Below, piece after piece: positions 1 to 64,000 of a stretch of 64,000 nt of DNA. Source of the stretch: Pleurocapsales cyanobacterium LEGE 06147 (GTDB lineage Bacteria; Cyanobacteriota; Cyanobacteriia; Cyanobacteriales; Xenococcaceae); assembly GCA_015207585.1 (NCBI GenBank), contig JADEWQ010000010.1:1-64000 (forward strand), read 5' to 3'. Under the pieces are notes generated by a model. The model had not been told where the DNA came from and did no database searches. It saw only the letters and a program-made list of their open reading frames with translations. Every line of letters begins with the position of its first letter. The stretch's first letter is position 1. The translations under genes were made by a program, and so were the position numbers.

Positions 1-96
1 TTTATCAACTACGGGTATAAAGGTTTGCATTATAAATCTCCATTAGGAGTAGATACTTTCCCTTCGACACTGGCTTACACAGAGGTTGCGGACTAG
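1..96 (+). CDS. C-terminal fragment of an unrecognised protein
   Basis: An open frame enters from the left edge and ends at TAG 94-96, giving about 31 residues that end in ...TLAYTEVAD. I do not recognise the family. A hairpin resembling an IS200/IS605 right end lies about 120 bases downstream, so this could be the tail of a transposon-encoded TnpB-like protein. That is inference only; sequence to the left of the window would settle it. Confidence 0.3.
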   Translation, partial: FINYGYKGLHYKSPLGVDTFPSTLAYTEVAD

Positions 97-217
97 GGAG
101 GCATCTGTAACCTGTTTTGAAGTACCACCTTCAGTAAGCTAGTTAGTACTCTAGGTACATAGTCTAGTCAACGTTTTAGTCTTTAGGAAACTAATTGGTT
201 AGATAGTTTCTTTCAAG

Positions 218-244
218 CCCTCACCTCCGGTGATGGGTTATTGA
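218..244 (+). other. hairpin resembling an IS200/IS605 right end
   Basis: CCCTCACC (218-225) pairs with GGTGATGGG (229-237) with one bulged base, and ATTGAC follows. The arrangement (hairpin, then a TTGAC/TTCAC-like end) resembles the right end of cyanobacterial IS605-type elements and matches the layout near 29225-29264. No transposase is recognisable beside it. The rest of 97-348 holds no gene I can support. Confidence 0.3.
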
Positions 245-285
245 CTCTTTGGAAACGCTACTAAGGTAAGAGGAAAGGACTTTTT

Positions 286-345
286 CAGTTACCAGTTACC
301 AGTCAACAAGTCAGGAGAACTGATAACTGATAACTGTTAACTGAC
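286..345. repeat. short tandem CAGTTAC / AACTGAT repeats
   Basis: Runs of the heptamers CAGTTAC and AACTGAT face each other and can fold on each other. Such heptamer repeats are common in cyanobacterial spacers. Similar runs occur near 6765-6806, 8544-8575 and 22815-22850. They lie just past the stop of the lipoprotein gene and could act as a weak terminator or be neutral. Confidence 0.6.
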
Positions 346-348
346 TTC

Positions 349-1233
349 TTAGCGTCTTCTTCCTCCAAAGCTAGATCTACTTCTGCTGCCAAAACCAGTA
401 CCAGTTCTGCTACGAGTTCCACTACCAAAACTGCTAGGACGCCTAAATTGTCCAGATCTAGCTCGCTCAGAAGAACGCAAAGTATTGGAACCGAAACCAG
501 AACCAGTAGAACGACTATTACTAGATGATGGTCTGCGAATGGTATTAGTCGCTCTGGGAGTGGTATTTCTTAAGCTACCTGTAGTACGTAGAGTTTGACG
601 ATTTTTAACTACTGCTGGCGGTGCATTGTAACGGTTTTGATAGCGATTGACTGCTTGGCTATAGCTACTACCATAGCCGCCATAACCAACAATAGGAACA
701 CCCGGTTGATAGGCTGGCGGTATATAATAGTGGGGTCTAAATAACAAACTACCCAAAGCCTGCCCTGCTAAGGCACCTGCAAAAGGTGTCCAGAAATTAG
801 ACTCTCGCCGAACTATAACCGTCTCTGGTTGACCAGTTTCCGGGTTAGTCCGGGTTTCTGTGACGTTATGGACGTATTCAATTTTAAAATCTTCCGTCAG
901 GTACATCACTGGTTGACCGTTATCAACCTTAAGATAAGTTTTCTCCCCATTAGCAATCTCTTCATCAGACAGACGAGCCATTTGGAGATTGGTAGTCTGA
1001 AACACTGGAGGAGTTCCTGGCGGAGTGTTTAAAAGCATCAAGGAATAAGAACCATCTGCATCGTTGTAAGTAGCCTGTTGTACGGGATACTTACCGTCAC
1101 TAATTGTTGTTGGTGCAGAGGCAACATTATTATTAAATCTTGGTTGGGATTGGGTTGGCGTTGGCGAACCACAAGCAACCATAGTCCAACACAAGGTCAA
1201 GGACATTAATACAACTAAGAGTTTGCGTACCAT
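349..1233 (-). CDS. putative lipoprotein with Arg/Ser/Gly-rich tail
   Basis: The N-terminus is a lipoprotein signal: positively charged start, hydrophobic stretch, then a lipobox ending at Cys21 (M-V-A-C), so the protein is probably anchored in a membrane and exposed outside the cytoplasm. The middle (about 50-140) has no recognised domain. A Gly-rich hydrophobic stretch at about 145-165 is followed by Tyr/Pro-rich sequence. Residues about 205-294 are very rich in Arg, Ser and Gly, with repeated R-S and G-F-G-S units, so this end is likely disordered and basic and may bind acidic polymers. Function unknown. It is separated from its upstream neighbour and probably transcribed alone. A proline-free, low-complexity tail of this kind is usual for cyanobacterial hypothetical lipoproteins. 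Confidence 0.75.
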   Translation of the reverse strand: MVRKLLVVLMSLTLCWTMVACGSPTPTQSQPRFNNNVASAPTTISDGKYPVQQATYNDADGSYSLMLLNTPPGTPPVFQTTNLQMARLSDEEIANGEKTYLKVDNGQPVMYLTEDFKIEYVHNVTETRTNPETGQPETVIVRRESNFWTPFAGALAGQALGSLLFRPHYYIPPAYQPGVPIVGYGGYGSSYSQAVNRYQNRYNAPPAVVKNRQTLRTTGSLRNTTPRATNTIRRPSSSNSRSTGSGFGSNTLRSSERARSGQFRRPSSFGSGTRSRTGTGFGSRSRSSFGGRRR

Positions 1234-1360
1234 AGAACTGAAAAAGTTTTCATTTTAACTGCTTTGATTGTAAAACTTTCTTGGCAGTAGCTATTTACGG
1301 TAATTACGCTTTTGTTGGTTTTTTATAGATCGGATACTTCCTTATCTGTCCATCCAATAT

Positions 1361-1963
1361 TTAGAGGGGAATTAACTCAGGAAAATTAGCTAAAAGTTGA
1401 TCATCGGTAAGTTCATCTCCTAGCTGTGCGGGAGAGAAATGTACCTGAATTGCTCTTAATTTGTTTTGATAGTGTAGGTTAATTAAAGCTTTTAGACCGT
1501 ATTCAAGGGCTTCTGCGTTCGCGAGATCGGTTTCCAAATCCGGGACTTCTCCTTCATAAGCGATCGCAATCATCACTACTAAATTGCGAGTTACGGGTAA
1601 GGAGAGAAGTTCATCTTCTGCTAGAGGTTGGGTTAAATCTGGTTGGCTTAAATATCTTTGTGCCGAGTCGGTAAACAATTCATTGACATAATCTCCCGCT
1701 TCGCCTTCATCCCAAAAAACATCTCCTTCGTTGGCGGCAGCTTGCCAGAAGGTGCTCATTTGCAGCAAATTTTGGCAAATTTCAACCAATCCCTCTCCCA
1801 TAACTTCCAAGTCACCTTCGGCATCTATTGCTTCTCGCGCCACTCGATTGAGAACCCCTAGTAAAGGTGCAACCTCTTCTCCTGCCAAGTGAATAAAGAT
1901 ACGACAGACGACATAACGAGTTTTACCAGTAAATTGATGGAAGCGATCGCGCCAAGCAGTCAT
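1361..1963 (-). CDS. DUF1517-like conserved cyanobacterial protein
   Basis: A 200-residue acidic protein. Its C-terminal half has the pattern I associate with DUF1517: a hydrophobic strand (NLVVMIAIAYEG) followed by a helix with LKAL, then a strand (LRAIQVHFSP) and an acidic end with DDQLLANFPEL. There is no signal peptide or membrane segment, so it is probably soluble, although DUF1517 relatives in plants and cyanobacteria are often membrane-tethered. Function unknown. The start ATG at 1963 is taken because the frame opens there with conserved-looking sequence. It stands alone between a lipoprotein gene and an accessory patch. The family call rests on pattern memory and is moderate. Confidence 0.65.
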   Translation of the reverse strand: MTAWRDRFHQFTGKTRYVVCRIFIHLAGEEVAPLLGVLNRVAREAIDAEGDLEVMGEGLVEICQNLLQMSTFWQAAANEGDVFWDEGEAGDYVNELFTDSAQRYLSQPDLTQPLAEDELLSLPVTRNLVVMIAIAYEGEVPDLETDLANAEALEYGLKALINLHYQNKLRAIQVHFSPAQLGDELTDDQLLANFPELIPL

Positions 1964-2060
1964 TTCTTGCTCTATCTAGTAAATTCCTTATATTTTTACT
2001 TTAATCGATCCTTCCTTCTCTTCATCATATAGCCAATAAACTAAACAGATTTCACTACTG

Positions 2061-2333
2061 CTAAAGAAACTTCGCAACCACTTCTGCTGTTTCTTTTGAC
2101 GGAACAACCGGAACGATCTCGAATTCACCAAGATCCTGCCACTGCAATATCCACTCCTGAAATAACAATGGATCGTCACACTCCATAAGTTGAAAACATT
2201 GCTCGAAATTGGCTGAAACCCAGCTATCTAAATACTTCAAACCTTCCGGCATCATGCGCCCTTTTTCCTTAAATCGGCGATATATTTCTTTCGTCTTATC
2301 TTTACTAAATCGCTCAACCACCATAAAGAGCAT
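2061..2333 (-). CDS. DUF3303 family protein
   Basis: A small protein of about 90 residues beginning MLFMVVERF and containing GRMMPEGLKYL, a Cys-Phe-Gln-Leu-Met core and FEIVPVVPSKE, the typical DUF3303 sequence. DUF3303 is a small alpha/beta fold of unknown function. The longer frame could begin at 2393, but ATG 2333 has AAGGAG seven bases upstream and the family starts there, so this start is preferred. It begins 13 bases after the YunG-like stop on the same strand, so the two are probably co-transcribed. It lies on the far side of the attC-like site from the toxin-antitoxin genes, within what looks like an accessory patch. Confidence 0.85.
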   Translation of the reverse strand: MLFMVVERFSKDKTKEIYRRFKEKGRMMPEGLKYLDSWVSANFEQCFQLMECDDPLLFQEWILQWQDLGEFEIVPVVPSKETAEVVAKFL

Positions 2334-2346
2334 ACTGTCTCCTTGT

Positions 2347-2715
2347 TTAACGCTGACTATATTCTCGATCGAATCTGCTTGAGAGATAAGCATATTGAGT
2401 TCGATTTATTCCAGTAAATGCTTCTTCTCGATTGGCAGGAAAATCATCATAATTTGGTGGAACTTTGAATTGATCGACTGTTAAGTCGTATCTCTTTCCA
2501 CGAATAAAATTGTAGAAATGCCATGTTTCATTTACTAGTGTTTTCAAAATCTCACCGCCAAAGTTATCTTGGACGACAAGAGCAGTTACATTGCATTGAC
2601 CAGACGCAGGATTTTCCTCTGTCCATGACGAGCTAGATTCGAGTGACCAGCACTTTCTCAATATGTCCTTTACAGCTTGCTCATCAAAGGCTGAATACTT
2701 GATGTCTTCAATCAT
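2347..2715 (-). CDS. YunG-family protein
   Basis: A 122-residue protein with the YunG pattern: a helical N-terminus, GQCNVTALVVQD (probable core Cys), GGEILKT, then HFYNFIRGKRYDLTVDQF. The Cys near residue 40 and the later His fit the NlpC/P60-like papain fold to which YunG is distantly assigned, so a peptidase or amidase activity is possible but unproven. No signal peptide is seen, so it should be cytoplasmic. It is immediately followed by the DUF3303 gene on the same strand. The start ATG 2715 opens with MIEDI. Function is inferred from family only. Confidence 0.8.
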   Translation of the reverse strand: MIEDIKYSAFDEQAVKDILRKCWSLESSSSWTEENPASGQCNVTALVVQDNFGGEILKTLVNETWHFYNFIRGKRYDLTVDQFKVPPNYDDFPANREEAFTGINRTQYAYLSSRFDREYSQR

Positions 2716-2810
2716 GCAAGATTACCTTTAAATTGCCCGCAAACAAGGTCAATTTAGCACGGATTATCTGACAGACAATTTTCAAACTACTGTCTCTATC
2801 GACAACTTAA

Positions 2811-2902
2811 GCAACCTAACGACAAAAATAAGCGGCGGCAGATAGCACTGAACTCAGCACCAAAATTTTCCTTCCGTCCGCTGCATCGCATTGTTGGGTT
2901 GC
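2811..2902 (-). other. attC-like recombination site (integron gene-cassette end)
   Basis: The ends GCAACCTAACGA (2811-2822) and TTGTTGGGTTGC (2891-2902) form an imperfect inverted repeat. Inside them GCGGCGGCAG (2832-2841) faces CCGTCCGCTGC (2875-2885), with a 30-odd-base centre. This is the layout of an attC site: outer R''/R' boxes of the CCTAAC and GTTGGG type, inner L''/L' boxes and a variable middle, folding as a single-strand hairpin. It starts eight bases after the toxin stop, exactly where a cassette attC is expected. No integron integrase is seen in the window. The call is from layout and motif memory, not from a model score. Confidence 0.6.
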
Positions 2903-2909
2903 TAGCAAT

Positions 2910-3173
2910 TTAAGAGAAGAATCGATCATAATCATCGTGGCTACCAACCCAGAACCACGTGACTGTATCACCCTCTAACACACCAAGTGCTCGGTAATCC
3001 CTTGTTACTCTGACAGACCAAATTCCCTCTCGACTATTGATACATTTGAAATGTAAGGACGGATGAAATGGATTCTCTGCCCACAACCAATATGCTTTTC
3101 GCGCACTGTGTCTGACATCATTGCTCAAGCGTCGATACTCAGCCCAAAATGAGGGAAGAACTGCCGACCTCAT
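2910..3173 (-). CDS. type II toxin, RelE/ParE family
   Basis: An 87-residue basic protein with the ParE/RelE-fold pattern: helical N-terminus (FWAEYRRLSNDVRHSARKAYWLW), a beta stretch HPSLHFKCI, then IWSVRVTRDYRALGVL and the C-terminal strand TVTWFWVGSHDDYDRFF. Members of this group act as mRNA interferases or gyrase poisons held in check by an adjacent antitoxin; which target applies here cannot be told. Its start overlaps the antitoxin stop by four bases (ATGA), so translation is coupled. An attC-like site follows the stop, which suggests a mobile gene cassette. Toxin-antitoxin pairs are classic cargo of sedentary integrons. Confidence 0.85.
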   Translation of the reverse strand: MRSAVLPSFWAEYRRLSNDVRHSARKAYWLWAENPFHPSLHFKCINSREGIWSVRVTRDYRALGVLEGDTVTWFWVGSHDDYDRFFS

Positions 3174-3400
3174 AATTGGTCGTAATCCATTGCAATCGCA
3201 TGTCCCTCCGCAATTTCTTGTTTAGCACGTCGAGCAGCAGCAACAAGTTTTTCTTGCGTTTTCTGAAACGATCTGTCCCATTGAATTTCATCTTGCAGAT
3301 CGTCAATGTACTCTCGAAGATGTTCTAATACTCGCTCCTGAACCTCAATGGGCAGAGACTCCATCATCTGTACTACGGTAGTAATAACTGTGGATGACAT
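3170..3400 (-). CDS. antitoxin partner of the RelE/ParE-type toxin
   Basis: About 76 residues if begun at ATG 3400 (MSSTVITTVVQMMESL). This start has AAGGAG ten bases upstream; the frame stays open to 3448, but the Shine-Dalgarno lies inside that extension, so the shorter form is preferred. The sequence is helical and acidic (LPIEVQERVLEHLREYIDDLQDEIQW), with a C-terminal tail ending GHAIAMDYDQL that should wrap around the toxin. No clear DNA-binding motif is seen at the N-terminus, unlike many antitoxins. The gene precedes and overlaps the toxin gene by four bases. The identification rests on position, size and composition. Confidence 0.75.
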   Translation of the reverse strand: MSSTVITTVVQMMESLPIEVQERVLEHLREYIDDLQDEIQWDRSFQKTQEKLVAAARRAKQEIAEGHAIAMDYDQL

Positions 3401-3475
3401 AGGGGCACGACTCCTTCTCATGCGGTCTTCTGATTTTAAAATTAACATTAGTTGTAGCCTGTTTGTCTAATCTGC

Positions 3476-3794
3476 TTAGTACTCCAAGCTTCCTCGGTTC
3501 ATATTTATCTTACCCGTCCCTTCGTTCTATCTTGGTCGATGCTGGAAGCTTTAGCGACAGGATGTTTAGTTGTAGCTTCCGATACTGCCCTCGTAACCGA
3601 GATTGTCGAAGATGGAGTCAATGGACTTATTGGTTGACTTTTTCTCCCCCGAAGCGATCGCCGATCGCGTTGAAGCAGTCCTCGACTATAGCGATCCCGC
3701 AAAGCGTGTGCTGCCGCACTGCATGGCAGCTATACGCCAAAAAGCACGAGAAACCATTCTCGAACGCTATGATTTAGCCAAGTTACTGCCCTAA
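3476..3794 (+). pseudogene. glycosyltransferase (GT4 type) C-terminal remnant, frameshifted
   Basis: Translation from about 3479 gives a stretch with [11 protein letters not shown], then [16 protein letters not shown] and [16 protein letters not shown]. This is the conserved donor-site region of GT-B (GT4) glycosyltransferases (E of the E-x7-E motif, then NGLLVDFF). The frame hits TGA after NGLIG; one base earlier the second frame carries on with [13 protein letters not shown] and ends ILERYDLAKLLP. So about the last 105 residues remain with one frameshift near 3630, and the N-terminal two thirds are missing, replaced on the left by the toxin-antitoxin patch. A palindromic repeat (about 3691-3722) is inserted in frame as AKRVLPHC. 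It is a dead gene. Confidence 0.85.
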
Positions 3795-3822
3795 CACATC
3801 GACTGGATCGTGCAAAATAGTA

Positions 3823-3866
3823 GGGCAATGCTGCCTACGGCAGTGCTACGCAAGCGCGAATTGCCC
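3823..3866. repeat. nested palindromic repeat
   Basis: Outer arms GGGCAAT (3823-3829) and ATTGCCC (3860-3866) enclose an inner hairpin GCTGCC-tac-GGCAGTGC. The same nested design, with other sequence, occurs at 22741-22786. It lies between the glycosyltransferase remnant and the serpin gene stop and could also end serpin-side transcription. Confidence 0.5.
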
Positions 3867-3871
3867 CTATC

Positions 3872-5161
3872 TTAGGTTGGATCGACGATCGCACCCATAA
3901 ATAAAATCGTTCCCGTTTGCTCGTCTCTAATCGCGCAGAAAAAAGGGCGATCGACTATCATCTCAAAAGGTTTAGTCTCCATAATTGAAGTAACGCGCAC
4001 GCCAACAGAAGTTACTCCTGCTGCTTCTGTCCCTTCTTCATTAACTTCCACAAAAGTTTTATGTTTAATTTGGTCGATCGCTACTGGTTTAGAAGTCATT
4101 GCTTCAAAAGAAGCGCGATCGCCATCAAAGATGATTCCCATACCCAAAGCGGCGAGGGCTCGATCTAAATCTACTCCATATTCCAACTTAAAACGAGGTA
4201 TCTGTAGCGAACCTTCTTGCAGGCGAAACTGCTTCATCCACTCCTCCCAATTCTCGGTAGTTAACTGTTGCGATAAAGCAGCTAAATCGTTGTCTGGTTT
4301 GGGGAGAAAAATATACATACTCAGCCGTTTTTGCTCATAAGGCAAGCTTACTGCTTGAAATTGTTCATTTTCGTAATAAGAATACTCTCCACTTTGGGAC
4401 ATCAATGGATGGGGTTTAGAAAAATCGGCAGAAAGATAAAATGGCTTTTCTTGAGTGAGATTATTATCAAATTGTTGGTGCCAATTTCCTTTAAAATAAA
4501 CCGCATTGATTAAAAATAGTATGTCGTCTGAATTAATAGAATCTACAATCTGCCTAATTTGTTGATTAGTCGCTTCTCTTACCCAACTATTAATAATATT
4601 TTTACTTTGGGAATTATTCAAATTCAAGTTAGTCACTTGAGCGTGATAAACTTCGCGGTTATTTTTGAGAAATTGATGCTTAAAAGGAATTTCTCGATTT
4701 GCCCAAAGCGAATTGGCAATTGATAGCTGAATATCTGAATCTGCTTGTTGTAAATTAGTTTGTAATTTTTGATAGCCGAGATTAATCTCTTTGAGGCTCA
4801 ATCCCTCCAACCCCAAGGCTTGTGCCATAGCTTGTTGAGTGGTTCCACTCGCTCCATTATAAGTCATTCCTAGAGCGATCGCTATGCTAGTAGGAGAGAT
4901 AAAAATATTTTTTTGTTGTTGAGAATTAAACAAATGGGCGAATAGTTTAAAACCTAATTGATTATTTACTTTCTTTAATCGGTCATCAATATTATCTACT
5001 GGCAATTTAGCTATCTTTAAAACAGCATCATTTGACTCAGAAGCATTAGAAATAGATTGAAAAAAAATTATTTTATTGTGAGGTCCTGAGCCTGCTAGCA
5101 TTACCAATAAAGTAATACCGAGAGCACCCAGAATTGTATTGTGCTTCATTGTCTCAGACAA
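3872..5161 (-). CDS. serpin-family protease inhibitor, exported
   Basis: A 429-residue protein with a hydrophobic N-terminal signal (residues about 8-26), so it is exported or membrane-anchored. A full serpin domain covers about 60-429: breach and shutter sequence (NSLWANREIPF, INAVYFKGNW), the hinge EVNEEGTEAAG, and the C-terminal serpin signature DRPFFCAIRD ending FMGAIVDPT. Counting from the hinge puts the scissile bond in or near V-R-V-T-S, which would suit an elastase-like serine protease; this is approximate. Inhibitory serpins trap proteases by a suicide conformational change. The short Ala-rich hinge favours true inhibition. Start may be ATG 5161 or the internal ATG 5149. It is unlinked to a protease gene here. 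Confidence 0.92.
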   Translation of the reverse strand: MSETMKHNTILGALGITLLVMLAGSGPHNKIIFFQSISNASESNDAVLKIAKLPVDNIDDRLKKVNNQLGFKLFAHLFNSQQQKNIFISPTSIAIALGMTYNGASGTTQQAMAQALGLEGLSLKEINLGYQKLQTNLQQADSDIQLSIANSLWANREIPFKHQFLKNNREVYHAQVTNLNLNNSQSKNIINSWVREATNQQIRQIVDSINSDDILFLINAVYFKGNWHQQFDNNLTQEKPFYLSADFSKPHPLMSQSGEYSYYENEQFQAVSLPYEQKRLSMYIFLPKPDNDLAALSQQLTTENWEEWMKQFRLQEGSLQIPRFKLEYGVDLDRALAALGMGIIFDGDRASFEAMTSKPVAIDQIKHKTFVEVNEEGTEAAGVTSVGVRVTSIMETKPFEMIVDRPFFCAIRDEQTGTILFMGAIVDPT

Positions 5162-5363
5162 TTTTTGGTAAGTTATTCTTTATGACATTAGTAATTAATC
5201 AAAGTTCCCATCTAACTTCTAGACATCTCAGAAAACTCGTGCTAGAAAGAATTCCGTCAGCTCTTTACTCAATTACTAACTATCGCTCTATAAAATTGAT
5301 GTAATCTAATCTGTTATCTATTTGTATTTAATCTGGGAAAGCTATTGGAGGTACAACAAAACC

Positions 5364-6083
5364 GTGAATTTAGCTGAACTTATTGCCAGAGGAGGTATAG
5401 CAATTTGGCCTCTTTTATTTCTCTCTGTTCTTTCTGTGGGAACGATATTAGAACGTATTTGGTTTTGGGCAAGAGTATTGCCAAAAGAAAGACTAATTCT
5501 CGATCGCATTATGGAAGCAGCAACTCTCAATTGGGATTTGGTCGAAAAAATTGCCAGAGAATACATCAATCATCCCCTCGGACATTTTTTGTATTCTCCT
5601 TTGCGCCTATCCGAACCGGATCCCGATGTCTTTCACCTTGCCTTAGAAACGGCGGCAGATGATGAGTTGGCTAAGATGCGCAGAGGAGATAAAGTCCTTG
5701 AAGCAGTGACTGCCTTATCTCCCTTACTCGGCTTATTCGGTACGGTTTGGGGCTTAATTCAAGCTCTTAGTTCGATTAGAATTAGCGATCTCGGTACTGC
5801 TTCTACCTCTGGGGTTACCCTGGGAATTGGCGAAGCTCTGATCTCGACAGCAGTAGGATTATTAGTAGCAATTATCAGTCTCGCTTTTTATCGTCTTTTT
5901 CAAGGATTTTGGTCTAGTCAAGTCAGAATTTTCCGCAAAGCTGGAAGTCAGCTAGAGTTAATTTACCGTCAAAGATGGATGGCAGCAGAAATTGATGCTC
6001 TACCAGTTGAAATCGGTAGCAACATCCGAGGCAACCAACGATTTACTGAAGATAGTGGCGATCCCTTCGAGCGTCAAGATTGA
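5364..6083 (+). CDS. MotA/TolQ/ExbB proton channel family protein
   Basis: About 239 residues with three membrane segments: [19 protein letters not shown] near the N-terminus, then a pair in the second half ([18 protein letters not shown] and [18 protein letters not shown]). These are the conserved ExbB/TolQ pair that forms the pentameric proton channel powering TonB- or Tol-type outer-membrane processes. GTG 5364 is chosen because GGAGG lies 11 bases upstream; a TTG at 5322 would extend it by 14 residues. The ExbD-like gene follows 76 bases downstream on the same strand, so they form a two-gene unit. No TonB gene is in the window. The C-terminal tail (about 40 residues) is charged and cytoplasmic. 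Confidence 0.9.
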
Positions 6084-6159
6084 GCAGAATAGTAAGATAG
6101 GAAAAAGTATTATTCTTTCTGACAAGCTAGAGAAGCTAACGTTGGGGACTTAATTGTTT

Positions 6160-6756
6160 ATGAGCTTAAAAAAAACGTCGATTCGTCCTAAAAAAGAAAC
6201 TTTGCACGCCCGTCCTCTGCGACTCTGGCAAAATGATAATAGCGATCGCGAAGTGCGAATCGAACTTGTTCCCCTGATTGATGTTATTTTTTGTATCTTG
6301 ATCTTTTTTATCTTGGCAGCAGTAGGTTTATCTCGCCAGCAAGCTATTAATCTGAATTTACCTAAAGCCAGTACAGGTAAGCCACAGATGCGAGAAATGC
6401 TCATAGTTAGCTTGGATGATTTGGGTCAAGTTTATATCGAACAACAGATAGTGACGCGAAATCAACTGTCCCAAGCGATTAAAAACTATCATCAATCCAA
6501 CCCCAATGGACTGATGGTACTGCATGCCGCTCAGAATGCTACTTATAGAGAAGTTGTCGAAGTATTAGATATACTTAGAGAAGTAGGTGGCGATCGCGTT
6601 GCTCTAGCCACTCTTCCTGCAGATTCTCCACAAAACGCCAATTCAAATCATCTAATTCCCAATAATCCAGACTTTCCAGGATTACCAGGACTACCAGATA
6701 ACTATAATCCCTCTATGCCTAGCATTCCCAATCCACCTGCTCCTCCACCTCAGTGA
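6160..6756 (+). CDS. ExbD/TolR family biopolymer transport protein
   Basis: About 198 residues from ATG 6160; an in-frame TTG lies at 6154. A basic cytoplasmic start is followed by one membrane segment with the conserved Asp (VPLIDVIFCILIFFILAAVG), the proton-carrying residue of ExbD, then a periplasmic domain to about 150 with the expected strand pattern. The last 40 residues are Asn/Pro-rich (repeats of PGLPG, ending NPPAPPPQ), an unusual flexible tail that may contact peptidoglycan or a TonB-like partner. It forms a pair with the upstream ExbB-like gene. Together they would energise outer-membrane transport; the substrate is unknown. Confidence 0.9.
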   Translation: MSLKKTSIRPKKETLHARPLRLWQNDNSDREVRIELVPLIDVIFCILIFFILAAVGLSRQQAINLNLPKASTGKPQMREMLIVSLDDLGQVYIEQQIVTRNQLSQAIKNYHQSNPNGLMVLHAAQNATYREVVEVLDILREVGGDRVALATLPADSPQNANSNHLIPNNPDFPGLPGLPDNYNPSMPSIPNPPAPPPQ

Positions 6757-6761
6757 ACAGT

Positions 6762-6806
6762 CACCAGTTAAACAGTGAACAATTATCAATTATCAATTAT
6801 CAATTA
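6762..6806. repeat. AT-rich short tandem repeats
   Basis: CAGTTAAACAGTGAAC is followed by three copies of the unit TTATCAA (AATTATC). It is a spacer repeat of the cyanobacterial heptamer kind between the ExbD-like gene and the next gene. Confidence 0.55.
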
Positions 6807-6817
6807 CCCCATTAAAA

Positions 6818-7495
6818 ATGTCCGATATTAAAACTTTAATCGAGCAGGTTCAACAAGAAGCCAAGCGAGCAGAATTTCCCATAGATATACCAGTATATAA
6901 ATCGGCTCGTTTAGAACCGACCTATCCCGTTCTCTACGCCGGTAATTTACAAAGTCCTTTATGTTTTTTTGGTCGCGATTTGGGCAGAGATGAAGTGCAC
7001 GCCCGTCAACCTCTAATTGGAGCAGCAGGAACCCTTGTCAGACAAGGATTTTATGAAGCAATCTACCATCAAAAAGCCAGCTCGAAAGAAGATTTACAAA
7101 CAATTTGCGATCGCGTTCTTCTTGCTAATACAGTTCCTTATAAGCCTCCCGGTAATAAAGCTTATTCTACAGAAGTTAAGGAACGTTTTCGTCCTTTTAT
7201 CGAGCGATTGTTAGTTTTTCATTGGCAGGGAAATCAAATTATCACTCTCGGAACGGAAGCATTTAAATGGTTTACTCCCTACGGAGCGAGAGGAGAAGTA
7301 AATCGATTTTTTCAAAGAAGCGATCGCTACGAGACTTCACTAATAGTTCATTTACGAGCAAAAGATGATTTAGGGATGGAACATCAAAGTTCAGTTACGC
7401 TCTTGCCTTTACCTCACCCTTCGCCCCTCAATCAAACATACTACGAGCGATTCCCTCGAATGTTGCAGCAAAGACTTAAAGAAGTTGAATTTTAA
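6818..7495 (+). CDS. uracil-DNA glycosylase superfamily protein
   Basis: A 225-residue protein with the UDG-fold signatures: FFGRDLGRDEVHARQPLIG-AAG near residues 50-70, ANTVPYKPPGNKA near 108-120, ITLGTEAFKWF, and the catalytic-loop motif LPLPHPSPLN near 195-205. These remove uracil or other damaged bases from DNA. Only two or three cysteines are present and none forms the CxxC pattern of family 4/5 iron-sulfur UDGs, so this is probably a cluster-free relative. ATG 6818 starts the conserved region. It is not linked to other repair genes; recA is 49 kb away. The exact UDG family and base preference cannot be told. Confidence 0.8.
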   Translation: MSDIKTLIEQVQQEAKRAEFPIDIPVYKSARLEPTYPVLYAGNLQSPLCFFGRDLGRDEVHARQPLIGAAGTLVRQGFYEAIYHQKASSKEDLQTICDRVLLANTVPYKPPGNKAYSTEVKERFRPFIERLLVFHWQGNQIITLGTEAFKWFTPYGARGEVNRFFQRSDRYETSLIVHLRAKDDLGMEHQSSVTLLPLPHPSPLNQTYYERFPRMLQQRLKEVEF

Positions 7496-7786
7496 TCAAT
7501 CGGTTGCGAGTTCTATGTCAAAACGAACTTCTCAAGCATGGGAGCCTGAGATCGGCACAGCTCCTTTTGTCTGTTTGAATTAGAAAGATTTAAACGAACC
7601 AAGGTCTTTTACCCTTTAAGGGGATTAACTTAGACTGTATCAATCTGTCAAGAATTAATTAACTAATTTTTATACTATGATCTAACCAAGATTAAAATCA
7701 AACATCCATAGTATATACAAAATATTTAAATATTTAAAGAAAATTTGGGAATACTACCAGAAAGTTAATCAATTTAGCCAATTCAT

Positions 7787-8542
7787 ATGAGCTATCGTCG
7801 AATAGTTATAGGTGACGTACACGGTCACTACGATACTTTAATTAAATTATTAGATGCAATTTCTCCTAATAGCGAAGACAAAGTTTATTTTTTGGGAGAC
7901 TTGATCGATCGGGGACCGAGAAGTGCCGATGTAGTTGAATTCGTCATCCAACATAACTATCAATGTCTTCGCGGCAACCATGAAGAGATGTTTCTGGATG
8001 TGGTTAGCAATAGGGACAATGGAGAAGTTTCCATGGAAATGTATCAAAGCTGGCTGTATAGTGGAGGTCACAGCACGGTTGCTAGTTATGATAACAAAAT
8101 TCCTCAGGAACATGCCGACTGGATCGAAAGTTTACCAACCTACCTCGATTTGGGCGACATTTGGTTGGTGCATGCCGGTGTCGACCCATATCTGCCGATT
8201 GAAGTGCAAACCTCAGAACAATTTTGCTGGATTAGAGAAGACTTTCATGCCATGAGAGAACCCTATTTTAAAGACAAATTAATAATTAGCGGTCATACAA
8301 TTACCTTTACTCTTCCTGGAGTCCATCCCGGACAAATAGCAGCGGGTCCTGGTTGGTTGGGAATCGAGACTGGTGCTTATCATCAAAATAGTGGCTGGCT
8401 AACGGGTTTGGATGTCACTCAGGGAAAAGTTTATCAAGTAAATACCAAAACTGGCTGCTTACGTACCGTGCCTCTTAAAAGAGCGATCGCTAACGTTGAT
8501 ATCGACCAGATTCGCCCCAGACGCGGACGCAAAAGAGCTTAA
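7787..8542 (+). CDS. metallophosphoesterase (PPP-type Ser/Thr phosphatase-like)
   Basis: A 251-residue protein with the full metallophosphoesterase motif series: GDVHGH (residues 8-13), GDLIDRG (about 37-43), RGNHEEM (about 62-68), HAG (about 130) and SGHT (about 168). These bind two metal ions and define the PPP/ApaH group, which hydrolyses phosphoproteins or diadenosine tetraphosphate. Length fits single-domain bacterial members. No signal peptide, so cytoplasmic. The tail (RPRRGRKRA) is strongly basic. About 290 bases upstream are AT-rich and hold no gene that I can support; a promoter presumably lies there. Substrate unknown. Confidence 0.9.
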   Translation: MSYRRIVIGDVHGHYDTLIKLLDAISPNSEDKVYFLGDLIDRGPRSADVVEFVIQHNYQCLRGNHEEMFLDVVSNRDNGEVSMEMYQSWLYSGGHSTVASYDNKIPQEHADWIESLPTYLDLGDIWLVHAGVDPYLPIEVQTSEQFCWIREDFHAMREPYFKDKLIISGHTITFTLPGVHPGQIAAGPGWLGIETGAYHQNSGWLTGLDVTQGKVYQVNTKTGCLRTVPLKRAIANVDIDQIRPRRGRKRA

Positions 8543-8574
8543 TCAGTTATCAGTTATCAGTCACCAGTTACCAA

Positions 8575-8964
8575 TTATTGAGCTAGTTGAGAGATTTCTT
8601 GAGCTAGATCGAAGTCTTTTTGAGTAATTCCTCCCGCATCGTGGGTGGTAAGATTGATAGTTACTTTGTTGTAAGAGATGGCAATATCTGGGTGGTGTCC
8701 CGCTTCTTCTGCTGGTTCGACCAACTTATTGACAAAATCAATTGCCGTTACAAAATCTTGAAATTGGAAGGTACGGCTGATTTCTTTACCATTGGTCGTC
8801 CAGCCGGGTAAAGTTTTCATTTTTTCCATTACTTCTGTTTCGCCAAGTACCATGGGATTAGCTCTTGTTTGGTTGACTAAAGTGTCAGTAGCTACAAACG
8901 ATAAGCTACTTATGACAACTATTGCTAATTGTAAGATCTTCTGAAGTATTTTTGACATTGCCAA
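8575..8964 (-). CDS. 4a-hydroxytetrahydrobiopterin dehydratase-like (PCD), with exported N-terminus
   Basis: Residues about 38-129 are a complete pterin-4a-carbinolamine dehydratase domain: LPGWT, EISRTFQFQDF, EAGHHPDIAI with the active-site His-His-Pro, and TINLTTHDAGG with the third His/Asp. The enzyme dehydrates the carbinolamine formed by aromatic amino-acid hydroxylases. Unusually, residues about 5-30 are hydrophobic (ILQLAIVVISSLSFVA) and end ...TRANPM, which looks like a signal peptide or anchor, suggesting a periplasmic or lumenal copy. It converges with the phosphoesterase gene across a CAGTTATC repeat. Internal ATGs follow the hydrophobic segment, so a cytoplasmic short form is an alternative. 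Confidence 0.88.
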   Translation of the reverse strand: MAMSKILQKILQLAIVVISSLSFVATDTLVNQTRANPMVLGETEVMEKMKTLPGWTTNGKEISRTFQFQDFVTAIDFVNKLVEPAEEAGHHPDIAISYNKVTINLTTHDAGGITQKDFDLAQEISQLAQ

Positions 8965-9036
8965 AGATGAAGGGCGATCGCTTCATGCCTATTCTAAAGT
9001 AGATCTGACGGCGAGATTAGTAAAATTATTATTTTT

Positions 9037-9520
9037 TTGAGTCCTGGCGAGCGCGTTTTGGTTGGAGTTAATGGTCAATTTGGCACTCACCGAGCACAAC
9101 TTTGCGAGACTTTTGGCTTACAAACAGAAAAGATCGGTGCTAGCGGGACTCTAGCTAAAATCTTGGGAAAAATTGTTGCTTGGTTAGAGAATTATCTGGG
9201 CGTATTTGTCTCTTATCAAGCGAGTTTAGGCTATATTTGGGCTTAAAAATTGTTAAAGTCCCGATAGGGATTCTCAACTATCTAGAAATGATTAACAAAT
9301 TATTCAAAGAATATGGGGAACATTAATTATTGTCGATGCCGTCACTAGCTTGGGTGTTGACAATCTTCCAATTGATGAATGGGGTCTGAATGTAGTTGCT
9401 TCTGATTCATAAAAAGACTACATGATTTCTCTTGGCATAAATTTTGTTCTGTCGGTGATAGATATGAAACTGCTAAATTACCCCATTTTTTATCTAGATT
9501 TGAACAAATACATTGTAATC
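9037..9520 (+). pseudogene. class V aminotransferase (serine/alanine-glyoxylate type) remnant
   Basis: Two stretches of the alanine-glyoxylate aminotransferase family survive. The first (9037-about 9120) reads SPGERVLVGVNGQFGT and ETFGLQTEKIGA. The second (about 9315-9410) reads TLIIVDAVTSLGVDNLPIDE then WGLNVVASDS followed by TAA, with the expected K-x-Y-M just after the stop. VDAVTSLG is the cofactor-ring Asp region and the KxYM lysine should bind PLP. Between and after them the frame is broken by stops and deletions, and the N- and C-terminal thirds are absent. It is a dead gene. Only 80 bases separate it from the next gene. Confidence 0.8.
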
Positions 9521-9604
9521 TCCTAATTTAGAGATTGTTAATAAAAAAATTGCTAACAGTATTTTTGTGAATTGCTTTTTTAACTCGTAAAGGATAGTCA
9601 ATTA

Positions 9605-10486
9605 ATGGAGCGATTGGAAATAGAAAAAATCTTTCAATCTCTGTCTAAATTCAAATTTGATCTCATCACCGTCAATACTCAAGGGGAAGAAATTCAACGA
9701 AAACATCAACAAGCTAGCTATTTTACCGAAAACTTGGGCAATGAAGTTACTCTAGATCTGGTTTACATTCCTGGTAGCTCTTTTATGATGGGTTCTTCTG
9801 AACAAGAAGGATTAGAAGAGGAAAAACCTCAACATGAAGTAACAGTTCAACCTTTCTTCATGGGAAAATATCAAGTCACCCAGATACAATGGAGAGCGAT
9901 CGCTTCTCTTCCCAAAGTCAATCGCGATCTTCAACAGAATCCTTCTCGCTTTAAAGGTGATGACCTTCCGGTAGAGCAAGTTTCGTGGTACGATGGGTTG
10001 GAGTTTTGTCAACGTCTCTCTAGAGAGACAGGAAAAGAATATCGACTGCCTAGTGAAGCTGAATGGGAATATGCCTGTCGCGCCGGAACGAGTACTCCAT
10101 TTCATTTTGGCAAGACGATTACAGCTAAATTAGCCAATTACCGTGCCAGTGAAACCTACGCTAACGAACCTGTAGGAAAGTATCGAAGACAAACTACTCC
10201 AGTAGGTAGTTTTTTGCCCAATGCTTTTGGCTTGTACGATATGCATGGCAATGTGTGGGAATGGTGTGCGGATGCTTGGCACGATAATTATAAGAATGCA
10301 CCCACCGATGGTAGTGCGTGGATAGCTGATGGCGATAATAATCGTTCCCCTCGACGTGGCGGTGCCTGGAACGCATCTCCTATCTACTGTCGCTCTGCTT
10401 CCCGCTATAATCATTTTGAGACTCGGGACTTGAGCTATTTTAATTTTGGTTTTCGGTTAGTCTGTAGCATTGGCAAAACTCGATAA
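9605..10486 (+). CDS. formylglycine-generating-enzyme (SUMF1/FGE)-fold protein
   Basis: A 293-residue protein. After a 50-residue N-terminal part, the FGE-sulfatase fold runs from about 55 to the end: FMMGSSEQEG, PFFMGKYQVTQ, LPVEQVSWYDGLEFC, YRLPSEAEWEYACRAG, GLYDMHGNVWEWC, RRGGAW and FNFGFRLV. Family members oxidise Cys to formylglycine, take part in ergothioneine synthesis or serve as carbohydrate/protein-binding domains. True aerobic FGE needs two nearby cysteines late in the domain; here only one is seen (SPIYCRSASR), so sulfatase activation is unlikely. No sulfatase gene is near. AAGGAT upstream supports ATG 9605. Confidence 0.88.
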   Translation: MERLEIEKIFQSLSKFKFDLITVNTQGEEIQRKHQQASYFTENLGNEVTLDLVYIPGSSFMMGSSEQEGLEEEKPQHEVTVQPFFMGKYQVTQIQWRAIASLPKVNRDLQQNPSRFKGDDLPVEQVSWYDGLEFCQRLSRETGKEYRLPSEAEWEYACRAGTSTPFHFGKTITAKLANYRASETYANEPVGKYRRQTTPVGSFLPNAFGLYDMHGNVWEWCADAWHDNYKNAPTDGSAWIADGDNNRSPRRGGAWNASPIYCRSASRYNHFETRDLSYFNFGFRLVCSIGKTR

Positions 10487-10524
10487 CTAAGCTAAAGTTA
10501 GCAAAGAAAGGTTTTTGGATCTTC

Positions 10525-12144
10525 TCACTTTTGTAAACCAGTTTCCAATTGCATAATTAGTTGATTTGTAGTCAAATTGTCTCTTTCTGATATTTTGGTA
10601 TCGGGAGGTAGGTTTTTAAGTATTTCCAGAGCGGCTTGTTGCATCTTAATCGCTCTTTTCTTATCGCCTTCTTGTCGATAAATTTGTCCGAGATCGAGAT
10701 AAGCAGCGACGAAATCGCGCTCGAGGTAAATAATTTGTTTTAAAATTCTTTTAGCTTCTGAGAGATTACCTTGTTCTTCAGCAATATGAGCTAATAAATA
10801 ATGAAGAGAGACGGCAAAAGAATCTATTTCTAAAGCCTGTTGACAATAATTCATTGCTTCTTTATATTTACCCATATCGGCGTAAATTTGGACCATAAGT
10901 TGATAAGCTTGCAAATTGCTGTTATTTTTTTGTAATATTTTTTGTAATTTTTGTATGGCTAGATTGTAGTATTTTTGGTGCCAATCTTTTTCTGCTTCTT
11001 CGATAGTTATTTTATTCTCTGATGGCTTAGTTTTCTTAGAAATTTGGTTATTAAGAAAATTTGACTTACTAGAAGAAGCGATCGCCTCAGATTCAGGTAC
11101 AGTTTTCTTAGTAGAAGTCGATAAGATTTTTTGGGCTTTAGTAATACGAGCGATTACATTGCTTGTTTGATTATTCAAACTAATCTGCTCGTTAACTTTG
11201 TTTTTTGAGTCAGTAACAAGACTAGAATTAATATTTATAAATTGTGGCTGAGTTACAGTAGTATCTGCCGGACGTTGATAAACAATCGAATCAGCAAAAG
11301 CTTGAATGTTAAACGAAGATAAATCTTGTCCCGCAAGTTCTGTATGTCCCGTAATTAAATATCCTAGAGGCTGAAGGGTATGATAAATTTTGTTGATAAC
11401 TTTTGCGATCGCTTTTGCCTCAAAATAAATAAACACATTGCGACAAATAATTAAATCCATATCCTTCAGTTCTGAATCGAGCTGAGGAAACGCATCTTTA
11501 ACTAAATTAATTTGTTGAAATTTGACTATTTTTTTGATATTTCGAGCGAGATAATATTGATTATTAATTTCTCTAAAATATTTCTGCCTTATTTCTTTTT
11601 CAACCCCTCTAAAAGACCAAGGAGGATAAATAGCTTTTTCTGCTTCTTGTATGGCTATCTGATTAATATCAATTCCTAAAATCAACAGATTCCATTGTTG
11701 GAAATCTGGTAAAAGTTCTTGTAAGAGAATAGCTATAGAATAGGGTTCTTGTCCTGTCGAACAACCAGCACTACAAATCCGAATTGTTTTTTTAGCTTGA
11801 TTGCGTTCAATTATTTCGGGCAAAAGCTCATTTCTGAGGAGATTAAATTGCTGCTGGTCTCGAAAAAAATAACTTTCATTATTAGTCAAAAAAGTAACTA
11901 AATGTTCCCATTCCTGACGGCCATCAAAACTGTCAATATTTAATAGTTGATAGTAATCTTCTGGTGAATTAAATTTTAGTTTTTCGATTCTCTGGCAAAT
12001 CTTTTCACTAAAAGATTCTCGATCTTGTTCTCTAATTACTAATCCTGTATGCTCGATCAGCAAATGATAAAAAACATTGATTTGCTCTAGATTTAAAGAG
12101 ATTTTTCCAAACATTTTATTGATTGTGCTAGCTGTTTTTGCCAA
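10525..12144 (-). CDS. cheR: CheR-type protein-glutamate methyltransferase with C-terminal TPRs
   Basis: A 539-residue protein. The CheR N-terminal helical domain covers about 15-75 and the SAM-binding methyltransferase domain about 85-285, with CSAGCSTGQEPYSIA (SAM loop), ILGIDIN and ICRNVFIYFE (catalytic region). A low-complexity Ser/Lys/Thr linker follows (about 300-385), and then three or more TPR units to about 500. It methylates glutamates on chemoreceptors using S-adenosylmethionine; TPR-tailed CheRs are known from type IV pilus and Frz-like systems. Its start overlaps the cheB stop by 17 bases, so it is the last gene of the operon. Cyanobacterial taxis loci often lack CheR, which makes it notable. 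Confidence 0.93.
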   Translation of the reverse strand: MAKTASTINKMFGKISLNLEQINVFYHLLIEHTGLVIREQDRESFSEKICQRIEKLKFNSPEDYYQLLNIDSFDGRQEWEHLVTFLTNNESYFFRDQQQFNLLRNELLPEIIERNQAKKTIRICSAGCSTGQEPYSIAILLQELLPDFQQWNLLILGIDINQIAIQEAEKAIYPPWSFRGVEKEIRQKYFREINNQYYLARNIKKIVKFQQINLVKDAFPQLDSELKDMDLIICRNVFIYFEAKAIAKVINKIYHTLQPLGYLITGHTELAGQDLSSFNIQAFADSIVYQRPADTTVTQPQFININSSLVTDSKNKVNEQISLNNQTSNVIARITKAQKILSTSTKKTVPESEAIASSSKSNFLNNQISKKTKPSENKITIEEAEKDWHQKYYNLAIQKLQKILQKNNSNLQAYQLMVQIYADMGKYKEAMNYCQQALEIDSFAVSLHYLLAHIAEEQGNLSEAKRILKQIIYLERDFVAAYLDLGQIYRQEGDKKRAIKMQQAALEILKNLPPDTKISERDNLTTNQLIMQLETGLQK

Positions 12145-13225
12145 AGACGATGTTTAATAATAAAGGTGCAATTTCTTGCACTGGTAGAACATGCTTTACG
12201 GCACCAAAAGCGATCGCTTCTTTAGGCATGCCAAAAACTACGGACGTTTTTTCATCCTGAGCAATAGTTAAACCACCTACATCTGCGATCGCCCGCATTC
12301 CGGTTACACCATCTTTACCCATTCCTGTTAACAAAATACCTGCCGTTCTTTTGCCATAATATTTAGCAATAGCTTGAAACATGACTGTGATTGAAGGACA
12401 ATGACCATCAATGGGATTGGAGGTAGTGTAAGTAAATTTATTTAAAGAATTTAGTTCTAAATGATGGCTTTCTCTGCCAAAATAAACTATTCCTGGTAAA
12501 GGCGACTCCCCTTCTAAAGCAACTTTTACTTTTAGCTGACATTCTAAATCAAGCCAGTTGACAAATCCCTGCAAAAAACCTTCACTGATATGCTGAACAC
12601 AAATAATAGGCAAGGGAAAATTGCTTGGCAGTTTGCTAAAGATTTTGTGTAATGCTTGAGGTCCGCCTGTAGATGCTCCAATAGTAATTATTTTAATTGA
12701 AGAAGCAACATCAATATCTACAGCGAGCGGACTTTTTGAAGTTACTTTGTCAAGGTAAGATTTCTCTTCTCTGGCGATCGCTATATTGTTTGACTTGGGT
12801 AACCTTCTCGTAAAAACACTGACCCCAGCAAGAACTTTTAGCTTATTAATTAATTTTTGCTTGACTTGTTCATAATCTGACGGCATTCCAGTTATTGGCT
12901 TAGGAAAAACATCGATCGCTCCTGCTTGCAACAGCTTAAAAATATTGTCAGCATCCTTTTGGTGTACCGAATTGCTAATCACTAAAATTGGTCGAGGGAA
13001 CTTAGCCATTACCTGCTGAGTTAACTCCAAACCATTCATTCCTTTCATGTGCAAATCCGTACAAATGATATTTGGCTGCACTTTCGGAATCATCTCTAGT
13101 GCTTCTTTGCCGTTGCTAGCCGTGCCAACAACTGAAATCTCTGGCGAAGACTGAAGTAATCTTTGCAGAATTTCTAGCGCGATTGGAGAATCTTCTACCA
13201 ATAAAACCTTAATTGGATCTTTCAT
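12128..13225 (-). CDS. cheB: CheB, receiver-methylesterase
   Basis: A 365-residue protein. The receiver domain (5-125) has LLVEDSP, the phospho-acceptor Asp in ICTDLHMKGMNG, and Lys in VFPKP. The methylesterase domain (about 175-360) has the catalytic Ser in GASTGGPQAL, His in CVQHISEGF and Asp in LLTGMGKDGVTGM. It removes methyl groups from receptor glutamates, and may deamidate glutamines, when phosphorylated by CheA. It is translationally coupled to cheR. Its receiver is strikingly like the stand-alone receiver gene just upstream, suggesting duplication. Confidence 0.95.
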   Translation of the reverse strand: MKDPIKVLLVEDSPIALEILQRLLQSSPEISVVGTASNGKEALEMIPKVQPNIICTDLHMKGMNGLELTQQVMAKFPRPILVISNSVHQKDADNIFKLLQAGAIDVFPKPITGMPSDYEQVKQKLINKLKVLAGVSVFTRRLPKSNNIAIAREEKSYLDKVTSKSPLAVDIDVASSIKIITIGASTGGPQALHKIFSKLPSNFPLPIICVQHISEGFLQGFVNWLDLECQLKVKVALEGESPLPGIVYFGRESHHLELNSLNKFTYTTSNPIDGHCPSITVMFQAIAKYYGKRTAGILLTGMGKDGVTGMRAIADVGGLTIAQDEKTSVVFGMPKEAIAFGAVKHVLPVQEIAPLLLNIVFGKNS

Positions 13226-13310
13226 AATTTATGGAAGGGGGAAAGTTTAAAAGAAATAAGTAAATCTTTCTCCCCATCAGTCTCAACCAATAAATTAAAT
13301 GCTCGACAGT

Positions 13311-13748
13311 TTAAAGTGGTTTGGGAGAAACTTGCATATTAGCCAAAACTTTAATTTTGGTAATCAAAGTGTTTTGGAGTTGTTCTTGATCGACTGGAGA
13401 AGCAGCAGTGGGTTTGGGTAAAAAATCTGCTGCCCCCATTTGCACGATCTTCCAAATATTGTCGATATCTTCTTTTTGGACGAGATTGCTCAAGACTAAG
13501 ATCGGCAGAGGAAATTTCGCCATTACTTGTTTAATTAACTCAAAACCATCCATATTAGGCATTTGTAAATCCGTACACAGGACTTGGGGTTGCAGTTGAG
13601 GGAGCATCGACAATGCCTGTACTCCGTCGCTAGCTACACCAACAACTTGAATTTCTGGAGAAGACTCCAGCATTCTTTTATAGAGTTCTGTGGCTACAGG
13701 GGAATCTTCAACTAATAAAACTTTAATTTGAGATTGAGTCATTGTCAT
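13311..13748 (-). CDS. stand-alone CheB-type receiver protein
   Basis: A 145-residue single receiver domain: LLVEDSP, acceptor Asp in LCTDLQMPNMDG, and FLPKP with the conserved Lys. It matches the CheB receiver of the next gene along its whole length far more closely than it matches CheY (shared SSPEI-VVG, QVMAKFP-PIL, SN-V...D-DNI), and it even keeps the start of the CheB linker (LITKIKVLA). It looks like a duplicated CheB receiver without the esterase. No separate CheY gene is in the cluster, so this may be the soluble output or a phosphate sink. The GTCATTGTC region upstream supports ATG 13748 or the second Met. Confidence 0.88.
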   Translation of the reverse strand: MTMTQSQIKVLLVEDSPVATELYKRMLESSPEIQVVGVASDGVQALSMLPQLQPQVLCTDLQMPNMDGFELIKQVMAKFPLPILVLSNLVQKEDIDNIWKIVQMGAADFLPKPTAASPVDQEQLQNTLITKIKVLANMQVSPKPL

Positions 13749-13803
13749 AAAGCTCCTAATGTAAATGAAAAATTAACTGATGTAAATCTATTGAGTACTC
13801 GTG

Positions 13804-16095
13804 CTAAATCAATCTTTTCAAAGTGTCGAGCAAGATTTTTTGATCGAAATCGCCTTTGGTTAAATAGGCATTTGCTCCTGCTTGCGCACCTTTGCGTCTA
13901 TCTTCATCTGAGGCTAGAGTAGTAACCAGCAAGATTGGTAATTCTCTGTATTCTTGGTACTGGCGAATCTTAGCTGTTAACTGTAATCCGTTGAGATTAG
14001 GCATTTCTACATCTGAAACAACAGCATCAAAATTGCCCGCTCTCAGTTTATTAAAACCTTCTAATCCATCAACAGCTACTATTACTTCATAGCCAGAACT
14101 TTCTAGAAGACGTTTCATCTGAGTGCGAATAATAATTGAGTCTTCTACTAGCAACAGCTTATGTTTAGTTTGAACTTGCTCGACTTTGGTTAAAGTTCCA
14201 GAACCAGCTTTTAGCTGTACGGACTCGAGCAAATCTCTTGCATTGAGAACAATACAAACTTCTCCATTGCTGAGAAGAGTAGAGCCAGAAATATTACGAA
14301 CTCCGACAAGTAATTTGCTTGGGGGTTTTAAGACAATATTTAGTCGATCTAGCAAACTATCTACAACAATGCCCAGGCAATCGTTACCGATTTTGAGGAT
14401 AATACAAGGTATGGTTTTGCTTTGGGAATGTAAGGTTTTGGTTGAATTAGGGGCAGTAGCTGGTAGTTCTAACAGATCTGCCAGCCAAACAACAGACACT
14501 GGTTGACCTTCAAAATTAATAGTTTGGCTTCCTTCAATGGCAAAGATTTCTTGTAAAGAGACCAGCAGTATTTTTTGAACGAATTCTACTGGAAGGGCAT
14601 AAGGGGTGTTATTGACTTCTACAATTAAGACATGGGTTGTAGCTAAGGTTGTATTTAGTTGGAGACAAAATTTACAGCCCAAACCGGGATTCGATTCGAC
14701 GGAAATAGATCCTTTCAAACGTTCTACGTTAGCGCGAACTACATCCAATCCAACTCCTCTACCAGAAATTTCTGTCACTTCTGTTCTTGTCGAGAATCCA
14801 GGAGCAAAGATAAGAGACTGTATTTGCTCGGTTGTCATGTTTGTCAGTTCGTCTTCGCTACAAATACCGCGCCGCATAGCAGTATTTTTGATGCTATCGA
14901 GATTCAATCCTCGTCCATCGTCTTTGACTTCAATCAGGATATTGTTACCCACTTGATAGCCAAGAAGTTGTAGCGTAGCCGTACGAGTCTTACCCAATCG
15001 CTCTCGTTCTTGAGGAGTTTCGATACCGTGGTCGATCGCATTACGCAAGATATGCAGTAGTGGATCTTTGATTTCTTCTAAGATGCGTTTGTCTACTTTA
15101 GTATCTCCTCCTTCCACAACAAAATTAATTTCTTTGCCTTGTTGCTTGGCTAAATCCCTCACCATGCGAGGAAAAAGACTAAAAATATTAGACAGGGGCA
15201 GAAGGCGCAGATTTTGAATGCCAGATTCCAATCGCTCTGCCACTGTATCTAATCTGGTAGTGTCTTCGTATGCTGCACTTTTTAATTGGTTAATCAGAAC
15301 ACCTAAATGTTCTATTCGTGTTGCAGTAGATTCTTGAAAATGCTGAACTCGCTTTAATTCTTCATTGTCTGGATGTTGCTCGATTTGGTGGAAAACCAAG
15401 CGATTTGCCAAGGTATCCTTACTCCACTCTTCCCAAAAATTGAGGATATCTTCAATTTCGGACATCCGTTGAGTCAGTCGCAGCTTAGTTACGCTCAACT
15501 CTCCAGCTTGAGTCAATAAAGTATCTAGTTTTTCTGGTTCGACGCGAATAGTGTCAATGTGATGGTTATCGACTGAGACAGTAACTATTGGTTCTTCTGA
15601 TGCGGAGTCGATTTTTACTGTTTCATCTACTATTTGAGAAACTGAAGCAGTTAATTCATCAAATAGTAAATCATCGGAAGTGTTAACTGGAGTAATTTCT
15701 GTGAAAGCGGGATTGGCATCAGCACCCATCAATTGAGCCAAAACGAGGAAAGTATTGACATTGGCAGCTTCTCCCGTGACGGCTTCATGGACTAGTTTGT
15801 TAATTGCATCGAGTCCTTGATAAAGGCGATCGCACATTTGCGCTGTCAGAGCCGTTTCACCCCGTTTAACTGCTGCCAAGCTATCTTCTAGTTGATGGGT
15901 AAGAGTTTCTACATCACTTATACCTAACATTCGAGAATCACCTTTGAGAGTATGCGCTTCTCGTAAAAATTCCTCTAATTTCGTTTGGTCATTAGGATGC
16001 TTTTCGAGATGAATTAACCCAGCTTCGAGTTTTTGCAAGCGTTCTTTCGTGGTTGTTTTATATAGTTCTCGCAATTCTGCGTCTTCGATCATCAT
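13804..16095 (-). CDS. cheA: CheA-type histidine kinase with C-terminal receiver
   Basis: A 763-residue hybrid kinase. The Hpt domain (1-105) carries the phosphorylated His48 in EAHTLKGDSRM. The dimerisation domain follows (about 190-290), then the HATPase domain (about 300-480) with ILRNAIDHGIE (N box), DDGRGL (G1) and SGRGVGLDVV (G2). A CheW-like domain covers about 485-625. The C-terminal receiver (about 645-763) has LLVEDS, acceptor Asp in AVVSDVEMPN and Lys in YLTKGDF. It is the central kinase of the taxis system and phosphorylates its own receiver, the CheB receiver and the lone receiver. CheA-REC fusions are typical of cyanobacterial Pix/Tax/Hmp systems. Acidic linker about 125-185 is variable. 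Confidence 0.95.
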   Translation of the reverse strand: MMIEDAELRELYKTTTKERLQKLEAGLIHLEKHPNDQTKLEEFLREAHTLKGDSRMLGISDVETLTHQLEDSLAAVKRGETALTAQMCDRLYQGLDAINKLVHEAVTGEAANVNTFLVLAQLMGADANPAFTEITPVNTSDDLLFDELTASVSQIVDETVKIDSASEEPIVTVSVDNHHIDTIRVEPEKLDTLLTQAGELSVTKLRLTQRMSEIEDILNFWEEWSKDTLANRLVFHQIEQHPDNEELKRVQHFQESTATRIEHLGVLINQLKSAAYEDTTRLDTVAERLESGIQNLRLLPLSNIFSLFPRMVRDLAKQQGKEINFVVEGGDTKVDKRILEEIKDPLLHILRNAIDHGIETPQERERLGKTRTATLQLLGYQVGNNILIEVKDDGRGLNLDSIKNTAMRRGICSEDELTNMTTEQIQSLIFAPGFSTRTEVTEISGRGVGLDVVRANVERLKGSISVESNPGLGCKFCLQLNTTLATTHVLIVEVNNTPYALPVEFVQKILLVSLQEIFAIEGSQTINFEGQPVSVVWLADLLELPATAPNSTKTLHSQSKTIPCIILKIGNDCLGIVVDSLLDRLNIVLKPPSKLLVGVRNISGSTLLSNGEVCIVLNARDLLESVQLKAGSGTLTKVEQVQTKHKLLLVEDSIIIRTQMKRLLESSGYEVIVAVDGLEGFNKLRAGNFDAVVSDVEMPNLNGLQLTAKIRQYQEYRELPILLVTTLASDEDRRKGAQAGANAYLTKGDFDQKILLDTLKRLI

Positions 16096-16133
16096 GGTTG
16101 TTTCGATCTGGTTTTCGGTGGTGAGAATTGGTA

Positions 16134-17486
16134 TTAAACCATCGCTTTGAGCTTCTGAGCAGCTTCTTGTAACTGTTGAGTGCTAGTTTTAACTTGATGG
16201 ATACCAGCGGCAGTTTCCCTGGCTCCCAAATTGAGAGCATTCATCGCCGCTATCACCTGCTGCACGCCGATTGCCTGCTGTTTGGAAGAGAGGGAAATTT
16301 GTTGACTGTTGAGGAAAACGTTGTTGATGGCATCGGCAACGCTGATAAAGGTTTCTGCGGTTCCCCGTGCCAGTGCAATACTTTCTTCGGTTTTCTTGGT
16401 GCCTTCATCGGTCACCATCACGGTGCTGTTCATGGCTGCTTGAATTTCTGTGACCAAGCTATTAATCTTTTGGGCAGACTTTTTACTTTCATCGGCCAGT
16501 TTGCGAATTTCGCTAGCGACTACCCCAAATCCCTTGCCCTGTTCTCCCGCTCGTGCTGCTTCCACGGCGGCGTTGAGGGCGAGCATGTTGGTTTGATTGG
16601 CAATGTCGCCCACCAGTTCGGAAATCCCGGCAATTTGTCCGGTTTGTTCGCTCAGATGCATGATCTGTTCGGCGATGGCTCGAACTTGTTCTTTGAGAGT
16701 GGACATGCCTTGTACGGTTTGATGGACGACTTTGCTGCCATCTTCTGCCAGGGTTAGGGCTTGTTGGGTTCCCTGGCTGGAGGCTTCGGCTTGCTCGGCG
16801 GCTTGTCTGGTGGAGGCTCCCAGTTCGTCCATGGTGGTGGTGGTTTCGTTGACTGAGGTGGCTTGCTGGCTGATGGTGCGTTCTTGCTGTTCTATGGTTG
16901 AAGCGATTTCGCTTGAAGAAGAGGCAATATTACTAGCAGAATATTGGAGAGTTCGAGTGATTTTACGATTGACTATCCAGATACTTGCCAAAATACCGAG
17001 CACGATCGCGAAAATAATTAATTCAATCGACTTTAGAAGATCGACTTTAGCTTTAGAATAATTTTCGGCAGCAAAAACAGCATCGTTAGTAGCTTCAAAA
17101 TAAGCTTCGCTTACGCTTAAGAGTTCGTCTCTATAGCTAGGATCTTGCCTAACTTTCTCGATGCTACTTTTGAGTCCACCCCAAGCACTTTGAACTTTTT
17201 GCATTTCAGCAATAAAGTTTTTATCGGTTGCTTTAGGCAAACCTAGTTCTTTATCCCCATCAATTAAGCCATTGACCAATCCATCTAATTTCGCAATTAG
17301 CTGGTCGCTTTTTTTGCCAGCCATTTCTAGCTTGACCAGTCGCTGAGTTCCTCCCCTGACTATTCCCGCATAGTTAACCACGCGACTGTCATTACCAACA
17401 GAAGAAAGATAGACAGCAACTAAATTCACGACAGCAACGGTGGAAAATCCAATGGCAATTCCCCGTAATTGTGTGCTAATCCTCAT
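16134..17486 (-). CDS. methyl-accepting protein with PilJ-like sensor region
   Basis: A 450-residue receptor. Membrane segments lie at about 9-31 and 160-178, with a helical periplasmic domain between. The sequence [20 protein letters not shown] resembles the PilJ/NarX-type four-helix sensor. There is no HAMP domain; the signalling coiled coil (about 195-450) follows directly and has the hairpin tip [12 protein letters not shown] and [16 protein letters not shown]. It should sit in a CheA-CheW array. Positions 16294-16868 are identical to the neighbouring receptor gene, so the signalling parts have been homogenised by recent gene conversion or duplication. The sensor parts are unrelated. Confidence 0.93.
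16294..16868 (-). repeat. 575-bp tract identical to 17739-18313 (in MCP gene 1)
   Basis: By direct reading, this tract and the copy 1,445 bases to the right match without a mismatch, and both ends are marked by substitutions (16293/17738 and 16869/18314). It encodes the MCP signalling domain. It looks richer in G and C than the sensor-coding sequence on either side. Confidence 0.9.
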
Positions 17487-17578
17487 AAATTTACCTGTTT
17501 GGTGATACCTGAAATCAACTAATTAAGAGTAGTTCGGAAAGCGAAAACCAAAATTAACCTAAACTTTGCCGAGAGCTT

Positions 17579-19351
17579 CTAAACCATCGCTCGTAATTGT
17601 TGAGCAGCTTCCTGTAATTGCTGGGTACTGACTTTAACTTGATTGATACCAGTGGCAGTTTCCCTAGCTCCCAGATTGAGAGCATTCATCGCCGCTACCA
17701 CCTGCTGCACGCCGATTGCCTGCTGTTTGGAAGAGAGAGAAATTTGTTGACTGTTGAGGAAAACGTTGTTGATGGCATCGGCAACGCTGATAAAGGTTTC
17801 TGCGGTTCCCCGTGCCAGTGCAATACTTTCTTCGGTTTTCTTGGTGCCTTCATCGGTCACCATCACGGTGCTGTTCATGGCTGCTTGAATTTCTGTGACC
17901 AAGCTATTAATCTTTTGGGCAGACTTTTTACTTTCATCGGCCAGTTTGCGAATTTCGCTAGCGACTACCCCAAATCCCTTGCCCTGTTCTCCCGCTCGTG
18001 CTGCTTCCACGGCGGCGTTGAGGGCGAGCATGTTGGTTTGATTGGCAATGTCGCCCACCAGTTCGGAAATCCCGGCAATTTGTCCGGTTTGTTCGCTCAG
18101 ATGCATGATCTGTTCGGCGATGGCTCGAACTTGTTCTTTGAGAGTGGACATGCCTTGTACGGTTTGATGGACGACTTTGCTGCCATCTTCTGCCAGGGTT
18201 AGGGCTTGTTGGGTTCCCTGGCTGGAGGCTTCGGCTTGCTCGGCGGCTTGTCTGGTGGAGGCTCCCAGTTCGTCCATGGTGGTGGTGGTTTCGTTGACTG
18301 AGGTGGCTTGCTGAGTTATGCTTCTCTCTTGCTGTTCCATAGTCGTCACGATTTCCGTGACTGATGAGGCGATCGCGTTAACAACTCCTCCAATCAGCTT
18401 AATAGAGCGATCGGCTATAACAAAAGCAATGCCACTACTAGCTAAAGCTGTCACTCCAGTACTTAGTAAGATTATCCACAGCAGCTGTGTTAGGACAGCG
18501 AAGGCTTCTTTGGTATCTTTTGCTACAATAACGCTCCAGTCTAGCTCGGGCATTCCTGCCATTTGTGGTAAAGGAGCGTAAGTAACTAATTTCTTTACCC
18601 CGTCAAGCTTATCGACATCTATCTCGCTAGTTATCTTATTAGTCGATTGCATCTGGGCAAAAACGGAATAATCTGACTTGGCATCTCTTCCCACCTGATT
18701 TGCCTCTATAGCAGCAAAAAATTGACCGGAAGGATTCTCGACTAAATGCCATTCGATCCCCGTGTTATCAAACTCTTTGAGCAAGTTAGAAAAAACTTCG
18801 ATCGGCATTCTAGAACGCACTACACCGATCGTTTTGCCGGTACCAAATTCTTTAATTGGTGCAGCTAAGTGAATGACCATCTTTCCCGAAGATTTCGAGA
18901 GTTCGGGATTGCTAATTACCACTTGTCCGGTTTGAATTACTTGCTGGAAATAAACGCGGTCTTTGTGGTTAGATAAAAGAGCTCCCGAAGACTGCACCAA
19001 AAGATCCCCATTGAGATCGAAGGCAGCAATGCTGTCATAAACTTGATAAATCTTTATATAGTTGTCTAGAATTTTTTGCCTATCTTGCGTACTAACGATT
19101 TCTTTTACTTTCGGATTGGTCAGAATGGGTAGGTTAGATAATGTTTGAACATCGCCAGTACGCTCGAACATAAATCGATTAATCTTACTACTAACGTTAG
19201 CAGCAATAGCTTCTTCAGACTTAACCTCCGATTTGTAGATATTTTTGCTAGCAAAAGTGTAAACGATCGCGCCACAGCCGATAACTGGTAGAGTTCCTAG
19301 TGCAACGGCAAAAATAAGTGTTTTGGCTCTAAATGATAATTTTTGCAACAT
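17579..19351 (-). CDS. methyl-accepting protein with Cache-type sensor
   Basis: A 590-residue receptor. Membrane segments lie at about 12-30 and 287-310. The region between them is a double-Cache-like ligand domain: a long helix, then [33 protein letters not shown] and MVIHLAAPI, ending [14 protein letters not shown]. No clear HAMP is seen; the coiled-coil signalling region (about 325-590) has the same tip [12 protein letters not shown] as the next receptor. Cache domains bind small molecules such as amino acids or organic acids; the ligand here is unknown. The 575-bp identical tract (17739-18313) is shared with the downstream receptor gene. Confidence 0.93.
17739..18313 (-). repeat. 575-bp tract identical to 16294-16868 (in MCP gene 2)
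   Basis: This is the partner copy of the identical signalling-domain tract, in the same orientation. Recombination between the copies would delete 1,445 bases and make a chimaeric receptor with this gene's Cache sensor and the other gene's C-terminus. Confidence 0.9.
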
Positions 19352-19385
19352 AATAATTTTGTCGATAGTAATTATTCGTTAATAA

Positions 19386-20480
19386 CTAATTTTCCAGGGC
19401 AAAAATCTTAGGAAGATCGAGAAAACTTAGCATTTTATCCTGATAAGATACAGTCCCTTTTAGATATTTTTCTGGTCCTGAAGCAACTGCCAACGGCAAA
19501 TAATTAATGGCATCTGAATCCAAATACATCACATCAAATACCTCATCAACAGGCAAACCAGCTACTGTATCATCTACATCAATTACCACTGCTTTAGAAA
19601 CATTAGATGACATAGCACTAGCTAGATTTAAAGTTCTTCTAATGTCTACTAAAGTGACAATTTCACCTCTCAGATTTGTCTGACCAATAATATGCTCTGG
19701 ACAACAGGGAATAGCCGTAATATTGTTGATTTTGGTAAACTCGCGCACGAATTCTAGATCGATGCCAAAGTATTCATTGTTTAGCGCGATAACTGCTATT
19801 GGTATTTGTTCGCTCGAATCTAAAGGTTCGTTAGATAACCTCAAATTATCTGCTCGTTGTCGAAAAATTTCTTTTTCTTTGGGTGTTGCTCTAGGACAAC
19901 ATAGATCGTAAAAACTATTAATAATGTTTTGACGGTCTATACTGGGATTTTTTGTAGTTAATTCTTCCTTTATTTCATCTGTTTTTTGAGTTGTTACTGG
20001 TATTTCATCAAGCCTTTCTTCTACTTCAGCGATTAAAGCTTTTACTGTCTGGGGATAACGGATCAGATTCTCAACGTCGAGCAAAATAATTAAGTCATTG
20101 TCTATTTTGGCTACTCCATTAACAAAAGCAGAATTAAGATCTCTTACTCGTCCATAAGTTACGTCAGTTTCAATAACGCTAGAGTCAATTAGTTTAATTT
20201 CATCAACTTCGTGAACGATGACACCTACTAGCAATTCTTGAGACTCTAAAACAATTACGTTGTCATTGATATGACATTCTCTAAATGGACGTTTAAAACG
20301 CAAATCTAAATGCAAGATCGGGACAACTTTAGAGCGTAAATTGAGAAGTCCTACAATATCTTCTGGTGCTTCTTCAATTGGAGTTAGTTCCGGTAGTAAA
20401 AAAATTTCTCTAACTCGCCGAGCATCGATAGCATAGGGCAAACCATGTAAACTAAAGATCAAATATGGTTTACTTTCCAT
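19386..20480 (-). CDS. tandem CheW-domain coupling protein
   Basis: A 364-residue protein with two CheW-like domains, about 1-150 and 220-364. The first begins with the typical LIFSLHGLPYAI and has DIVGLLNLRSKVVPILHLDL; the second repeats this with AVIALNNEYFGI, HIIGQTNLRGEIVTLVDI and a C-terminal FLDLPKIF. A variable acidic linker (about 155-215) joins them. Single-domain CheW bridges CheA and receptors; a double CheW could bridge two array units or two receptor types at once. It is the second gene of the operon, 34 bases upstream of the Cache receptor gene. No signal or membrane segment, so cytoplasmic. Confidence 0.92.
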   Translation of the reverse strand: MESKPYLIFSLHGLPYAIDARRVREIFLLPELTPIEEAPEDIVGLLNLRSKVVPILHLDLRFKRPFRECHINDNVIVLESQELLVGVIVHEVDEIKLIDSSVIETDVTYGRVRDLNSAFVNGVAKIDNDLIILLDVENLIRYPQTVKALIAEVEERLDEIPVTTQKTDEIKEELTTKNPSIDRQNIINSFYDLCCPRATPKEKEIFRQRADNLRLSNEPLDSSEQIPIAVIALNNEYFGIDLEFVREFTKINNITAIPCCPEHIIGQTNLRGEIVTLVDIRRTLNLASAMSSNVSKAVVIDVDDTVAGLPVDEVFDVMYLDSDAINYLPLAVASGPEKYLKGTVSYQDKMLSFLDLPKIFALEN

Positions 20481-20554
20481 AACTAAATAATTACTTTAAT
20501 TTTCCTTAATAAAGCTAATTTAAATATCAGTATTCCCAACCCTGAAATTTTTAT

Positions 20555-21730
20555 TTAAGTATTTCCAGATAAGACATATTTATTTACAATTTCCAACAAT
20601 TGTTCTGGCTCGAATGGTTTAGTCAAATACTTAGTTGTACCGGCAATGTGACCTTTCATTTTGTCAATCAACCCATCTCTAGCGGTCAGCATAATAATAG
20701 GTAGATCGCGAAATTTAGAAATACTTCTGATAGTGCGACAAATTTCCAACCCATCCACATCTGGCATGGTTAGATCGAGCAAAAGCAATTTAATTGGTTT
20801 TTGGTTGAGCAAGTTAAGAGCATCCATCGCTTTATCTGTTAGGATGACGTTGTAGCGATCGCTTAATGCCCGCTTGATTGCTGTTTGTACGATAGGACTG
20901 TCATCAACAGAAAGAATCATCGGTAATTCTTCCTCTGGCTTAGATGTAGCGATCGCTGCAGCCGCAGATTCAGTAGCAGTCGATATCGTTCTGTCGTTAC
21001 TGCTATGGAATGATATCCAGCCTAGTTGCGCCCAATTAAAATAAGATTGACCCACTCGTAGGGGATCGCGATCCATTTGTTCGGCAATATCTAATAGCGA
21101 TCGCTTGCCATCAACCCATCGTTTTAAGTGCTGACGTACTTTTAAGTCTGTAATTTTAGCTAACGTCCCTTCAGGAAGATGTGGAACTATTTCCATAGAA
21201 GGAATAAGCGGTGACAAATTAGTCCATTCTTGCTGGCGCTTGACTAAGTCTGACTTTAATTGAGTCCAATCTAAACCATGACAATCTTCGCCATAGCACA
21301 AGTCAAATTCAACTCCTGATTCCCAGCGTGCCTGTCCTGAATAAGGAATAAATTGTTCTAAAAGGCAAATAACTTTAGCTTGAATAAAACTTTCAATAGT
21401 TTTCCATTCAAAAAGTTTAAGTCTCACCAACAATTCTGCCATTTCCCGAACCGAGGTAGGATTATTTAACCTTTTGCTTGTTGCTTCGATGGCAGCATTA
21501 ATCCACCCAGGCTGAAATTTTTGCCCTAACATGTCGGCAAATTCTTTATTACTGAGAACTTTTAGACCACCATAGACAATCTCGCCACTGCGCCAAATTA
21601 AAACACAAGACCTCTGGTGCGAGCGAGAGGCGATCCTGATAGTTAGATGCAAAACACCACTAAATTTATCTTTTTGAAGTGATTCCAATAAGGAATTAAG
21701 TTGACCGGAGTCGTATTGACTAGATTGCAT
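20555..21730 (-). CDS. PatA-like response regulator (DUF4388/PATAN region plus receiver)
   Basis: A 391-residue protein. The N-terminal part (about 5-120) has FSGVLHLTIR and VLIWRSGEIVYGG, which fits the DUF4388/PATAN fold, followed by a helical region to about 255. The C-terminal receiver (about 270-391) has LSVDDSP, acceptor Asp in LLLLDLTMPDVDG, Thr in IMLTARDG and Lys in YLTKPF. This order is typical of cyanobacterial PatA/PixG/TaxP1 regulators, which link CheA signalling to type IV pilus motility or to cell patterning. It is the first gene of the eight-gene taxis operon and is probably the output regulator. The gene upstream belongs to another function. Confidence 0.92.
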   Translation of the reverse strand: MQSSQYDSGQLNSLLESLQKDKFSGVLHLTIRIASRSHQRSCVLIWRSGEIVYGGLKVLSNKEFADMLGQKFQPGWINAAIEATSKRLNNPTSVREMAELLVRLKLFEWKTIESFIQAKVICLLEQFIPYSGQARWESGVEFDLCYGEDCHGLDWTQLKSDLVKRQQEWTNLSPLIPSMEIVPHLPEGTLAKITDLKVRQHLKRWVDGKRSLLDIAEQMDRDPLRVGQSYFNWAQLGWISFHSSNDRTISTATESAAAAIATSKPEEELPMILSVDDSPIVQTAIKRALSDRYNVILTDKAMDALNLLNQKPIKLLLLDLTMPDVDGLEICRTIRSISKFRDLPIIMLTARDGLIDKMKGHIAGTTKYLTKPFEPEQLLEIVNKYVLSGNT

Positions 21731-21898
21731 AATTGTCTTTCTAGAAACTTAAAACTAGAAACTATAAAGATGCAATCATATAGTGCCCAAAAATTAGTAA
21801 TAAATAACGGTAAAAATAAGTTTTTATTAAGTAAAATATTAATTCCGTATTTTTGCTACCTTGCTACCTTAGTTACTACGTAAAAAAATATTTACTAA

Positions 21899-22195
21899 CT
21901 ATTCTTTTTTTTCTATACTTGGAAGCCAAACCAAACGCAATGCCATACAAGCAAAGCCAACTGCAGCTAAAGATTTTAAAAGTTTTTCCGGTAAAATCTG
22001 CGCTACTCCTCCTCCAGCAATTACACCAATCAAGCTAGTCAAAATTAAGGCTGCGGTTGCCCCCAAAAATACTGCACGAGGAAATTTAGAACTACCCCCC
22101 AAAGCGATCGCTGCTAACTGACTCTTGTCACCAATTTCTGCCAAAAATACTGTAATAAAGCTCAGTCCTAAAAGTTGCCAATCCATATTTGCCAT
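21899..22195 (-). CDS. UPF0016/GDT1-family half transporter, second subunit
   Basis: A 98-residue protein with three membrane segments and one copy of the family signature E-I-G-D-K-S-Q (about 21-27). UPF0016 (TMEM165/GDT1) proteins carry two such motifs in one six-segment chain and export Mn2+ or exchange Ca2+ for H+. Here the two halves are separate adjacent genes, 25 bases apart, which presumably assemble as a heterodimer. Split pairs of this sort are known in cyanobacteria as hemi manganese exchangers. They would protect the cytoplasm from excess manganese or supply Mn to photosystem II. No Mn riboswitch pattern was recognised upstream. Confidence 0.88.
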   Translation of the reverse strand: MANMDWQLLGLSFITVFLAEIGDKSQLAAIALGGSSKFPRAVFLGATAALILTSLIGVIAGGGVAQILPEKLLKSLAAVGFACMALRLVWLPSIEKKE

Positions 22196-22220
22196 TAAAA
22201 ATTAAACTCGCAAGAAAAAA

Positions 22221-22622
22221 TTAGCTAATTACGTCACCAATCAACCAACCAGTAATTATTAACAAAAGTATAGCTACGCTTAAATCTAGAGTTTTTGGAG
22301 ATAATTTTTTGGACAGCCAATAACCAATTAAAACTCCTAATAAACTAGTAAAAATTAAAGCGATCGCTGCTCCGGCAAACACTATCCAAGGAGATTGCGA
22401 TTCGGCACTCATTAGCAGAGTTACTAGTTGTGTTTTATCTCCCATCTCCGCCAAAAAAATAGTAATAAAAGTAGAACTAAAAACCGTCCAAAAACCCAAC
22501 TTTGGCTGCTTTACTAAGTTATGCTGGATCTCCTCCCTCAGAGAGGCTACATCTGGTCTAGATAGCTCAATGTCTTTATCTTTATCTTGCTCAGTCAACT
22601 TTTTTTCTAGAGTATCCATCAA
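22221..22622 (-). CDS. UPF0016/GDT1-family half transporter, first subunit
   Basis: A 133-residue protein. The first 40 residues are charged and cytoplasmic (MMDTLEKKLTEQDKDKD onwards), followed by three membrane segments with the signature E-M-G-D-K-T-Q (about 60-66). It pairs with the next gene, which carries the other copy of the motif; neither alone is a complete transporter. Topology should place the two signature helices side by side to form the cation path. Start ATG 22622 has TGAGG upstream at reasonable spacing; a second Met follows directly. Substrate is likely Mn2+ by family, not shown by the sequence itself. Confidence 0.88.
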   Translation of the reverse strand: MMDTLEKKLTEQDKDKDIELSRPDVASLREEIQHNLVKQPKLGFWTVFSSTFITIFLAEMGDKTQLVTLLMSAESQSPWIVFAGAAIALIFTSLLGVLIGYWLSKKLSPKTLDLSVAILLLIITGWLIGDVIS

Positions 22623-22740
22623 AATTAAAACCTCAGTTCAGGCGTGCCTTAAAATACTGCTTTTATCGTTACATTTTTTTACTTTCTGCTATTGTCGCAA
22701 AATTACACCTTGAACTCCAACAAATAATCAACAGTGAGTA

Positions 22741-22786
22741 GGGGCACTTCGCGCCCTCTTTGCACTGCTAAAGGCAGCAGTGCCCG
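22741..22786. repeat. nested palindromic repeat
   Basis: Outer arms GGGGCACT and AGTGCCC enclose smaller inverted repeats (GCACTGCT/AGCAGTGC). It lies in the 200-base spacer between the half-transporter genes and the YkgJ gene; heptamer repeats (AACTGAT, GCTCACT) follow at 22815-22850. Confidence 0.5.
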
Positions 22787-22825
22787 TACCCGTAGCAGGA
22801 GTAAATCATCATAACTGATAACTGC

Positions 22826-23215
22826 TCACTGCTCACTGATAACTGATTCATAATGCTGCATCTCCTTGCTTTCTTCTCCATATACTCCTGCAATCTGTTG
22901 ACGACAGCAATCAATGGCAAAAGCATCGAACTTCTCTGCACTTACACCATACATTTGCTTAAAAATATCTGGTCGTACGCGACAAAAGCGAGGACGTTGT
23001 TCGTAAATTTGGCATTTTCTGCTGCTGCGATCGAAGTGAATACACCATCCCCCTTCCCCAACCATGCTGAGATAGAGTTTTAAATCTTTGGGGGATAGAT
23101 ATTTGTCTAAATCGGGTCTTTCTTGGGGATCGAGATGACAGCAAGCTCCACAGTTGTTCGCACAACGCCAAGTTAAATTATCGACAGTTGGTTTTTTTTG
23201 ATTTCGATTTTTCAA
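22826..23215 (-). CDS. YkgJ-family cysteine-cluster protein
   Basis: A 129-residue protein with the YkgJ zinc/iron-cluster pattern: WRCANNCGACCH (about 17-28), a middle Cys in GGWCIHFD, then CQIYEQRPRFCRVRPDIF and a late DCCR. The cysteines are likely metal ligands (Fe-S or Zn). Family members are widespread in cyanobacteria and of unknown role; some are linked to protein modification. Length and cysteine order are normal. It is transcribed away from psb30, from a spacer of about 318 bases that must hold promoters for both. Confidence 0.88.
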   Translation of the reverse strand: MKNRNQKKPTVDNLTWRCANNCGACCHLDPQERPDLDKYLSPKDLKLYLSMVGEGGWCIHFDRSSRKCQIYEQRPRFCRVRPDIFKQMYGVSAEKFDAFAIDCCRQQIAGVYGEESKEMQHYESVISEQ

Positions 23216-23533
23216 AAGCTAACCCAGTACATCACGGTGAAAATAAAGCTACCATTACAGAGCGACGAAAAGTTTATTTTATAAGCTTTTTTTATTAGCT
23301 TGCAAGCGTTGTACTTCCGCGCATCGGTACTAGTCTCCTCGTGGGTAATTAATTAAGGAATACTGTATCGTCGATCGCTTTTAATGATATTACGAAGCTT
23401 TACTGATTACAATAAAACTTTACATATTTTTGTTGCTTTACTGAGAAATAGCTGATAATTCCCAGGTATTATAGACATTGGCAGATAGCATTCAACATTT
23501 ATAAATCGGTTTGGCTAACTTTGAGGAGCAAAG

Positions 23534-23686
23534 ATGGATATTATAATGAGTCTTTTCGATCCTATAACGAATTTTTTCGGCAGCATTAACTTTAACGTCA
23601 TTTTTCAATTACTATTTGTAGCGTTAATTATGCTTTCCGGTCCGGCGGTTATTTTTCTTTTGGCAGCCCGTGGCGGCGATTTATAA
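23534..23686 (+). CDS. psb30: photosystem II protein Psb30 (Ycf12)
   Basis: A 50-residue frame, short enough to be missed by a length cut-off. It starts at ATG 23534 with GAGGAG seven bases upstream. One membrane segment (about 23-45) and the ending [16 protein letters not shown] match the Psb30/Ycf12 signature. Psb30 is a single-span subunit at the edge of the photosystem II core, near cytochrome b559 and PsbJ, and stabilises the complex. The N-terminus is about ten residues longer than usual; a second ATG at codon 5 is possible. A strong terminator follows. Confidence 0.93.
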
Positions 23687-23719
23687 CCATATTTTGTACT
23701 TTTGTACTTCTATTAAAGC

Positions 23720-23753
23720 TATCCTTCTCTAATTAGAGAAGGATATTTTTTTT
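23720..23753 (+). terminator. Rho-independent terminator of psb30
   Basis: ATCCTTCTCT-AATT-AGAGAAGGAT is a perfect 10-bp stem with a four-base loop, followed by a run of T. It lies 34 bases after the psb30 stop and separates it from the HAD gene. Confidence 0.92.
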
Positions 23754-23815
23754 GTCGGGCACTGCTTGCCAAGCAAATCTCCTACTCATTAGCCTTTTTT
23801 TTCTCTCTTGGAATA

Positions 23816-24472
23816 ATGCAATATTTAGCTCTAGCGAGTGATTACGACGGTACTCTGGCGACAGATGGAGAAGTGGACGAAGCCACCTTAAATGCTCTTA
23901 TTCGTCTGCGGCAGTCGGGAAAAAAACTAATTCTCGTTACTGGCAGAAGAATTAGTAGTTTAGTAGAGATATTTAAGCCTATCGATATATTCGATCGTGT
24001 AGTTGCTGAAAACGGAGCTTTACTTTACTATCCAAAGTCACAACAATCTCAGTTGTTGTGCGAACCACCATCGGTTGAATTCGTAGATACTCTGAAAAAT
24101 AGAGGAGTAGAACCACTTTCTATGGGAGAAGCGATCGTTGCTACCTGGGAACCTCATGAAGCGACAGTCAGAAAAACCATTGGGGAGATGAACTTGCCTC
24201 TACAAATCATTGCCAATAAACGAGCCATTATGGTGTTGCCTGTAGGCATCAATAAAGCTAGCGGAGTCAAAGTAGCTATGAAAGAGCTTAATTTACCCTC
24301 AGAGCGAGTAGTAGGAGTAGGAGATGCGGAAAATGACCTCGATTTATTGCATTGTTGCGGTTTAGGTGTAGCTGTAGGTAATGCCTTACCGGAAGTCAAA
24401 GCCAAAGCAGATTGGGTAACAAAAGGAGCAAGAGGCTTGGGGGTGCAAGAAGCGATCGAACGGTTATTTTAA
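23816..24472 (+). CDS. HAD-family hydrolase (Cof/sucrose-phosphatase-like subclass IIB)
   Basis: A 218-residue protein with HAD motifs: SDYDGTL (nucleophile Asp about residue 9), VTGRR (motif II about 42), a lysine in the GINKASGVK region (about 143-151) and GDAENDLDLL (motif IV about 166). Its layout is that of the Cof-type HAD IIB group, often sugar-phosphate or phosphoglycolate phosphatases. ATG 23816 begins immediately before the first motif. The cap sequence does not let me name a substrate. It converges with the pentapeptide gene; only 25 bases separate the stops, with no clear terminator there. Confidence 0.9.
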   Translation: MQYLALASDYDGTLATDGEVDEATLNALIRLRQSGKKLILVTGRRISSLVEIFKPIDIFDRVVAENGALLYYPKSQQSQLLCEPPSVEFVDTLKNRGVEPLSMGEAIVATWEPHEATVRKTIGEMNLPLQIIANKRAIMVLPVGINKASGVKVAMKELNLPSERVVGVGDAENDLDLLHCCGLGVAVGNALPEVKAKADWVTKGARGLGVQEAIERLF

Positions 24473-24497
24473 ATGCGATCGCTTAACCATGCCCCAA

Positions 24498-25394
24498 TTA
24501 ACAATGTTTCGTTCCATCGGGCATAATGGTGCCCTGCAGCATTGCCTTATCAAAAATCGCTTCTCGAACTATAGCCCCTTTTAAATTTGCTCCTCGCAAA
24601 TCGGCATGACGAAGATTTGCCCCTCTAAGATTAGCTCTTAATAATTTTGCTCCCTTCAAATCGGCATGACGAAGATTTGCCCCTCTTAAATTTGCTTCAG
24701 CAAGATTAGCTTCTCTGAGATTGGCATAATTGAGATTTGCCCAACGAAGATCGCTATGAGCAAGTTTTGCTTGACTGAGATCGGCTGCAAAAAAGTAAGT
24801 TTTGCTCAGATAAGCTTTGGTTAAATTAGCTTGTTGAAGATTCGTTTGATAAAAAAAAGCTCCTAGCAACTCTGCTTCATAAAAGTTGGCACGAGCGAGA
24901 TCGGCTTGGCTAAGATTAGCTTCTATTAGGTCAGCTTCACTTAAATTAGTGCGATTTAGCCTAGCTTGGCTCAAATTGGCTTGATTTAGATTGGCTTTTC
25001 TCATAGAAGCAGCAATCAAATTAGCTCGACAAAAATTGGTATGGCGACAGTAAGCTTCTCTTAGATCGGCTCCGATTCCATAAGCCTGACTGAGATCGGC
25101 ATCGGTTAAATAGGCTCGATTTAAGCTAACATTACTCAAATTGGCTTTATGCAGATTGGCATCGATCAATTCCGCTTCTTGAAGATTGGCACCGCTCAGA
25201 TCGGCTGACATCAAATCCGTTTGGCAGAGATTGGCGCGGTAAAGATTAACCTTCACTAAATACGCTCCAGCCAAGCTAATTCCGCTTAAATTAGCCTCTG
25301 CCAAGTCTGGTTCGACTTGACGATGGCGATCGCGCCAGTCACTCCAGATTTGAAAACCCTGCTTCAGTCTGATTAAATGTTCTACATTTGCCAT
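24498..25394 (-). CDS. pentapeptide-repeat protein
   Basis: A 298-residue protein made of A(D/N)LXX repeats from about residue 30 to 285 (around 50 units), such as ANLSGI, ADLSGA and ANLRHA, after a short N-terminal helix. Such repeats fold into a right-handed quadrilateral beta helix. Many exist in cyanobacteria; a few bind gyrase or regulate transport, most have no known role. There is no signal peptide or membrane segment, so this one is cytoplasmic. The C-terminal repeats near 24590-24690 are nearly identical at DNA level, consistent with recent unit duplication. The gene following it is ccmP on the same strand upstream. Confidence 0.9.
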   Translation of the reverse strand: MANVEHLIRLKQGFQIWSDWRDRHRQVEPDLAEANLSGISLAGAYLVKVNLYRANLCQTDLMSADLSGANLQEAELIDANLHKANLSNVSLNRAYLTDADLSQAYGIGADLREAYCRHTNFCRANLIAASMRKANLNQANLSQARLNRTNLSEADLIEANLSQADLARANFYEAELLGAFFYQTNLQQANLTKAYLSKTYFFAADLSQAKLAHSDLRWANLNYANLREANLAEANLRGANLRHADLKGAKLLRANLRGANLRHADLRGANLKGAIVREAIFDKAMLQGTIMPDGTKHC

Positions 25395-25488
25395 CGAGCT
25401 GTCCCTGTATCCCCGTATCCCCTTCCCTTGTTTCCTTATCCTATCTCAACCTAATCATTGCAAAATTGACAGGCTGCTATTAACTCCC

Positions 25489-26130
25489 TTATTCATTGTT
25501 CGTGCCTGGAAAAGATTCTCGCCCAGCAATATTTTCAATTGAACTCAAAGCTGCTGCCGAACCAGCAATAATATCTCTTTCTTCTCCTCCTAAGTATAAT
25601 CTGCCAAAGCTGCCCACAGCTTGTACCTGAAGAATATTAATTAGTGCCGCTTTTTCTGCTTCATTAGCTGCTAGAGCGGCGTAAGCAGCAGGCTGAACTT
25701 CTAATACATAGAGAGTTTGTCCTTCTAACAGTAGCTGTCCGCGACGATTACGATTAATTAGTTGGGCTTGATAGGCATCAATATTGCGAATAATTTGACT
25801 CGAGACTACTTGAGGCTTGAGACAATCCCGCTGACTTACATTTAATGCTTGCAAAATTGCTTTACCTGCCGCTCGGACTTCCCCTTGTTTGTGGGAATGA
25901 ATTTCTAGCAAACCATACAGCCGCTCGACAAATTGGACTCCCGGACGAACGACAGCTGCTTTGAGAGCTACATCGGTGATGCGGTTAATTTCTATCCCAG
26001 GGGAAATTTCAATCCAGAGGGAAGCATCTCCAGGCAAGGGCAAGAATCCCAACGCCACTGTTCCGATATAAGCTGCATGTTGCGGCTGTAACCTATCTAA
26101 GTAGACGTAACTGCGAAGTTCTACCCCCAA
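25489..26130 (-). CDS. ccmP: carboxysome shell protein CcmP (double BMC domain)
   Basis: A 213-residue protein with two fused bacterial-microcompartment domains. The N-terminus [18 protein letters not shown] and the C-terminal half with [22 protein letters not shown] are characteristic of CcmP, and the length matches. CcmP forms stacked trimers with a gated pore in the beta-carboxysome shell and is thought to pass larger metabolites such as 3-phosphoglycerate or RuBP. It is unlinked to the main ccm operon here, as is usual for ccmP. The gene stands alone; the 515-base spacer upstream would hold its promoter. No anomalies in the sequence. Confidence 0.95.
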
Positions 26131-26645
26131 AACTCAATCTCCCAAGCGATTAAATAACCGATCTCAATTAATTTTCAGACAAGGCTATAAACAATCTAAG
26201 AATACATTGAAACAACCTTTTTTTCTGCGTCGAACTTTTCTGGTGGTCTAAAAATTGTCTACTTCTGTTGCCAGTCGAATAAACTAAATTTGTTGTGCAT
26301 CTAAATTTTATGGTGGAGATAACACGGGGATAGGGAGATAAGGAGAACTTGAATTCTCTTCTTCTTTTCCCTTATTTTTTTCTGCTCTCCCTTCTCCCAC
26401 TCTGCCCGTCGCGCTATCTTTCTTTACGTCAGTCCTAATATAATATGCAAATTTAATGTGGACTAGCTTAATCTAGTAGCGGCAGCACAACAAAAATATT
26501 TTGGAGAGAAAGTAATGGAGTAAGTCAGGAAAATATCAGCTCTTGATGCCAGTAACATTGATAGCTAGAAACTATTTGTTTAAATCGTTGATAGCTAGTT
26601 AAAAACAAAAGAAACTAGTTGTCTTATTGAGAAAAGGAGTGAGAA
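26131..26645. other. intergenic region without a supported gene
   Basis: The spacer lies between the divergent ccmP and TolC-type genes. A purine-rich tract (GGGGATAGGGAGATAAGGAGA) at about 26324-26345 is followed by a pyrimidine-rich tract, a combination common in these spacers. The repeat TGATAGCTAG occurs twice (about 26557 and 26589). It must contain two promoters, but I cannot place them with confidence. AAGGAG just before 26646 serves the TolC gene. Confidence 0.5.
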
Positions 26646-28187
26646 GTGAACGATAGCCATAAAATTCTCAAGATTATTAGTGTGAGTATCGCGATCGCTT
26701 TCAGTGATGGAACTTTAGCTAATGCTCGCAATGTGTCCGCTCTTAATCAGCCTAAAATTTTCAAGTTTCAGGAAATAGTAGCTCAATCTCCGCCTTCGGA
26801 AACCTCTTCCCCAGTAGAGTCTAATAGCGAAGGAACTAATATAGAATACTTAGATCCCAGTGCCAATCCTTTGCTTTTTCCTACCCGACCCGAGGAAGTA
26901 GAAATAGATGTAACTCAACCAATTACCCTCGAACAAGCGATTGAACTTGCCATAAGAAATAATAAGGATTTGCAGGAAGTAAGACTCAATTTAGAACGCT
27001 CCCTTTTAGAATTACGAGAAGCGGAAGCAGCCTGGTATCCTAACCTGGAGCTTGGGTTGGATTTAAGCAACTCCGACTCGCCGGGAGCACAACGACAGTT
27101 AGAATTAGCCCGTCAGAGAAACGGCTTTCTTACTGATGAAGATACCACCACAACTTCTTTCACTGGTTCGGTAGAACTAAACTATAACCTCTATACGGGA
27201 GGACGCAGAGGAGCAGATATTCGTCGAGCCACCAGACAAGTGCGTTTAGGCGAGCTACAGGTAGAACAACTTACCGAACAAACTCGTTTTGCAGCAACTA
27301 GAGATTATTTAATTTTGCAAAATACTGGTGCTCAAGTAGAAATCGAACAAGCAGCAGTGGAAGATGCGACTCAAACTTTACGAGATGCTCGATTACTCGA
27401 ACAGGCAGGATTGGGTACCAGATTTGACGTTTTACAAGCTGAAGTAGCATTAGCCGATGCTCAACAAAGATTAACTAGAGCCGAAGCCGATCGCCAAACA
27501 GCTAGCCGACAGTTAGCCCAAACCTTGAGTCTCGGACCACGGGTAGGAATAAGCGCTCGAGATGAAATTGCAGAAGCCGGTATTTGGAATCTTACCTTAG
27601 AAGAAACCATAGTCCTAGCTTTTAAAAATCGGGCCGAGTTAGAACAAAATTTGATTCAACGGGAAATTAACGAGCAGCTGCGACAGATTGCTCTTTCAGA
27701 AATTAGACCTCAGTTGAGTGCCTTTGCCAATTATCAATTTCTCGATCAATTTAATGACGATATTGGTATTACAGATGGCTATTCTGTTGGAGCAAGAGTG
27801 CAATTGAGGATCTTTGATGGGGGAGCGGCGATCGCCAGAGCGCAACAAAGAGAAAAGGATATTGAAATCAATGAAACTCAGTTTGCCAATCAACGCAATC
27901 AAATTCGCTTGGAGGTAGAGCAGGCCTACTTCGATCTGCAAGCTAACCAAAACAACATTAAAACTGCCCAAATAGCAGTTCAACAAGCAGAAGAAAGTTT
28001 GCGGCTAGCTCGTTTGCGTTTTCAAGCTGGAGTTGGTACGCAGACTGATGTTATTCAAGCTCAAACTGACCTGACTACAGCTCGTGGCAATCTCTTAGCA
28101 GCAGTTATCCAATACAATCAGTCTCTCAATCAACTACAACGAGCAGTTACTAACTTACCAGAAGGTAGATTATTCGATCTACCTTAA
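26646..28187 (+). CDS. TolC-family outer-membrane efflux protein
   Basis: A 513-residue protein. A signal-like N-terminus (about 5-27) is followed by a Pro/Ser-rich linker and then two outer-membrane efflux (OEP) repeats (about 95-285 and 310-500). Repeated helices include LEQAIELAIRNN, LEEAETIVLAFKNR-like sequence, GARVQLRIFDGG and RLRFQAGVGTQTDVIQAQ. These form trimeric outer-membrane channels with long periplasmic barrels. The start is GTG 26646, with AAGGAG seven to eight bases upstream. Cyanobacterial TolC exports proteins and toxic compounds with RND, ABC or HlyD partners; none is in the window. Confidence 0.93.
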   Translation: MNDSHKILKIISVSIAIAFSDGTLANARNVSALNQPKIFKFQEIVAQSPPSETSSPVESNSEGTNIEYLDPSANPLLFPTRPEEVEIDVTQPITLEQAIELAIRNNKDLQEVRLNLERSLLELREAEAAWYPNLELGLDLSNSDSPGAQRQLELARQRNGFLTDEDTTTTSFTGSVELNYNLYTGGRRGADIRRATRQVRLGELQVEQLTEQTRFAATRDYLILQNTGAQVEIEQAAVEDATQTLRDARLLEQAGLGTRFDVLQAEVALADAQQRLTRAEADRQTASRQLAQTLSLGPRVGISARDEIAEAGIWNLTLEETIVLAFKNRAELEQNLIQREINEQLRQIALSEIRPQLSAFANYQFLDQFNDDIGITDGYSVGARVQLRIFDGGAAIARAQQREKDIEINETQFANQRNQIRLEVEQAYFDLQANQNNIKTAQIAVQQAEESLRLARLRFQAGVGTQTDVIQAQTDLTTARGNLLAAVIQYNQSLNQLQRAVTNLPEGRLFDLP

Positions 28188-28224
28188 ATTTGATTCAAAT
28201 CGAGTATCGGTTTGGAATGAGTCG

Positions 28225-28279
28225 TTAAGGGCGAGCAAGCGCATTCGGTAGTATAACTCTATTGCGGCGATCGCCCTTA
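28225..28279 (+). terminator. possible stem-loop terminator after the TolC-type gene
   Basis: TTAAGGGCGA and TCGCCCTTAG form an inverted repeat separated by about 35 bases, followed after a few bases by TTTTTAA. The loop is long, so this may be a terminator or simply a HIP1-containing spacer. Confidence 0.4.
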
Positions 28280-28305
28280 GCTAATTTTTAACTTACTCAT
28301 TTTTT

Positions 28306-28329
28306 CTTATAATTTCTTAATATTATAAG
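28306..28329. promoter_or_regulatory. AT-rich palindrome upstream of ferredoxin gene
   Basis: CTTATAAT (28306-28313) and ATTATAAG (28322-28329) form a perfect palindrome around an 8-base centre, 24 bases before the ferredoxin start. It could be an operator or overlap the -10 box (TATAAT). Which one cannot be told. Confidence 0.4.
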
Positions 28330-28353
28330 AGAGACTGAAAAGAGAAAAATTTT

Positions 28354-28650
28354 ATGGCTAATATTACCTTTGTTAAAGAAAAAAAAGAAGTGATCGCCGC
28401 TGATGGTGCTAATTTAAGGGAAAAAGCCTTACAAAACGGTATCGATCTTTATACGCTCAAAGGTAAATTGACCAATTGTGGAGGATACGGTCAATGCGGC
28501 ACCTGTATTGTCGAGATCGTTGAAGGAATGGAAAATTTATCGCCGAAAACTCCTTTCGAGGAGCGTAAACTCAAAAGAAAACCAGATAATTATCGTTTAG
28601 CTTGTCAAACTCTCGTCAACGGTCCGATTAGCGTTAAAACCAAACCCTAA
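28354..28650 (+). CDS. 2Fe-2S ferredoxin (atypical cysteine spacing)
   Basis: A 98-residue protein with four cluster cysteines at 42, 48, 51 and 84: C-x5-C-x2-C-x32-C, with GGYGQCGTC and RLACQT. The x5 first gap is that of adrenodoxin/Isc-type ferredoxins rather than the x4 gap of plant-type petF, though the N-terminal strand pattern is cyanobacterial. It carries one electron at low potential; partner unknown. A palindrome lies just upstream. It is monocistronic or co-transcribed with psbM, 87 bases downstream, whose own start shows no strong promoter. The photosynthetic petF is a separate gene in this window. Confidence 0.93.
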
Positions 28651-28737
28651 TTCTTGTCGCGGTTAATGCAGCTAGTAGCCTAAGTAATGATATCCTAAAA
28701 ATTGTCGAATCAAATATTCCTTAGGGGCTGCCATTCT

Positions 28738-28845
28738 ATGCAAGTTAACGATCTGGGGTTTATAGCCACTATTTTATTCGTGCTGGTTCCTACAGTATTT
28801 TTACTGATTCTGTATATTCAAACTAGAAGAGAAACCAGCAGTTAA
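28738..28845 (+). CDS. psbM: photosystem II protein PsbM
   Basis: A 35-residue frame (below usual length cut-offs) reading [20 protein letters not shown] onward, with the ending RRETSS. This is the full PsbM sequence: one membrane span (about 6-27) and a short basic C-terminus. PsbM sits at the photosystem II dimer interface and aids dimer stability and electron flow at the acceptor side. The ATG lies after AGGGG at a plausible distance. Sequence from 24 bases beyond the stop belongs to an IS605-type right-end remnant. Confidence 0.95.
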
Positions 28846-28868
28846 TAAAAATAAACAGATTAGCAAAA

Positions 28869-29264
28869 TTTAACTCTGTGAGCGGGAAGTCCTCCACTTA
28901 GGCGTTAGCCAAGCGCTGGGGGCGCGAAGCGCCCCTGCGGTCAACGTTCTTGGGGAGCTTGTCTCCCCAAGAACGTTGACTTCGTGAGAAAGCGAACTTT
29001 TGATATAGTGGTAACAGGTAATCACTATTATCTATAGGCGAGAACCAAGCCCAGAGAAAAATTCAGAACTTCAGGAACTGGAGGGATAGCCTACTGTCTT
29101 GGTGTAAGACCTGCGGAATGCAGGCGAGGCAGCAGAGAGCCTGAAAGACGCTCCGCGTAGTGGGGCGGTTCAGGCTTCCGCCCCGCCAAAGTAGCTAGCT
29201 ACAGAGGCAACCGATTGGGTAGGAAGCCTAAGCTTACTCGCAAGAGAAGCGATAGGTAGTTCAC
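28869..29264 (+). ncRNA. omega-RNA-like right end of an IS200/IS605 element without tnpB
   Basis: Several blocks match the 3' part of cyanobacterial IS605-type elements as I know them: GAGAACCAAGCCC (29040-29052), GGAATGCAGGCGAGGCAGC (29114-29132), GAGAGCC, CCAAAGTAGC (29188-29197), GGTAGGAAGCC (29219-29229), a right-end hairpin CCTAAGCTT...GAAGC-TAGG, and the end GTAGTTCAC at 29256-29264. In active elements this region encodes the omega RNA that guides TnpB. Here psbM lies directly upstream and no tnpB or tnpA is present. Three palindromes are embedded: GGGGCGC/GCGCCCC (28919-28935), an 18-bp perfect stem (28940-28957/28963-28980) and GGGGCGG/CCGCCCC (29163-29185). Whether it is transcribed is unknown. 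Confidence 0.6.
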
Positions 29265-29269
29265 ACTCA

Positions 29270-29296
29270 TCCCCGACCATTACGGACGGGGATTTT
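29270..29296 (+). terminator. hairpin downstream of the omega-RNA-like locus
   Basis: CCCCG (29271-29275) and CGGGG (29287-29291) pair with extra C-C/G-G pairs inside, followed by ATTTT. It could terminate transcripts from psbM or the omega-RNA-like locus. Confidence 0.45.
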
Positions 29297-29334
29297 ACCT
29301 TATAAAAAGTCGGTTTAAATGAGTCCCAAACCAT

Positions 29335-30855
29335 CTAAAGAACTGTCTGCTCAATTTCCCTTTGTCGCCTTTTAATTTCACTGCCAGAGGGAAGGGTTAC
29401 CGAAATTGTCGTTCCAACTCCAATCTGGCTGTCAATGGCGATCGCGCCTCTATGAATATCTACACATTGCTTAACAATTGCCAGTCCCAATCCCGTACCT
29501 GGAATCTTACCCACGTTGCTAGCACGGCGGAAGGGATCGAATAGAGATCGCTGTTCTAATTTAGGAATGCCAATTCCCGAATCTTGAATACGAAAGTCTA
29601 CCTTTAACTGTTGAGCAGTTACTTCAAAATGCACCGTAGAGCCTTCAGGAGAATACTTAAGAGCATTGGAAAGTAAATTGCTCAGGATTGGGTGCAATAG
29701 CTTTTCATCTAGAATAGGGAATTTTACCCCTCTATATACAAAGTTAATCTGATGTTTGGCACCGACGCCCAAGGATAGTTCGCTCATCAAAATTCGGCAA
29801 AAATTTTCCAACTCTACCGCAGCAGGGTTAAACTCCAATTTACCCGTATCGGCTTTACCAAGTTCTAATATATCTTCTAGCAAAGTCGTCATTTTATCGA
29901 TACCATTTTGAATTTGTTGAAAAATTTCCTGTTTTTCGTCTTGTGCCAATTGCTCGTGGTAGTTTCGCAGAATTTGTACGCCTCCTAAGATGGTACTGAG
30001 GGGATTGCGAAACTCGTGGGAAACCATCGAAACAAAACGGGACTTGAGTTCGCTTAGTTCTTTTTCCTTCTCTAGTGCCTTGCGTATTTCTAATTCTGCT
30101 TGCTTGCGTTCGGTCAAATCCATTACAAAAGCGATCGCTTGGGCGTCGTCTTCCTCTAACAACGCACAACCCTGCAAAACGGAGATACGAGAGCCGTCTC
30201 GTCGCAGATATTGCTTCTCGAAGGGCAGGCAAGTTCCAGATCTTTTCAATTCCTCTATGACATATTCATCTAAGGATAAGTATTCCGGTGGAGTGAGGTC
30301 GCACCAATGAAGTTCTCCTCGTTCGAGTTGCTCTCGTCCATACCCTAGCATTTCTAGAAATGCCCCGTTAGCATAGGTAATGTTGCGGTGGAAATTGCCG
30401 ATAACGACACCAATAATATTGGACTCTACCAATCGTCTAAACCGAACTTCACTTTGTTGTAGTTGGCGGCGCAAACTGGCTTGTTCGACAGCAGAACGGA
30501 GACTTACGGAAGTGATTTGGCTTTTAACGAGATAGTCTTGAGCACCGTTTTTAATCGCTTGAACGGCAACTTTTTCGTTTCCCTGTCCTGTCAGCATTAC
30601 TACTGGCGGACACAAATGTTGGAATTGAGCTTGTAAATGGTGCAAAAACTCTAGCCCGTCAATGTCAGGCAGCATAAAGTCGAGTAGAATCGCATCGAGT
30701 TTGACTGATTGACAAGCTTTTAGACCATTTTCCCCGTACTCTTCTTCCAAAATTGTGTAGCGATACCTCGAATCTTCCAAGAGATAGCGACGATAAGTCT
30801 CTCTGTCTTCGGGAGAATCATCAACGATCAAAATTGTGCGCTGAAGCTGATTCAT
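29335..30855 (-). CDS. hybrid response regulator/histidine kinase (REC-PAS-HisKA-HATPase)
   Basis: A 506-residue soluble protein. The receiver (about 8-125) has LIVDDSPED, acceptor Asp in ILLDFMLPDIDG and Lys in YLVKSQ. The PAS domain (about 140-255) has IGVVIGNFHRNITYANGA. HisKA (about 268-335) has the phospho-accepting His in SMVSHEFRNPL. HATPase (about 375-495) has LSNLLSNALKYSP, DSGIGIP and GTGLGLAIVK. It is encoded 42 bases downstream of the Rcp-like regulator and so probably belongs to the phytochrome operon, where it would take phosphate from another kinase and then relay it. No membrane segments. Confidence 0.93.
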   Translation of the reverse strand: MNQLQRTILIVDDSPEDRETYRRYLLEDSRYRYTILEEEYGENGLKACQSVKLDAILLDFMLPDIDGLEFLHHLQAQFQHLCPPVVMLTGQGNEKVAVQAIKNGAQDYLVKSQITSVSLRSAVEQASLRRQLQQSEVRFRRLVESNIIGVVIGNFHRNITYANGAFLEMLGYGREQLERGELHWCDLTPPEYLSLDEYVIEELKRSGTCLPFEKQYLRRDGSRISVLQGCALLEEDDAQAIAFVMDLTERKQAELEIRKALEKEKELSELKSRFVSMVSHEFRNPLSTILGGVQILRNYHEQLAQDEKQEIFQQIQNGIDKMTTLLEDILELGKADTGKLEFNPAAVELENFCRILMSELSLGVGAKHQINFVYRGVKFPILDEKLLHPILSNLLSNALKYSPEGSTVHFEVTAQQLKVDFRIQDSGIGIPKLEQRSLFDPFRRASNVGKIPGTGLGLAIVKQCVDIHRGAIAIDSQIGVGTTISVTLPSGSEIKRRQREIEQTVL

Positions 30856-30897
30856 GACTGATACTTTTGTTGTATTTCAACAATCCCTCGCTAGTAG

Positions 30898-31356
30898 TTA
30901 GAAACTCGGATTTTCTTCCGGAAGAATTACGGTTTCAAGCCAATATTTAAGAAAATTTTGAATCTTTTTTCTGAGTTGGTCGATATCCATGGGCTTTAAA
31001 ATATAACCGCTAGCGCCATGTTGATAGCAAGTTTCGATGTCTTTGGGGTTAGAAGAAGTAGTAAAAACTACCACTGGAATGGTTTTGAGACTATCATCTT
31101 GCTTAATTTGCTCCAGTACTTCTCTTCCGTCTGTTCCCGGTAAATTCAGATCTAGCAAAATAATTGATGGACGAGGTATTTGTCTAGTTTCTCGGTATTT
31201 TCCTTCGCGATAAAGAAAATCTAATGCCTCATCTCCATCAATACAACGGTAAATTGGATGGAAAACAGAAAACTGGCGCATCAGGCGACCTAACGCTTCA
31301 AAATCTTCATCACTATCTTCGATGACGAGTAAAGTTTGGATAGAATTACCGCACAT
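30898..31356 (-). CDS. Rcp1-like single-domain response regulator
   Basis: A 152-residue receiver protein with [10 protein letters not shown] (acidic pocket), acceptor Asp in [13 protein letters not shown], Thr in VVFTTSS and Lys in YILKPMD, plus a C-terminal helix typical of Rcp1. Rcp1-type regulators are the cognate partners of cyanobacterial phytochromes. Here it follows the phytochrome gene by 120 bases on the same strand, matching the cph1-rcp1 arrangement. It has no DNA-binding domain and would pass phosphate on or act by protein contacts; a hybrid kinase gene follows directly. Confidence 0.93.
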
Positions 31357-31476
31357 GTAGGTTGGTTCAAAATAAGTTATTTTAATTGGAATTTACAGTT
31401 CAAAGAAAATTAAAGAATTTTTGTTAAAAAAGTTAAATATCTTGAGATTAGATAATTTTATCTTAAGCGAGCGAGT

Positions 31477-33834
31477 TCAACTGGACAAAGTGAAATAGAA
31501 AGTACTGCCTTTTCCATAGGTTGATTTTACCCAAATTTTACCATCATGACGTTCCACAATTTTTTTAGCAATGGTCAAGCCAGCTCCCGTTCCTCCTCCA
31601 TATTTATTGCGGGGATGCAGTCGCTTGAAAATCCGAAAAATCGACTCTTGGTGCTTTTGGCGAATGCCGATACCGTTGTCTTTGACATAGAAAATAAGGC
31701 ACGGTTGCGATCTCCTTTCCTCTTTTGACATTAGAGAGGTAGGCGATTCTTCGTCGAGAAAACCGATTTCTACCCATTTTTCTGATTTATCATTGTATTT
31801 GATCGCATTACTAATCAAGTTACTAAACAACTCTCTAACCAAGATGCGATCGCAATTAATCGTTGGTAGGGGTCGCGGGATACGAATATCTACTCCGCTT
31901 TCGTGCTGAGTGATAGCAAGGACATCCAATACATGATTTTTAACTAGGTCATCCAGGTCAACTGGTTGCAGCAATAATTCAGCTCGTCCCAGGCGAGAAT
32001 AATACAGTAGAGACTCAATCAGGTTTTCCATGCGCTGAGTTAGCTGCACTAGGGTTTTTAATTTAGCTATCCCATCTTCGTCGAGTACTTCAGCGTAATC
32101 TTCCAGTAGAAAACTAGAATAATTGTGAATTCCTCGCAGGGGTTCTTTGAGATCGTGGGAAGCAATATAAGTAAAAGCATCTAGTTCGGCATTGCTACGC
32201 TCTAACTCGGCATTAATTTTGCTCAATTCATCGGCTTTACGCAGTGCCATACCTGCAATAGAATTCCTCAGTTCGAGAGCAGCTTTAATTTCCCATTGCT
32301 TCCAGGGTAAGGACTTTAAGCGTACCGTCTCTTGCCAAAGTTCAAAGGACTTGCGCGGTGATAAGTGTAAACTATCTTCCCTTTTAACTCCTACTGGCTG
32401 ATCGGGGTTACCTCCCCACTTAACAGTTTGAATTATTTCGGGTCGAAACCACAAAAGATAGTTTTTATGTAATTTGGCAATAGTTAGTGCCAGGACTCCA
32501 CTAGCAACATCTTTGAACTGTTCTGCGGCTGGATAGATTTGAGGTAAGGAATCTGTTTGAAAAACAATGTCATTCTGAACGGGAACTTGCTCTGAAGTGC
32601 TGTGGGAAAAAGTTTCTGCAGAACTATGAGTTGCTATCCAGTTCACTAATTCCTGAATCTCTGTCTCTTGAGGGGTTTGACCGATAAGAGCAAGATTACC
32701 GTCTAGATATACGGCTGCACCTCTAGCACCAACCAAATCTAGCAGGTTAGATGGATTTTGCACCAGACCCTCGGCAAAATTATTGGTATGAGCGATCGCC
32801 TCTACCAGTTTTGCTTGTATCGAGGTTAATTTCATTTTGTAGTCTATGTCTTCATTCTCTTCTTTGGCAGCCAGTTCGAGAGACATCGCCTGTCCCAAAA
32901 ATTCACAGGCAGTACGCATTTCGTAGCTTACGTATTTTGGCGATGAATGATGACAGGCAATCAATCCCCATAGTTTTTTCTCTTTAATCAAAGAGATGGA
33001 CATAGAGGCAGCAACGCCCATATTGTTTAAGTACTCGACATGGCAGGGAGAAACACTTCTGAGAACAGAAAAACTTAAATCTAGCGGTTGGGAAATAACC
33101 GAATTCGGGGTAGAAACCAGTTCTACAGGTTGGGCATTGACATCGGGTATAAATCGAAGCCAATTGAGCGTAAATAAGCGTCTGGCTTCTTTCGGAAGAT
33201 CGATCGCGGGAAAGTGTAAGCCGAGATAAGAAATCAGCTTGTCACTCCTCTCTTCAGCGATGACTTTCCCCACCCCTTCCGAGTCGAATCTGTAAGCCAT
33301 GACTCGGTCAAACCCCGAAATTTTTCTGATTTCTTGAACGACAACCTGGCAGAGTTCGGAAAGATTAGATGCATTTTGCATCTTATTCATGGAACCTTTG
33401 ACTAGATCGTGAAACCGAAAAAAGCTACCTTCTTCTGAAGATTGAGTAGGTTCTAACTCTAGAATTACTATACCATTAGAGCGATGAATAATGCCATCAA
33501 AAATCGCTTTTTTATTATGAATGTGGAGACTAATTTTGCGAGGACTGATGCTGTCAAAATCTTCTGCCAAATAGGTTTCTATCGCTTTAATTTGTTCTGA
33601 ACCGAACAGGTCTTTTAATTTTTTGGAGAGCAGCTCGCGCGGATGAAGTCCGAGGAACTCCAAGCTGTTATTACTAACTAATATTATTTTTAGCTGAGGT
33701 TCTTCGAGAGCAAACACCATGCCGTGAGGCTGAATAGAATCGGGCGCATGAATTGGTTCTTCATCGTAGTTATTCAGCTCAATAGCACGTGCGGTAACAA
33801 CTTCACTACGATCTATCTCCTTATCCTTACTCAT
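31477..33834 (-). CDS. Cph1-type phytochrome histidine kinase
   Basis: A 785-residue protein with the canonical PAS-GAF-PHY-HisKA-HATPase order. PAS (about 20-130) has PIHAPDSIQPHG; GAF (about 150-325) has FPAIDLP and Cys264 in VSPCHVEYL, the site that binds phycocyanobilin in Cph1-type proteins. The N-terminal Cys used by bacteriophytochromes is absent (NNYDEEPIH), so covalent attachment of a phycobilin at Cys264 is expected. PHY (about 330-520) has the tongue WGGNPDQP and SPRKSFELW. HisKA has His560 in YIASHDLKEPL; HATPase has the N, G1 and G2 boxes. It should be a red/far-red photoreceptor signalling to the adjacent Rcp-like regulator. Confidence 0.94.
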   Translation of the reverse strand: MSKDKEIDRSEVVTARAIELNNYDEEPIHAPDSIQPHGMVFALEEPQLKIILVSNNSLEFLGLHPRELLSKKLKDLFGSEQIKAIETYLAEDFDSISPRKISLHIHNKKAIFDGIIHRSNGIVILELEPTQSSEEGSFFRFHDLVKGSMNKMQNASNLSELCQVVVQEIRKISGFDRVMAYRFDSEGVGKVIAEERSDKLISYLGLHFPAIDLPKEARRLFTLNWLRFIPDVNAQPVELVSTPNSVISQPLDLSFSVLRSVSPCHVEYLNNMGVAASMSISLIKEKKLWGLIACHHSSPKYVSYEMRTACEFLGQAMSLELAAKEENEDIDYKMKLTSIQAKLVEAIAHTNNFAEGLVQNPSNLLDLVGARGAAVYLDGNLALIGQTPQETEIQELVNWIATHSSAETFSHSTSEQVPVQNDIVFQTDSLPQIYPAAEQFKDVASGVLALTIAKLHKNYLLWFRPEIIQTVKWGGNPDQPVGVKREDSLHLSPRKSFELWQETVRLKSLPWKQWEIKAALELRNSIAGMALRKADELSKINAELERSNAELDAFTYIASHDLKEPLRGIHNYSSFLLEDYAEVLDEDGIAKLKTLVQLTQRMENLIESLLYYSRLGRAELLLQPVDLDDLVKNHVLDVLAITQHESGVDIRIPRPLPTINCDRILVRELFSNLISNAIKYNDKSEKWVEIGFLDEESPTSLMSKEERRSQPCLIFYVKDNGIGIRQKHQESIFRIFKRLHPRNKYGGGTGAGLTIAKKIVERHDGKIWVKSTYGKGSTFYFTLSS

Positions 33835-34048
33835 GTTCGGCTAGCTACCCCAAAGATTTACCTTTTAGGATACCTAATAGGTAAGTAATTTGGAGAACTA
33901 GCTTATCGAAGAAGGAGACGGGGAGACGAGGTGATGGGGAGATAGGGAATTAGGGGGAAATAGGGAATTTGGGAAGTAGGGGAAAGTTCTCCCCAAACCC
34001 CAAAGCCCCAAGTCCTAGACAGTCCTGACTCCTGACTCCTGAATTCTG

Positions 34049-34109
34049 ACCGGGCTGAAGCGCGAACTTGGTTCGCGCTGTCAGCGAAGGAGTGCACTCC
34101 GCACTCCTG
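34049..34109. repeat. palindromic repeat cluster
   Basis: GCGCGAA-cttgg-TTCGCGC is followed by AGGAGTGC-actcc-GCACTCCT. Together with the purine-rich and TGACTCC repeats upstream (33910-34045) this fills the spacer between the phytochrome gene and the methyltransferase gene, in which no real gene is seen. Confidence 0.6.
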
Positions 34110-34115
34110 ATTCAA

Positions 34116-34775
34116 TCATAGTCGTCCCCAAAATAGAGCCACGCATCCAATTGTCTTGACCGAACTCTCTGAAAAATTCTTTTCCAGAATTTTCTTCAAA
34201 TCCTCTAAATTATCATTTTTATTATTAAAGATGCCTTTCTTGTTATAAAAATCCATTAAGCGCTGGGCTAAAAAACCTCGTTCAACTCCGACTGTTAGAA
34301 GAGTTGAACCAAAGATAACCCCATTGGGATTCAGTAAAGGCAAAATATTCTCAAAAACAACTGCTTTCGTTAGTATTGTCCCCGGTAAACAGTGGAGTAA
34401 ATAATTCAATCCCACTGAATCAAACCCTTGACCGTCAAACTGGATTGGTTCCAAAACGTTTCTTCTGTAAGAAACAGGATGATAACGTGCGAGCCGACGA
34501 GACGTTACTTCTAAACTGTTGGGGTTTAAATCCATTAATACTATTCGAGGGTTATTAGTAGGAAAAGTGCAAAGATCCAAGAAAAATCCAGTCCCAACAC
34601 CTAGGTCGAGATGGTTACCTGAAATATGCTGATTGTAGTGTTCTAGAAGGTGGGATGATGAACATTTCCAGATAAAGCGATTAGAAATTCCTAACACCCA
34701 TAGGTCGTAGATAGCTAAAGTCAGCTTAGTGTAAACAGCCTGTCCCGCCTCTACTTGTTTAGTAATTTGTGTCAT
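34116..34775 (-). CDS. class I SAM-dependent methyltransferase
   Basis: A 219-residue protein. The SAM-binding fold shows motif I HLDLGVGTGFFLD (about 57-69), an acidic motif II (VLMDLNPNSLEV, about 80-91) and a hydrophobic motif near LNYLLHCLPG. These mark a Rossmann-fold methyltransferase of the UbiE/methyltransferase-12 kind. Substrate unknown. It lies 28 bases after the glutamine-synthetase-like gene, so it is probably in an operon with it and perhaps with the GDSL esterase and hpnH. No signal peptide. Start ATG 34775. Confidence 0.85.
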   Translation of the reverse strand: MTQITKQVEAGQAVYTKLTLAIYDLWVLGISNRFIWKCSSSHLLEHYNQHISGNHLDLGVGTGFFLDLCTFPTNNPRIVLMDLNPNSLEVTSRRLARYHPVSYRRNVLEPIQFDGQGFDSVGLNYLLHCLPGTILTKAVVFENILPLLNPNGVIFGSTLLTVGVERGFLAQRLMDFYNKKGIFNNKNDNLEDLKKILEKNFSESSVKTIGCVALFWGRL

Positions 34776-34803
34776 CGTTATCCTTTGGACTCGATCGGTT
34801 TGT

Positions 34804-36129
34804 TTAATATCGTTGACTGAGTAACTTCACTTCTTCTTCCAATTCCCAATCCTTCATCGCTTCCCATTCAGTTTGGCGCACTGCTAGATAGGCTTGGGCT
34901 AAATCTTTTCCTAGAGCGGTTAAAAGGATCTCATCTTGCTGAAGATGCTCGATCGCCTTGCCTAAGTTATTTGGTAAAGCATCAATTTTGTTTTTACAGC
35001 GTTTTAACTCGGAGAGATTGCCTGGATCGACCGAGACTGGTGGTGATAAGTCAAGATGGCGGCGCACTCCATCCAATCCGGCAGCAATGACTGCTCCAAG
35101 GGCGAGATAAGGATTGGCAGAAGCATCTATAGTTTTGAACTCCAAATGAGTAGGACTGGGAGATTCTGGATTGGTAGGAACTCTGATGGCTGCCTCTCGG
35201 TTATCGTAGCCCCAACAACGGAAAGCTCCACTCCAACAGTGAGGAAGAATTCTGCGATAAGAATTGGGAATAGGAGTAGTCAGAGCCATCAGGGCAGGAA
35301 GATGTGCAAGTAATCCGGCAATAAAGTTACCTGCTATGTCTGAAAGCTTGCCAGAGGCAGTCGGGAGTAAATTTGTTCCCTCCTGCCAGAGACTGAGATG
35401 GAGATGACAACCACTACCTGCGCGAGCGGGGAAAATTTTCGGCAGGAATGAAACTTGAAAACCATGTTGAAAAGCGATCGCTCTTACGGTTTCACGAAAG
35501 ATAATTTGATTATCTGCCGCCTTGACTGCTCGGTCATAGAGGACAGAAATTTCTATCTGCCCGGGACCGGATTCCGGATAGTATTGTTCTACCTGTATTC
35601 CTTGAGCTGCGAGCGCCGATGCGATCGCATCTACCAGCGGTCGATGGATATTCATCGCTGCAGTAGAAGCAAATACTGTCTGATCCGCTGGCGCGAATGG
35701 TTTTGTTTGCTGCAAGAGGTAAAACTCGTTCTCAAAAGCTGCCTGAATTTCCAGTCCTTCTTCTGCCGCCGCGGTCGCCATACGTTTGAGAAAGTAACGC
35801 GGGCAAACTGACCACGGTTGTCCATCTCTGACCATATTTCCGATTACCCTAGCATGAGTAGGGGCGTAGGGTAAAACAATTAAACTTTCCCAGTCGGGAA
35901 CGAGGCGAATTTCTCCTACAGGTCCGAGTCCAGTTGCCGTTACGGGAGCATCATACATCACGGGAACTGCCTGCTGGGCAGCAGAAATTCCTACTCCATG
36001 GTGAAAGTAAGCAGATAGCCTTTGATGGTGTATTGCCTTGCCCCGAATAACATTGGCGTTGTCGCACCAAAGGATATTCACGAATTTTACGCCTACTTGG
36101 TTGAGAGAGTTAATAATTGCGCTCTCCAT
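34804..36129 (-). CDS. glutamine-synthetase-family ligase (not canonical GlnA)
   Basis: A 441-residue protein with glutamine-synthetase-fold motifs: FVNILWCDNANVIRGKA at the start, FENEFYLL (catalytic Glu), GPGQIEIS, GCHLHLSLW, a Tyr/Asn-rich nucleotide site (NSYRRI), REAAIRVP and the C-terminal NPYLALGAVIAAG. Canonical cyanobacterial GlnA is about 473 residues with other signature sequence, so this is one of the GS-like ligases (GlnA4/PuuA/FluG group) that attach ammonia or amines to glutamate or related acids. Substrate is unknown. It sits between the GDSL esterase and methyltransferase genes on one strand; spacings of 60 and 28 bases suggest an operon. Confidence 0.85.
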   Translation of the reverse strand: MESAIINSLNQVGVKFVNILWCDNANVIRGKAIHHQRLSAYFHHGVGISAAQQAVPVMYDAPVTATGLGPVGEIRLVPDWESLIVLPYAPTHARVIGNMVRDGQPWSVCPRYFLKRMATAAAEEGLEIQAAFENEFYLLQQTKPFAPADQTVFASTAAMNIHRPLVDAIASALAAQGIQVEQYYPESGPGQIEISVLYDRAVKAADNQIIFRETVRAIAFQHGFQVSFLPKIFPARAGSGCHLHLSLWQEGTNLLPTASGKLSDIAGNFIAGLLAHLPALMALTTPIPNSYRRILPHCWSGAFRCWGYDNREAAIRVPTNPESPSPTHLEFKTIDASANPYLALGAVIAAGLDGVRRHLDLSPPVSVDPGNLSELKRCKNKIDALPNNLGKAIEHLQQDEILLTALGKDLAQAYLAVRQTEWEAMKDWELEEEVKLLSQRY

Positions 36130-36189
36130 ACCTCTTTTCCATAATGGTTGATTAAGAACTTATCCACAGATAAATGCTCTGAATATTTT

Positions 36190-37326
36190 TTAAATCAAAA
36201 TTGTCTCAGTTTCTGTTATTAACGTCGTCAGAGCAAATTCTCCTAATATCTCATGGGCAAAACTAGTTGGATGAATAGCGTCCCAAAATAAGTATTCGTC
36301 TGGGTTACTACAGCCTACAAATGTAACTGGATCTAGGCAAGGTTCAGATACATTGGTAAGGGGCTGTCCCCGCCCTCGAAGGGCGGGGCTTGTACGCCCC
36401 GTCAAGCCAAATTCCTCTGGGGTAGTCAAAATTTCATTAAATATGCCGTTAACATTAAAAGGTATAGGGTTAATACCAGTCAATGAATCTCTCAAATCAT
36501 CCAGAGTAGTATCTAAAAGCAAGTTGTGCTCTCTAGTTAAATTAGTTAAAGTATCGGCCGGGACGAGAGAAGCAGAACTGAGAGCGAGGGGTGTCTTACC
36601 TAAATCCGGCAAGTTAGGCACGAGAAAATTACGAGCACCTATATCGTAAAGAGATTCGATCGCTGTCTTTAAATTACCGACTATCTCCTCTGGTTGCGCA
36701 TCGGGAATATTTTGGTAATCATTCGCACCCGCCCAAACTATATAAAGTGCATCAGAGTCAGCTAATTCCACTTGCTGGTGGTCGTTGACAAACCAGTCTA
36801 CCTGGGTGAGTACTCCTGGTCTAAAACCAGCTAACTCTCCAGCATTTCTTTCTCCTGTTTGAGCTCCCCCAAAGGCAAAATTAACGCTTTGAGTTGTAGT
36901 AGTCCCATTAAAAAAGGGACTGATTTCAATACCTTCAGGGGTGAAAGTAACTGGAGAAGGCAGGCGAAATTGAGGGTTAAATACAGACAATTCCGTCGAG
37001 GGAGTTAGAGTTAATCCTAAATCCTCGGCAAGATTTTCTACCCAGACTGGTCCATTAGAAAAACGCCCTTCAAAGTAAGGTGGACTCGGCGGAATCACGG
37101 GAATGTCAACCTCTAAAAATTCTTCAAAGGACTGCACATACGTAGTTGCATTAAATAGGTTGCCAGAATCGGAAAGACTATCACCAAAGACATATAGTTT
37201 ACTGAAAGTATTAGCTTGAGAGAACTTACCGTTATCTTTTCCAGCAAGACATTTATTGCTACCGTAACCAGCAAGCAAATCCTCTTGTCCGCTACAGCAG
37301 TTAAATAGGTCTGAGTTATTAGCCAT
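36190..37326 (-). CDS. GDSL-type SGNH esterase/lipase
   Basis: About 378 residues from ATG 37326; a TTG at 37338 would add four. Block I is LYVFGDSLSDSGN (about 45-57), block III is WAGANDYQN and block V is WDAIHPT, giving the Ser-Asp/His set of GDSL hydrolases of the thermolabile-haemolysin kind. No signal peptide is seen, yet relatives are often exported. Around residues 306-322 the sequence TGRTSPALRGRGQPLTN is encoded by a nested palindromic repeat (36359-36408) inserted in frame, between blocks III and V. It follows hpnH by 19 bases and precedes the GS-like gene, so it is probably in an operon. Substrate unknown. Confidence 0.9.
   Translation of the reverse strand: MANNSDLFNCCSGQEDLLAGYGSNKCLAGKDNGKFSQANTFSKLYVFGDSLSDSGNLFNATTYVQSFEEFLEVDIPVIPPSPPYFEGRFSNGPVWVENLAEDLGLTLTPSTELSVFNPQFRLPSPVTFTPEGIEISPFFNGTTTTQSVNFAFGGAQTGERNAGELAGFRPGVLTQVDWFVNDHQQVELADSDALYIVWAGANDYQNIPDAQPEEIVGNLKTAIESLYDIGARNFLVPNLPDLGKTPLALSSASLVPADTLTNLTREHNLLLDTTLDDLRDSLTGINPIPFNVNGIFNEILTTPEEFGLTGRTSPALRGRGQPLTNVSEPCLDPVTFVGCSNPDEYLFWDAIHPTSFAHEILGEFALTTLITETETILI
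36359..36408. repeat. nested palindromic repeat, family A (inside GDSL gene)
   Basis: Outer arms GGGGC and GCCCC enclose inner arms CCCGCCCT and AGGGCGGG; the right spacer reads GCTTGTAC. The same nested design, with altered arm sequences, occurs at 42161-42206 and 53832-53877. Here it is read in frame as part of the esterase. Confidence 0.8.
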
Positions 37327-37345
37327 ATGATTAAACAAGTTTTAG

Positions 37346-38371
37346 TTATTCTTGCCAGCTGCCAAACAAACTCGCGATCGCTTTCCCCATGTTTTCTGGC
37401 TGCATCGCTGCCATTGCCGCCGTTGGTTCGTAGCCGCAATGGACCATGCAGTCAGCGCATTTAGGATGACCGCTAGCGCGACCATAGTTATTCCAATCAG
37501 TTTTTTCGATTAACTCTCGATAGCTAGAATAATGCCCTTCATTGAGAAGATAGCAAGGTTTTTGCCAACCTAAAACGCTATAGCTAGGACTACCCCAAGG
37601 AGTACATTCAAAATCTTGCTCTCCCATCAAAAATTCTAAAAACAAGGGATTATGATTAAAATCCCACTTTTTCTGACCTTTTTTCCAAGGAGTAAGGATT
37701 TGTCTGAATAAAGCTTTTGTTTGTTCTCTTTTCAGAAAATGATCTCGATCTGGTGCCCATTCGTAGCTGTAGCCGGGAGAAATCATCATGCCATCGACAC
37801 CCAAACTCTCCAGGAAATCAAAAAACTCCTGCATTTGTTGGGGATCTGTCCCTTCAAAAATAGTAGTATTAGTGGTAACGCGAAATCCTCTTGTTTTAGC
37901 AGCACGAATGGCGGCTATAGCTTTATCAAAGACTCCCTGACGGTTTACACATTTATCGTGGAGTTCTCGCCAACCATCAAGATGAACGCTAAAGGTAAGA
38001 TAGGGGGAAGGTTGGAATTTAGCTAGACTTTTCTCTAGTAATAGACCGTTGGTGCAAAGATAAATAAATTTTTTCCGTTCGACTAGTCCCTTGACAATTT
38101 CATCGATTTGTGGATGCAATAAGGGTTCTCCTCCAGGAATGGAAACTACAGGTGCGCCGCATTCTTCTACTGCTGCAAAGCACTCTTCGGGAGTAAGGTT
38201 TTGTTTGAGGATTTCTGAGGGATGTTGAATCTTGCCGCAACCCGAACAAGCTAGATTGCAGCGGAATAAAGGCTCTAGCATTAAAACTAGAGGAAAGTGT
38301 TTGCGCCCTTTAAGACGCTGAGTAACGAGATACTTTCCAACTGCTAATGCCTGTTGTAGTTGAATTGCCAT
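37346..38371 (-). CDS. hpnH: HpnH, adenosyl-hopene synthase (radical SAM)
   Basis: A 341-residue protein. Radical-SAM cysteines Cys38, Cys42 and Cys45 ([10 protein letters not shown]) bind the 4Fe-4S cluster, followed by [11 protein letters not shown]; a second cysteine set near the C-terminus ([15 protein letters not shown]) is typical of HpnH. The enzyme joins a 5'-deoxyadenosyl group to diploptene, starting the synthesis of bacteriohopanetetrol and other extended hopanoids. The substrate comes from squalene-hopene cyclase, not in this window. The gene starts the likely minus-strand operon with the GDSL esterase. ATG 38371 follows GAGGAGC at suitable spacing. Confidence 0.95.
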
Positions 38372-38895
38372 TTGCTCCTCACACCTAAGCTTTTGTGAGC
38401 TATTGTAATGATATTTTGCAGATTAGTTTATTAAAACTTGTTGTTAGTTTTGGGCGATCGCAATTTATACAAACTAAATCAGATTTTTTGCTCATTTGAG
38501 GCGATCGCTCTGTCAGTTGGCTTTTACCCTAAACTAAGGATATGATTAGAATTATTAGGCTGAAAAAACTAAAGCTGATAGAATAATAACAAAGCGATCG
38601 CTACTGCTTTATACAAAATCGAGTCAATCAAAATGATTGTCCGGTTTTTGGGCTATATAAGCTCAGTCTATTGCTAACGGATGGGCAAAATCATTGCCTT
38701 TACCCATCGAAGATGAGACAGTGCTAGAGAAATTACTATCATACTTTTCTCGGCATATTCATATTATTTAGTGATTGAACGTAAATTAATATACATCCTG
38801 CTTGTTTATCAAATTTTTGGAAGACATGCAAGAACTTTTTTGGCTTTTAACTTTTGAGTTGTTTAAATTGTCAAGAATAATAATGAGTTTAAGTC
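38372..38895. other. intergenic region without a supported gene
   Basis: This 524-base spacer is AT-rich and contains three HIP1-type octamers. It separates divergent genes (hpnH and a small hypothetical). CGGATGGGCAAA (about 38679) and TTTACCCATCG (about 38699) form a weak inverted repeat. No tRNA, open frame with support or clear promoter was seen. Confidence 0.5.
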
Positions 38896-39135
38896 ATGGT
38901 ACAAGAAGTTACAAGAGATGAACCACTCTATAGCTGTATTGTTCCCCTTAATAGCTTAACTGGAAACCAAGAGGAAGAACTAACAACTTTTGGTACGTCT
39001 GCTCAAAAAGCTATTACTCAAGCAGAACAAATACTAGCAAACAACTATTGCTGCGATGCTGCAAAAATTCAAAAGCTAATGAAGCTTTCAAGAATAGAAT
39101 ATTTATCTCCCTGGTGTTCCCCTAGTGAAATATAA
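38896..39135 (+). CDS. small hypothetical protein
   Basis: A 79-residue frame with a plausible composition for a real protein: an N-terminal acidic part (LYSCIVPLNSLTGNQEEELTT), then a helix with AQKAITQAEQILANNY and a Cys-Cys pair followed by AAKIQKLMKL. The amphipathic helix and conserved-looking Pro/Trp-Cys end suggest a small cyanobacterial protein of unknown function. I know no family for it. ATG 38896 is the only good start. It stands alone between two long spacers. Confidence 0.55.
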   Translation: MVQEVTRDEPLYSCIVPLNSLTGNQEEELTTFGTSAQKAITQAEQILANNYCCDAAKIQKLMKLSRIEYLSPWCSPSEI

Positions 39136-39479
39136 GTTTTCGTCTTGGGTTTCTTAGTTGTTAGGTAACTTATTATTTTGAAGATGAATAAATCAGTATA
39201 ATTGACTACTACTTTTACCATCATAGAAGCCTTCCGGACGGAGGATTTCTGCTCGAATTAGACCATTTAAATAAAATCAAATCATCCATTTGTCAGTATA
39301 TTAGCGAACAATTATTTTGTTTTTTGTATGTGTTAAGCAAAATGAGATTTTTTCTTCAGTGATCTACGTTATTGGCAATTTTGATTTAGGAGTCGATAAT
39401 TGTCTAAAAGACTAAGTATAAATTCAGAACAGCCAATTTATGGCTTAATTCAATTTTTAGTTTTTCCTTCACTATAATT
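39136..39479. other. intergenic region without a supported gene
   Basis: AT-rich spacer of 344 bases. A short hairpin TTCCG-GA-CGGAA-like (about 39231-39242) lies midway. It should hold the promoter of the OmpR-type regulator downstream, but no box could be placed confidently. Confidence 0.45.
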
Positions 39480-40184
39480 ATGCATATGGGTTCTGGCAAA
39501 ATTTTAGTTGTGGACGACGATCCTGCAGTCCGTAACTTAATCTTCCGTTTTCTCAGTCAAAAAAGTTATCAAATAGAAGCTGCTGCCGATGGTCAGTCGG
39601 CATTAAAAGCTTTCGAAAACTTTAATCCAGATTTAGTAATTCTGGATGTTAATTTACCCGATGCTTTAGGTTACAATCTCTGTGAAGAAATGCAGAGTCG
39701 TACCGATGTTTTTATTCTGATGCTCACTAGTCGTGCAGATGCAGCAGATAAAAAAGAAGGTTTTCTAAAAGGTGCTGATGATTATTTGACCAAACCTTTT
39801 GACCTCCAAGAATTAGAGTATCGGGTCAAAGCAATTTTAAAACGTCAGCGCACGGTCACGACTTCAGAGAAACAACCTCTGACCTTTAAAAATCTTACAA
39901 TCGATCCGGTACGTAGAGAAGTTAAAATTAACAATAGCCTCATTATGCTGACTGCTTTGGAGTTTGATATACTCCATTTTTTGGCAAGTCGTCCGGGTAG
40001 AGTTTGGCGCAGAGACGAACTAATTCAGAATATCTGGGATTATGAATATGTTGGGGATCAGCGTGTTGTTGATGTCCACATCGGTCAAATTCGCAAAAAA
40101 ATTGAACTCGACATTACTGAGCCTTCTTTTATCCAGACGGTTAGGGGAGTAGGCTATAAATTTGAAGCAGTACAAGAATCGTAG
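39480..40184 (+). CDS. OmpR/PhoB-family response regulator
   Basis: A 234-residue protein. The receiver (about 6-122) has LVVDDDP, acceptor Asp in VILDVNLPDALG, Thr in LMLTSRAD and Lys in YLTKPFD. The winged-helix DNA-binding domain (about 135-230) has LTALEFDILHFLASRPG, WRRDELIQNIWDY, VVDVHIGQIRKKIE and TVRGVGYKFE. It should be a transcription factor controlled by a histidine kinase; none is adjacent. It resembles cyanobacterial regulators of the RpaA/RpaB/NblR class, but I cannot say which. A Rho-independent terminator follows the gene. Confidence 0.93.
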   Translation: MHMGSGKILVVDDDPAVRNLIFRFLSQKSYQIEAAADGQSALKAFENFNPDLVILDVNLPDALGYNLCEEMQSRTDVFILMLTSRADAADKKEGFLKGADDYLTKPFDLQELEYRVKAILKRQRTVTTSEKQPLTFKNLTIDPVRREVKINNSLIMLTALEFDILHFLASRPGRVWRRDELIQNIWDYEYVGDQRVVDVHIGQIRKKIELDITEPSFIQTVRGVGYKFEAVQES

Positions 40185-40196
40185 GAATTAATCTTT

Positions 40197-40222
40197 ATCA
40201 GGGTTAATCCCTGATTTTTTTC
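40197..40222 (+). terminator. Rho-independent terminator of the OmpR-type regulator
   Basis: ATCAGGG-TTAA-TCCCTGAT is a 7-bp stem followed by a T run. It lies just after the stop at 40184 and before the convergent tatA gene. Confidence 0.9.
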
Positions 40223-40231
40223 GTTATTTTC

Positions 40232-40510
40232 TTATAATTCTGAAGCAGTAGTCGAGTTTTCTGCCTCTTTTTTAGCAGAACTGTCGACTTGTTTGGCACT
40301 TTCTAACTTAGCATTCATAGTAATAGATTCTTCAAGTTGTTGCGCTTCACGTTTAAACTCAGTTTCAAATTCTTTAGAAGCTTCTTGAAAACCACGAATT
40401 GCCTTACCGAGACTGCGACCAATTTCTGGTAATTTTTTGGGTCCAAATACCAATAAAGCAACGACCATAATTAAAGCCATTTCTGGTAAACCAATGCCAA
40501 AAATATTCAT
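40232..40510 (-). CDS. tatA: TatA/E family twin-arginine translocase subunit
   Basis: A 92-residue protein. An N-terminal membrane helix (about 8-25, LPEMALIMVVALLVFGPKKL) carries the conserved FGPKKLPE, followed by an amphipathic helix (GRSLGKAIRGFQEA) and an acidic, Lys/Glu-rich tail. TatA forms the size-adjusting pore for folded Tat substrates in the thylakoid and plasma membranes. tatC is not in the window. It lies 98 bases from psbH on the same strand, with the psbH terminator between, so it has its own transcript. Confidence 0.95.
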   Translation of the reverse strand: MNIFGIGLPEMALIMVVALLVFGPKKLPEIGRSLGKAIRGFQEASKEFETEFKREAQQLEESITMNAKLESAKQVDSSAKKEAENSTTASEL

Positions 40511-40547
40511 TTTTTTGTTCTAGTTGGGATTCCATTTGTATTATGAC

Positions 40548-40573
40548 CGAAAAAAACCCCGACGAACGGGGAC
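40548..40573 (-). terminator. Rho-independent terminator of psbH
   Basis: Read on the minus strand, CCCCG-TTCGT-CGGGG is followed by a T run. It lies about 35 bases after the psbH stop and separates psbH from tatA. Confidence 0.88.
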
Positions 40574-40608
40574 TTCTTTGATTAGTTATTCTAATTCTGC
40601 GATGGGAA

Positions 40609-40812
40609 TTATTGACCTAGGCTTGTCCAATCCACATCAATTCCTTCTAACAGCAACGAGGAGTTATATAGCTGTAGAATAATCAACAAAAAAACCAGGA
40701 ATAAGAGCATAAAAACTCCCATTATCGGAGTGGTACCCCAACCAGGAGCAACTTTACCATATTCAGAGTTTAAAGGTTTGAGAATATCTCCCAAACGAGT
40801 GCGCTGTGCCAT
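40609..40812 (-). CDS. psbH: photosystem II phosphoprotein PsbH
   Basis: A 67-residue protein beginning [20 protein letters not shown] and ending [10 protein letters not shown], the PsbH pattern. One membrane span (about 29-48, [20 protein letters not shown]). PsbH stabilises the photosystem II core and bicarbonate/QB site near CP47. It is divergent from psbN, whose start is 84 bases away; this head-to-head psbN-psbH arrangement is conserved in cyanobacteria and plastids. Confidence 0.97.
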
Positions 40813-40896
40813 AATTCTCCAATCAATGTATTTAAGTTATTTTTTGTAATCTTCTGTAAGATTATAGAGGAAGAGCGATCGTTATTTATCTGACTT

Positions 40897-41028
40897 ATGG
40901 AACCTGCAACAGTTCTTAGCATCTGTCTTGGTGCAATTGTAATTGGTATTACTGGTTATTCTATTTATATTGCTTTTGGTCCACCCTCGGCAGAGTTGAG
41001 CGACCCCTTTGAAGATCACGAAGATTAA
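40897..41028 (+). CDS. psbN: photosystem II assembly protein PsbN
   Basis: A 43-residue frame beginning MEPATVLSI and ending EDHED, with a single hydrophobic span (about 6-28) followed by GPPSAELSDPFEDH, the conserved PsbN tail. It is not a core subunit; it helps assemble and repair photosystem II reaction centres. It runs divergently from psbH across an 84-base spacer that must hold both promoters. It is too short for most gene-length cut-offs. Confidence 0.96.
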   Translation: MEPATVLSICLGAIVIGITGYSIYIAFGPPSAELSDPFEDHED

Positions 41029-41151
41029 AAAATTCATAAATAATGTTAAGTAATGAGTAGGCAGTATCGACTCTTATTTTTTGATAGCGATCGCGCTGCC
41101 TATCTGGCTCGTTGCTAACTCATGTCTTAGACTTGAAATGTCGAGCATATT

Positions 41152-41631
41152 TTATTTTAGTTCTAACTGCATCTCATTTCCTGCAATAAATCCAAGACGT
41201 TCGTAAACGGGTCTACCAAAAGGTGAAGCGTGGAGAATAGCTCGCGTACAACCAAGAGATTTAAGATGGTCAATAGTTTTATTGGTTAGCTTAGTAGCAA
41301 TTCTCTGACGACGGTAGGATGACTCAACGTAGACATTCCAGATATACCCGTACTTGCGGTGTTGATATTCAAAAACTTGGGGATAAAGTCCAGCAAAAAG
41401 CTGACAGCTAGCAGAACCGACTACTTTACCGTCGGATTCTGCCACAAAAGCCTGAAAACCTAACTCTCGACGAGCCTTTTCGATAAAGTGAAGTGTTTCA
41501 TCTAGCCAGTTAGCACGAATCAAATCTGTAGAAACATTGTTATCTAACCATAATTGATAAAAGTGTCGAGCAATGAGAGAATCTTCTCGCTCGGTTGCTT
41601 CTCTGACGATTGGATTTTGCTTTTCAGTCAT
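41152..41631 (-). CDS. GNAT-family N-acetyltransferase
   Basis: About 160 residues from ATG 41631 (MTEKQNPIVREATERED); the frame is open to 41721, but the extra 30 residues look like non-coding sequence. The GNAT fold shows YIWNVYVESSYRRQRIATKL (acetyl-CoA loop R-x-x-R-I-A), then LGCTRAILHASPFGRPVYERLGF, a typical ending. It acetylates an amine on a small molecule or protein N-terminus; substrate unknown. It is transcribed toward psbN's 3' end and lies 27 bases downstream of a receiver gene (stop 41748), but the two could share a transcript. Confidence 0.88.
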   Translation of the reverse strand: MTEKQNPIVREATEREDSLIARHFYQLWLDNNVSTDLIRANWLDETLHFIEKARRELGFQAFVAESDGKVVGSASCQLFAGLYPQVFEYQHRKYGYIWNVYVESSYRRQRIATKLTNKTIDHLKSLGCTRAILHASPFGRPVYERLGFIAGNEMQLELK

Positions 41632-41747
41632 GTTTAAAGAATTGAAAACTAAATAGAGAGCGCAAGGATGAGTAAGTATAAATAAATATAAATTATGTTT
41701 GACATTACAGACGTAGGACAAGTGTCCCGACCTAGACTAGGGAAATC

Positions 41748-42119
41748 TTATTTGCCCAAAACTTCCTTAATCTGCGCTGGTAATTGTAAAGGACGAAAAG
41801 GTTTGGTAAAGACTGCTACTACATCCAGTTCTGCCAATTCTTCTTGAGTCGATTGTTGAGTTTTGGCGGTCATTAAAATAACAGGAATTGCTTTGGTAGC
41901 AGGATTGGTTTTCAATTTTGCCAGAGTGGTACGACCATCCCAATCTGGCATCATTAAATCTAACAAAATTAGATCGGGTTGATGAGTTTGAGCTAAGTCT
42001 ACTGCTTCTTTTCCAGAACTAGCAATTAGCACCTGCCAATTAGCTGCCATTTCTAGACCTAATTTGGCGATCGCCCGTACATCTTCTTCGTCATCAACTA
42101 CTAAAATAAATTTACTCAC
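41748..42119 (-). CDS. single-domain response regulator (CheY-like)
   Basis: About 123 residues from GTG 42119, which has AAGGAG four to five bases upstream; a TTG at 42143 would add eight. The receiver has LVVDDEEDV, acceptor Asp in ILLDLMMPDWDG, Thr in ILMTAKTQ and Lys in FTKPFRP. There is no output domain, so it would act by protein contact or as a phosphate sink. The Trp in DWDG is common in cyanobacterial stand-alone receivers. Kinase partner unknown; none is adjacent. Confidence 0.9.
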   Translation of the reverse strand: MSKFILVVDDEEDVRAIAKLGLEMAANWQVLIASSGKEAVDLAQTHQPDLILLDLMMPDWDGRTTLAKLKTNPATKAIPVILMTAKTQQSTQEELAELDVVAVFTKPFRPLQLPAQIKEVLGK

Positions 42120-42160
42120 TATACTCCTTAAAGATTGATTCAACTAATGCTTGATTTTGT

Positions 42161-42206
42161 AAGGGGTCTATCTCGTCCTTCGAGAGCGAAGCTTGTACCC
42201 CTCGTT
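42161..42206. repeat. nested palindromic repeat, family A
   Basis: Outer arms AGGGGT and ACCCCT, left spacer CTATCT, inner arms CGTCCTT and AGAGCG-like, right spacer AAGCTTGT. The arms differ from the copy at 36359 in ways that keep pairing. It lies in a spacer. Confidence 0.65.
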
Positions 42207-42687
42207 AGCTTACTCACTTTTGAGGATGTTGTACTGTTCTAAGTCCTCAAATTGTTCCCATTTTTGAATGTAATTGCATTATTTAGCATTCAAGCGGGAA
42301 GAAATAGAGAAGATTACATAGTTAAAATAACCCAGAGTGGCGATCTCCTTAAGCTGTGTTTAGAAACAAAGTTTAGTAAACTTACATTAACTTTGTCTAA
42401 AGTCCATGGTGGTAATATGCAAACTCATACAATTTCGGAAAATGAGTTTTGACGCATAAGTAAGATGGTTAACAACCGTTTGCAGCGAACAGTATCAAGA
42501 GCTTGATGGTGATACAGTGATACAAAGATTGCTAGCTGCTGCTGAACACGAACGATCTACAAACGATTAAATCGACATTTTAAGCGATCGCGTCTCTTGT
42601 TTAACTCTGTTTCAGATAACTAGACTTTGAAACACAAAACCCTTACTATATGCCCTATCAGTTTAGGGATAACACCAGATAGGGAAC
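42207..42687. other. intergenic region with possible decayed coding fragments
   Basis: A short open frame (42272-42452) ending NMQTHTISENEF and a second one ending ...YQELDGDTVIQRLLAAAEHE (to about 42570) have protein-like composition but no start, no family that I recognise and no match to each other's frame. They may be remnants of an old gene. Promoter for the TRAP genes must lie before 42688 (TATGCCC... region); no box was placed. Confidence 0.35.
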
Positions 42688-43242
42688 TTGCAGAAGTTAC
42701 TACAGATCGCTAAAGTCATTGACACGATTAATGAATGGATAGGTCGTCTCACTTATTGGCTTGTTCTATTTATGGTCTTAATCGGTGTTTGGAATGTTGT
42801 CGGACGTTACTTAGGGCGTTTTTTGGGACAAAATATAACTTCTAATGCCCTCATCGAAATTCAATGGTATCTATTCGATCTCGTCTTTTTATTAGGGGCA
42901 GCTTATACTCTCAAGCACGACGATCATGTAAGAGTAGATATTTTTTATAAAGATTGGAATCCCCGTAGAAAAGCTCTCGCTAATCTCCTGGGAACGCTCT
43001 TATTTCTCATTCCTTTCTGTTGCTTGGTTATTTATTATTCCTGGGGAACTGTGATTAATTCTTGGCGCATTCAAGAGATGTCGCCCGATCCTGATGGTTT
43101 ACCCCGCTATCCGATCAAAGCGATGATTCTTGTCAGTCTGGTATTGTTAATCCTTCAGGGTATCTCCGAAGCAATTAAAAATTGGGCAATTTTAACTAAT
43201 AAGCTAGCTCCCCAGGAGGAAGAAAGTGACACTGGCATATGA
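42688..43242 (+). CDS. TRAP transporter small permease (DctQ-type)
   Basis: A 184-residue protein with four membrane segments: LTYWLVLFMVLIGVWNVVGRY, ALIEIQWYLFDLVFLLGAAYTL, ALANLLGTLLFLIPFCCLVIYY and AMILVSLVLLILQGI. The E-I-Q-W-Y and VRVDIFY sequences are DctQ signatures. It is the small membrane subunit of a Na+-driven TRAP uptake system for organic acids such as sialate, 2-oxo acids or taurine. The start TTG 42688 is used because no ATG precedes the first helix; AGGG is upstream. It overlaps the DctM gene by 17 bases. No periplasmic binding protein (DctP) is nearby. Confidence 0.9.
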   Translation: MQKLLQIAKVIDTINEWIGRLTYWLVLFMVLIGVWNVVGRYLGRFLGQNITSNALIEIQWYLFDLVFLLGAAYTLKHDDHVRVDIFYKDWNPRRKALANLLGTLLFLIPFCCLVIYYSWGTVINSWRIQEMSPDPDGLPRYPIKAMILVSLVLLILQGISEAIKNWAILTNKLAPQEEESDTGI

Positions 43243-44563
43243 ATGGTTAGGTCCTTTTATGTTTCTTGGGGCACTAATTTTATTGTCCCTCGGTTATCCA
43301 GTTGCTTTTTCTTTGGGTGGAGTAGCCATTCTCTTCGGCATCCTCGGTGTAATTTTGGGCGTATTTGACCCCATTTTTCTAACTGCCATGCCCCAACGGA
43401 TTTTTGGCATCATGACAAACTATACTCTGCTAGCAATTCCCTACTTTATTTTTCTCGGTTCGATGCTAGAAAAAACAGGCATTGCCGAGAAATTGCTGGA
43501 AACGATGGGGATTATTTTCGGGAAAATGCGGGGTGGATTGGCTTTAGCAGTAGTTGTTGTGGGAGCCTTATTAGCGGCAACTACAGGGGTAGTAGCAGCA
43601 ACCGTAGTAGCGATGGGGCTAATTTCGCTGCCTGTTATGTTGCGTTACGGTTATAACAAACAATTAGCTACGGGGGTAATCGCTGCATCGGGTACTTTAG
43701 GACAGATAATTCCTCCCAGTGTCGTGTTGGTTGTCTTGGGAGATCAATTGGGAGTTTCTGTCGGAGATTTGTTCATCGGCTCGTTGATTCCTGGTTTATT
43801 GATGGCAGGGACATTTGCTGCTCACGTGCTGATTGTGGCTTTCTTAAAACCAGATGTTGCACCCGCTTTACCTGCTGAAGTAAGAGAAATTGGTGGCAAA
43901 GCCTTAGGACAGCGAATAATCAAAGTTATGATACCACCTTTGCTGTTAATTATTTTAGTGTTAGGCAGCATCTTTTTTGGCATCGCTACGCCAACAGAAG
44001 CAGGGGCAGTAGGTTCTTTGGGGGCAATGATTCTCGCTGCTTTTAATCGCAGGTTGAACTGGGCTGCTTTAAAGCAAGTATGTGATGCGACGATGAGAAT
44101 TACTTCGATGGTAATTTTTATTTTACTCGGTTCGACGGCGTTTAGTTTGGTCTTTCGGGGTTTGAATGGCGATCGCTTTATGTTCGATCTCCTCTCCAAT
44201 TTACCAGGAGGAGCGATCGGCTTTCTGGTAGTGAGTATGTTATCAATTTTTATTTTAGGTTTTTTTATTGATTTTTTTGAAATTGCTTTTATTATTGTCC
44301 CTATCTTACTCCCAGCCGCTCAAACTCTAGGAATCGATCTGATCTGGTTTGGTGTAATTATCGGTGCCAACTTACAGACTTCTTTTCTTACTCCTCCCTT
44401 TGGTTTTGCCCTTTTTTACCTTCGAGGGGTAGCACCGCCAGAAGTTAAGACAGAAGATATTTATCGAGGGACAATTCCTTTTATTTTGCTACAATTGCTG
44501 ATTTTAATGTTAATTATTATCTTTCCCCAACTCGTTAATTTCTTACCTTCTGCGAGCCTTTAG
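43226..44563 (+). CDS. TRAP transporter large permease (DctM-type)
   Basis: A 445-residue protein with about twelve membrane segments and DctM patterns such as AIPYFIFLGSMLEKTGIAEKL, AASGTLGQIIPPSVVL, ATPTEAGAVGSLGAM and FFIDFFEIAFIIVP. It carries substrate and Na+ with the small subunit. Start GTG 43226 has AGGAGG nine bases upstream. It is the last gene of this unit; the gene after it is on the other strand. Cyanobacterial TRAP systems are few, and the DctP component must come from elsewhere. Confidence 0.93.
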   Translation: MTLAYEWLGPFMFLGALILLSLGYPVAFSLGGVAILFGILGVILGVFDPIFLTAMPQRIFGIMTNYTLLAIPYFIFLGSMLEKTGIAEKLLETMGIIFGKMRGGLALAVVVVGALLAATTGVVAATVVAMGLISLPVMLRYGYNKQLATGVIAASGTLGQIIPPSVVLVVLGDQLGVSVGDLFIGSLIPGLLMAGTFAAHVLIVAFLKPDVAPALPAEVREIGGKALGQRIIKVMIPPLLLIILVLGSIFFGIATPTEAGAVGSLGAMILAAFNRRLNWAALKQVCDATMRITSMVIFILLGSTAFSLVFRGLNGDRFMFDLLSNLPGGAIGFLVVSMLSIFILGFFIDFFEIAFIIVPILLPAAQTLGIDLIWFGVIIGANLQTSFLTPPFGFALFYLRGVAPPEVKTEDIYRGTIPFILLQLLILMLIIIFPQLVNFLPSASL

Positions 44564-44704
44564 GCAATTGACGCTCGACGACAAAGTTGCGGATTGCTTT
44601 CGGTAATATTTGTGAGCAATATCCCTGCTTTTTTCACTAGCTCGAACTCGTGTTTTGCTTAGCTAAACAAGGAGACAGAAAGCTATAAATAAAATGAACC
44701 CTTA

Positions 44705-45001
44705 TTAATGAGAAGTTTTGAGCTGCTTTTGCTCCCTTTGATTCTGCTCGCTGTCAAGCATTTTCGGCTGAGTTACTGGAACTTTTAACTGCTTTACTGG
44801 AGTAGTAGCTAGCTTGACTATTCCTTTATGATAAGTCCTACCGCGATACTTCAATTTAATACTCGGTTGAGGAACTAAAATAATTTGAGGAACATGCCGT
44901 TTCCAGGATAAACCCCGATATTTTCCGCCTACTTTATCTTCAATAACGTCAACAGCGATCGGCTTATATTCGTATTCAACACCACGATATTTGAGTTTCA
45001 T
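44705..45001 (-). CDS. DUF4278 domain protein
   Basis: About 98 residues from ATG 45001 (MKLKYRGVEYEY); AAGGAGG lies six bases upstream. DUF4278 is a short beta-rich motif, found twice here: LKYRGVEYEY near the start and IKLKYRGRTYHK in the middle. The C-terminal quarter is Gln/Lys-rich. Family members are common in cyanobacteria; role unknown. No signal peptide. It stands alone. Confidence 0.85.
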   Translation of the reverse strand: MKLKYRGVEYEYKPIAVDVIEDKVGGKYRGLSWKRHVPQIILVPQPSIKLKYRGRTYHKGIVKLATTPVKQLKVPVTQPKMLDSEQNQREQKQLKTSH

Positions 45002-45307
45002 GACTTGCCTCCTTTCTTCAACCAAGGAAGAAAATCATCATTTTAGTTAACTTGAGAATGTTCCCAGCTCTACTTTAAACTTAGAAAAACAAGATGAGGA
45101 ATTTGTGGGCATATCACAAAAGAGGTATAAATTATGTCGCGTAAATTACTTTACATTTCAATTTTAAACTTTTAGCTAGCTTTCTACAACTTCGAAGCGA
45201 ATTAATACAGCTTTAGAGAAGTAAAAAGTCAAATATTTCCTAAATTTTCGTAAATCTTAACGAGATTTCCAGCGGTCGAGAAAAATATGTACGCATACAT
45301 CTTTAAC

Positions 45308-46189
45308 TCAATTTCTTCCTAAATAGCGTTTTAAAAAACTCTCTAAAGATTCCATTTGGAGATTAAAAGTAGCTTCGAGCCGAGCAATTTCTTCTGGTGT
45401 GCAGAAAAATTCGTTGGCTAACAGAGTACGCAGCGTACCGAGAGATTTCTGTAATTGAGGATTGAACAATCCTATTCCGGTGCGTAAAGCATCGACTACT
45501 ACTAAAGGAAGGTTGATAACGATTGGTTCTTTTTTAAACAGTCGGGCAAAGATGCGGGGAATCTCCTCTCGCTTAAGAATTTCGGGTCCCCCTACAGCAA
45601 AAGTTTGATTTTTTGCCTCTTCCACCCTAACCGAAGCGATCGCAATTGTAGCCAGATCGTCTGTACTAACAATGGACGAGCGATTTTTTGGATCGCCAAT
45701 CAGCAAGTAAATACCCGTATCCCGAAAGCGTTCGGCTAGGGGCAAAAGATTGTTAGCAAATCCAGAAGGACGCAAGATAGTATAATTTAAACCACTAGCT
45801 TGGAGATATTTTTCTACTTCTCGTTTGGCTTTAAAAGTAGGAGAATCTTGATAGCCTCGGTCTACTCCCAATACGGAAATAAAAACAAAATGCTCGACTC
45901 CGTTTTCTTTGGCGCGATCAATCAGTTCGATATTTGCCCGATAGTCTAAGGCTTGAGCATCTCCATCAGCACCATGAGCACTGATAATGTACTGTACTCC
46001 CCGACAGGCTTTTTCCATGTCGCGCTCTTGTTTGAGATCGCCAATAAAAATTTCTGCTCCTCTATCTTCTAATTCTCCATAATTAGAGGTTAAACGAACA
46101 AAAGCCCGTACGGGCATTGCTTGCTCTCTTAGTTGTCTAACTATTCTGCGTCCCAGCGAACCCGTTGCACCAGTTACAAGAAACATCAA
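45308..46189 (-). CDS. NAD(P)-binding SDR/NmrA-like protein (Ycf39-related)
   Basis: A 293-residue protein. N-terminal Rossmann motif LVTGATGSLGRRIVRQL (about 4-20), then RAFVR, FIGDLKQ, and an NmrA-like sequence with HFVFISVLGVD, FKAKREVEKYLQ, YTILRPSGFANN. These are atypical short-chain dehydrogenases of the NmrA/Ycf39 kind; related cyanobacterial proteins help photosystem II assembly, act as isoflavone-reductase-like enzymes or serve as redox sensors. No clear active-site YxxxK is seen. ATG 46189 or the second Met could start it. An upstream truncated receiver remnant adjoins it. Confidence 0.87.
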   Translation of the reverse strand: MMFLVTGATGSLGRRIVRQLREQAMPVRAFVRLTSNYGELEDRGAEIFIGDLKQERDMEKACRGVQYIISAHGADGDAQALDYRANIELIDRAKENGVEHFVFISVLGVDRGYQDSPTFKAKREVEKYLQASGLNYTILRPSGFANNLLPLAERFRDTGIYLLIGDPKNRSSIVSTDDLATIAIASVRVEEAKNQTFAVGGPEILKREEIPRIFARLFKKEPIVINLPLVVVDALRTGIGLFNPQLQKSLGTLRTLLANEFFCTPEEIARLEATFNLQMESLESFLKRYLGRN

Positions 46190-46218
46190 GTTACCTCCGC
46201 CTTTTTCTAATAGTTATA

Positions 46219-46335
46219 CTAAATCAAATTCAAAGTTCGCTCGTATATATTTTCTTCGACTAATATCTCTCCGATCCAGTCAGCATAGGCTATATTGTCT
46301 TCAATTAAAAGAATTTTAAGAGGATTAATTTTCAC
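46219..46335 (-). pseudogene. truncated response-regulator N-terminus
   Basis: From GTG 46335 the frame reads VKINPLKILLIEDNIAYADW and then IGEILVEEN before TAG at 46219. LLIEDN is the first receiver strand with the acidic pocket, but only 38 residues remain, with no phospho-acceptor Asp. It is the decayed start of a receiver gene, probably linked to the broken kinase gene upstream. The rest of 46336-46811 is AT-rich and holds no gene that I can support. Confidence 0.65.
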
Positions 46336-46811
46336 CAAAATTAATTTTTACAATTTAGTTATTTTAGTAATTTGATTACCGTAAAAATACTCATGACATT
46401 ATGATTTAAAGAAAAAATTATAATATACTTTCAGATAGTTACTTTTTCAAGATTGGCTAATAGTATAATATAATTTTTAGTAAATTTCTTAAGAAGATAG
46501 ATTATCTCGTTTTAGATTATAGACAACCGAATATTTCTCTAAATTATATATTTTCCATTTACATTTAAATGGCTATGAAATTTCTATTAATATTAAAGAG
46601 AGATGTTTAGCTTGGTAGCTTAGAATAATTAAGCCAAAAGTTTAGGCTCGTGTCAACTACAGCAAAAAATTTTTCTAATTCGCAAGGTTTACTTACGTAG
46701 CAATTAGCTTTTCTTCCACTAAAAGTATGTTTTTAACTGAGAGAGAACTAATCATAATTGCGAAAAAATTTGGATTTTAGAGTTCGAGATCTAAGCATTA
46801 GTTATCATGAA

Positions 46812-48067
46812 TTATGGCGAACAAGAGCGAGCGAAAAGAGTGAAATGAAAAGTAGCACCGCAATTTAATTGAGACTCAACCCAAATAATTCCCCCATGAC
46901 GTTCGACAATCTTTTGACAGATAGCTAAACCCATACCAGTACCAGGATACTCTTCTTGAGTATGCAGACGCTGAAAAATTTGAAAAATACGCTGTTGATA
47001 TTTTGGTTCGACGCCAATGCTATTATCCGTAACAGAAAACTGCCAACTATTTTCTTTAGCAATGGCACAAATCTTAATTACAGGTCGCTTTTGAGAACGA
47101 TATTTAATACTGTTAGCGATCGGATTTTGCAACAAGACTACCAACTGGCTCGAATCGGCAATAAGTGTGGGAAGATTATTTTGACAAGTAATGACTGCTT
47201 CATTTTGCTCTATCTCTGAGCGAAGATTAGTGATCGCCTTTTGGCATTCTTGAACGTTTTGGATTACAGCCATTAAATAGAGAGGAATACCGTGGCTATC
47301 TTGGACTAGAGAAGCGGTAATATTTACCCATTGCCATCGACCATCTTTACAGATATAATCTTTTTGCAAAGAGCGATCGCAATTGATGCCCCGTCAAGAA
47401 TTGCTCTACGTATTGCCAGGAACTAGCCAGATCTTCAGGATGAGTTATATCTTGAAAGGTAAGGGAGCACAACTCCGATTCAGAATATCCCAATCAATAG
47501 GATAATTGTTGGTTGACGCGCAGAAACTGACCTGAAGTAGCGATCGGAGCAATTCCTACTGCTGCTTGTTCAAAAATAGCTTAAAAATTCGCTTCGATTT
47601 TGTCGTTTTTGAACTGTGGACAGAGATTGGCGGCAATTTTTCTCTCTAATTGTTTGTTGTGCTGTTGAAGACGGCTACAAGCTAAAGTGAGGCGGAGCGA
47701 TCCCTCTAGTGCGGCTAAAGTCAATTGAGTTTTGTCAAGATAATCGGCTGCACCAGCTTCGATTGCCACCATGCCTATTTCATAGTTATCGGTAAGTCTG
47801 ATTACAGATGCTGGATTAACTCGCTCGATGGGGCATTCAGCATTCAACTGTTTGCCGACTTAGAGATGGTAAAAATTGAGAGTCGATCGAATAAGCATCG
47901 TATTTTCCCGATAAAAAGGCTGTTTTGTTTTCTTCTGTCAGACTAATCCAGTCTAATTGATAAAAACAGTTAGTCTTATCACTTAGTTGACCGAGACAGG
48001 CATTAATAAAATGATAATTTTCTGGTTGTCCATCTACCAACAAAAGACGATGATTTCGAGCGGTCAT
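46812..48067 (-). pseudogene. REC-PAS-histidine kinase pseudogene, several lesions
   Basis: The gene starts at 48067 with a decayed receiver (HRLLLVDGQPEN), changes frame near 47840, continues with the receiver's end (AGAADYLDKTQLT), hits TAA at 47581-47583, continues in the same frame as a PAS domain (AIFEQAAVGIAPI), hits TGA at 47494-47496, continues to ITHPEDL and shifts frame again near 47375. The last part (46812-47369) holds the PAS end (CKDGRWQWVN) and a HATPase domain (IANSIKYRSQ, GTGMGLAICQKIVERHGG). The HisKA dimerisation helices and His appear to be absent. It cannot make an active kinase. Four lesions show it is old. Confidence 0.88.
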
Positions 48068-48107
48068 TAGTATATTTTTACTGCGATATCCAAAGATGAT
48101 TCTTCAT

Positions 48108-49022
48108 TCAATTAGCACATACTATTTTAGGCATAATTTCTAATTTATCACCTTCAAAAGAGCAAATTCCAATTCCCAGAAAATCGCCGTTTTTTTGCTG
48201 GACTTTAATTGGGTATTCCGTATTTTCAATTATTTTTTTATCCGAATATTTTTCTAGATTTAAGTAAATACACTGACCCTGGCACCAGCTTCTAGATTCC
48301 GTTGAGTTTAGAAAAAACGTATCTAAATTTTGTAAAGCTCGTTCGGGTTCGATTAATTGAAAAGTTCCTCTTTCTATTTGTATTGCTAACTCTTCTAAAG
48401 TTAAACTGTCAGCTAACTTCATACCACAACTTTCCGTACGAATTAGATTAGCTAAAGTACCTCCTACTCCTAAAACTGTACCGAGATCGCGGGCAATTGA
48501 GCGGATATAAGTTCCGGGACCACAAAGAATTTTAAGTTCTAGTTCGGTAAATTCTCCTGGAAAAAAATTGACAATTTCGATTTTTTCTATAGTCACCATA
48601 CGAGGAGGAATATCAATAATTTCTCCTTTTCTAGCTAACTCATATAGGTTTTTCCCTTTTCGCTTTATGGCACTATAAATAGGTGGTATTTGCTCTATTT
48701 CTCCTACGAAGTGACTGAGACATTTCTCGATTTGTGGCAAGCTCAAATTGACTCCTGGTTTAGTTTCAATTATCTCCCCTTCTAAGTCGTCTGTTGTCGT
48801 TCTCATGCCCAAGCGAATGCAAGCCAAATAAGCTTTATTATCGGGTAAAAATTGTAATAATCTAGTTGCCTTGCCTACAGCAATGGGTAAGACTCCAGTA
48901 GCTGCCGGATCGAGAGTACCTCCATGCCCTACTTTCTTGATATGTAACAAGCGTCGCACTCGGGCAACACAATCATGGGAGGTAAATCCTGCAGGCTTAT
49001 TTAAATTGATAAAACCTAACAT
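48108..49022 (-). CDS. truB: tRNA pseudouridine-55 synthase TruB
   Basis: A 304-residue protein. The catalytic Asp38 lies in GHGGTLDPAATGVL, after the N-terminal GFINLNKPAGFTSHDCV signature; RIGKRTTTDDLEG-like, SAIKRKGKNLYELARKGE and the C-terminal RSIARDLG follow. TruB converts U55 in the T-loop of most tRNAs to pseudouridine. The C-terminal extension (about 245-304) is of the usual PUA-like kind but divergent. It is preceded on the same strand by nothing close; ATG 49022 starts the signature. A stand-alone gene in this window. Confidence 0.96.
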   Translation of the reverse strand: MLGFINLNKPAGFTSHDCVARVRRLLHIKKVGHGGTLDPAATGVLPIAVGKATRLLQFLPDNKAYLACIRLGMRTTTDDLEGEIIETKPGVNLSLPQIEKCLSHFVGEIEQIPPIYSAIKRKGKNLYELARKGEIIDIPPRMVTIEKIEIVNFFPGEFTELELKILCGPGTYIRSIARDLGTVLGVGGTLANLIRTESCGMKLADSLTLEELAIQIERGTFQLIEPERALQNLDTFFLNSTESRSWCQGQCIYLNLEKYSDKKIIENTEYPIKVQQKNGDFLGIGICSFEGDKLEIMPKIVCAN

Positions 49023-49193
49023 CTAACTACACACTCGATTGGTTTATTTACCAGTGTTAGGATACCAAAGACTAGTTCGCAAATAAGACTTTCAGTCATC
49101 TGTCGTACGACGAGGAAAAATGGAGAGGCGCTCGCCTTTTACCTTGAATGTTATCTTAAACTCATTAGACCCATAACATTATTGAGGTTGGCA

Positions 49194-49763
49194 ATGAGTC
49201 AGTCAGTCTCCGACAAAGTGCGCTGGACAATTTCTGATTTGGAATTACTTTCACAAGACGAAGGAAAGCGTTATGAGATTATCAATGGAGAATTATTTGT
49301 GACTAGATCGCCTCACTGGGATCATCAACGTACAGTTGATAATATCTGCTTAGAGTTAAATCTTTGGTCTCGTTCTCAGCGAACAGGAGAAGCTAGAACT
49401 ACACCTGGGATAATATTTTCTGAGGCAGATAATGTGGAACCAGATGTAGTCTGGATTAGCAATCAAAGATTGTCTTCATTACTAGATGAATTGGGACATT
49501 TAACAGGGGCACCAGAATTAGTCGTAGAAGTACTTTCTCCAGGAACGATTAACGAACGACGAGATAAGGAAGCAAAACTTAAACTTTATTCAACTCAAGG
49601 AGTTCAAGAATATTGGATTGTTAATTGGCAACTAAAAACAGTAGAAATTTATCGCCGCGAAAATATGCAGTTGAAGTTAATTGCTACCCTACTAGAAAGC
49701 GATCGATTAACTTCCCCCTTGTTGCCCGATTTTGTCTGCGAAGTCAACCGATTTTTTATCTAA
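49194..49763 (+). CDS. Uma2-family (DUF820) putative endonuclease
   Basis: About 189 residues from ATG 49194 (GAGG upstream); a TTG at 49182 would add four. It shows the Uma2 pattern: ISDLELLSQDEGKRYEIING, SPHWDHQ, EPDVVWISN, PELVVEVLSPGT, DKEAKLKLYSTQGVQEYWIV. The D...E-x-L set fits the PD-(D/E)XK nuclease fold, though activity is not known. This family is greatly expanded in cyanobacteria, with a second member at 61827 in this window. No partner gene is linked. Role unknown. Confidence 0.9.
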   Translation: MSQSVSDKVRWTISDLELLSQDEGKRYEIINGELFVTRSPHWDHQRTVDNICLELNLWSRSQRTGEARTTPGIIFSEADNVEPDVVWISNQRLSSLLDELGHLTGAPELVVEVLSPGTINERRDKEAKLKLYSTQGVQEYWIVNWQLKTVEIYRRENMQLKLIATLLESDRLTSPLLPDFVCEVNRFFI

Positions 49764-49827
49764 CTGCCCTAATTAGCGATCGCTTTCACAATAAAAAGTA
49801 AAAGTTGTTTTCAAATCGAGCCGAGCA

Positions 49828-50871
49828 ATGCAGCATCCTAATTATACGCCCCCTTGGGGTTTAAAAAATGGTTTGGCAATGACCCTCTATATAGCATTAA
49901 AGGCAAGTAAAATTTGGGAACGAACCATTAGCGAACCAGAACCACCCTATCAATCAAAAACCTTTATAGGAGGACAATCCGTACCAATTTTTGGTTTAGT
50001 AGCCATTCCTGAAAATGCTAAAGGAACAATTATTGGCACCTATGGAATTACCGGAGATTTAGATAATCAGTGGTTTTTGAGAATCTTAGGACGAAAAGCC
50101 TATGCTAGGGGTTTTGCCGTTATTCTTTTTGACTGGCGCGCCCATGGTAAAACGGCGCAATTATCTCCTACCTTAACTTCTGATGGTTTATACGAAGGGG
50201 AAGATTTTGTCAGAATTGCAGCCTCAGCAAAACAAATGGGATGCCCAGCACCTTTTTGGTTTACAGGATTTTCTCTCGGCGGACAATTAGCAATATGGGG
50301 AGTAAAAACAGCGCAACAGATAGATGAGGAAAAACTGACAGAGTCAGATATTGCTGGGGGTGCAGTAATTTGTCCAAATCTAGACTCTAATCGTTCTCTG
50401 TCTTATTTAGTCAAAGATAAATGGGGTAGATATATAGAAAGGACAATCGCTCGTAGTCTCAAGGAACTAGCTTGGGAAATCAACTCCTATCATCCAGAAG
50501 CGCTCGCTCCGGCAGCGATTGAGAGGGCAAATAGTATTAAAGGTTTCGATCGCGAATTAGTTATAGAAAGATTGGGTTTTGACTCTGTAGAGACTTATTA
50601 TCAGGCTAGCAGCCCACTCCCAATAATACCGCAACTAACTAAACCAACCTTAATTATTTATGCAGCCGATGACCCATTATTCGATCCCAGTATTATTCCA
50701 GATTTGAAAAAAATTGCTGCTAAAAATGAAATGATAGATTTATGGTTAACTAAATATGGCGGTCATGTGGGCTACATCAGCAGTTCCTCTTGCCGACGAC
50801 AACATGGAGATGATGACTACTGGTGGGCATGGAATCGAATTTTAGATTGGTGCGATCGATTTAAACAGTGA
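49828..50871 (+). CDS. alpha/beta-hydrolase fold protein
   Basis: A 347-residue protein. The nucleophile elbow is FTGFSLGGQLA (Ser about residue 150), preceded by GTIIGTYGITGDLDNQWFLRI and FDWRAHG (oxyanion region); the acid is likely in YAADDPLFDPS (about 277-287) and the His in KYGGHVGYI (about 308-316). It belongs to the YheT/Abhydrolase group of cytoplasmic esterases. The start ATG 49828 lies a few bases after GAGCCGAGC. No signal or membrane segments. Substrate unknown. Confidence 0.9.
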   Translation: MQHPNYTPPWGLKNGLAMTLYIALKASKIWERTISEPEPPYQSKTFIGGQSVPIFGLVAIPENAKGTIIGTYGITGDLDNQWFLRILGRKAYARGFAVILFDWRAHGKTAQLSPTLTSDGLYEGEDFVRIAASAKQMGCPAPFWFTGFSLGGQLAIWGVKTAQQIDEEKLTESDIAGGAVICPNLDSNRSLSYLVKDKWGRYIERTIARSLKELAWEINSYHPEALAPAAIERANSIKGFDRELVIERLGFDSVETYYQASSPLPIIPQLTKPTLIIYAADDPLFDPSIIPDLKKIAAKNEMIDLWLTKYGGHVGYISSSSCRRQHGDDDYWWAWNRILDWCDRFKQ

Positions 50872-51051
50872 ACCTTAGGGGCTTCCCGGCTGTTTGCCCG
50901 TAGCCTATAGTTCAAATTTCTCATACCGTTTTCCAAAATTCCTGCTACGTACGAATGCTTATTCACCCCGTCCCCGTGTCAATCATAGTCACGCAATCTT
51001 AAAAGAAATTGGGATCGATTCTCTATTCCCCATTCCTAAAATGCAAAATGG

Positions 51052-51057
51052 TATACT
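51052..51057 (+). promoter_or_regulatory. possible -10 box upstream of smpB
   Basis: TATACT lies 51 bases before the smpB start, in the 236-base spacer after the hydrolase gene. No good -35 was found. Confidence 0.35.
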
Positions 51058-51107
51058 TGTAAGTCCGATGAGTAACGGGGCTTGTGTGTTAAGTGGAATA
51101 AATTAGT

Positions 51108-51575
51108 ATGGGCGATCGCGAAGCAGGTATTAAAGTCATCGCTGATAACCGTCAGGCTCGCTATCAGTATGAAATATTAGAAACTTATGAAGCGGGCATT
51201 GAACTGACTGGAACGGAAGTTAAATCGATTCGGGCGGGGAAAGCAAATTTACGAGACGGGTATGTCATTATCCGTAACGGAGAAGCTTGGTTATTAAACG
51301 TTCATATTTCCCCCTATCAAGCCAGCGGACAGTATTTCAATCACGAACCCCGTCGTACTCGCAAACTACTTTTACATCGTCGGGAAATTAACAAGTTGAT
51401 CGGACAGGTAGAACAAAAAGGTCTAACTTTAATACCTTTGAAGTTATATCTTAAAAGAGGCTGGATTAAAGTAAGCATTGGACTAGCCAAGGGTAAGAAA
51501 TTGCACGATAAGCGCGAAACTCTTAAACGCCGTCAAGATCGACGGGAAATGGCTAGAGCGATGAAACGATATTAA
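51108..51575 (+). CDS. smpB: SmpB, tmRNA-binding protein
   Basis: A 155-residue protein with the SmpB signature: [62 protein letters not shown] and a basic C-terminus. SmpB binds tmRNA and delivers it to stalled ribosomes for trans-translation. Length fits the family. tmRNA itself (ssrA) was not seen in the window. It stands alone between the hydrolase gene and a TPR gene on the other strand; GGAGTCAG heptamer repeats follow. Confidence 0.97.
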
Positions 51576-51624
51576 AAAATTAGGAGTCAGGAGTCAGGAG
51601 TAAATACTGCTCCCTGTTTCCTGT

Positions 51625-52485
51625 TCATTGTTCCCTCTGGCAATTACGGTTAATTAACGAGATAAAATCTGGATGGTGTCTCAATTTATCCCATACTGCC
51701 TCAGAGCTTGCTAATTTTAGATATTTATCGGGATAAAGAGCGATCGCTTTTTCTAAGCTGCTAAGGGCTCGGTTATAAAAACCCAACAAAACACAACAAC
51801 AAGCTTGTCCATACCAAGCAGATTCTGATTCGGGTTTTACGTTCAAAGCTTGGGTGTAATAATCAATCGCTTCGGTTAAACGTCCCAACTGCTGGCAGAT
51901 AATTCCCTTTTGCAAACAAGTCCAATAATCCTGAGGTTTGATAACCAAAGCGCGATCGTAGCTTGTTAACGCCGCTTCTAGATCTCCCCACAGTTGCAAT
52001 GCTTCTCCTCGACGATACCATGCCCAATAGTCTTGGGGACGTAATTCTACGGCTTGCTCGTAGTAAACGAAGGCTCGTTCGTATTCTCCCAGCCTCCGCC
52101 AAGCATCTCCTAGCCGATAAATTGCCCAATAGTCTTCGGGATGAGCGACTAAAACATTAGTAAAGCAAGCGATCGCCTGTTGATATATTGCTAATTCTTC
52201 CAGATAGATACATCCTTGTTCGTACCAAGCCCAATAATTATTTGGTTGAATGGCAGTAGCTTGGGCATAACTGTCTACTGCTTCTCGATAAAAACCGAGT
52301 TCCTCTAAAATTGCACCCTTGCGATACCACGCCCAATAATCGTGAGGATGATATTCTAAAGCTTTCTCATAAGAAGCTAAAGCTTCTTCGTAACAGCCTC
52401 GTTCTCGCAGAGCATTGCCCTGCTGATACCATTCTTGATAGCTATCTGGTCGACATTCTAGTTGTCTGTATACAGTATTTGTCAT
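51625..52485 (-). CDS. tetratricopeptide-repeat protein
   Basis: A 286-residue protein made of seven or eight TPR units, each 34 residues with the recurring sequence PxDYWAWYRKG...LG...EAxxxYxxAL. The repeats are unusually regular (the DYWAWY motif appears in several). TPRs form a superhelix for protein-protein contact. There is no signal peptide or membrane segment and no further domain, so a scaffold role is likely; partners unknown. It is divergent from the DUF790 gene, 88 bases away. Confidence 0.9.
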   Translation of the reverse strand: MTNTVYRQLECRPDSYQEWYQQGNALRERGCYEEALASYEKALEYHPHDYWAWYRKGAILEELGFYREAVDSYAQATAIQPNNYWAWYEQGCIYLEELAIYQQAIACFTNVLVAHPEDYWAIYRLGDAWRRLGEYERAFVYYEQAVELRPQDYWAWYRRGEALQLWGDLEAALTSYDRALVIKPQDYWTCLQKGIICQQLGRLTEAIDYYTQALNVKPESESAWYGQACCCVLLGFYNRALSSLEKAIALYPDKYLKLASSEAVWDKLRHHPDFISLINRNCQREQ

Positions 52486-52573
52486 TGCTTACTTCTCTAT
52501 GCTCATATCCCTATCGATCAATTTTTTACTATTTTTCTGATTAAGTATTCAGAATTTTTAATCGAAAATTCCC

Positions 52574-53794
52574 ATGCTTCCTTCTGAACTTCTGATTTAT
52601 CGACAAAACGGCGAAACTCTAGTGCCAAAAAAATTAACAATCGATGACAGAGCGATCGCCCTAGCTACCGATCTAATTAACTGTTTTCAAGATTATTTGG
52701 GCAAGACACAAGGAGAACTCAACCAAAAACTGACTCAGTTAGAAGGAAATAGTCCTGACTACCGAGTCAAACGTGGATTTGCCCACCTCCTGCGTAATAA
52801 CTATTCTACTTTTGAAATTATCAGTCCTTTAGAACCTCAAAGTCTCAGACAGCTAGTTTTTGCTGAAGCTGCCAAAACTACTCCTATTCCCCACCATCGC
52901 AGTCAAATTATCGAAGCGATCGCCCACAATCTGAGTAAGGAGTTAAACCGCATTGTCGTTCCTACTGAAGTAGAACGGGGTATCTATGCTGACTTACAAG
53001 AAAATCGCATTCTTACTCAGTTCGATCCACCTCTTCCCGACGCCCTTATCCACCGCTACAACCTTTCTCAAGTTCAGGGAATCTTTTATCGTGCCAGTCA
53101 CATTATCATTAACGCCTATCGCAATGACCCTGGAGAATACAAATTACTCTTTCGCTACCTCAAACTCTTCCAATTAATGGCATATATAGAAGGGGATGCA
53201 GACACGGGCTTTACTATTACTATAGACGGTCCGACTAGCTTATTCAAACCTAGCACTCGCTATGGTCTAGCCTTGGCGAAAATGATTCCCGCTTTGTTGC
53301 ATGTAAGTAAGTGGAGTCTTCAAGCTAAATTACAAAATCGCGATCCCTACTCTGGCAATATCAGAGACGGACGCTACAGTCTCAGTAGCGATCGCTGTGG
53401 ATTAATCAGTCATTATCCTCCTGGCAAACCCTATGACAGTATGTTAGAAGCCTCTTTTGCTAAAAGTTGGGCTAAAGTTAATACCCAATGGCAACTCGAA
53501 AGAGAAGTAGACCTCGTTCCCCTTCCTGGTGGAGTTATGATCCCCGATTTTCGCCTCGTTCATCCTGATGGACGAGATTTTTTGCTCGAAATTGTTGGAT
53601 ACTGGCGACCAGAATATTTAAAGAAAAAATTTGCCCAAGTTCGTCATGCTGATATAGATAATCTCATCCTCGCCGTTTCCGAACGACTCAACTTAGAAAA
53701 AGCCGGAGTCAAGTTTAGCGATCTTCCCACTCGCGTAATTTGGTTCAAAGATAAACTATCGCCCAAAGCAGTCCTTCAAGTTTTGGATGATTAA
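52574..53794 (+). CDS. DUF790-family nuclease (Bax1-like)
   Basis: A 406-residue protein matching the DUF790 pattern: N-terminal MLPSELLIYRQNG, GFAHLLRNNYSTFE, then a C-terminal nuclease-like domain with MIPDFRLVHPDGRDFLLEIVGYW (D...E-x-x core), DNLILAVSERL and RVIWFKDKLSP. In archaea this family is Bax1, a structure-specific endonuclease that works with the XPB helicase in repair. No XPB-like gene is in the window. ATG 52574 starts the conserved region. Role in cyanobacteria unknown; the PDF-LEIVGYW residues suggest an active nuclease. Confidence 0.85.
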   Translation: MLPSELLIYRQNGETLVPKKLTIDDRAIALATDLINCFQDYLGKTQGELNQKLTQLEGNSPDYRVKRGFAHLLRNNYSTFEIISPLEPQSLRQLVFAEAAKTTPIPHHRSQIIEAIAHNLSKELNRIVVPTEVERGIYADLQENRILTQFDPPLPDALIHRYNLSQVQGIFYRASHIIINAYRNDPGEYKLLFRYLKLFQLMAYIEGDADTGFTITIDGPTSLFKPSTRYGLALAKMIPALLHVSKWSLQAKLQNRDPYSGNIRDGRYSLSSDRCGLISHYPPGKPYDSMLEASFAKSWAKVNTQWQLEREVDLVPLPGGVMIPDFRLVHPDGRDFLLEIVGYWRPEYLKKKFAQVRHADIDNLILAVSERLNLEKAGVKFSDLPTRVIWFKDKLSPKAVLQVLDD

Positions 53795-53831
53795 TTTTGG
53801 TAATTGGTAACTTCTGCCCTCTGCCTTCTGG

Positions 53832-53877
53832 AGGGGCTGCCTTCGCCACCTGCGGGCGAAGCTTGAAAGCCCCGTCC
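53832..53877. repeat. nested palindromic repeat, family A
   Basis: Outer arms GGGGC and GCCCC, left spacer TGCC, inner arms TTCGCC and GGCGAA, right spacer GCTTGAAA. It lies in the spacer between the DUF790 and petF genes, flanked by copies of CTGCCTTCTG. Compare 36359 and 42161. Confidence 0.7.
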
Positions 53878-53958
53878 TTCTGCCTTCTGACTGTTAATTG
53901 AAAACGCTCGCCCATACCTTCAATAAGCACAGACGAGCTGTTCGTTCATGTTGTTTGA

Positions 53959-54621
<663 letters not shown>

Positions 54622-55632
54622 GTGAGGCAAACAAATACTTGGGTATCAACTTATACAGATAGTCCGGTCAACATAGGAATCGTTGGAACGGGCTATGCCG
54701 CCAAAAAGCGAGCAGAAGCTTTACAAAGTGATGAGCGAGCACACTTAATTAGCGTTACGGGCAATAGTCCCGAAAGACTCGACGAATTTTGTCAAACTTA
54801 TGCTTTATCTGCTACAAGCTCTTGGCAAGAATTAATCAGCCAACCAGAATTAGATTTAGTATTTATTTGCACGGTTAATCGCGATCATGGCGCGATCGCT
54901 CGTGCCGCCTTAGAAGCTGACAAACACGTAGTGGTCGAATATCCCCTTTCTCTGGACCCTCAAGAAGCAGCAGAAATCGTTGCCTTAGCAGAAACTAAAG
55001 GGAAACTACTACACGTCGAACACATCGAATTAATCGGTGGCGTACATCAAGCTATCCGTCATTATCTTGCAGAAATTGGTAATGTTTTTTACGCTCGCTA
55101 CGCTACAATTTCTCCCCAGCGTCCCGTTTCTCGTCGCTGGAGTTACCATCGTCAAACCTGGGGCTTTCCTTTAGTTGCTGCCCTCTCGCGCGTCCATCGC
55201 TTAACCGATTTATTTGGTAGAGTTGCTACTATAAACTGTCAAACTCGCTATTGGGATGCCCCAGAAGCAGATTATTTTACTGCTTGTTTATGTAATACTC
55301 AACTATGCTTTGCTAATAAACTTGTTGCAGAAATTACCTACGGTAAGGGAGATGTTTTCTGGCAGGGTTATCGTCATTTAGAAATTCACGGTGATGGGGG
55401 AACGCTCTTATTTGAAGGGGAAAAAGGAACTTTAATCAGGGGCGATGAAAAGACACCTATTGAAGTTGCCAGTCGTCGCGGTTTGTTTGCCAAAGATACC
55501 CAAATAGTTTTAGAGCATTTATTAGAGAACAAACCTCTATATGTAGAACCTCATGCCAGCCTTTATGCTCTTGAAGTAGCAGATGCCGCTCGTCAGTCAG
55601 CAGAAACAGGTCAAAAAGTGCGCCATGCTTGA
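54622..55632 (+). CDS. bvdR: biliverdin reductase BvdR
   Basis: A 336-residue Gfo/Idh/MocA-type enzyme. N-terminal NAD(P) motif NIGIVGTGYAAKKRAEAL, then ICTVNRDHGAIARAAL, VVEYPLSLDP, GKLLHVEHIELIGGVHQAI, FYARYATI, SRRWSYHRQTWGFPLVAALSR and the C-terminal ASLYALEVADAA. These match cyanobacterial BvdR, which reduces biliverdin IXalpha to bilirubin and affects phycobilisome levels. The start is GTG 54622 since no ATG precedes the domain. It is unlinked to heme oxygenase or to the phytochrome gene (21 kb away) but belongs to the same bilin pathway. Confidence 0.93.
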   Translation: MRQTNTWVSTYTDSPVNIGIVGTGYAAKKRAEALQSDERAHLISVTGNSPERLDEFCQTYALSATSSWQELISQPELDLVFICTVNRDHGAIARAALEADKHVVVEYPLSLDPQEAAEIVALAETKGKLLHVEHIELIGGVHQAIRHYLAEIGNVFYARYATISPQRPVSRRWSYHRQTWGFPLVAALSRVHRLTDLFGRVATINCQTRYWDAPEADYFTACLCNTQLCFANKLVAEITYGKGDVFWQGYRHLEIHGDGGTLLFEGEKGTLIRGDEKTPIEVASRRGLFAKDTQIVLEHLLENKPLYVEPHASLYALEVADAARQSAETGQKVRHA

Positions 55633-55787
55633 TAAACCATGACTAGATTGTTCGAGTTCAAAGTTATTTGTGAGCAGTGACCAGTGTTTACTCCTGACTC
55701 CTACTATATTAAGAATTATGGCGGTCAATTAACCTTACTTCCTTACATAATGGATGAAAAAGCATAATTTAAAAAACTGAAAATAGA

Positions 55788-55814
55788 TGGACAAAACAAG
55801 TTAAACTATATAAT
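55788..55814 (+). promoter_or_regulatory. probable recA promoter
   Basis: TGGACA (55788-55793) and TATAAT (55809-55814) are separated by 15 bases. The -10 is perfect; spacing is short. It lies about 127 bases before recA in a 308-base spacer. No good LexA box (AGTAC-N4-GTACT type) was seen. Confidence 0.5.
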
Positions 55815-55940
55815 ACGCTTGTACCAAATAGCCGGATTGGACTCAGCCAAGTATAGAGAAGGACGAACAGCGTTTAGACTTAAACTGAGCATACTCGTAG
55901 CATTAAGCACTGTTTTACGAAATAAGTTATTGAGGCATTC

Positions 55941-57017
55941 ATGACGACAACTATAAATATTCCTACCAATCCAGATAAAGAAAAAGCTCTCAACTTGGTT
56001 TTAAAGCAAATTGAGCGCAATTTTGGCAAAGGTGCGATTATGCGCTTGGGGGATGCTACCCAGATGAAGGTAGAAACTATCCCTAGCGGCGCGCTCACTC
56101 TCGATGTGGCTCTCGGTGGCGGTTTGCCGAAGGGGAGAGTTATTGAAATTTATGGGCCGGAAAGTTCGGGAAAGACAACTCTAGCTCTACACGCGATCGC
56201 GGAAGTACAAAAAGCAGGAGGCGTAGCAGCTTTTGTCGATGCAGAACACGCTCTCGATCCTACCTATTCAGCGGCTTTAGGAGTCGATATTGAAAACTTG
56301 CTAGTAGCGCAACCAGATACGGGAGAATCTGCTCTAGAAATTGTCGATCAATTAGTGCGATCGGCTGCCGTAGATATCGTTGTAGTTGACTCGGTCGCCG
56401 CGTTAGTTCCTCGTGCCGAAATCGAAGGAGAAATGGCCGATACCCAAGTGGGTTTGCAAGCTCGTCTCATGAGTAAGGCATTGCGGAAAATCGCTGGAAA
56501 CATCGGTAAATCTGGTTCTACCGTTATTTTCCTCAATCAACTCCGGCAAAAGATTGGGGTTACCTATGGCAATCCCGAAGTAACCACTGGCGGTACTGCG
56601 CTGAAATTTTATGCTTCGGTGCGCTTGGATATCAGACGAGCTCAGACTCTCAAAAAAGGTAGCGAAGGAGAATATGGAATTCGTGCTAGGGTTAAAGTAG
56701 CCAAGAATAAAGTGGCTCCTCCCTTCCGCGTGGCAGAATTCGATATTATTTTTGGTCAGGGTATTTCTAGTCTGGGATGTTTGCTAGATTTGGCAGAAGA
56801 TACCGATATAGTAATCCGTAAGGGTGCCTGGTACAGCTACAACGGAGACAATATTGGTCAAGGTCGAGACAATACTCTTAAGTATCTTGAAGAAAATTTA
56901 CAACTAGCTGCTCAAATCGAACAACAAGTAAGAGAAAAACTGGCAACAGGAGCAGAAGTTGCGGCTAATTCGATCGCCCATCAAGAATTGGATGATGGAG
57001 ACTTGGAAGAAGAGTAG
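55941..57017 (+). CDS. recA: recombinase RecA
   Basis: A 358-residue protein. Walker [10 protein letters not shown] (72-80), Walker [14 protein letters not shown], loop L2 ([21 protein letters not shown]) and the C-terminal acidic tail ([10 protein letters not shown]) are complete. It forms ATP-dependent filaments on single-stranded DNA, drives homologous recombination and activates LexA cleavage where LexA is used. ATG 55941 follows GAGG. Sequence and length are normal. Confidence 0.98.
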
Positions 57018-57030
57018 ATAGATCTACTTG

Positions 57031-57058
57031 GAGAGAGAAGCGATCGCTTTCCCCTCTC
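57031..57058 (+). terminator. weak stem-loop after recA
   Basis: GAGAG-AGAAGCGATCGCTTTC-CCTCTC centres on a HIP1 octamer and is followed by AATTTTAG. It is imperfect and may or may not terminate. Confidence 0.4.
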
Positions 57059-57158
57059 AATTTTAGTAGGCTGTTTTATGTTTAGTTAAGACTGATAGGG
57101 AGGCAGGGAGCTAGGGGGAATTTTCTCCCCAATTCCCTAATACCCTATCTCCCCAATT

Positions 57159-57470
57159 TTAGGACGGGCGATCCCGCTTTGCGGGTGCTGCCGCACCGCT
57201 CCTATCTCGGGAATAGAAAAACACCATTAAGGCGACTAAGCCCACTTGTAAGGCGAAGTTAGGTACAGCAGAAGCAACATCCCTTCCTGCTGCTATTTGA
57301 GCAAGGAACACTAAAGCACCAATGAAGCCCGATGCAGCGAAAGCTAGATAAAAAAACTTTCTCAGACCTCGATAGGGAGCCTTTGCTTCTGCTTTGAGTC
57401 TGGCATATTTCTCTGGAGAAAGTGAGCTTTTTTTAGAATGAAATTGATTTTTTAAAGATGAATCTGCCAT
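57159..57470 (-). CDS. DUF3493 membrane protein
   Basis: A 103-residue protein: charged N-terminus with SPEKYARLKAEAKAPYRGLR (the DUF3493 signature), then two membrane segments (FFYLAFAASGFIGALVFLAQ and FALQVGLVALMVFFYS). DUF3493 proteins are conserved in cyanobacteria and plastids and related plant proteins help photosystem assembly. The last 13 residues (SGAAAPAKRDRPS) are encoded by a palindromic repeat (57163-57199) that has replaced or extended the native tail. ATG 57470 starts the signature region. Function unproven. Confidence 0.85.
   Translation of the reverse strand: MADSSLKNQFHSKKSSLSPEKYARLKAEAKAPYRGLRKFFYLAFAASGFIGALVFLAQIAAGRDVASAVPNFALQVGLVALMVFFYSRDRSGAAAPAKRDRPS
57163..57199. 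repeat. palindromic repeat, family B (in DUF3493 tail)
   Basis: CCCGC-TTT-GCGGG and GGTGC-TGCC-GCACC lie side by side. A close relative (GCGATCCCGC...GTGCTGCCGCAC) is at about 3691-3722 inside the glycosyltransferase pseudogene. Confidence 0.7.
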
Positions 57471-57566
57471 TAGTTTCTTTATAGGTCTTGTTTGTTTAGA
57501 TTAGAATATTTTGAGAAAATGGGGGTAACTCGAGAAATTTCATCTTTAAGTAAGTACCATCTGGGT

Positions 57567-57572
57567 TATACT
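57567..57572 (+). promoter_or_regulatory. possible -10 box of tRNA-Thr
   Basis: TATACT lies about 70 bases before the tRNA and 15 bases before the tRNA-like sequence, so both may be on one transcript. Confidence 0.35.
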
Positions 57573-57586
57573 AGAAAGCTGTCAAT

Positions 57587-57630
57587 GCCTATATAGGCTC
57601 AGTGGTAAAGCTGCCGATTACAAATCGGAC
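57587..57630 (+). other. truncated tRNA-like sequence
   Basis: GCCTATATA-GGCTCAGTGGTAAAGC looks like the 5' acceptor strand and D-arm of a tRNA, and GCCGA-TTACAAA-TCGGA like an anticodon arm with loop TTACAAA. No T-arm or 3' acceptor follows; 9 bases later the real tRNA-Thr begins. It is either a decayed tRNA or a structured leader. Confidence 0.5.
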
Positions 57631-57639
57631 TGAGTAAAT

Positions 57640-57711
57640 GCCGGGATAGCTCAACGGTAGAGCACATCATTCGTAATGATAAGGTTGTGGGTTCAAATCC
57701 CATTCCCGGCT
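57640..57711 (+). tRNA. tRNA-Thr (anticodon CGT)
   Basis: Acceptor arms GCCGGGA and TCCCGGC pair fully. D-arm GCTC-AACGGTA-GAGC, anticodon arm ATCA-loop TTCGTAA-TGAT (anticodon CGT, reading ACG) with a C-A at the base, T-arm GTGGG-TTCAAAT-CCCAT. CCA is not encoded. The clover leaf is complete. Confidence 0.95.
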
Positions 57712-57845
57712 TGAAATTTAAATGACTTAAGCTTTTAGGTTATTTTTTTAAGGTATTTGGGCGATCGCCTGTCCAATTCTGAAAAGAAAATGGTTAATTG
57801 TCACAGCGATCGCTATTTGGGAAGTGGAGAATAGAAAAAAAACGT

Positions 57846-59327
57846 GACCAGCCCTTTCAAGGTGTCTGTTTTTAGATTATTTTTGGGATAGAATTTTAGC
57901 TGTAGAAACATGAGGTCGTTTGGAAGGACAAGTGCGTTTTAGTGCCCTTCTTGTCTTTTTTGGTGTGCGAGGATGGGACACAAAAACAAATAAATTAACG
58001 TTAGCTGCCAAATCTTGAAGTATATTGGTCAGTTCAAGTAGATTCATTTTTGCGAAAACCTTCCATTCCTTTGGGGGAATTGCAATCATCATGCCACGAT
58101 AAGTTCCGCGAATTTCATCAGCGAGATAGTAGCTTGACACTTCTTGCTCAATTTTTTTAATGCCATGAATACTTCTCAGAGCAGCTAGGATAACAGAAAG
58201 GATGTTGTCGGAAACCAAGGCAACGCAAAAAGCAAACAGAGCAGCTTTAGGATAACCGAGGGTCTTAATTTCACAATTAAATATTTCCGTCAAAATCTGG
58301 AATAAAGTTTCAATCTTCCAACGTTTACGGTATATCTGAGCCACAACTAAAGCATTGGCAACCTTTGTAGAAAGATTAGTCAGGATAAAGATTTCTGAGT
58401 CTCCATCACGGGTAGTTTCCTCTAAAATTACTTTGACACGCCGAATATTCGATAAATAGCCCTCATCATCACTGACTTTAACAGTTTGTTCAAATACTGT
58501 TCCTCCTTCTACTGAACCAATATGGCGAAATTCTGAGGCATCAGACCAAGGAAAACATTGATGCTCTCGGATGATGAAATAGCCCTTTCGAGCTACGATA
58601 CCACTCAAAAAGTTCAAAGTGCAGAAATTTCGGTCAGCGCTCCACACATCATCTTCTTCGATTGTGGTCAAAACTTTATGTAGTAGGGAACGTTCTTGAG
58701 CATGAGCATCTTCACAAGGAAAAACATCAATTGCCAGCATTAGAGATGGGTCAAGTACCACCAATGATTGCCCTGGTAAAGGCGCACTGTTACAGTTGCG
58801 AAGAGGTTTTAGACGATGTTCACTTGCAGCTATTGCATTACCATCTAAAATTTTGAGCCGATAACCAGGTAGCCAATCAGGTAAGCTTCCGTTTAAATGC
58901 CGAACAATCGCTTCCATTGAAGCGCCCGTATTCGTTACTAATTCAGCACTGACATTAGGCTCCATTGCATTTAGTTTGTTATAGACCGAAGTAACCGAAA
59001 CGTTCATTTGTGATGCTTTAGCTTGATATGCAGCATGAATTGAAGGTCTAATCCCACAAGCTACTGTATTCATCATCTCCACTACCGGAGAAAACAGTAA
59101 TTCTTTTGTGTATTGAGTTTTTCTGCTTTTCTCAAATAGCTCGTCAAGTTTCTCAGGACATAAAATTGTTTCCAGAAGTCCGCGAACTATTACTGAAACC
59201 GGACTTTCTTCTACAAAACGCTCAAACACTTGACCTAGAACCATTCTAGCTGTTCCCTATCTACCAACTATATTTTTTCAACTAACTATAATTTGAGGGA
59301 AATTACAAGACCTTGAAAGGGCTGGTC
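57846..59327 (-). mobile_element. intact IS4-family insertion sequence
   Basis: Perfect 18-bp terminal inverted repeats GACCAGCCCTTTCAAGGT lie at 57846-57863 and (inverted) 59310-59327, giving a 1,482-bp element with one full-length transposase on the minus strand. The flanking bases (left ...AAAACGT, right ATATAGG...) do not form a direct repeat, so target duplication is not visible. The left flank looks like tRNA-side spacer and the right flank runs into a coding frame without a start. Confidence 0.9.
57877..59244 (-). CDS. IS4-family transposase
   Basis: A 455-residue DDE transposase. Catalytic Asp134 is in KILDGNAI, Asp204 in SADRNFC and Glu312 in the YREK-type box YRKRWKIETLFQ (Tyr305, Arg308, Glu312; the K position is not conserved). 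The N-terminal part (about 1-110) is helical, and the C-terminus is basic (RRALKRTCPSKRPH). It cuts and pastes the element bounded by the 18-bp repeats. ATG 59244 starts 66 bases inside the right repeat. Length is normal and no frameshift is seen, so it may be active. Confidence 0.93.
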   Translation of the reverse strand: MVLGQVFERFVEESPVSVIVRGLLETILCPEKLDELFEKSRKTQYTKELLFSPVVEMMNTVACGIRPSIHAAYQAKASQMNVSVTSVYNKLNAMEPNVSAELVTNTGASMEAIVRHLNGSLPDWLPGYRLKILDGNAIAASEHRLKPLRNCNSAPLPGQSLVVLDPSLMLAIDVFPCEDAHAQERSLLHKVLTTIEEDDVWSADRNFCTLNFLSGIVARKGYFIIREHQCFPWSDASEFRHIGSVEGGTVFEQTVKVSDDEGYLSNIRRVKVILEETTRDGDSEIFILTNLSTKVANALVVAQIYRKRWKIETLFQILTEIFNCEIKTLGYPKAALFAFCVALVSDNILSVILAALRSIHGIKKIEQEVSSYYLADEIRGTYRGMMIAIPPKEWKVFAKMNLLELTNILQDLAANVNLFVFVSHPRTPKKTRRALKRTCPSKRPHVSTAKILSQK

Positions 59328-59377
59328 ATATAGGTACTACTCTCGATCCAGATTATGTAGAAATTTCCTTAATTGCA

Positions 59378-59854
59378 TTGCATAATCTATCTGAGCGAGA
59401 GCGAGTCTTAAAGCCAGAAGAGGATACTTTTGTATCAATTACTTTTCATGAGTCAGCTATTATTCCTTCCTATGCTCATCAAGGAGATGCTGGCATGGAT
59501 TTATATTCCATTCATGAAGTAGAAATTGCTGCTGGCGAGACAACACTCATACATACTGGAATTACAATAGAACTACCTCAAGGAACTGAAGCTCAAATAC
59601 GTCCTCGCAGTGGTTTGGCTCTTAAGCATTCAGTCACAATCCTTAACACACCAGGAACTATTGATGAAGGTTATCGAGGTGAGATTGGTGTAATTTTGAT
59701 TAATCATGGTAAGAATACCTTTAAGGTTGTTAAGGGTATGAAAATTGCTCAAATGGTTATTAAACCAGTGCTTTATGTCGAGATTGAAGAGGCTAACGAG
59801 TTAACCCAGACATCGAGAGGTCAAGGTGGATTTGGTTCAACAGGAACGTTATGA
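59378..59854 (+). CDS. dut: dUTP diphosphatase, 5' end lost to an IS element
   Basis: All five dUTPase motifs are present: [34 protein letters not shown] and [10 protein letters not shown] at the C-terminus. The enzyme hydrolyses dUTP to dUMP, keeping uracil out of DNA. The frame is open upstream through [20 protein letters not shown] right up to the IS4 end at 59327 with no ATG; only TTG 59378 is available. That upstream sequence resembles the last strands of a dCTP-deaminase-like domain, so a longer or fused gene was probably cut. Whether it is still expressed, perhaps from the IS, is uncertain. Confidence 0.88.
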
Positions 59855-59881
59855 GTCAACTAGAGGTAGAGTCTTGACACT

Positions 59882-59911
59882 CGTGCGTTAAATCAAAGAT
59901 TTTAACGCACG
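59882..59911. repeat. hairpin at tnpB side of IS605-type element (also dut terminator)
   Basis: CGTGCGTTAAA-8 bases-TTTAACGCACG is a perfect 11-bp stem. It lies 28 bases after the dut stop and may also end dut transcripts. Confidence 0.75.
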
Positions 59912-59920
59912 ATTCTTGTC

Positions 59921-60358
59921 TCATTGGCTGCCAACTAGTTCAAACAAACTAAGTTGTTTGAACCCCGTCGCATCGCCTCCACTAAAACGATTCTGTGAAC
60001 GAAACCGAGGAAAACCTCGTTCTGGTATTCTGAAAAAATCAGCCCAAGCCTTATCTAACCTTTTAAGAACTTGCTGCAAACATTGAGCATTAACTAATTT
60101 TAAATGAGGTAATTTCTTTTTAGCTTCGGTTAATGCTTTTGCCTGGATATTGTAACTAGGGAAAGGAACATCAGTAGGAATAATATACTCAGAAATTATC
60201 GAACAACAATCAACTCTTGACTTACGAGATTCAAGCTAGGTTTTTCGCTCTGCGTGAGCATAATTATAAACATTTCGACAGATATCTAAATACTGTTCAA
60301 ACTGTCTGATTTGTTGCTTTGTTGGCTTGATTTTGTATTGGTAAGTGTAAGTTATCAT
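59921..60358 (-). pseudogene. tnpB (IS605 OrfB) remnant
   Basis: Starts MITYTYQYKIKPTKQQIRQF and runs to AERKT, where TAG (60236-60238) interrupts, then continues in the same frame with ESRKSRVDCC..., PSYNIQAKALTEAKKKLP and FPRFRSQNRFS. This is the N-terminal third of TnpB. The RuvC nuclease domain and zinc finger are gone; a short palindromic tail follows. It cannot make a working RNA-guided nuclease. Confidence 0.85.
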
Positions 60359-60408
60359 TGTTCGACCTTGAATGATATTATGATGACAAGATCATTTACT
60401 GCATTTCT

Positions 60409-60825
60409 ATGTCAAGCAATTACAGAAAAGGCTTTAGGTCAGTCTATAAACTTACCGCTCATATGGTGTTGGTGACGAAATACCGTAAAAAAGCAATTAA
60501 TCAAGAAAGGTTAGAACGACTTAAAGTTATATTCAAAGAGACTCTTGATAAATGGGAATGCGAGCTTCTAGAATTTAATTCGGAAAGCGACCACTGCCAT
60601 TTGATTGTTGAATTTAAACCAGAGGTTCAACTATCTAAATTAATTGCTAATTTAAAAACAGTAAGCTCAAGATTAATTCGCAAAGAATACCCTGAGCTTA
60701 GTCAAAAATATTTTTATGGAAAACCTTATTTTTGGACGGGCGCATATTTTGTCGCAACCTGCGGAGGGGTAACTGTTGAGCAGCTTAAAGCTTATATCGA
60801 GAAACAAGCTAGTCCTAAGAAATAA
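60409..60825 (+). CDS. tnpA: IS200/IS605 TnpA, Y1 HUH transposase
   Basis: A 138-residue protein with the HUH motif DHCHLIVEF (His62 and His64) and the catalytic Tyr129 in VEQLKAYIEKQ. Y1 transposases cut and join single-stranded DNA at hairpins near the element ends. The frame is complete (ATG 60409). It lies 50 bases from and divergent to the tnpB remnant. A 26-bp hairpin lies 24 bases after the stop and is its likely recognition site. The gene looks intact and could move this element or others with matching ends. Confidence 0.95.
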   Translation: MSSNYRKGFRSVYKLTAHMVLVTKYRKKAINQERLERLKVIFKETLDKWECELLEFNSESDHCHLIVEFKPEVQLSKLIANLKTVSSRLIRKEYPELSQKYFYGKPYFWTGAYFVATCGGVTVEQLKAYIEKQASPKK

Positions 60826-60849
60826 TGATGCTACGCAGTTTTATTGCTG

Positions 60850-60906
60850 GCAAAAATTCATCTCACCGTTAAAGCCGACAGGCTTAACGGTGAGATGAAT
60901 TTTTGC
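60850..60906. repeat. long hairpin at tnpA side of IS605-type element
   Basis: GCAAAAATTCATC... pairs with ...GATGAATTTTTGC over 26 bp with one bulged A and loop GACA. It is an IS200/IS605 subterminal hairpin and may also act as a bidirectional terminator between tnpA and rsmA. Confidence 0.85.
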
Positions 60907-60952
60907 ATCTTAGATAGTAATTAAAGTATGCTTGATTTGGTTGTAAAGTTAC

Positions 60953-61765
60953 CTATTCTGTTAGCAAATTGCTAAGTCCGATCCAATCTTGAAGACTGAG
61001 ATTCTCGGCGCGGACTTGAGGATTAATGCTTAATTGTTCCAGTAATCGAGTCAAACGATCGGGTTCAATAATACTTTTCAAATTATTATGTAACATTTTG
61101 CGTCGATTGGCAAAACCAAGTTGAATTAAGGTTTCTAACTGACGGGGATTGTTCGCTGGCGGCTCGCTCGCTCGGGGACGCAAGCGCACTACAACAGAAT
61201 CTACTTTGGGAGGGGGATAAAATGCTTTTGCCGGTACCTCACAGATTCGCTCGCAGTTAGCTAAATACTGGACGCGAACGGACAATGCACCATAAGCTTT
61301 ATTCCCTGGCGTAGCAACCAGGCGATCGCCTACTTCTTTCTGGACGAGTAAGACAATTAATTCATAGCCAGTCTCTGCTGGTCGAGCGATCGTCCCCAAA
61401 AGTTTTGCTAATATTGGACCAGTGATATTGTAGGGGATATTCGCAACAACTTTGTTTGGTTGATGAAATGAAGGAAAAGGGACGAGCAATTGCTCTAGAT
61501 CGAGGGAAAGAAAATCTCCCTGCAATAAAAGAAAATTTTCTTGTTTTCCCAAATTTTTAGCCAGTTTTTCGCACAAATCGCGATCGATTTCTACTGCTAC
61601 AAGAGATTCTACTGCTGGTAGCAGACGACGGGTGAGAATTCCCGTTCCAGGACCAATTTCTAGAATGCGATCGCTTTTACTTAATTGAGCTGCTTCAACG
61701 ATTTTGTCTAAGGCGTATTCGCTACGTAACCAATGTTGAGCAAAGCGCTTGCACGGTTTAGACAT
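60953..61765 (-). CDS. rsmA: 16S rRNA dimethyladenosine transferase RsmA (KsgA)
   Basis: A 270-residue protein with SAM-binding motif ILEIGPGTGILTRRLL (about 35-50), acidic loop VEIDRDLCEKL, and the catalytic NIPYNITGPI (about 109-118). The C-terminal domain has FANRRKMLHNNL. It dimethylates two adjacent adenines near the 3' end of 16S rRNA during ribosome assembly. ATG 61765 begins MSKPCKRFAQHWL, typical for the family. Alone in its transcription unit here. Confidence 0.96.
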   Translation of the reverse strand: MSKPCKRFAQHWLRSEYALDKIVEAAQLSKSDRILEIGPGTGILTRRLLPAVESLVAVEIDRDLCEKLAKNLGKQENFLLLQGDFLSLDLEQLLVPFPSFHQPNKVVANIPYNITGPILAKLLGTIARPAETGYELIVLLVQKEVGDRLVATPGNKAYGALSVRVQYLANCERICEVPAKAFYPPPKVDSVVVRLRPRASEPPANNPRQLETLIQLGFANRRKMLHNNLKSIIEPDRLTRLLEQLSINPQVRAENLSLQDWIGLSNLLTE

Positions 61766-61826
61766 GAATTTTAAATTTTAGCATTTTGGCGAGAGACAAT
61801 ATACTTCATTAAGTCGCAAATTCCTA

Positions 61827-62597
61827 TCAGATTTCTTCTGGATCGATACCCATTGCTCGCAATCTTTCAGCTAGTCTGTCAGCCTTAGCTCGTGCTTCCG
61901 TCATCTGCTGTTGAGCTTGTATTGCTTCTTGTTGAGCTTGTATTGCTTCTTGTTGAGCTTGTACTGCCTCTTGTTGAGCCTCAGTTGCTATTTCTTGAGG
62001 GGTAGGTAATAATTCTCCTTCTAGGGTTTCCCATCTGAGCCAAACAGTGTCTACTCCTTTGTAAGTTCCTTGCCAACAAACTAAAGCCAACCCCAATCTT
62101 TCGCTAATCAACCGCTCTCGCTCGTCTAGCTCTAGAGGCTGATAAACGCCATTTTGTAATTTAAATCCTGCCCAGTCTTGAGGATTGAAAGGATCGTACC
62201 AAAAGTATTCTGGTACTCGCAATTGGTCTTGATAAATATCTTTTTTGGATGTTTTATCTTGTTGTTGAGTACTTTCTGATAATAATTCAATGATGACATC
62301 AGGAGCCTTTCCTTCTTCCCAAACAACCCAGCTTTTTCTTTCTTGTTTTGGTACTCCTAAAACAGCAAAAAAATCCGGTCCTTTAAAATCTTGATTTTTT
62401 AACTGTGCAGCACTGAAATAGACAAACATATTACCTCCCACATAGCCATCTTCTCTTGCTTCCAACCATGGCAGTAAGGTATCGATGAGTATGTCCATCT
62501 GTAGTTTATGTCTATGGGTTTCCATCGGAACGCCATCATCGCAAGGAAGCTGATCTTGAGTTGGAAGAGAAATGGGAATGGAGATAGGAGCAACCAT
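61827..62597 (-). CDS. Uma2-family (DUF820) protein with heptad coil tail
   Basis: A 256-residue protein. The Uma2 fold covers about 10-200, with GGNMFVYFSAAQLKNQDFKG, GPDFFAVLGV, VIELLSEST and EYFWYDPFN. The C-terminus (about 205-245) is an alpha-helical coil made of near-perfect repeats of QAQQEAI, three to four units, then AEARAKADRLAERLRAMGIDPEE. The tail may mediate oligomerisation. The repeat at DNA level (TTGTTGAGCTTGTATTGCTTC, repeated) suggests slippage-prone copy number. Unrelated to the Uma2 gene at 49194. Function unknown. Confidence 0.88.
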   Translation of the reverse strand: MVAPISIPISLPTQDQLPCDDGVPMETHRHKLQMDILIDTLLPWLEAREDGYVGGNMFVYFSAAQLKNQDFKGPDFFAVLGVPKQERKSWVVWEEGKAPDVIIELLSESTQQQDKTSKKDIYQDQLRVPEYFWYDPFNPQDWAGFKLQNGVYQPLELDERERLISERLGLALVCWQGTYKGVDTVWLRWETLEGELLPTPQEIATEAQQEAVQAQQEAIQAQQEAIQAQQQMTEARAKADRLAERLRAMGIDPEEI

Positions 62598-62740
62598 AAC
62601 TCATAACTTTGGCAGAATTTATCGTCATTGTAAATAATTTAGGAAGCGATCGCCCTCGAGTAATACTAAATCCTTTTAACGACTAAGTTAGCTTGCGGCA
62701 ACAACGAAATGCCTCTGCCTTTGACCAATATATCCAGTCT

Positions 62741-63649
62741 TTAAGTCTTTGCTAAACCTGAAATCGACTTCTTGAGAAACTCAATAAACACGCGAACCTT
62801 GAGCGGAACATAGGTACTAGAAGGATAGACGAGCCAAGCTGCAGTGCTGAAATCTGTTGCCGTCACCTCGTAATCTGGAAATACTTCGACGAGTTTTGCA
62901 TCGCGTAGATCTTCGTCAATCAACCAATTTGGGAGCAGAGCCAAACCCATTCCTGCGATCGCGCACTGCTGAAGGGCGATCGCATTTGAGATTACAGTGT
63001 GTCCAGAGACGGAAATTTCGCTCAGTTCTCCATTTCGATCTTTGAATATCCATCTCGAGCAGAAACCTGCCAGAGGGAAAAGCAGACAGTTATGTTGCTC
63101 CACATCAATCGGTTTCTCTGGTTGTCCCGCTCGCTTGAGATAATCTGGGCTAGCACAGACCGAATAGTGAGTTCGCCTCAGTTGTTGGGCAATCAGAGTT
63201 GAGTCTGCAAGGAGTCCGAGACGAACTGCCACATCAATTCTTTCGGCGAATAAATCGACAACGGCATCGGTTAGCAAGAGATCGACCGTGAGCTCGGGAT
63301 ATAGCGAGTCAAATTTAGGCAATAACGGCACGATACACTTGAGTCCGAAAGAGACAGAAGCCGTCACGCGGAGTATTCCCTTTGGCTGTCCAGAAATATC
63401 CGTCGCTAGCTCGATCGCCTGCTGCATCTCTTCAACCAGTGGCTCAATGCGCTGAAAATATGCCATTCCTGCTTCTGTTGGTGACAGTTGGCGTGTAGTG
63501 CGTTGGAGTAGCCGTATCCCCAGTTCTTTTTCTAGACCTGCGATCGCCCGTGAAACAGAAGAAGGGTCGAGATTGCGAGCGCGGGCAACAGCAGCAAAAC
63601 TACCCTGCCTCATTACCTCCACAAAAAGTTTCAGAACCGATACGTCCAT
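62741..63649 (-). CDS. LysR-family transcriptional regulator
   Basis: A 302-residue protein. HTH domain (about 1-60) has GSFAAVARARNLDPSSVSRAIAGLE; the ligand-binding domain (about 90-300) has the usual LysR layout. It belongs to the group with TTRQLSPTEAG after the HTH. LysR proteins commonly control a divergent neighbour, here the oxidoreductase gene starting at 63883, across a 233-base spacer. Ligand unknown. Confidence 0.92.
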   Translation of the reverse strand: MDVSVLKLFVEVMRQGSFAAVARARNLDPSSVSRAIAGLEKELGIRLLQRTTRQLSPTEAGMAYFQRIEPLVEEMQQAIELATDISGQPKGILRVTASVSFGLKCIVPLLPKFDSLYPELTVDLLLTDAVVDLFAERIDVAVRLGLLADSTLIAQQLRRTHYSVCASPDYLKRAGQPEKPIDVEQHNCLLFPLAGFCSRWIFKDRNGELSEISVSGHTVISNAIALQQCAIAGMGLALLPNWLIDEDLRDAKLVEVFPDYEVTATDFSTAAWLVYPSSTYVPLKVRVFIEFLKKSISGLAKT

Positions 63650-63882
63650 TGCTGAATTATAGGCACTAATCTGCTGATTAATGATTTTTATAGAGATTAT
63701 TTTACATTAATAGACGGCAATTGATGCGAAAAATGCACGAGAGTTATTCATGAATCAATCTTTATTGCTTCCTTTGCAGTAGGTATAGTTTGGTTATGTT
63801 CAGATTCGAGCAACGTACAGATGTGAATGCATTGCCCGTACAAGCTCCAGATGTCAATCAAGAAATTATTGGAGGGATAGTG

Positions 63883-64000
63883 ATGAAACGGATTGCAGTT
63901 TTAGGATCTGGAGCAATGGGATCTAGGATCGTGCAGAACTTGCTCAATGCTAAATATCAAGTTGTCGTGTACAATCGCACGGCAGATAAGGTAAAGCCCT
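63883..64000 (+). CDS. NAD(P)-dependent oxidoreductase (6PGDH/beta-hydroxyacid family), 5' part
   Basis: The window ends inside this gene. MKRIAVLGSGAMGSRIVQNL is the Rossmann motif G-x-G-x-M-G of the 6-phosphogluconate / 3-hydroxyisobutyrate dehydrogenase family, followed by VVVYNRTADKV. ATG 63883 has GGAGGG seven to eight bases upstream. An upstream in-frame ATG at 63797 is possible but lacks a Shine-Dalgarno. It is divergent from the LysR gene, its probable regulator. Confidence 0.85.
   Translation, partial: MKRIAVLGSGAMGSRIVQNLLNAKYQVVVYNRTADKVKP

Follow-up and report, generated by a model that had tools for sequence, protein, structure and literature searches.

A protein-free IS200/IS605-type element with a TnpB-type guide-RNA core behind psbM in a Pleurocapsales cyanobacterium

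What kind of locus lies behind psbM in Pleurocapsales cyanobacterium LEGE 06147, where blocks typical of an IS605-type 3' end stand in a spacer? The original prediction, drawn from a 64,000-nt stretch of this genome (the window, contig C200 of the 6.23-Mb assembly; features located by position alone are on its + strand), described an orphan guide-RNA-like locus devoid of transposase genes that could be served by TnpB from elsewhere or be repurposed. Direct reading found all of the conserved blocks in the place where they had been reported. A nucleotide search with the 451-nt stretch 28850-29300 gave 36 matches in the same genome, the best non-self match having an E value of 9e-52; the similarity to IS605 right ends on which the prediction depended is therefore present. 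The predicted absence of tnpA and tnpB was likewise borne out, as no such open reading frame was found in the locus. Because the element has no Y1 transposase of its own, it is classed only as a non-autonomous derivative.

The locus proved to be more than a right end. Behind psbM (28738..28845; PF05151, E 4.7e-20; TIGR03038, E 2.5e-20), positions 28875-29264 form a complete, protein-free, two-ended element of the IS200/IS605 type. The guide-RNA right end is there as predicted, but a left end (28875..28987, beginning TCTGTGAGCGGGAAGTCC and containing hairpins) had been overlooked. This left end matches that of a tnpB element on contig C123, L032, at 79% over 131 nt and that of a tnpB-less copy, L008, at 85% over 74 nt, and the subterminal hairpins of both ends are common to the psbM element and its tnpA/tnpB-bearing relatives. 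All three palindromes that had been noted in the spacer exist, but two of them are in the left-end part: GGGGCGCGAAGCGCCCC (28919..28935), by direct reading, and a perfect 18-bp palindrome (28940..28980, arms 28940-28957 and 28963-28980), which is native to the left end since L032 has it too. The third (29112..29189) belongs to an arm of the RNA that varies among copies: L002 has a 20-bp hairpin at this site, the tnpB-linked copies L030 and L039 have other arms, and the palindrome of the psbM copy is interrupted relative to that of L002. The guide-RNA core and right end together cover 29060..29264 (134.3 bits, E 1.4e-29 in its own genome with the model R1 described below). Comparison among copies delimits a short hairpin, GTAGCTAGCTAC (29191..29202), and the right-end hairpin follows (29226..29257; helices 5-7 of alignment A5, with 93-96% of cells paired). 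The right tip, TTCAC (29260..29264), is kept in nearly all listed copies, and the alignments of L005-L007 stop there or one base beyond. Upstream of the core is a hairpin, AGGC-GAGAACCAA-GCCC (29036..29052), whose stem covaries, and before it an extended -10-like motif, TGATATAGT (29001..29009), that is presumed to be the RNA promoter; L002 (TGATATAGT) and L008 (TGTTATAAT) have a like arrangement, and a scan for two-hexamer sigma-70 promoters returned none at this motif.

The element is inserted directly 3' of TTTAAC (28869..28874), between the stop codon of psbM and the psbM terminator, a hairpin of the form ATCCCCG...CGGGGAT followed by TTT (29269..29293) that was recognized by direct reading and folding and was missed by a stricter terminator scan. 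Most independent copies are preceded on their left by the same hexamer, the target site and presumed TAM (L003/L032, L005, L006, L007, L008, L026, L076, L078, L081-L084 and L246), while others have variants of it such as CTTAAC in L035 and TTTAAA in L044. Insertion is thus 3' of a fixed short target, with no duplication on the right side. With the element removed, TTTAAC would almost abut the terminator ATCCCCG...CGGGGATTTT. Among 60 relatives, no match to the element was found at the psbM position; those with a readable psbM have a different spacer, which in several cases runs into a terminator-like hairpin within some 130 nt. In a relative of another genus (G002, L102 at 2011), psbM is directly followed by a left-end-like sequence, GTGAGCGAGAATACTCCC...AAAGCGAACATGATT, apparently a separate, independent insertion. 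A further observation concerns L026 (G000:C195:534-619), a minimal element of about 50 nt in which a left-end hairpin is fused to a right-end hairpin (GTGAGCGGGAAGTCTTCCGCTTACTCGTAAGAGAAGCGATAGGTAGTTCAC) after TTTTTAAC.

The RNA core was examined by comparison. For 11 right ends taken from this genome (six tnpB 3' ends, two MITEs and, besides the psbM copy, two tnpB-less copies), RNAalifold gave a consensus of 27 pairs, 16 of which show compensatory changes. The covariance model made from it, R1, detected 48 copies in this genome. Of these, about 16 stand immediately behind a PF07282 tnpB hit and about 12 lie at the ends of contigs, as collapsed repeats; some 20 have no PF07282 hit, and three of these retain a tnpB remnant by tblastn. 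When 101 copies from this genome, its family and its order were aligned, each of the 27 pairs showed two-sided change and 92.1% of cells were paired, as compared to at most 45% in slid controls and 64.6% in shuffles, controls that offset only in part the favouring of structure by an alignment fitted to the model. The psbM copy forms 27/27 consensus pairs, several of them kept by compensatory change relative to its nearest relatives, and has the fifth-best R1 score in the genome, though it is itself a training row. Its homology and shared structure with right ends lying directly after tnpB support its identification as a TnpB-type guide-RNA (omega/reRNA) locus. The tnpB genes with matching 3' ends that were to be sought in the genome are present, and service by TnpB in trans is plausible. 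Contigs C121, C142, C157, C163, C164, C169, C185, C215, C230, C234 and C238 (G000) are broken at, or close to, one and the same tnpB right end, that of a tnpB element whose many nearly identical copies collapsed in the assembly. In another right-end copy, L004 (G000:C237:39544-39674), the match is cut off at 102 nt, where other sequence takes over, perhaps that of a further insertion element sitting in a MITE.

These comparisons leave next to no room for a chance resemblance or an unrelated repeat. That reading could appeal to Rfam, which returned no family for the element either at the gathering score or at E values up to 10, nor for sister copies at E values up to 5; but the match to a second locus, the number of model matches in the genome and the covariation contradict it, and homology already refutes it.

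A protein-free element of this kind could also be a deletion remnant. One palindrome-associated transposable element (PATE), from Halanaerobium hydrogeniformans, consists of a left end, the last 58 nt of tnpB and a right end (PMC7290912) and, like the psbM element, is a two-ended derivative whose movement is presumed to occur in trans. On this reading the psbM element moves, or once moved, by the action of TnpA on the two ends, and its RNA-like middle part is a functionless fossil of a tnpB 3' end. Such derivatives are known in IS605 families (PMC7290912), the ends are themselves hairpins that TnpA needs, and 16 other tnpB-less copies, from this genome and its relatives, have the appearance of scattered derivatives; indeed, the ends alone would suffice for movement by TnpA, so that a function of the RNA is not required. 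We nevertheless consider the remnant reading rather unlikely. The psbM core retains all of its pairs through compensatory changes, among them those of long-range helices for which TnpA should have no use, whereas scattered copies such as L148, L197 and L224 show more broken or missing pairs. In addition, the class to which the psbM copy belongs (class I) has a covarying hairpin of its own, and in a sister group of tnpB-less copies (class II) several families have conserved a structured domain at the 5' side. PATE-like IS605 derivatives are already known; what is different here is the retention of a fully paired guide RNA, with all the pairs of the core, together with extra domains specific to conserved classes of copies and lacking from tnpB copies.

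The descent of the tnpB-less copies bears on the same point. On a tree of the core, separating the conserved tnpB-less classes from the tnpB-linked copies takes 2 state changes, a count from which the scattered rows and three long-branch rows were left out, against 22 with shuffled labels; the tree rests on 143 columns only, and near-copies cluster by themselves. The psbM copy is grouped with class I and class II tnpB-less copies of its own genome on a 97% branch. The 16 other tnpB-less copies (soloX) are scattered among tnpB-linked ones and take 13 changes on the tree, the pattern that recent deletions should leave. That all tnpB-less copies arose by independent deletion was also considered and rejected: it fits the scattered copies and, according to the tree, not classes I and II. 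The psbM copy falls with the conserved tnpB-less group rather than resembling a random tnpB deletion. When the 47 right-end columns were used alone, clustering was weaker (14 changes against 22 shuffled), and it may be due to those core columns that represent coding sequence in tnpB copies. The predicted label of orphan locus holds as far as the missing tnpA and tnpB go, but the locus is not isolated; it is one of a group of tnpB-less RNA elements with a conserved hairpin.

Class I is marked by a hairpin NNGC-GARAACCAA-GCNN upstream of the core, containing the GAGAACCAAGCCC block. It is found in the psbM copy, in L002, L008 and L143 of the same genome and in L198 of another genus, and several class I copies also carry the extended -10-like motif before it. 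Over eight copies, 3/4 pairs of the stem covary and 87.5% are paired, against at most 50% in slid controls. A search with the corresponding DNA pattern returned just the four known copies of this genome and one in G007, the remaining matches being noise-like; certain class II copies from distant families (L269-L271) have the hairpin as well. In tnpB, the codons for DENQV (GACGAGAACCAAGTC; L032 1410-1424) closely resemble the class I hairpin GGCGAGAACCAAGCC (window 29038-29052), and the hairpin may, from this resemblance, derive from tnpB sequence. The class I copies with a left end are the window copy at 28875-29264, L002 1447-1754 and L008 1270-1574, and each sits between a photosynthesis-type gene (psbM, hli-like and chlB) and the terminator-like hairpin of that gene. 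A tie of class I to photosynthesis genes was rejected: it holds for 3/4 copies of this genome, but L143 adjoins a MORN-repeat-like gene, and the neighbours of class II are mixed.

In class II, made up of other tnpB-less copies, the same RNA core is preceded on its 5' side by a conserved domain some 120 nt long, which the psbM copy lacks. This domain has 28 pairs, 96.3% of them formed and 14 with two-sided changes, and slid controls reached at most 50%. A model of it, R2, has matches in 16/340 genomes of the order, in 11 genera, and in every listed R2 copy the domain is followed by the RNA core and then by a TTCAC-like end, without room for tnpB between. The domain was absent from the 25 tnpB loci tested and from the tested class I copies. 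In a species-level genome collection, 10/10 pattern matches carry both parts, including one in Crocosphaera watsonii WH 8501. The class II loci are L202, L203, L219, L222, L232, L235, L260-L271, L276, L005-L007 and L144, and their domain is without an Rfam family. Three of them, L005-L007, are tnpB-less MITEs of about 385 nt in the same genome as the psbM copy, with which they share the right end, the RNA core and the target, and they have in addition the long structured 5' domain; they are 96.6-99.7% identical, occupy three unrelated sites, are each preceded by TTTAAC and end in TTCAC. Their near-identity at unrelated sites indicates that tnpB-less elements with this RNA moved recently. Class II is possibly of more interest than the psbM copy itself. 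One class II copy (L298 1524-1783) lies on a contig binned as Candidatus Gracilibacteria, which is probably misbinned cyanobacterial DNA.

Judging by their sequences, candidate helpers are encoded in the genome: one or more intact TnpBs accompanied by such an RNA, and a TnpA that is likewise intact. The TnpB on C70 is a 400-aa protein with PF12323, PF01385 and PF07282 and the RuvC motifs GIDLG/VVENL/DRDINAA, and its gene has its own R1 RNA (113 bits) and a related left end. The TnpA is a Y1 transposase in the window itself (60433..60825; PF01797, 138.9 bits, no stops). The psbM locus is therefore probably, in our estimation, a non-autonomous element of the IS200/IS605 type whose only encoded product is a TnpB guide RNA and which exploits TnpA and TnpB in trans. 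In ISDra2 (PMC8612924), reading of the guide from the flank after the right tip, identity of TAM and target, and cutting at the donor joint have been shown or proposed. From the anatomy and homology of the psbM element one would predict a like course of transcription, binding and retention. TnpA from another copy would peel and paste the element via its ends. A transcript started at the element's own -10 motif, or read through from psbM, and stopping at the psbM terminator would carry the RNA and a guide derived from the flank, which the TnpB of a tnpB-bearing relative would bind and trim. If matters stand as established for ISDra2 (PMC8612924), the target should be the site left empty, TTTAAC followed by the guide ACTCATCCCCGACC; TnpB would cut there, and repair from a sister copy would restore the element. 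TnpB would thus probably keep the element in place, in trans. The interrupted arm of the psbM copy and the overlap of its guide with the terminator hairpin could impair the RNA.

The guide had been predicted to start at 29265, after TTCAC, and this position fits: the presumed guide is 16 nt of flank (29265..29280; its length taken by analogy with ISDra2) that would overlap the 5' arm of the psbM terminator hairpin. The position of the locus inside the psbM transcription unit could suggest a repurposed host RNA, either an element of the psbM 3' UTR or a guide for regulation or defence. TldR-type RNA-guided regulators, like the psbM copy, have a TnpB-type guide RNA outside an autonomous transposon, and the class I copies behind the hli-like and chlB genes are two more in a comparable setting. 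We regard repurposing, the second possibility named in the original prediction, as improbable. The insertion is not common to relatives, guides vary with the flank and are different at every copy, no conserved neighbour genes were found for class II, and no chromosomal match besides its own site was found when TTTAAC plus the guide was searched in this genome at up to 3 mismatches. A single site for TAM plus guide is as expected of a transposon guide, unlike that of a regulator. The psbM locus also differs from the TldR type, which is mentioned in PMC13418256, in having no tldR gene and no conserved guide.

ISDra2-type tnpB elements (PMC8612924) share with the psbM element both ends, insertion 3' of a short motif, a right-end RNA and a 3' guide read from the flank. 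They differ from it in possessing tnpA/tnpB and lacking the extra upstream hairpin; the tnpB-coding part of other elements is represented in the psbM element by a short non-coding hairpin. In the literature searched, which did not extend to the original OMEGA paper or to Meers et al. 2023, there was no account of such tnpB-less guide-RNA classes.

TnpB guide RNAs are usually seen as the tail of the tnpB gene that they serve. If the conserved protein-free classes are what they appear to be, a guide RNA would be able to exist as a selfish unit in its own right, with service in trans. We propose tentatively, and with somewhat less than even confidence, that guide-RNA-only selfish elements form a cyanobacterial lineage of their own, which evolved additional RNA domains (in class I the GARAACCAA hairpin, in class II the ~120-nt 5' domain) that enable them to compete for, or control, the TnpB and TnpA of other elements and so parasitise both transposition and RNA-guided retention. 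These elements would then offer natural stand-alone scaffolds with added domains, and the question of who pays for RNA-guided retention of a transposon would become testable. Class II is present in a cultured strain, Crocosphaera watsonii WH 8501, and so is open to experiment. Elsewhere in the window, the Rfam model of the Plastid-psbN 5' UTR has a match above its gathering score at 40711-40771.
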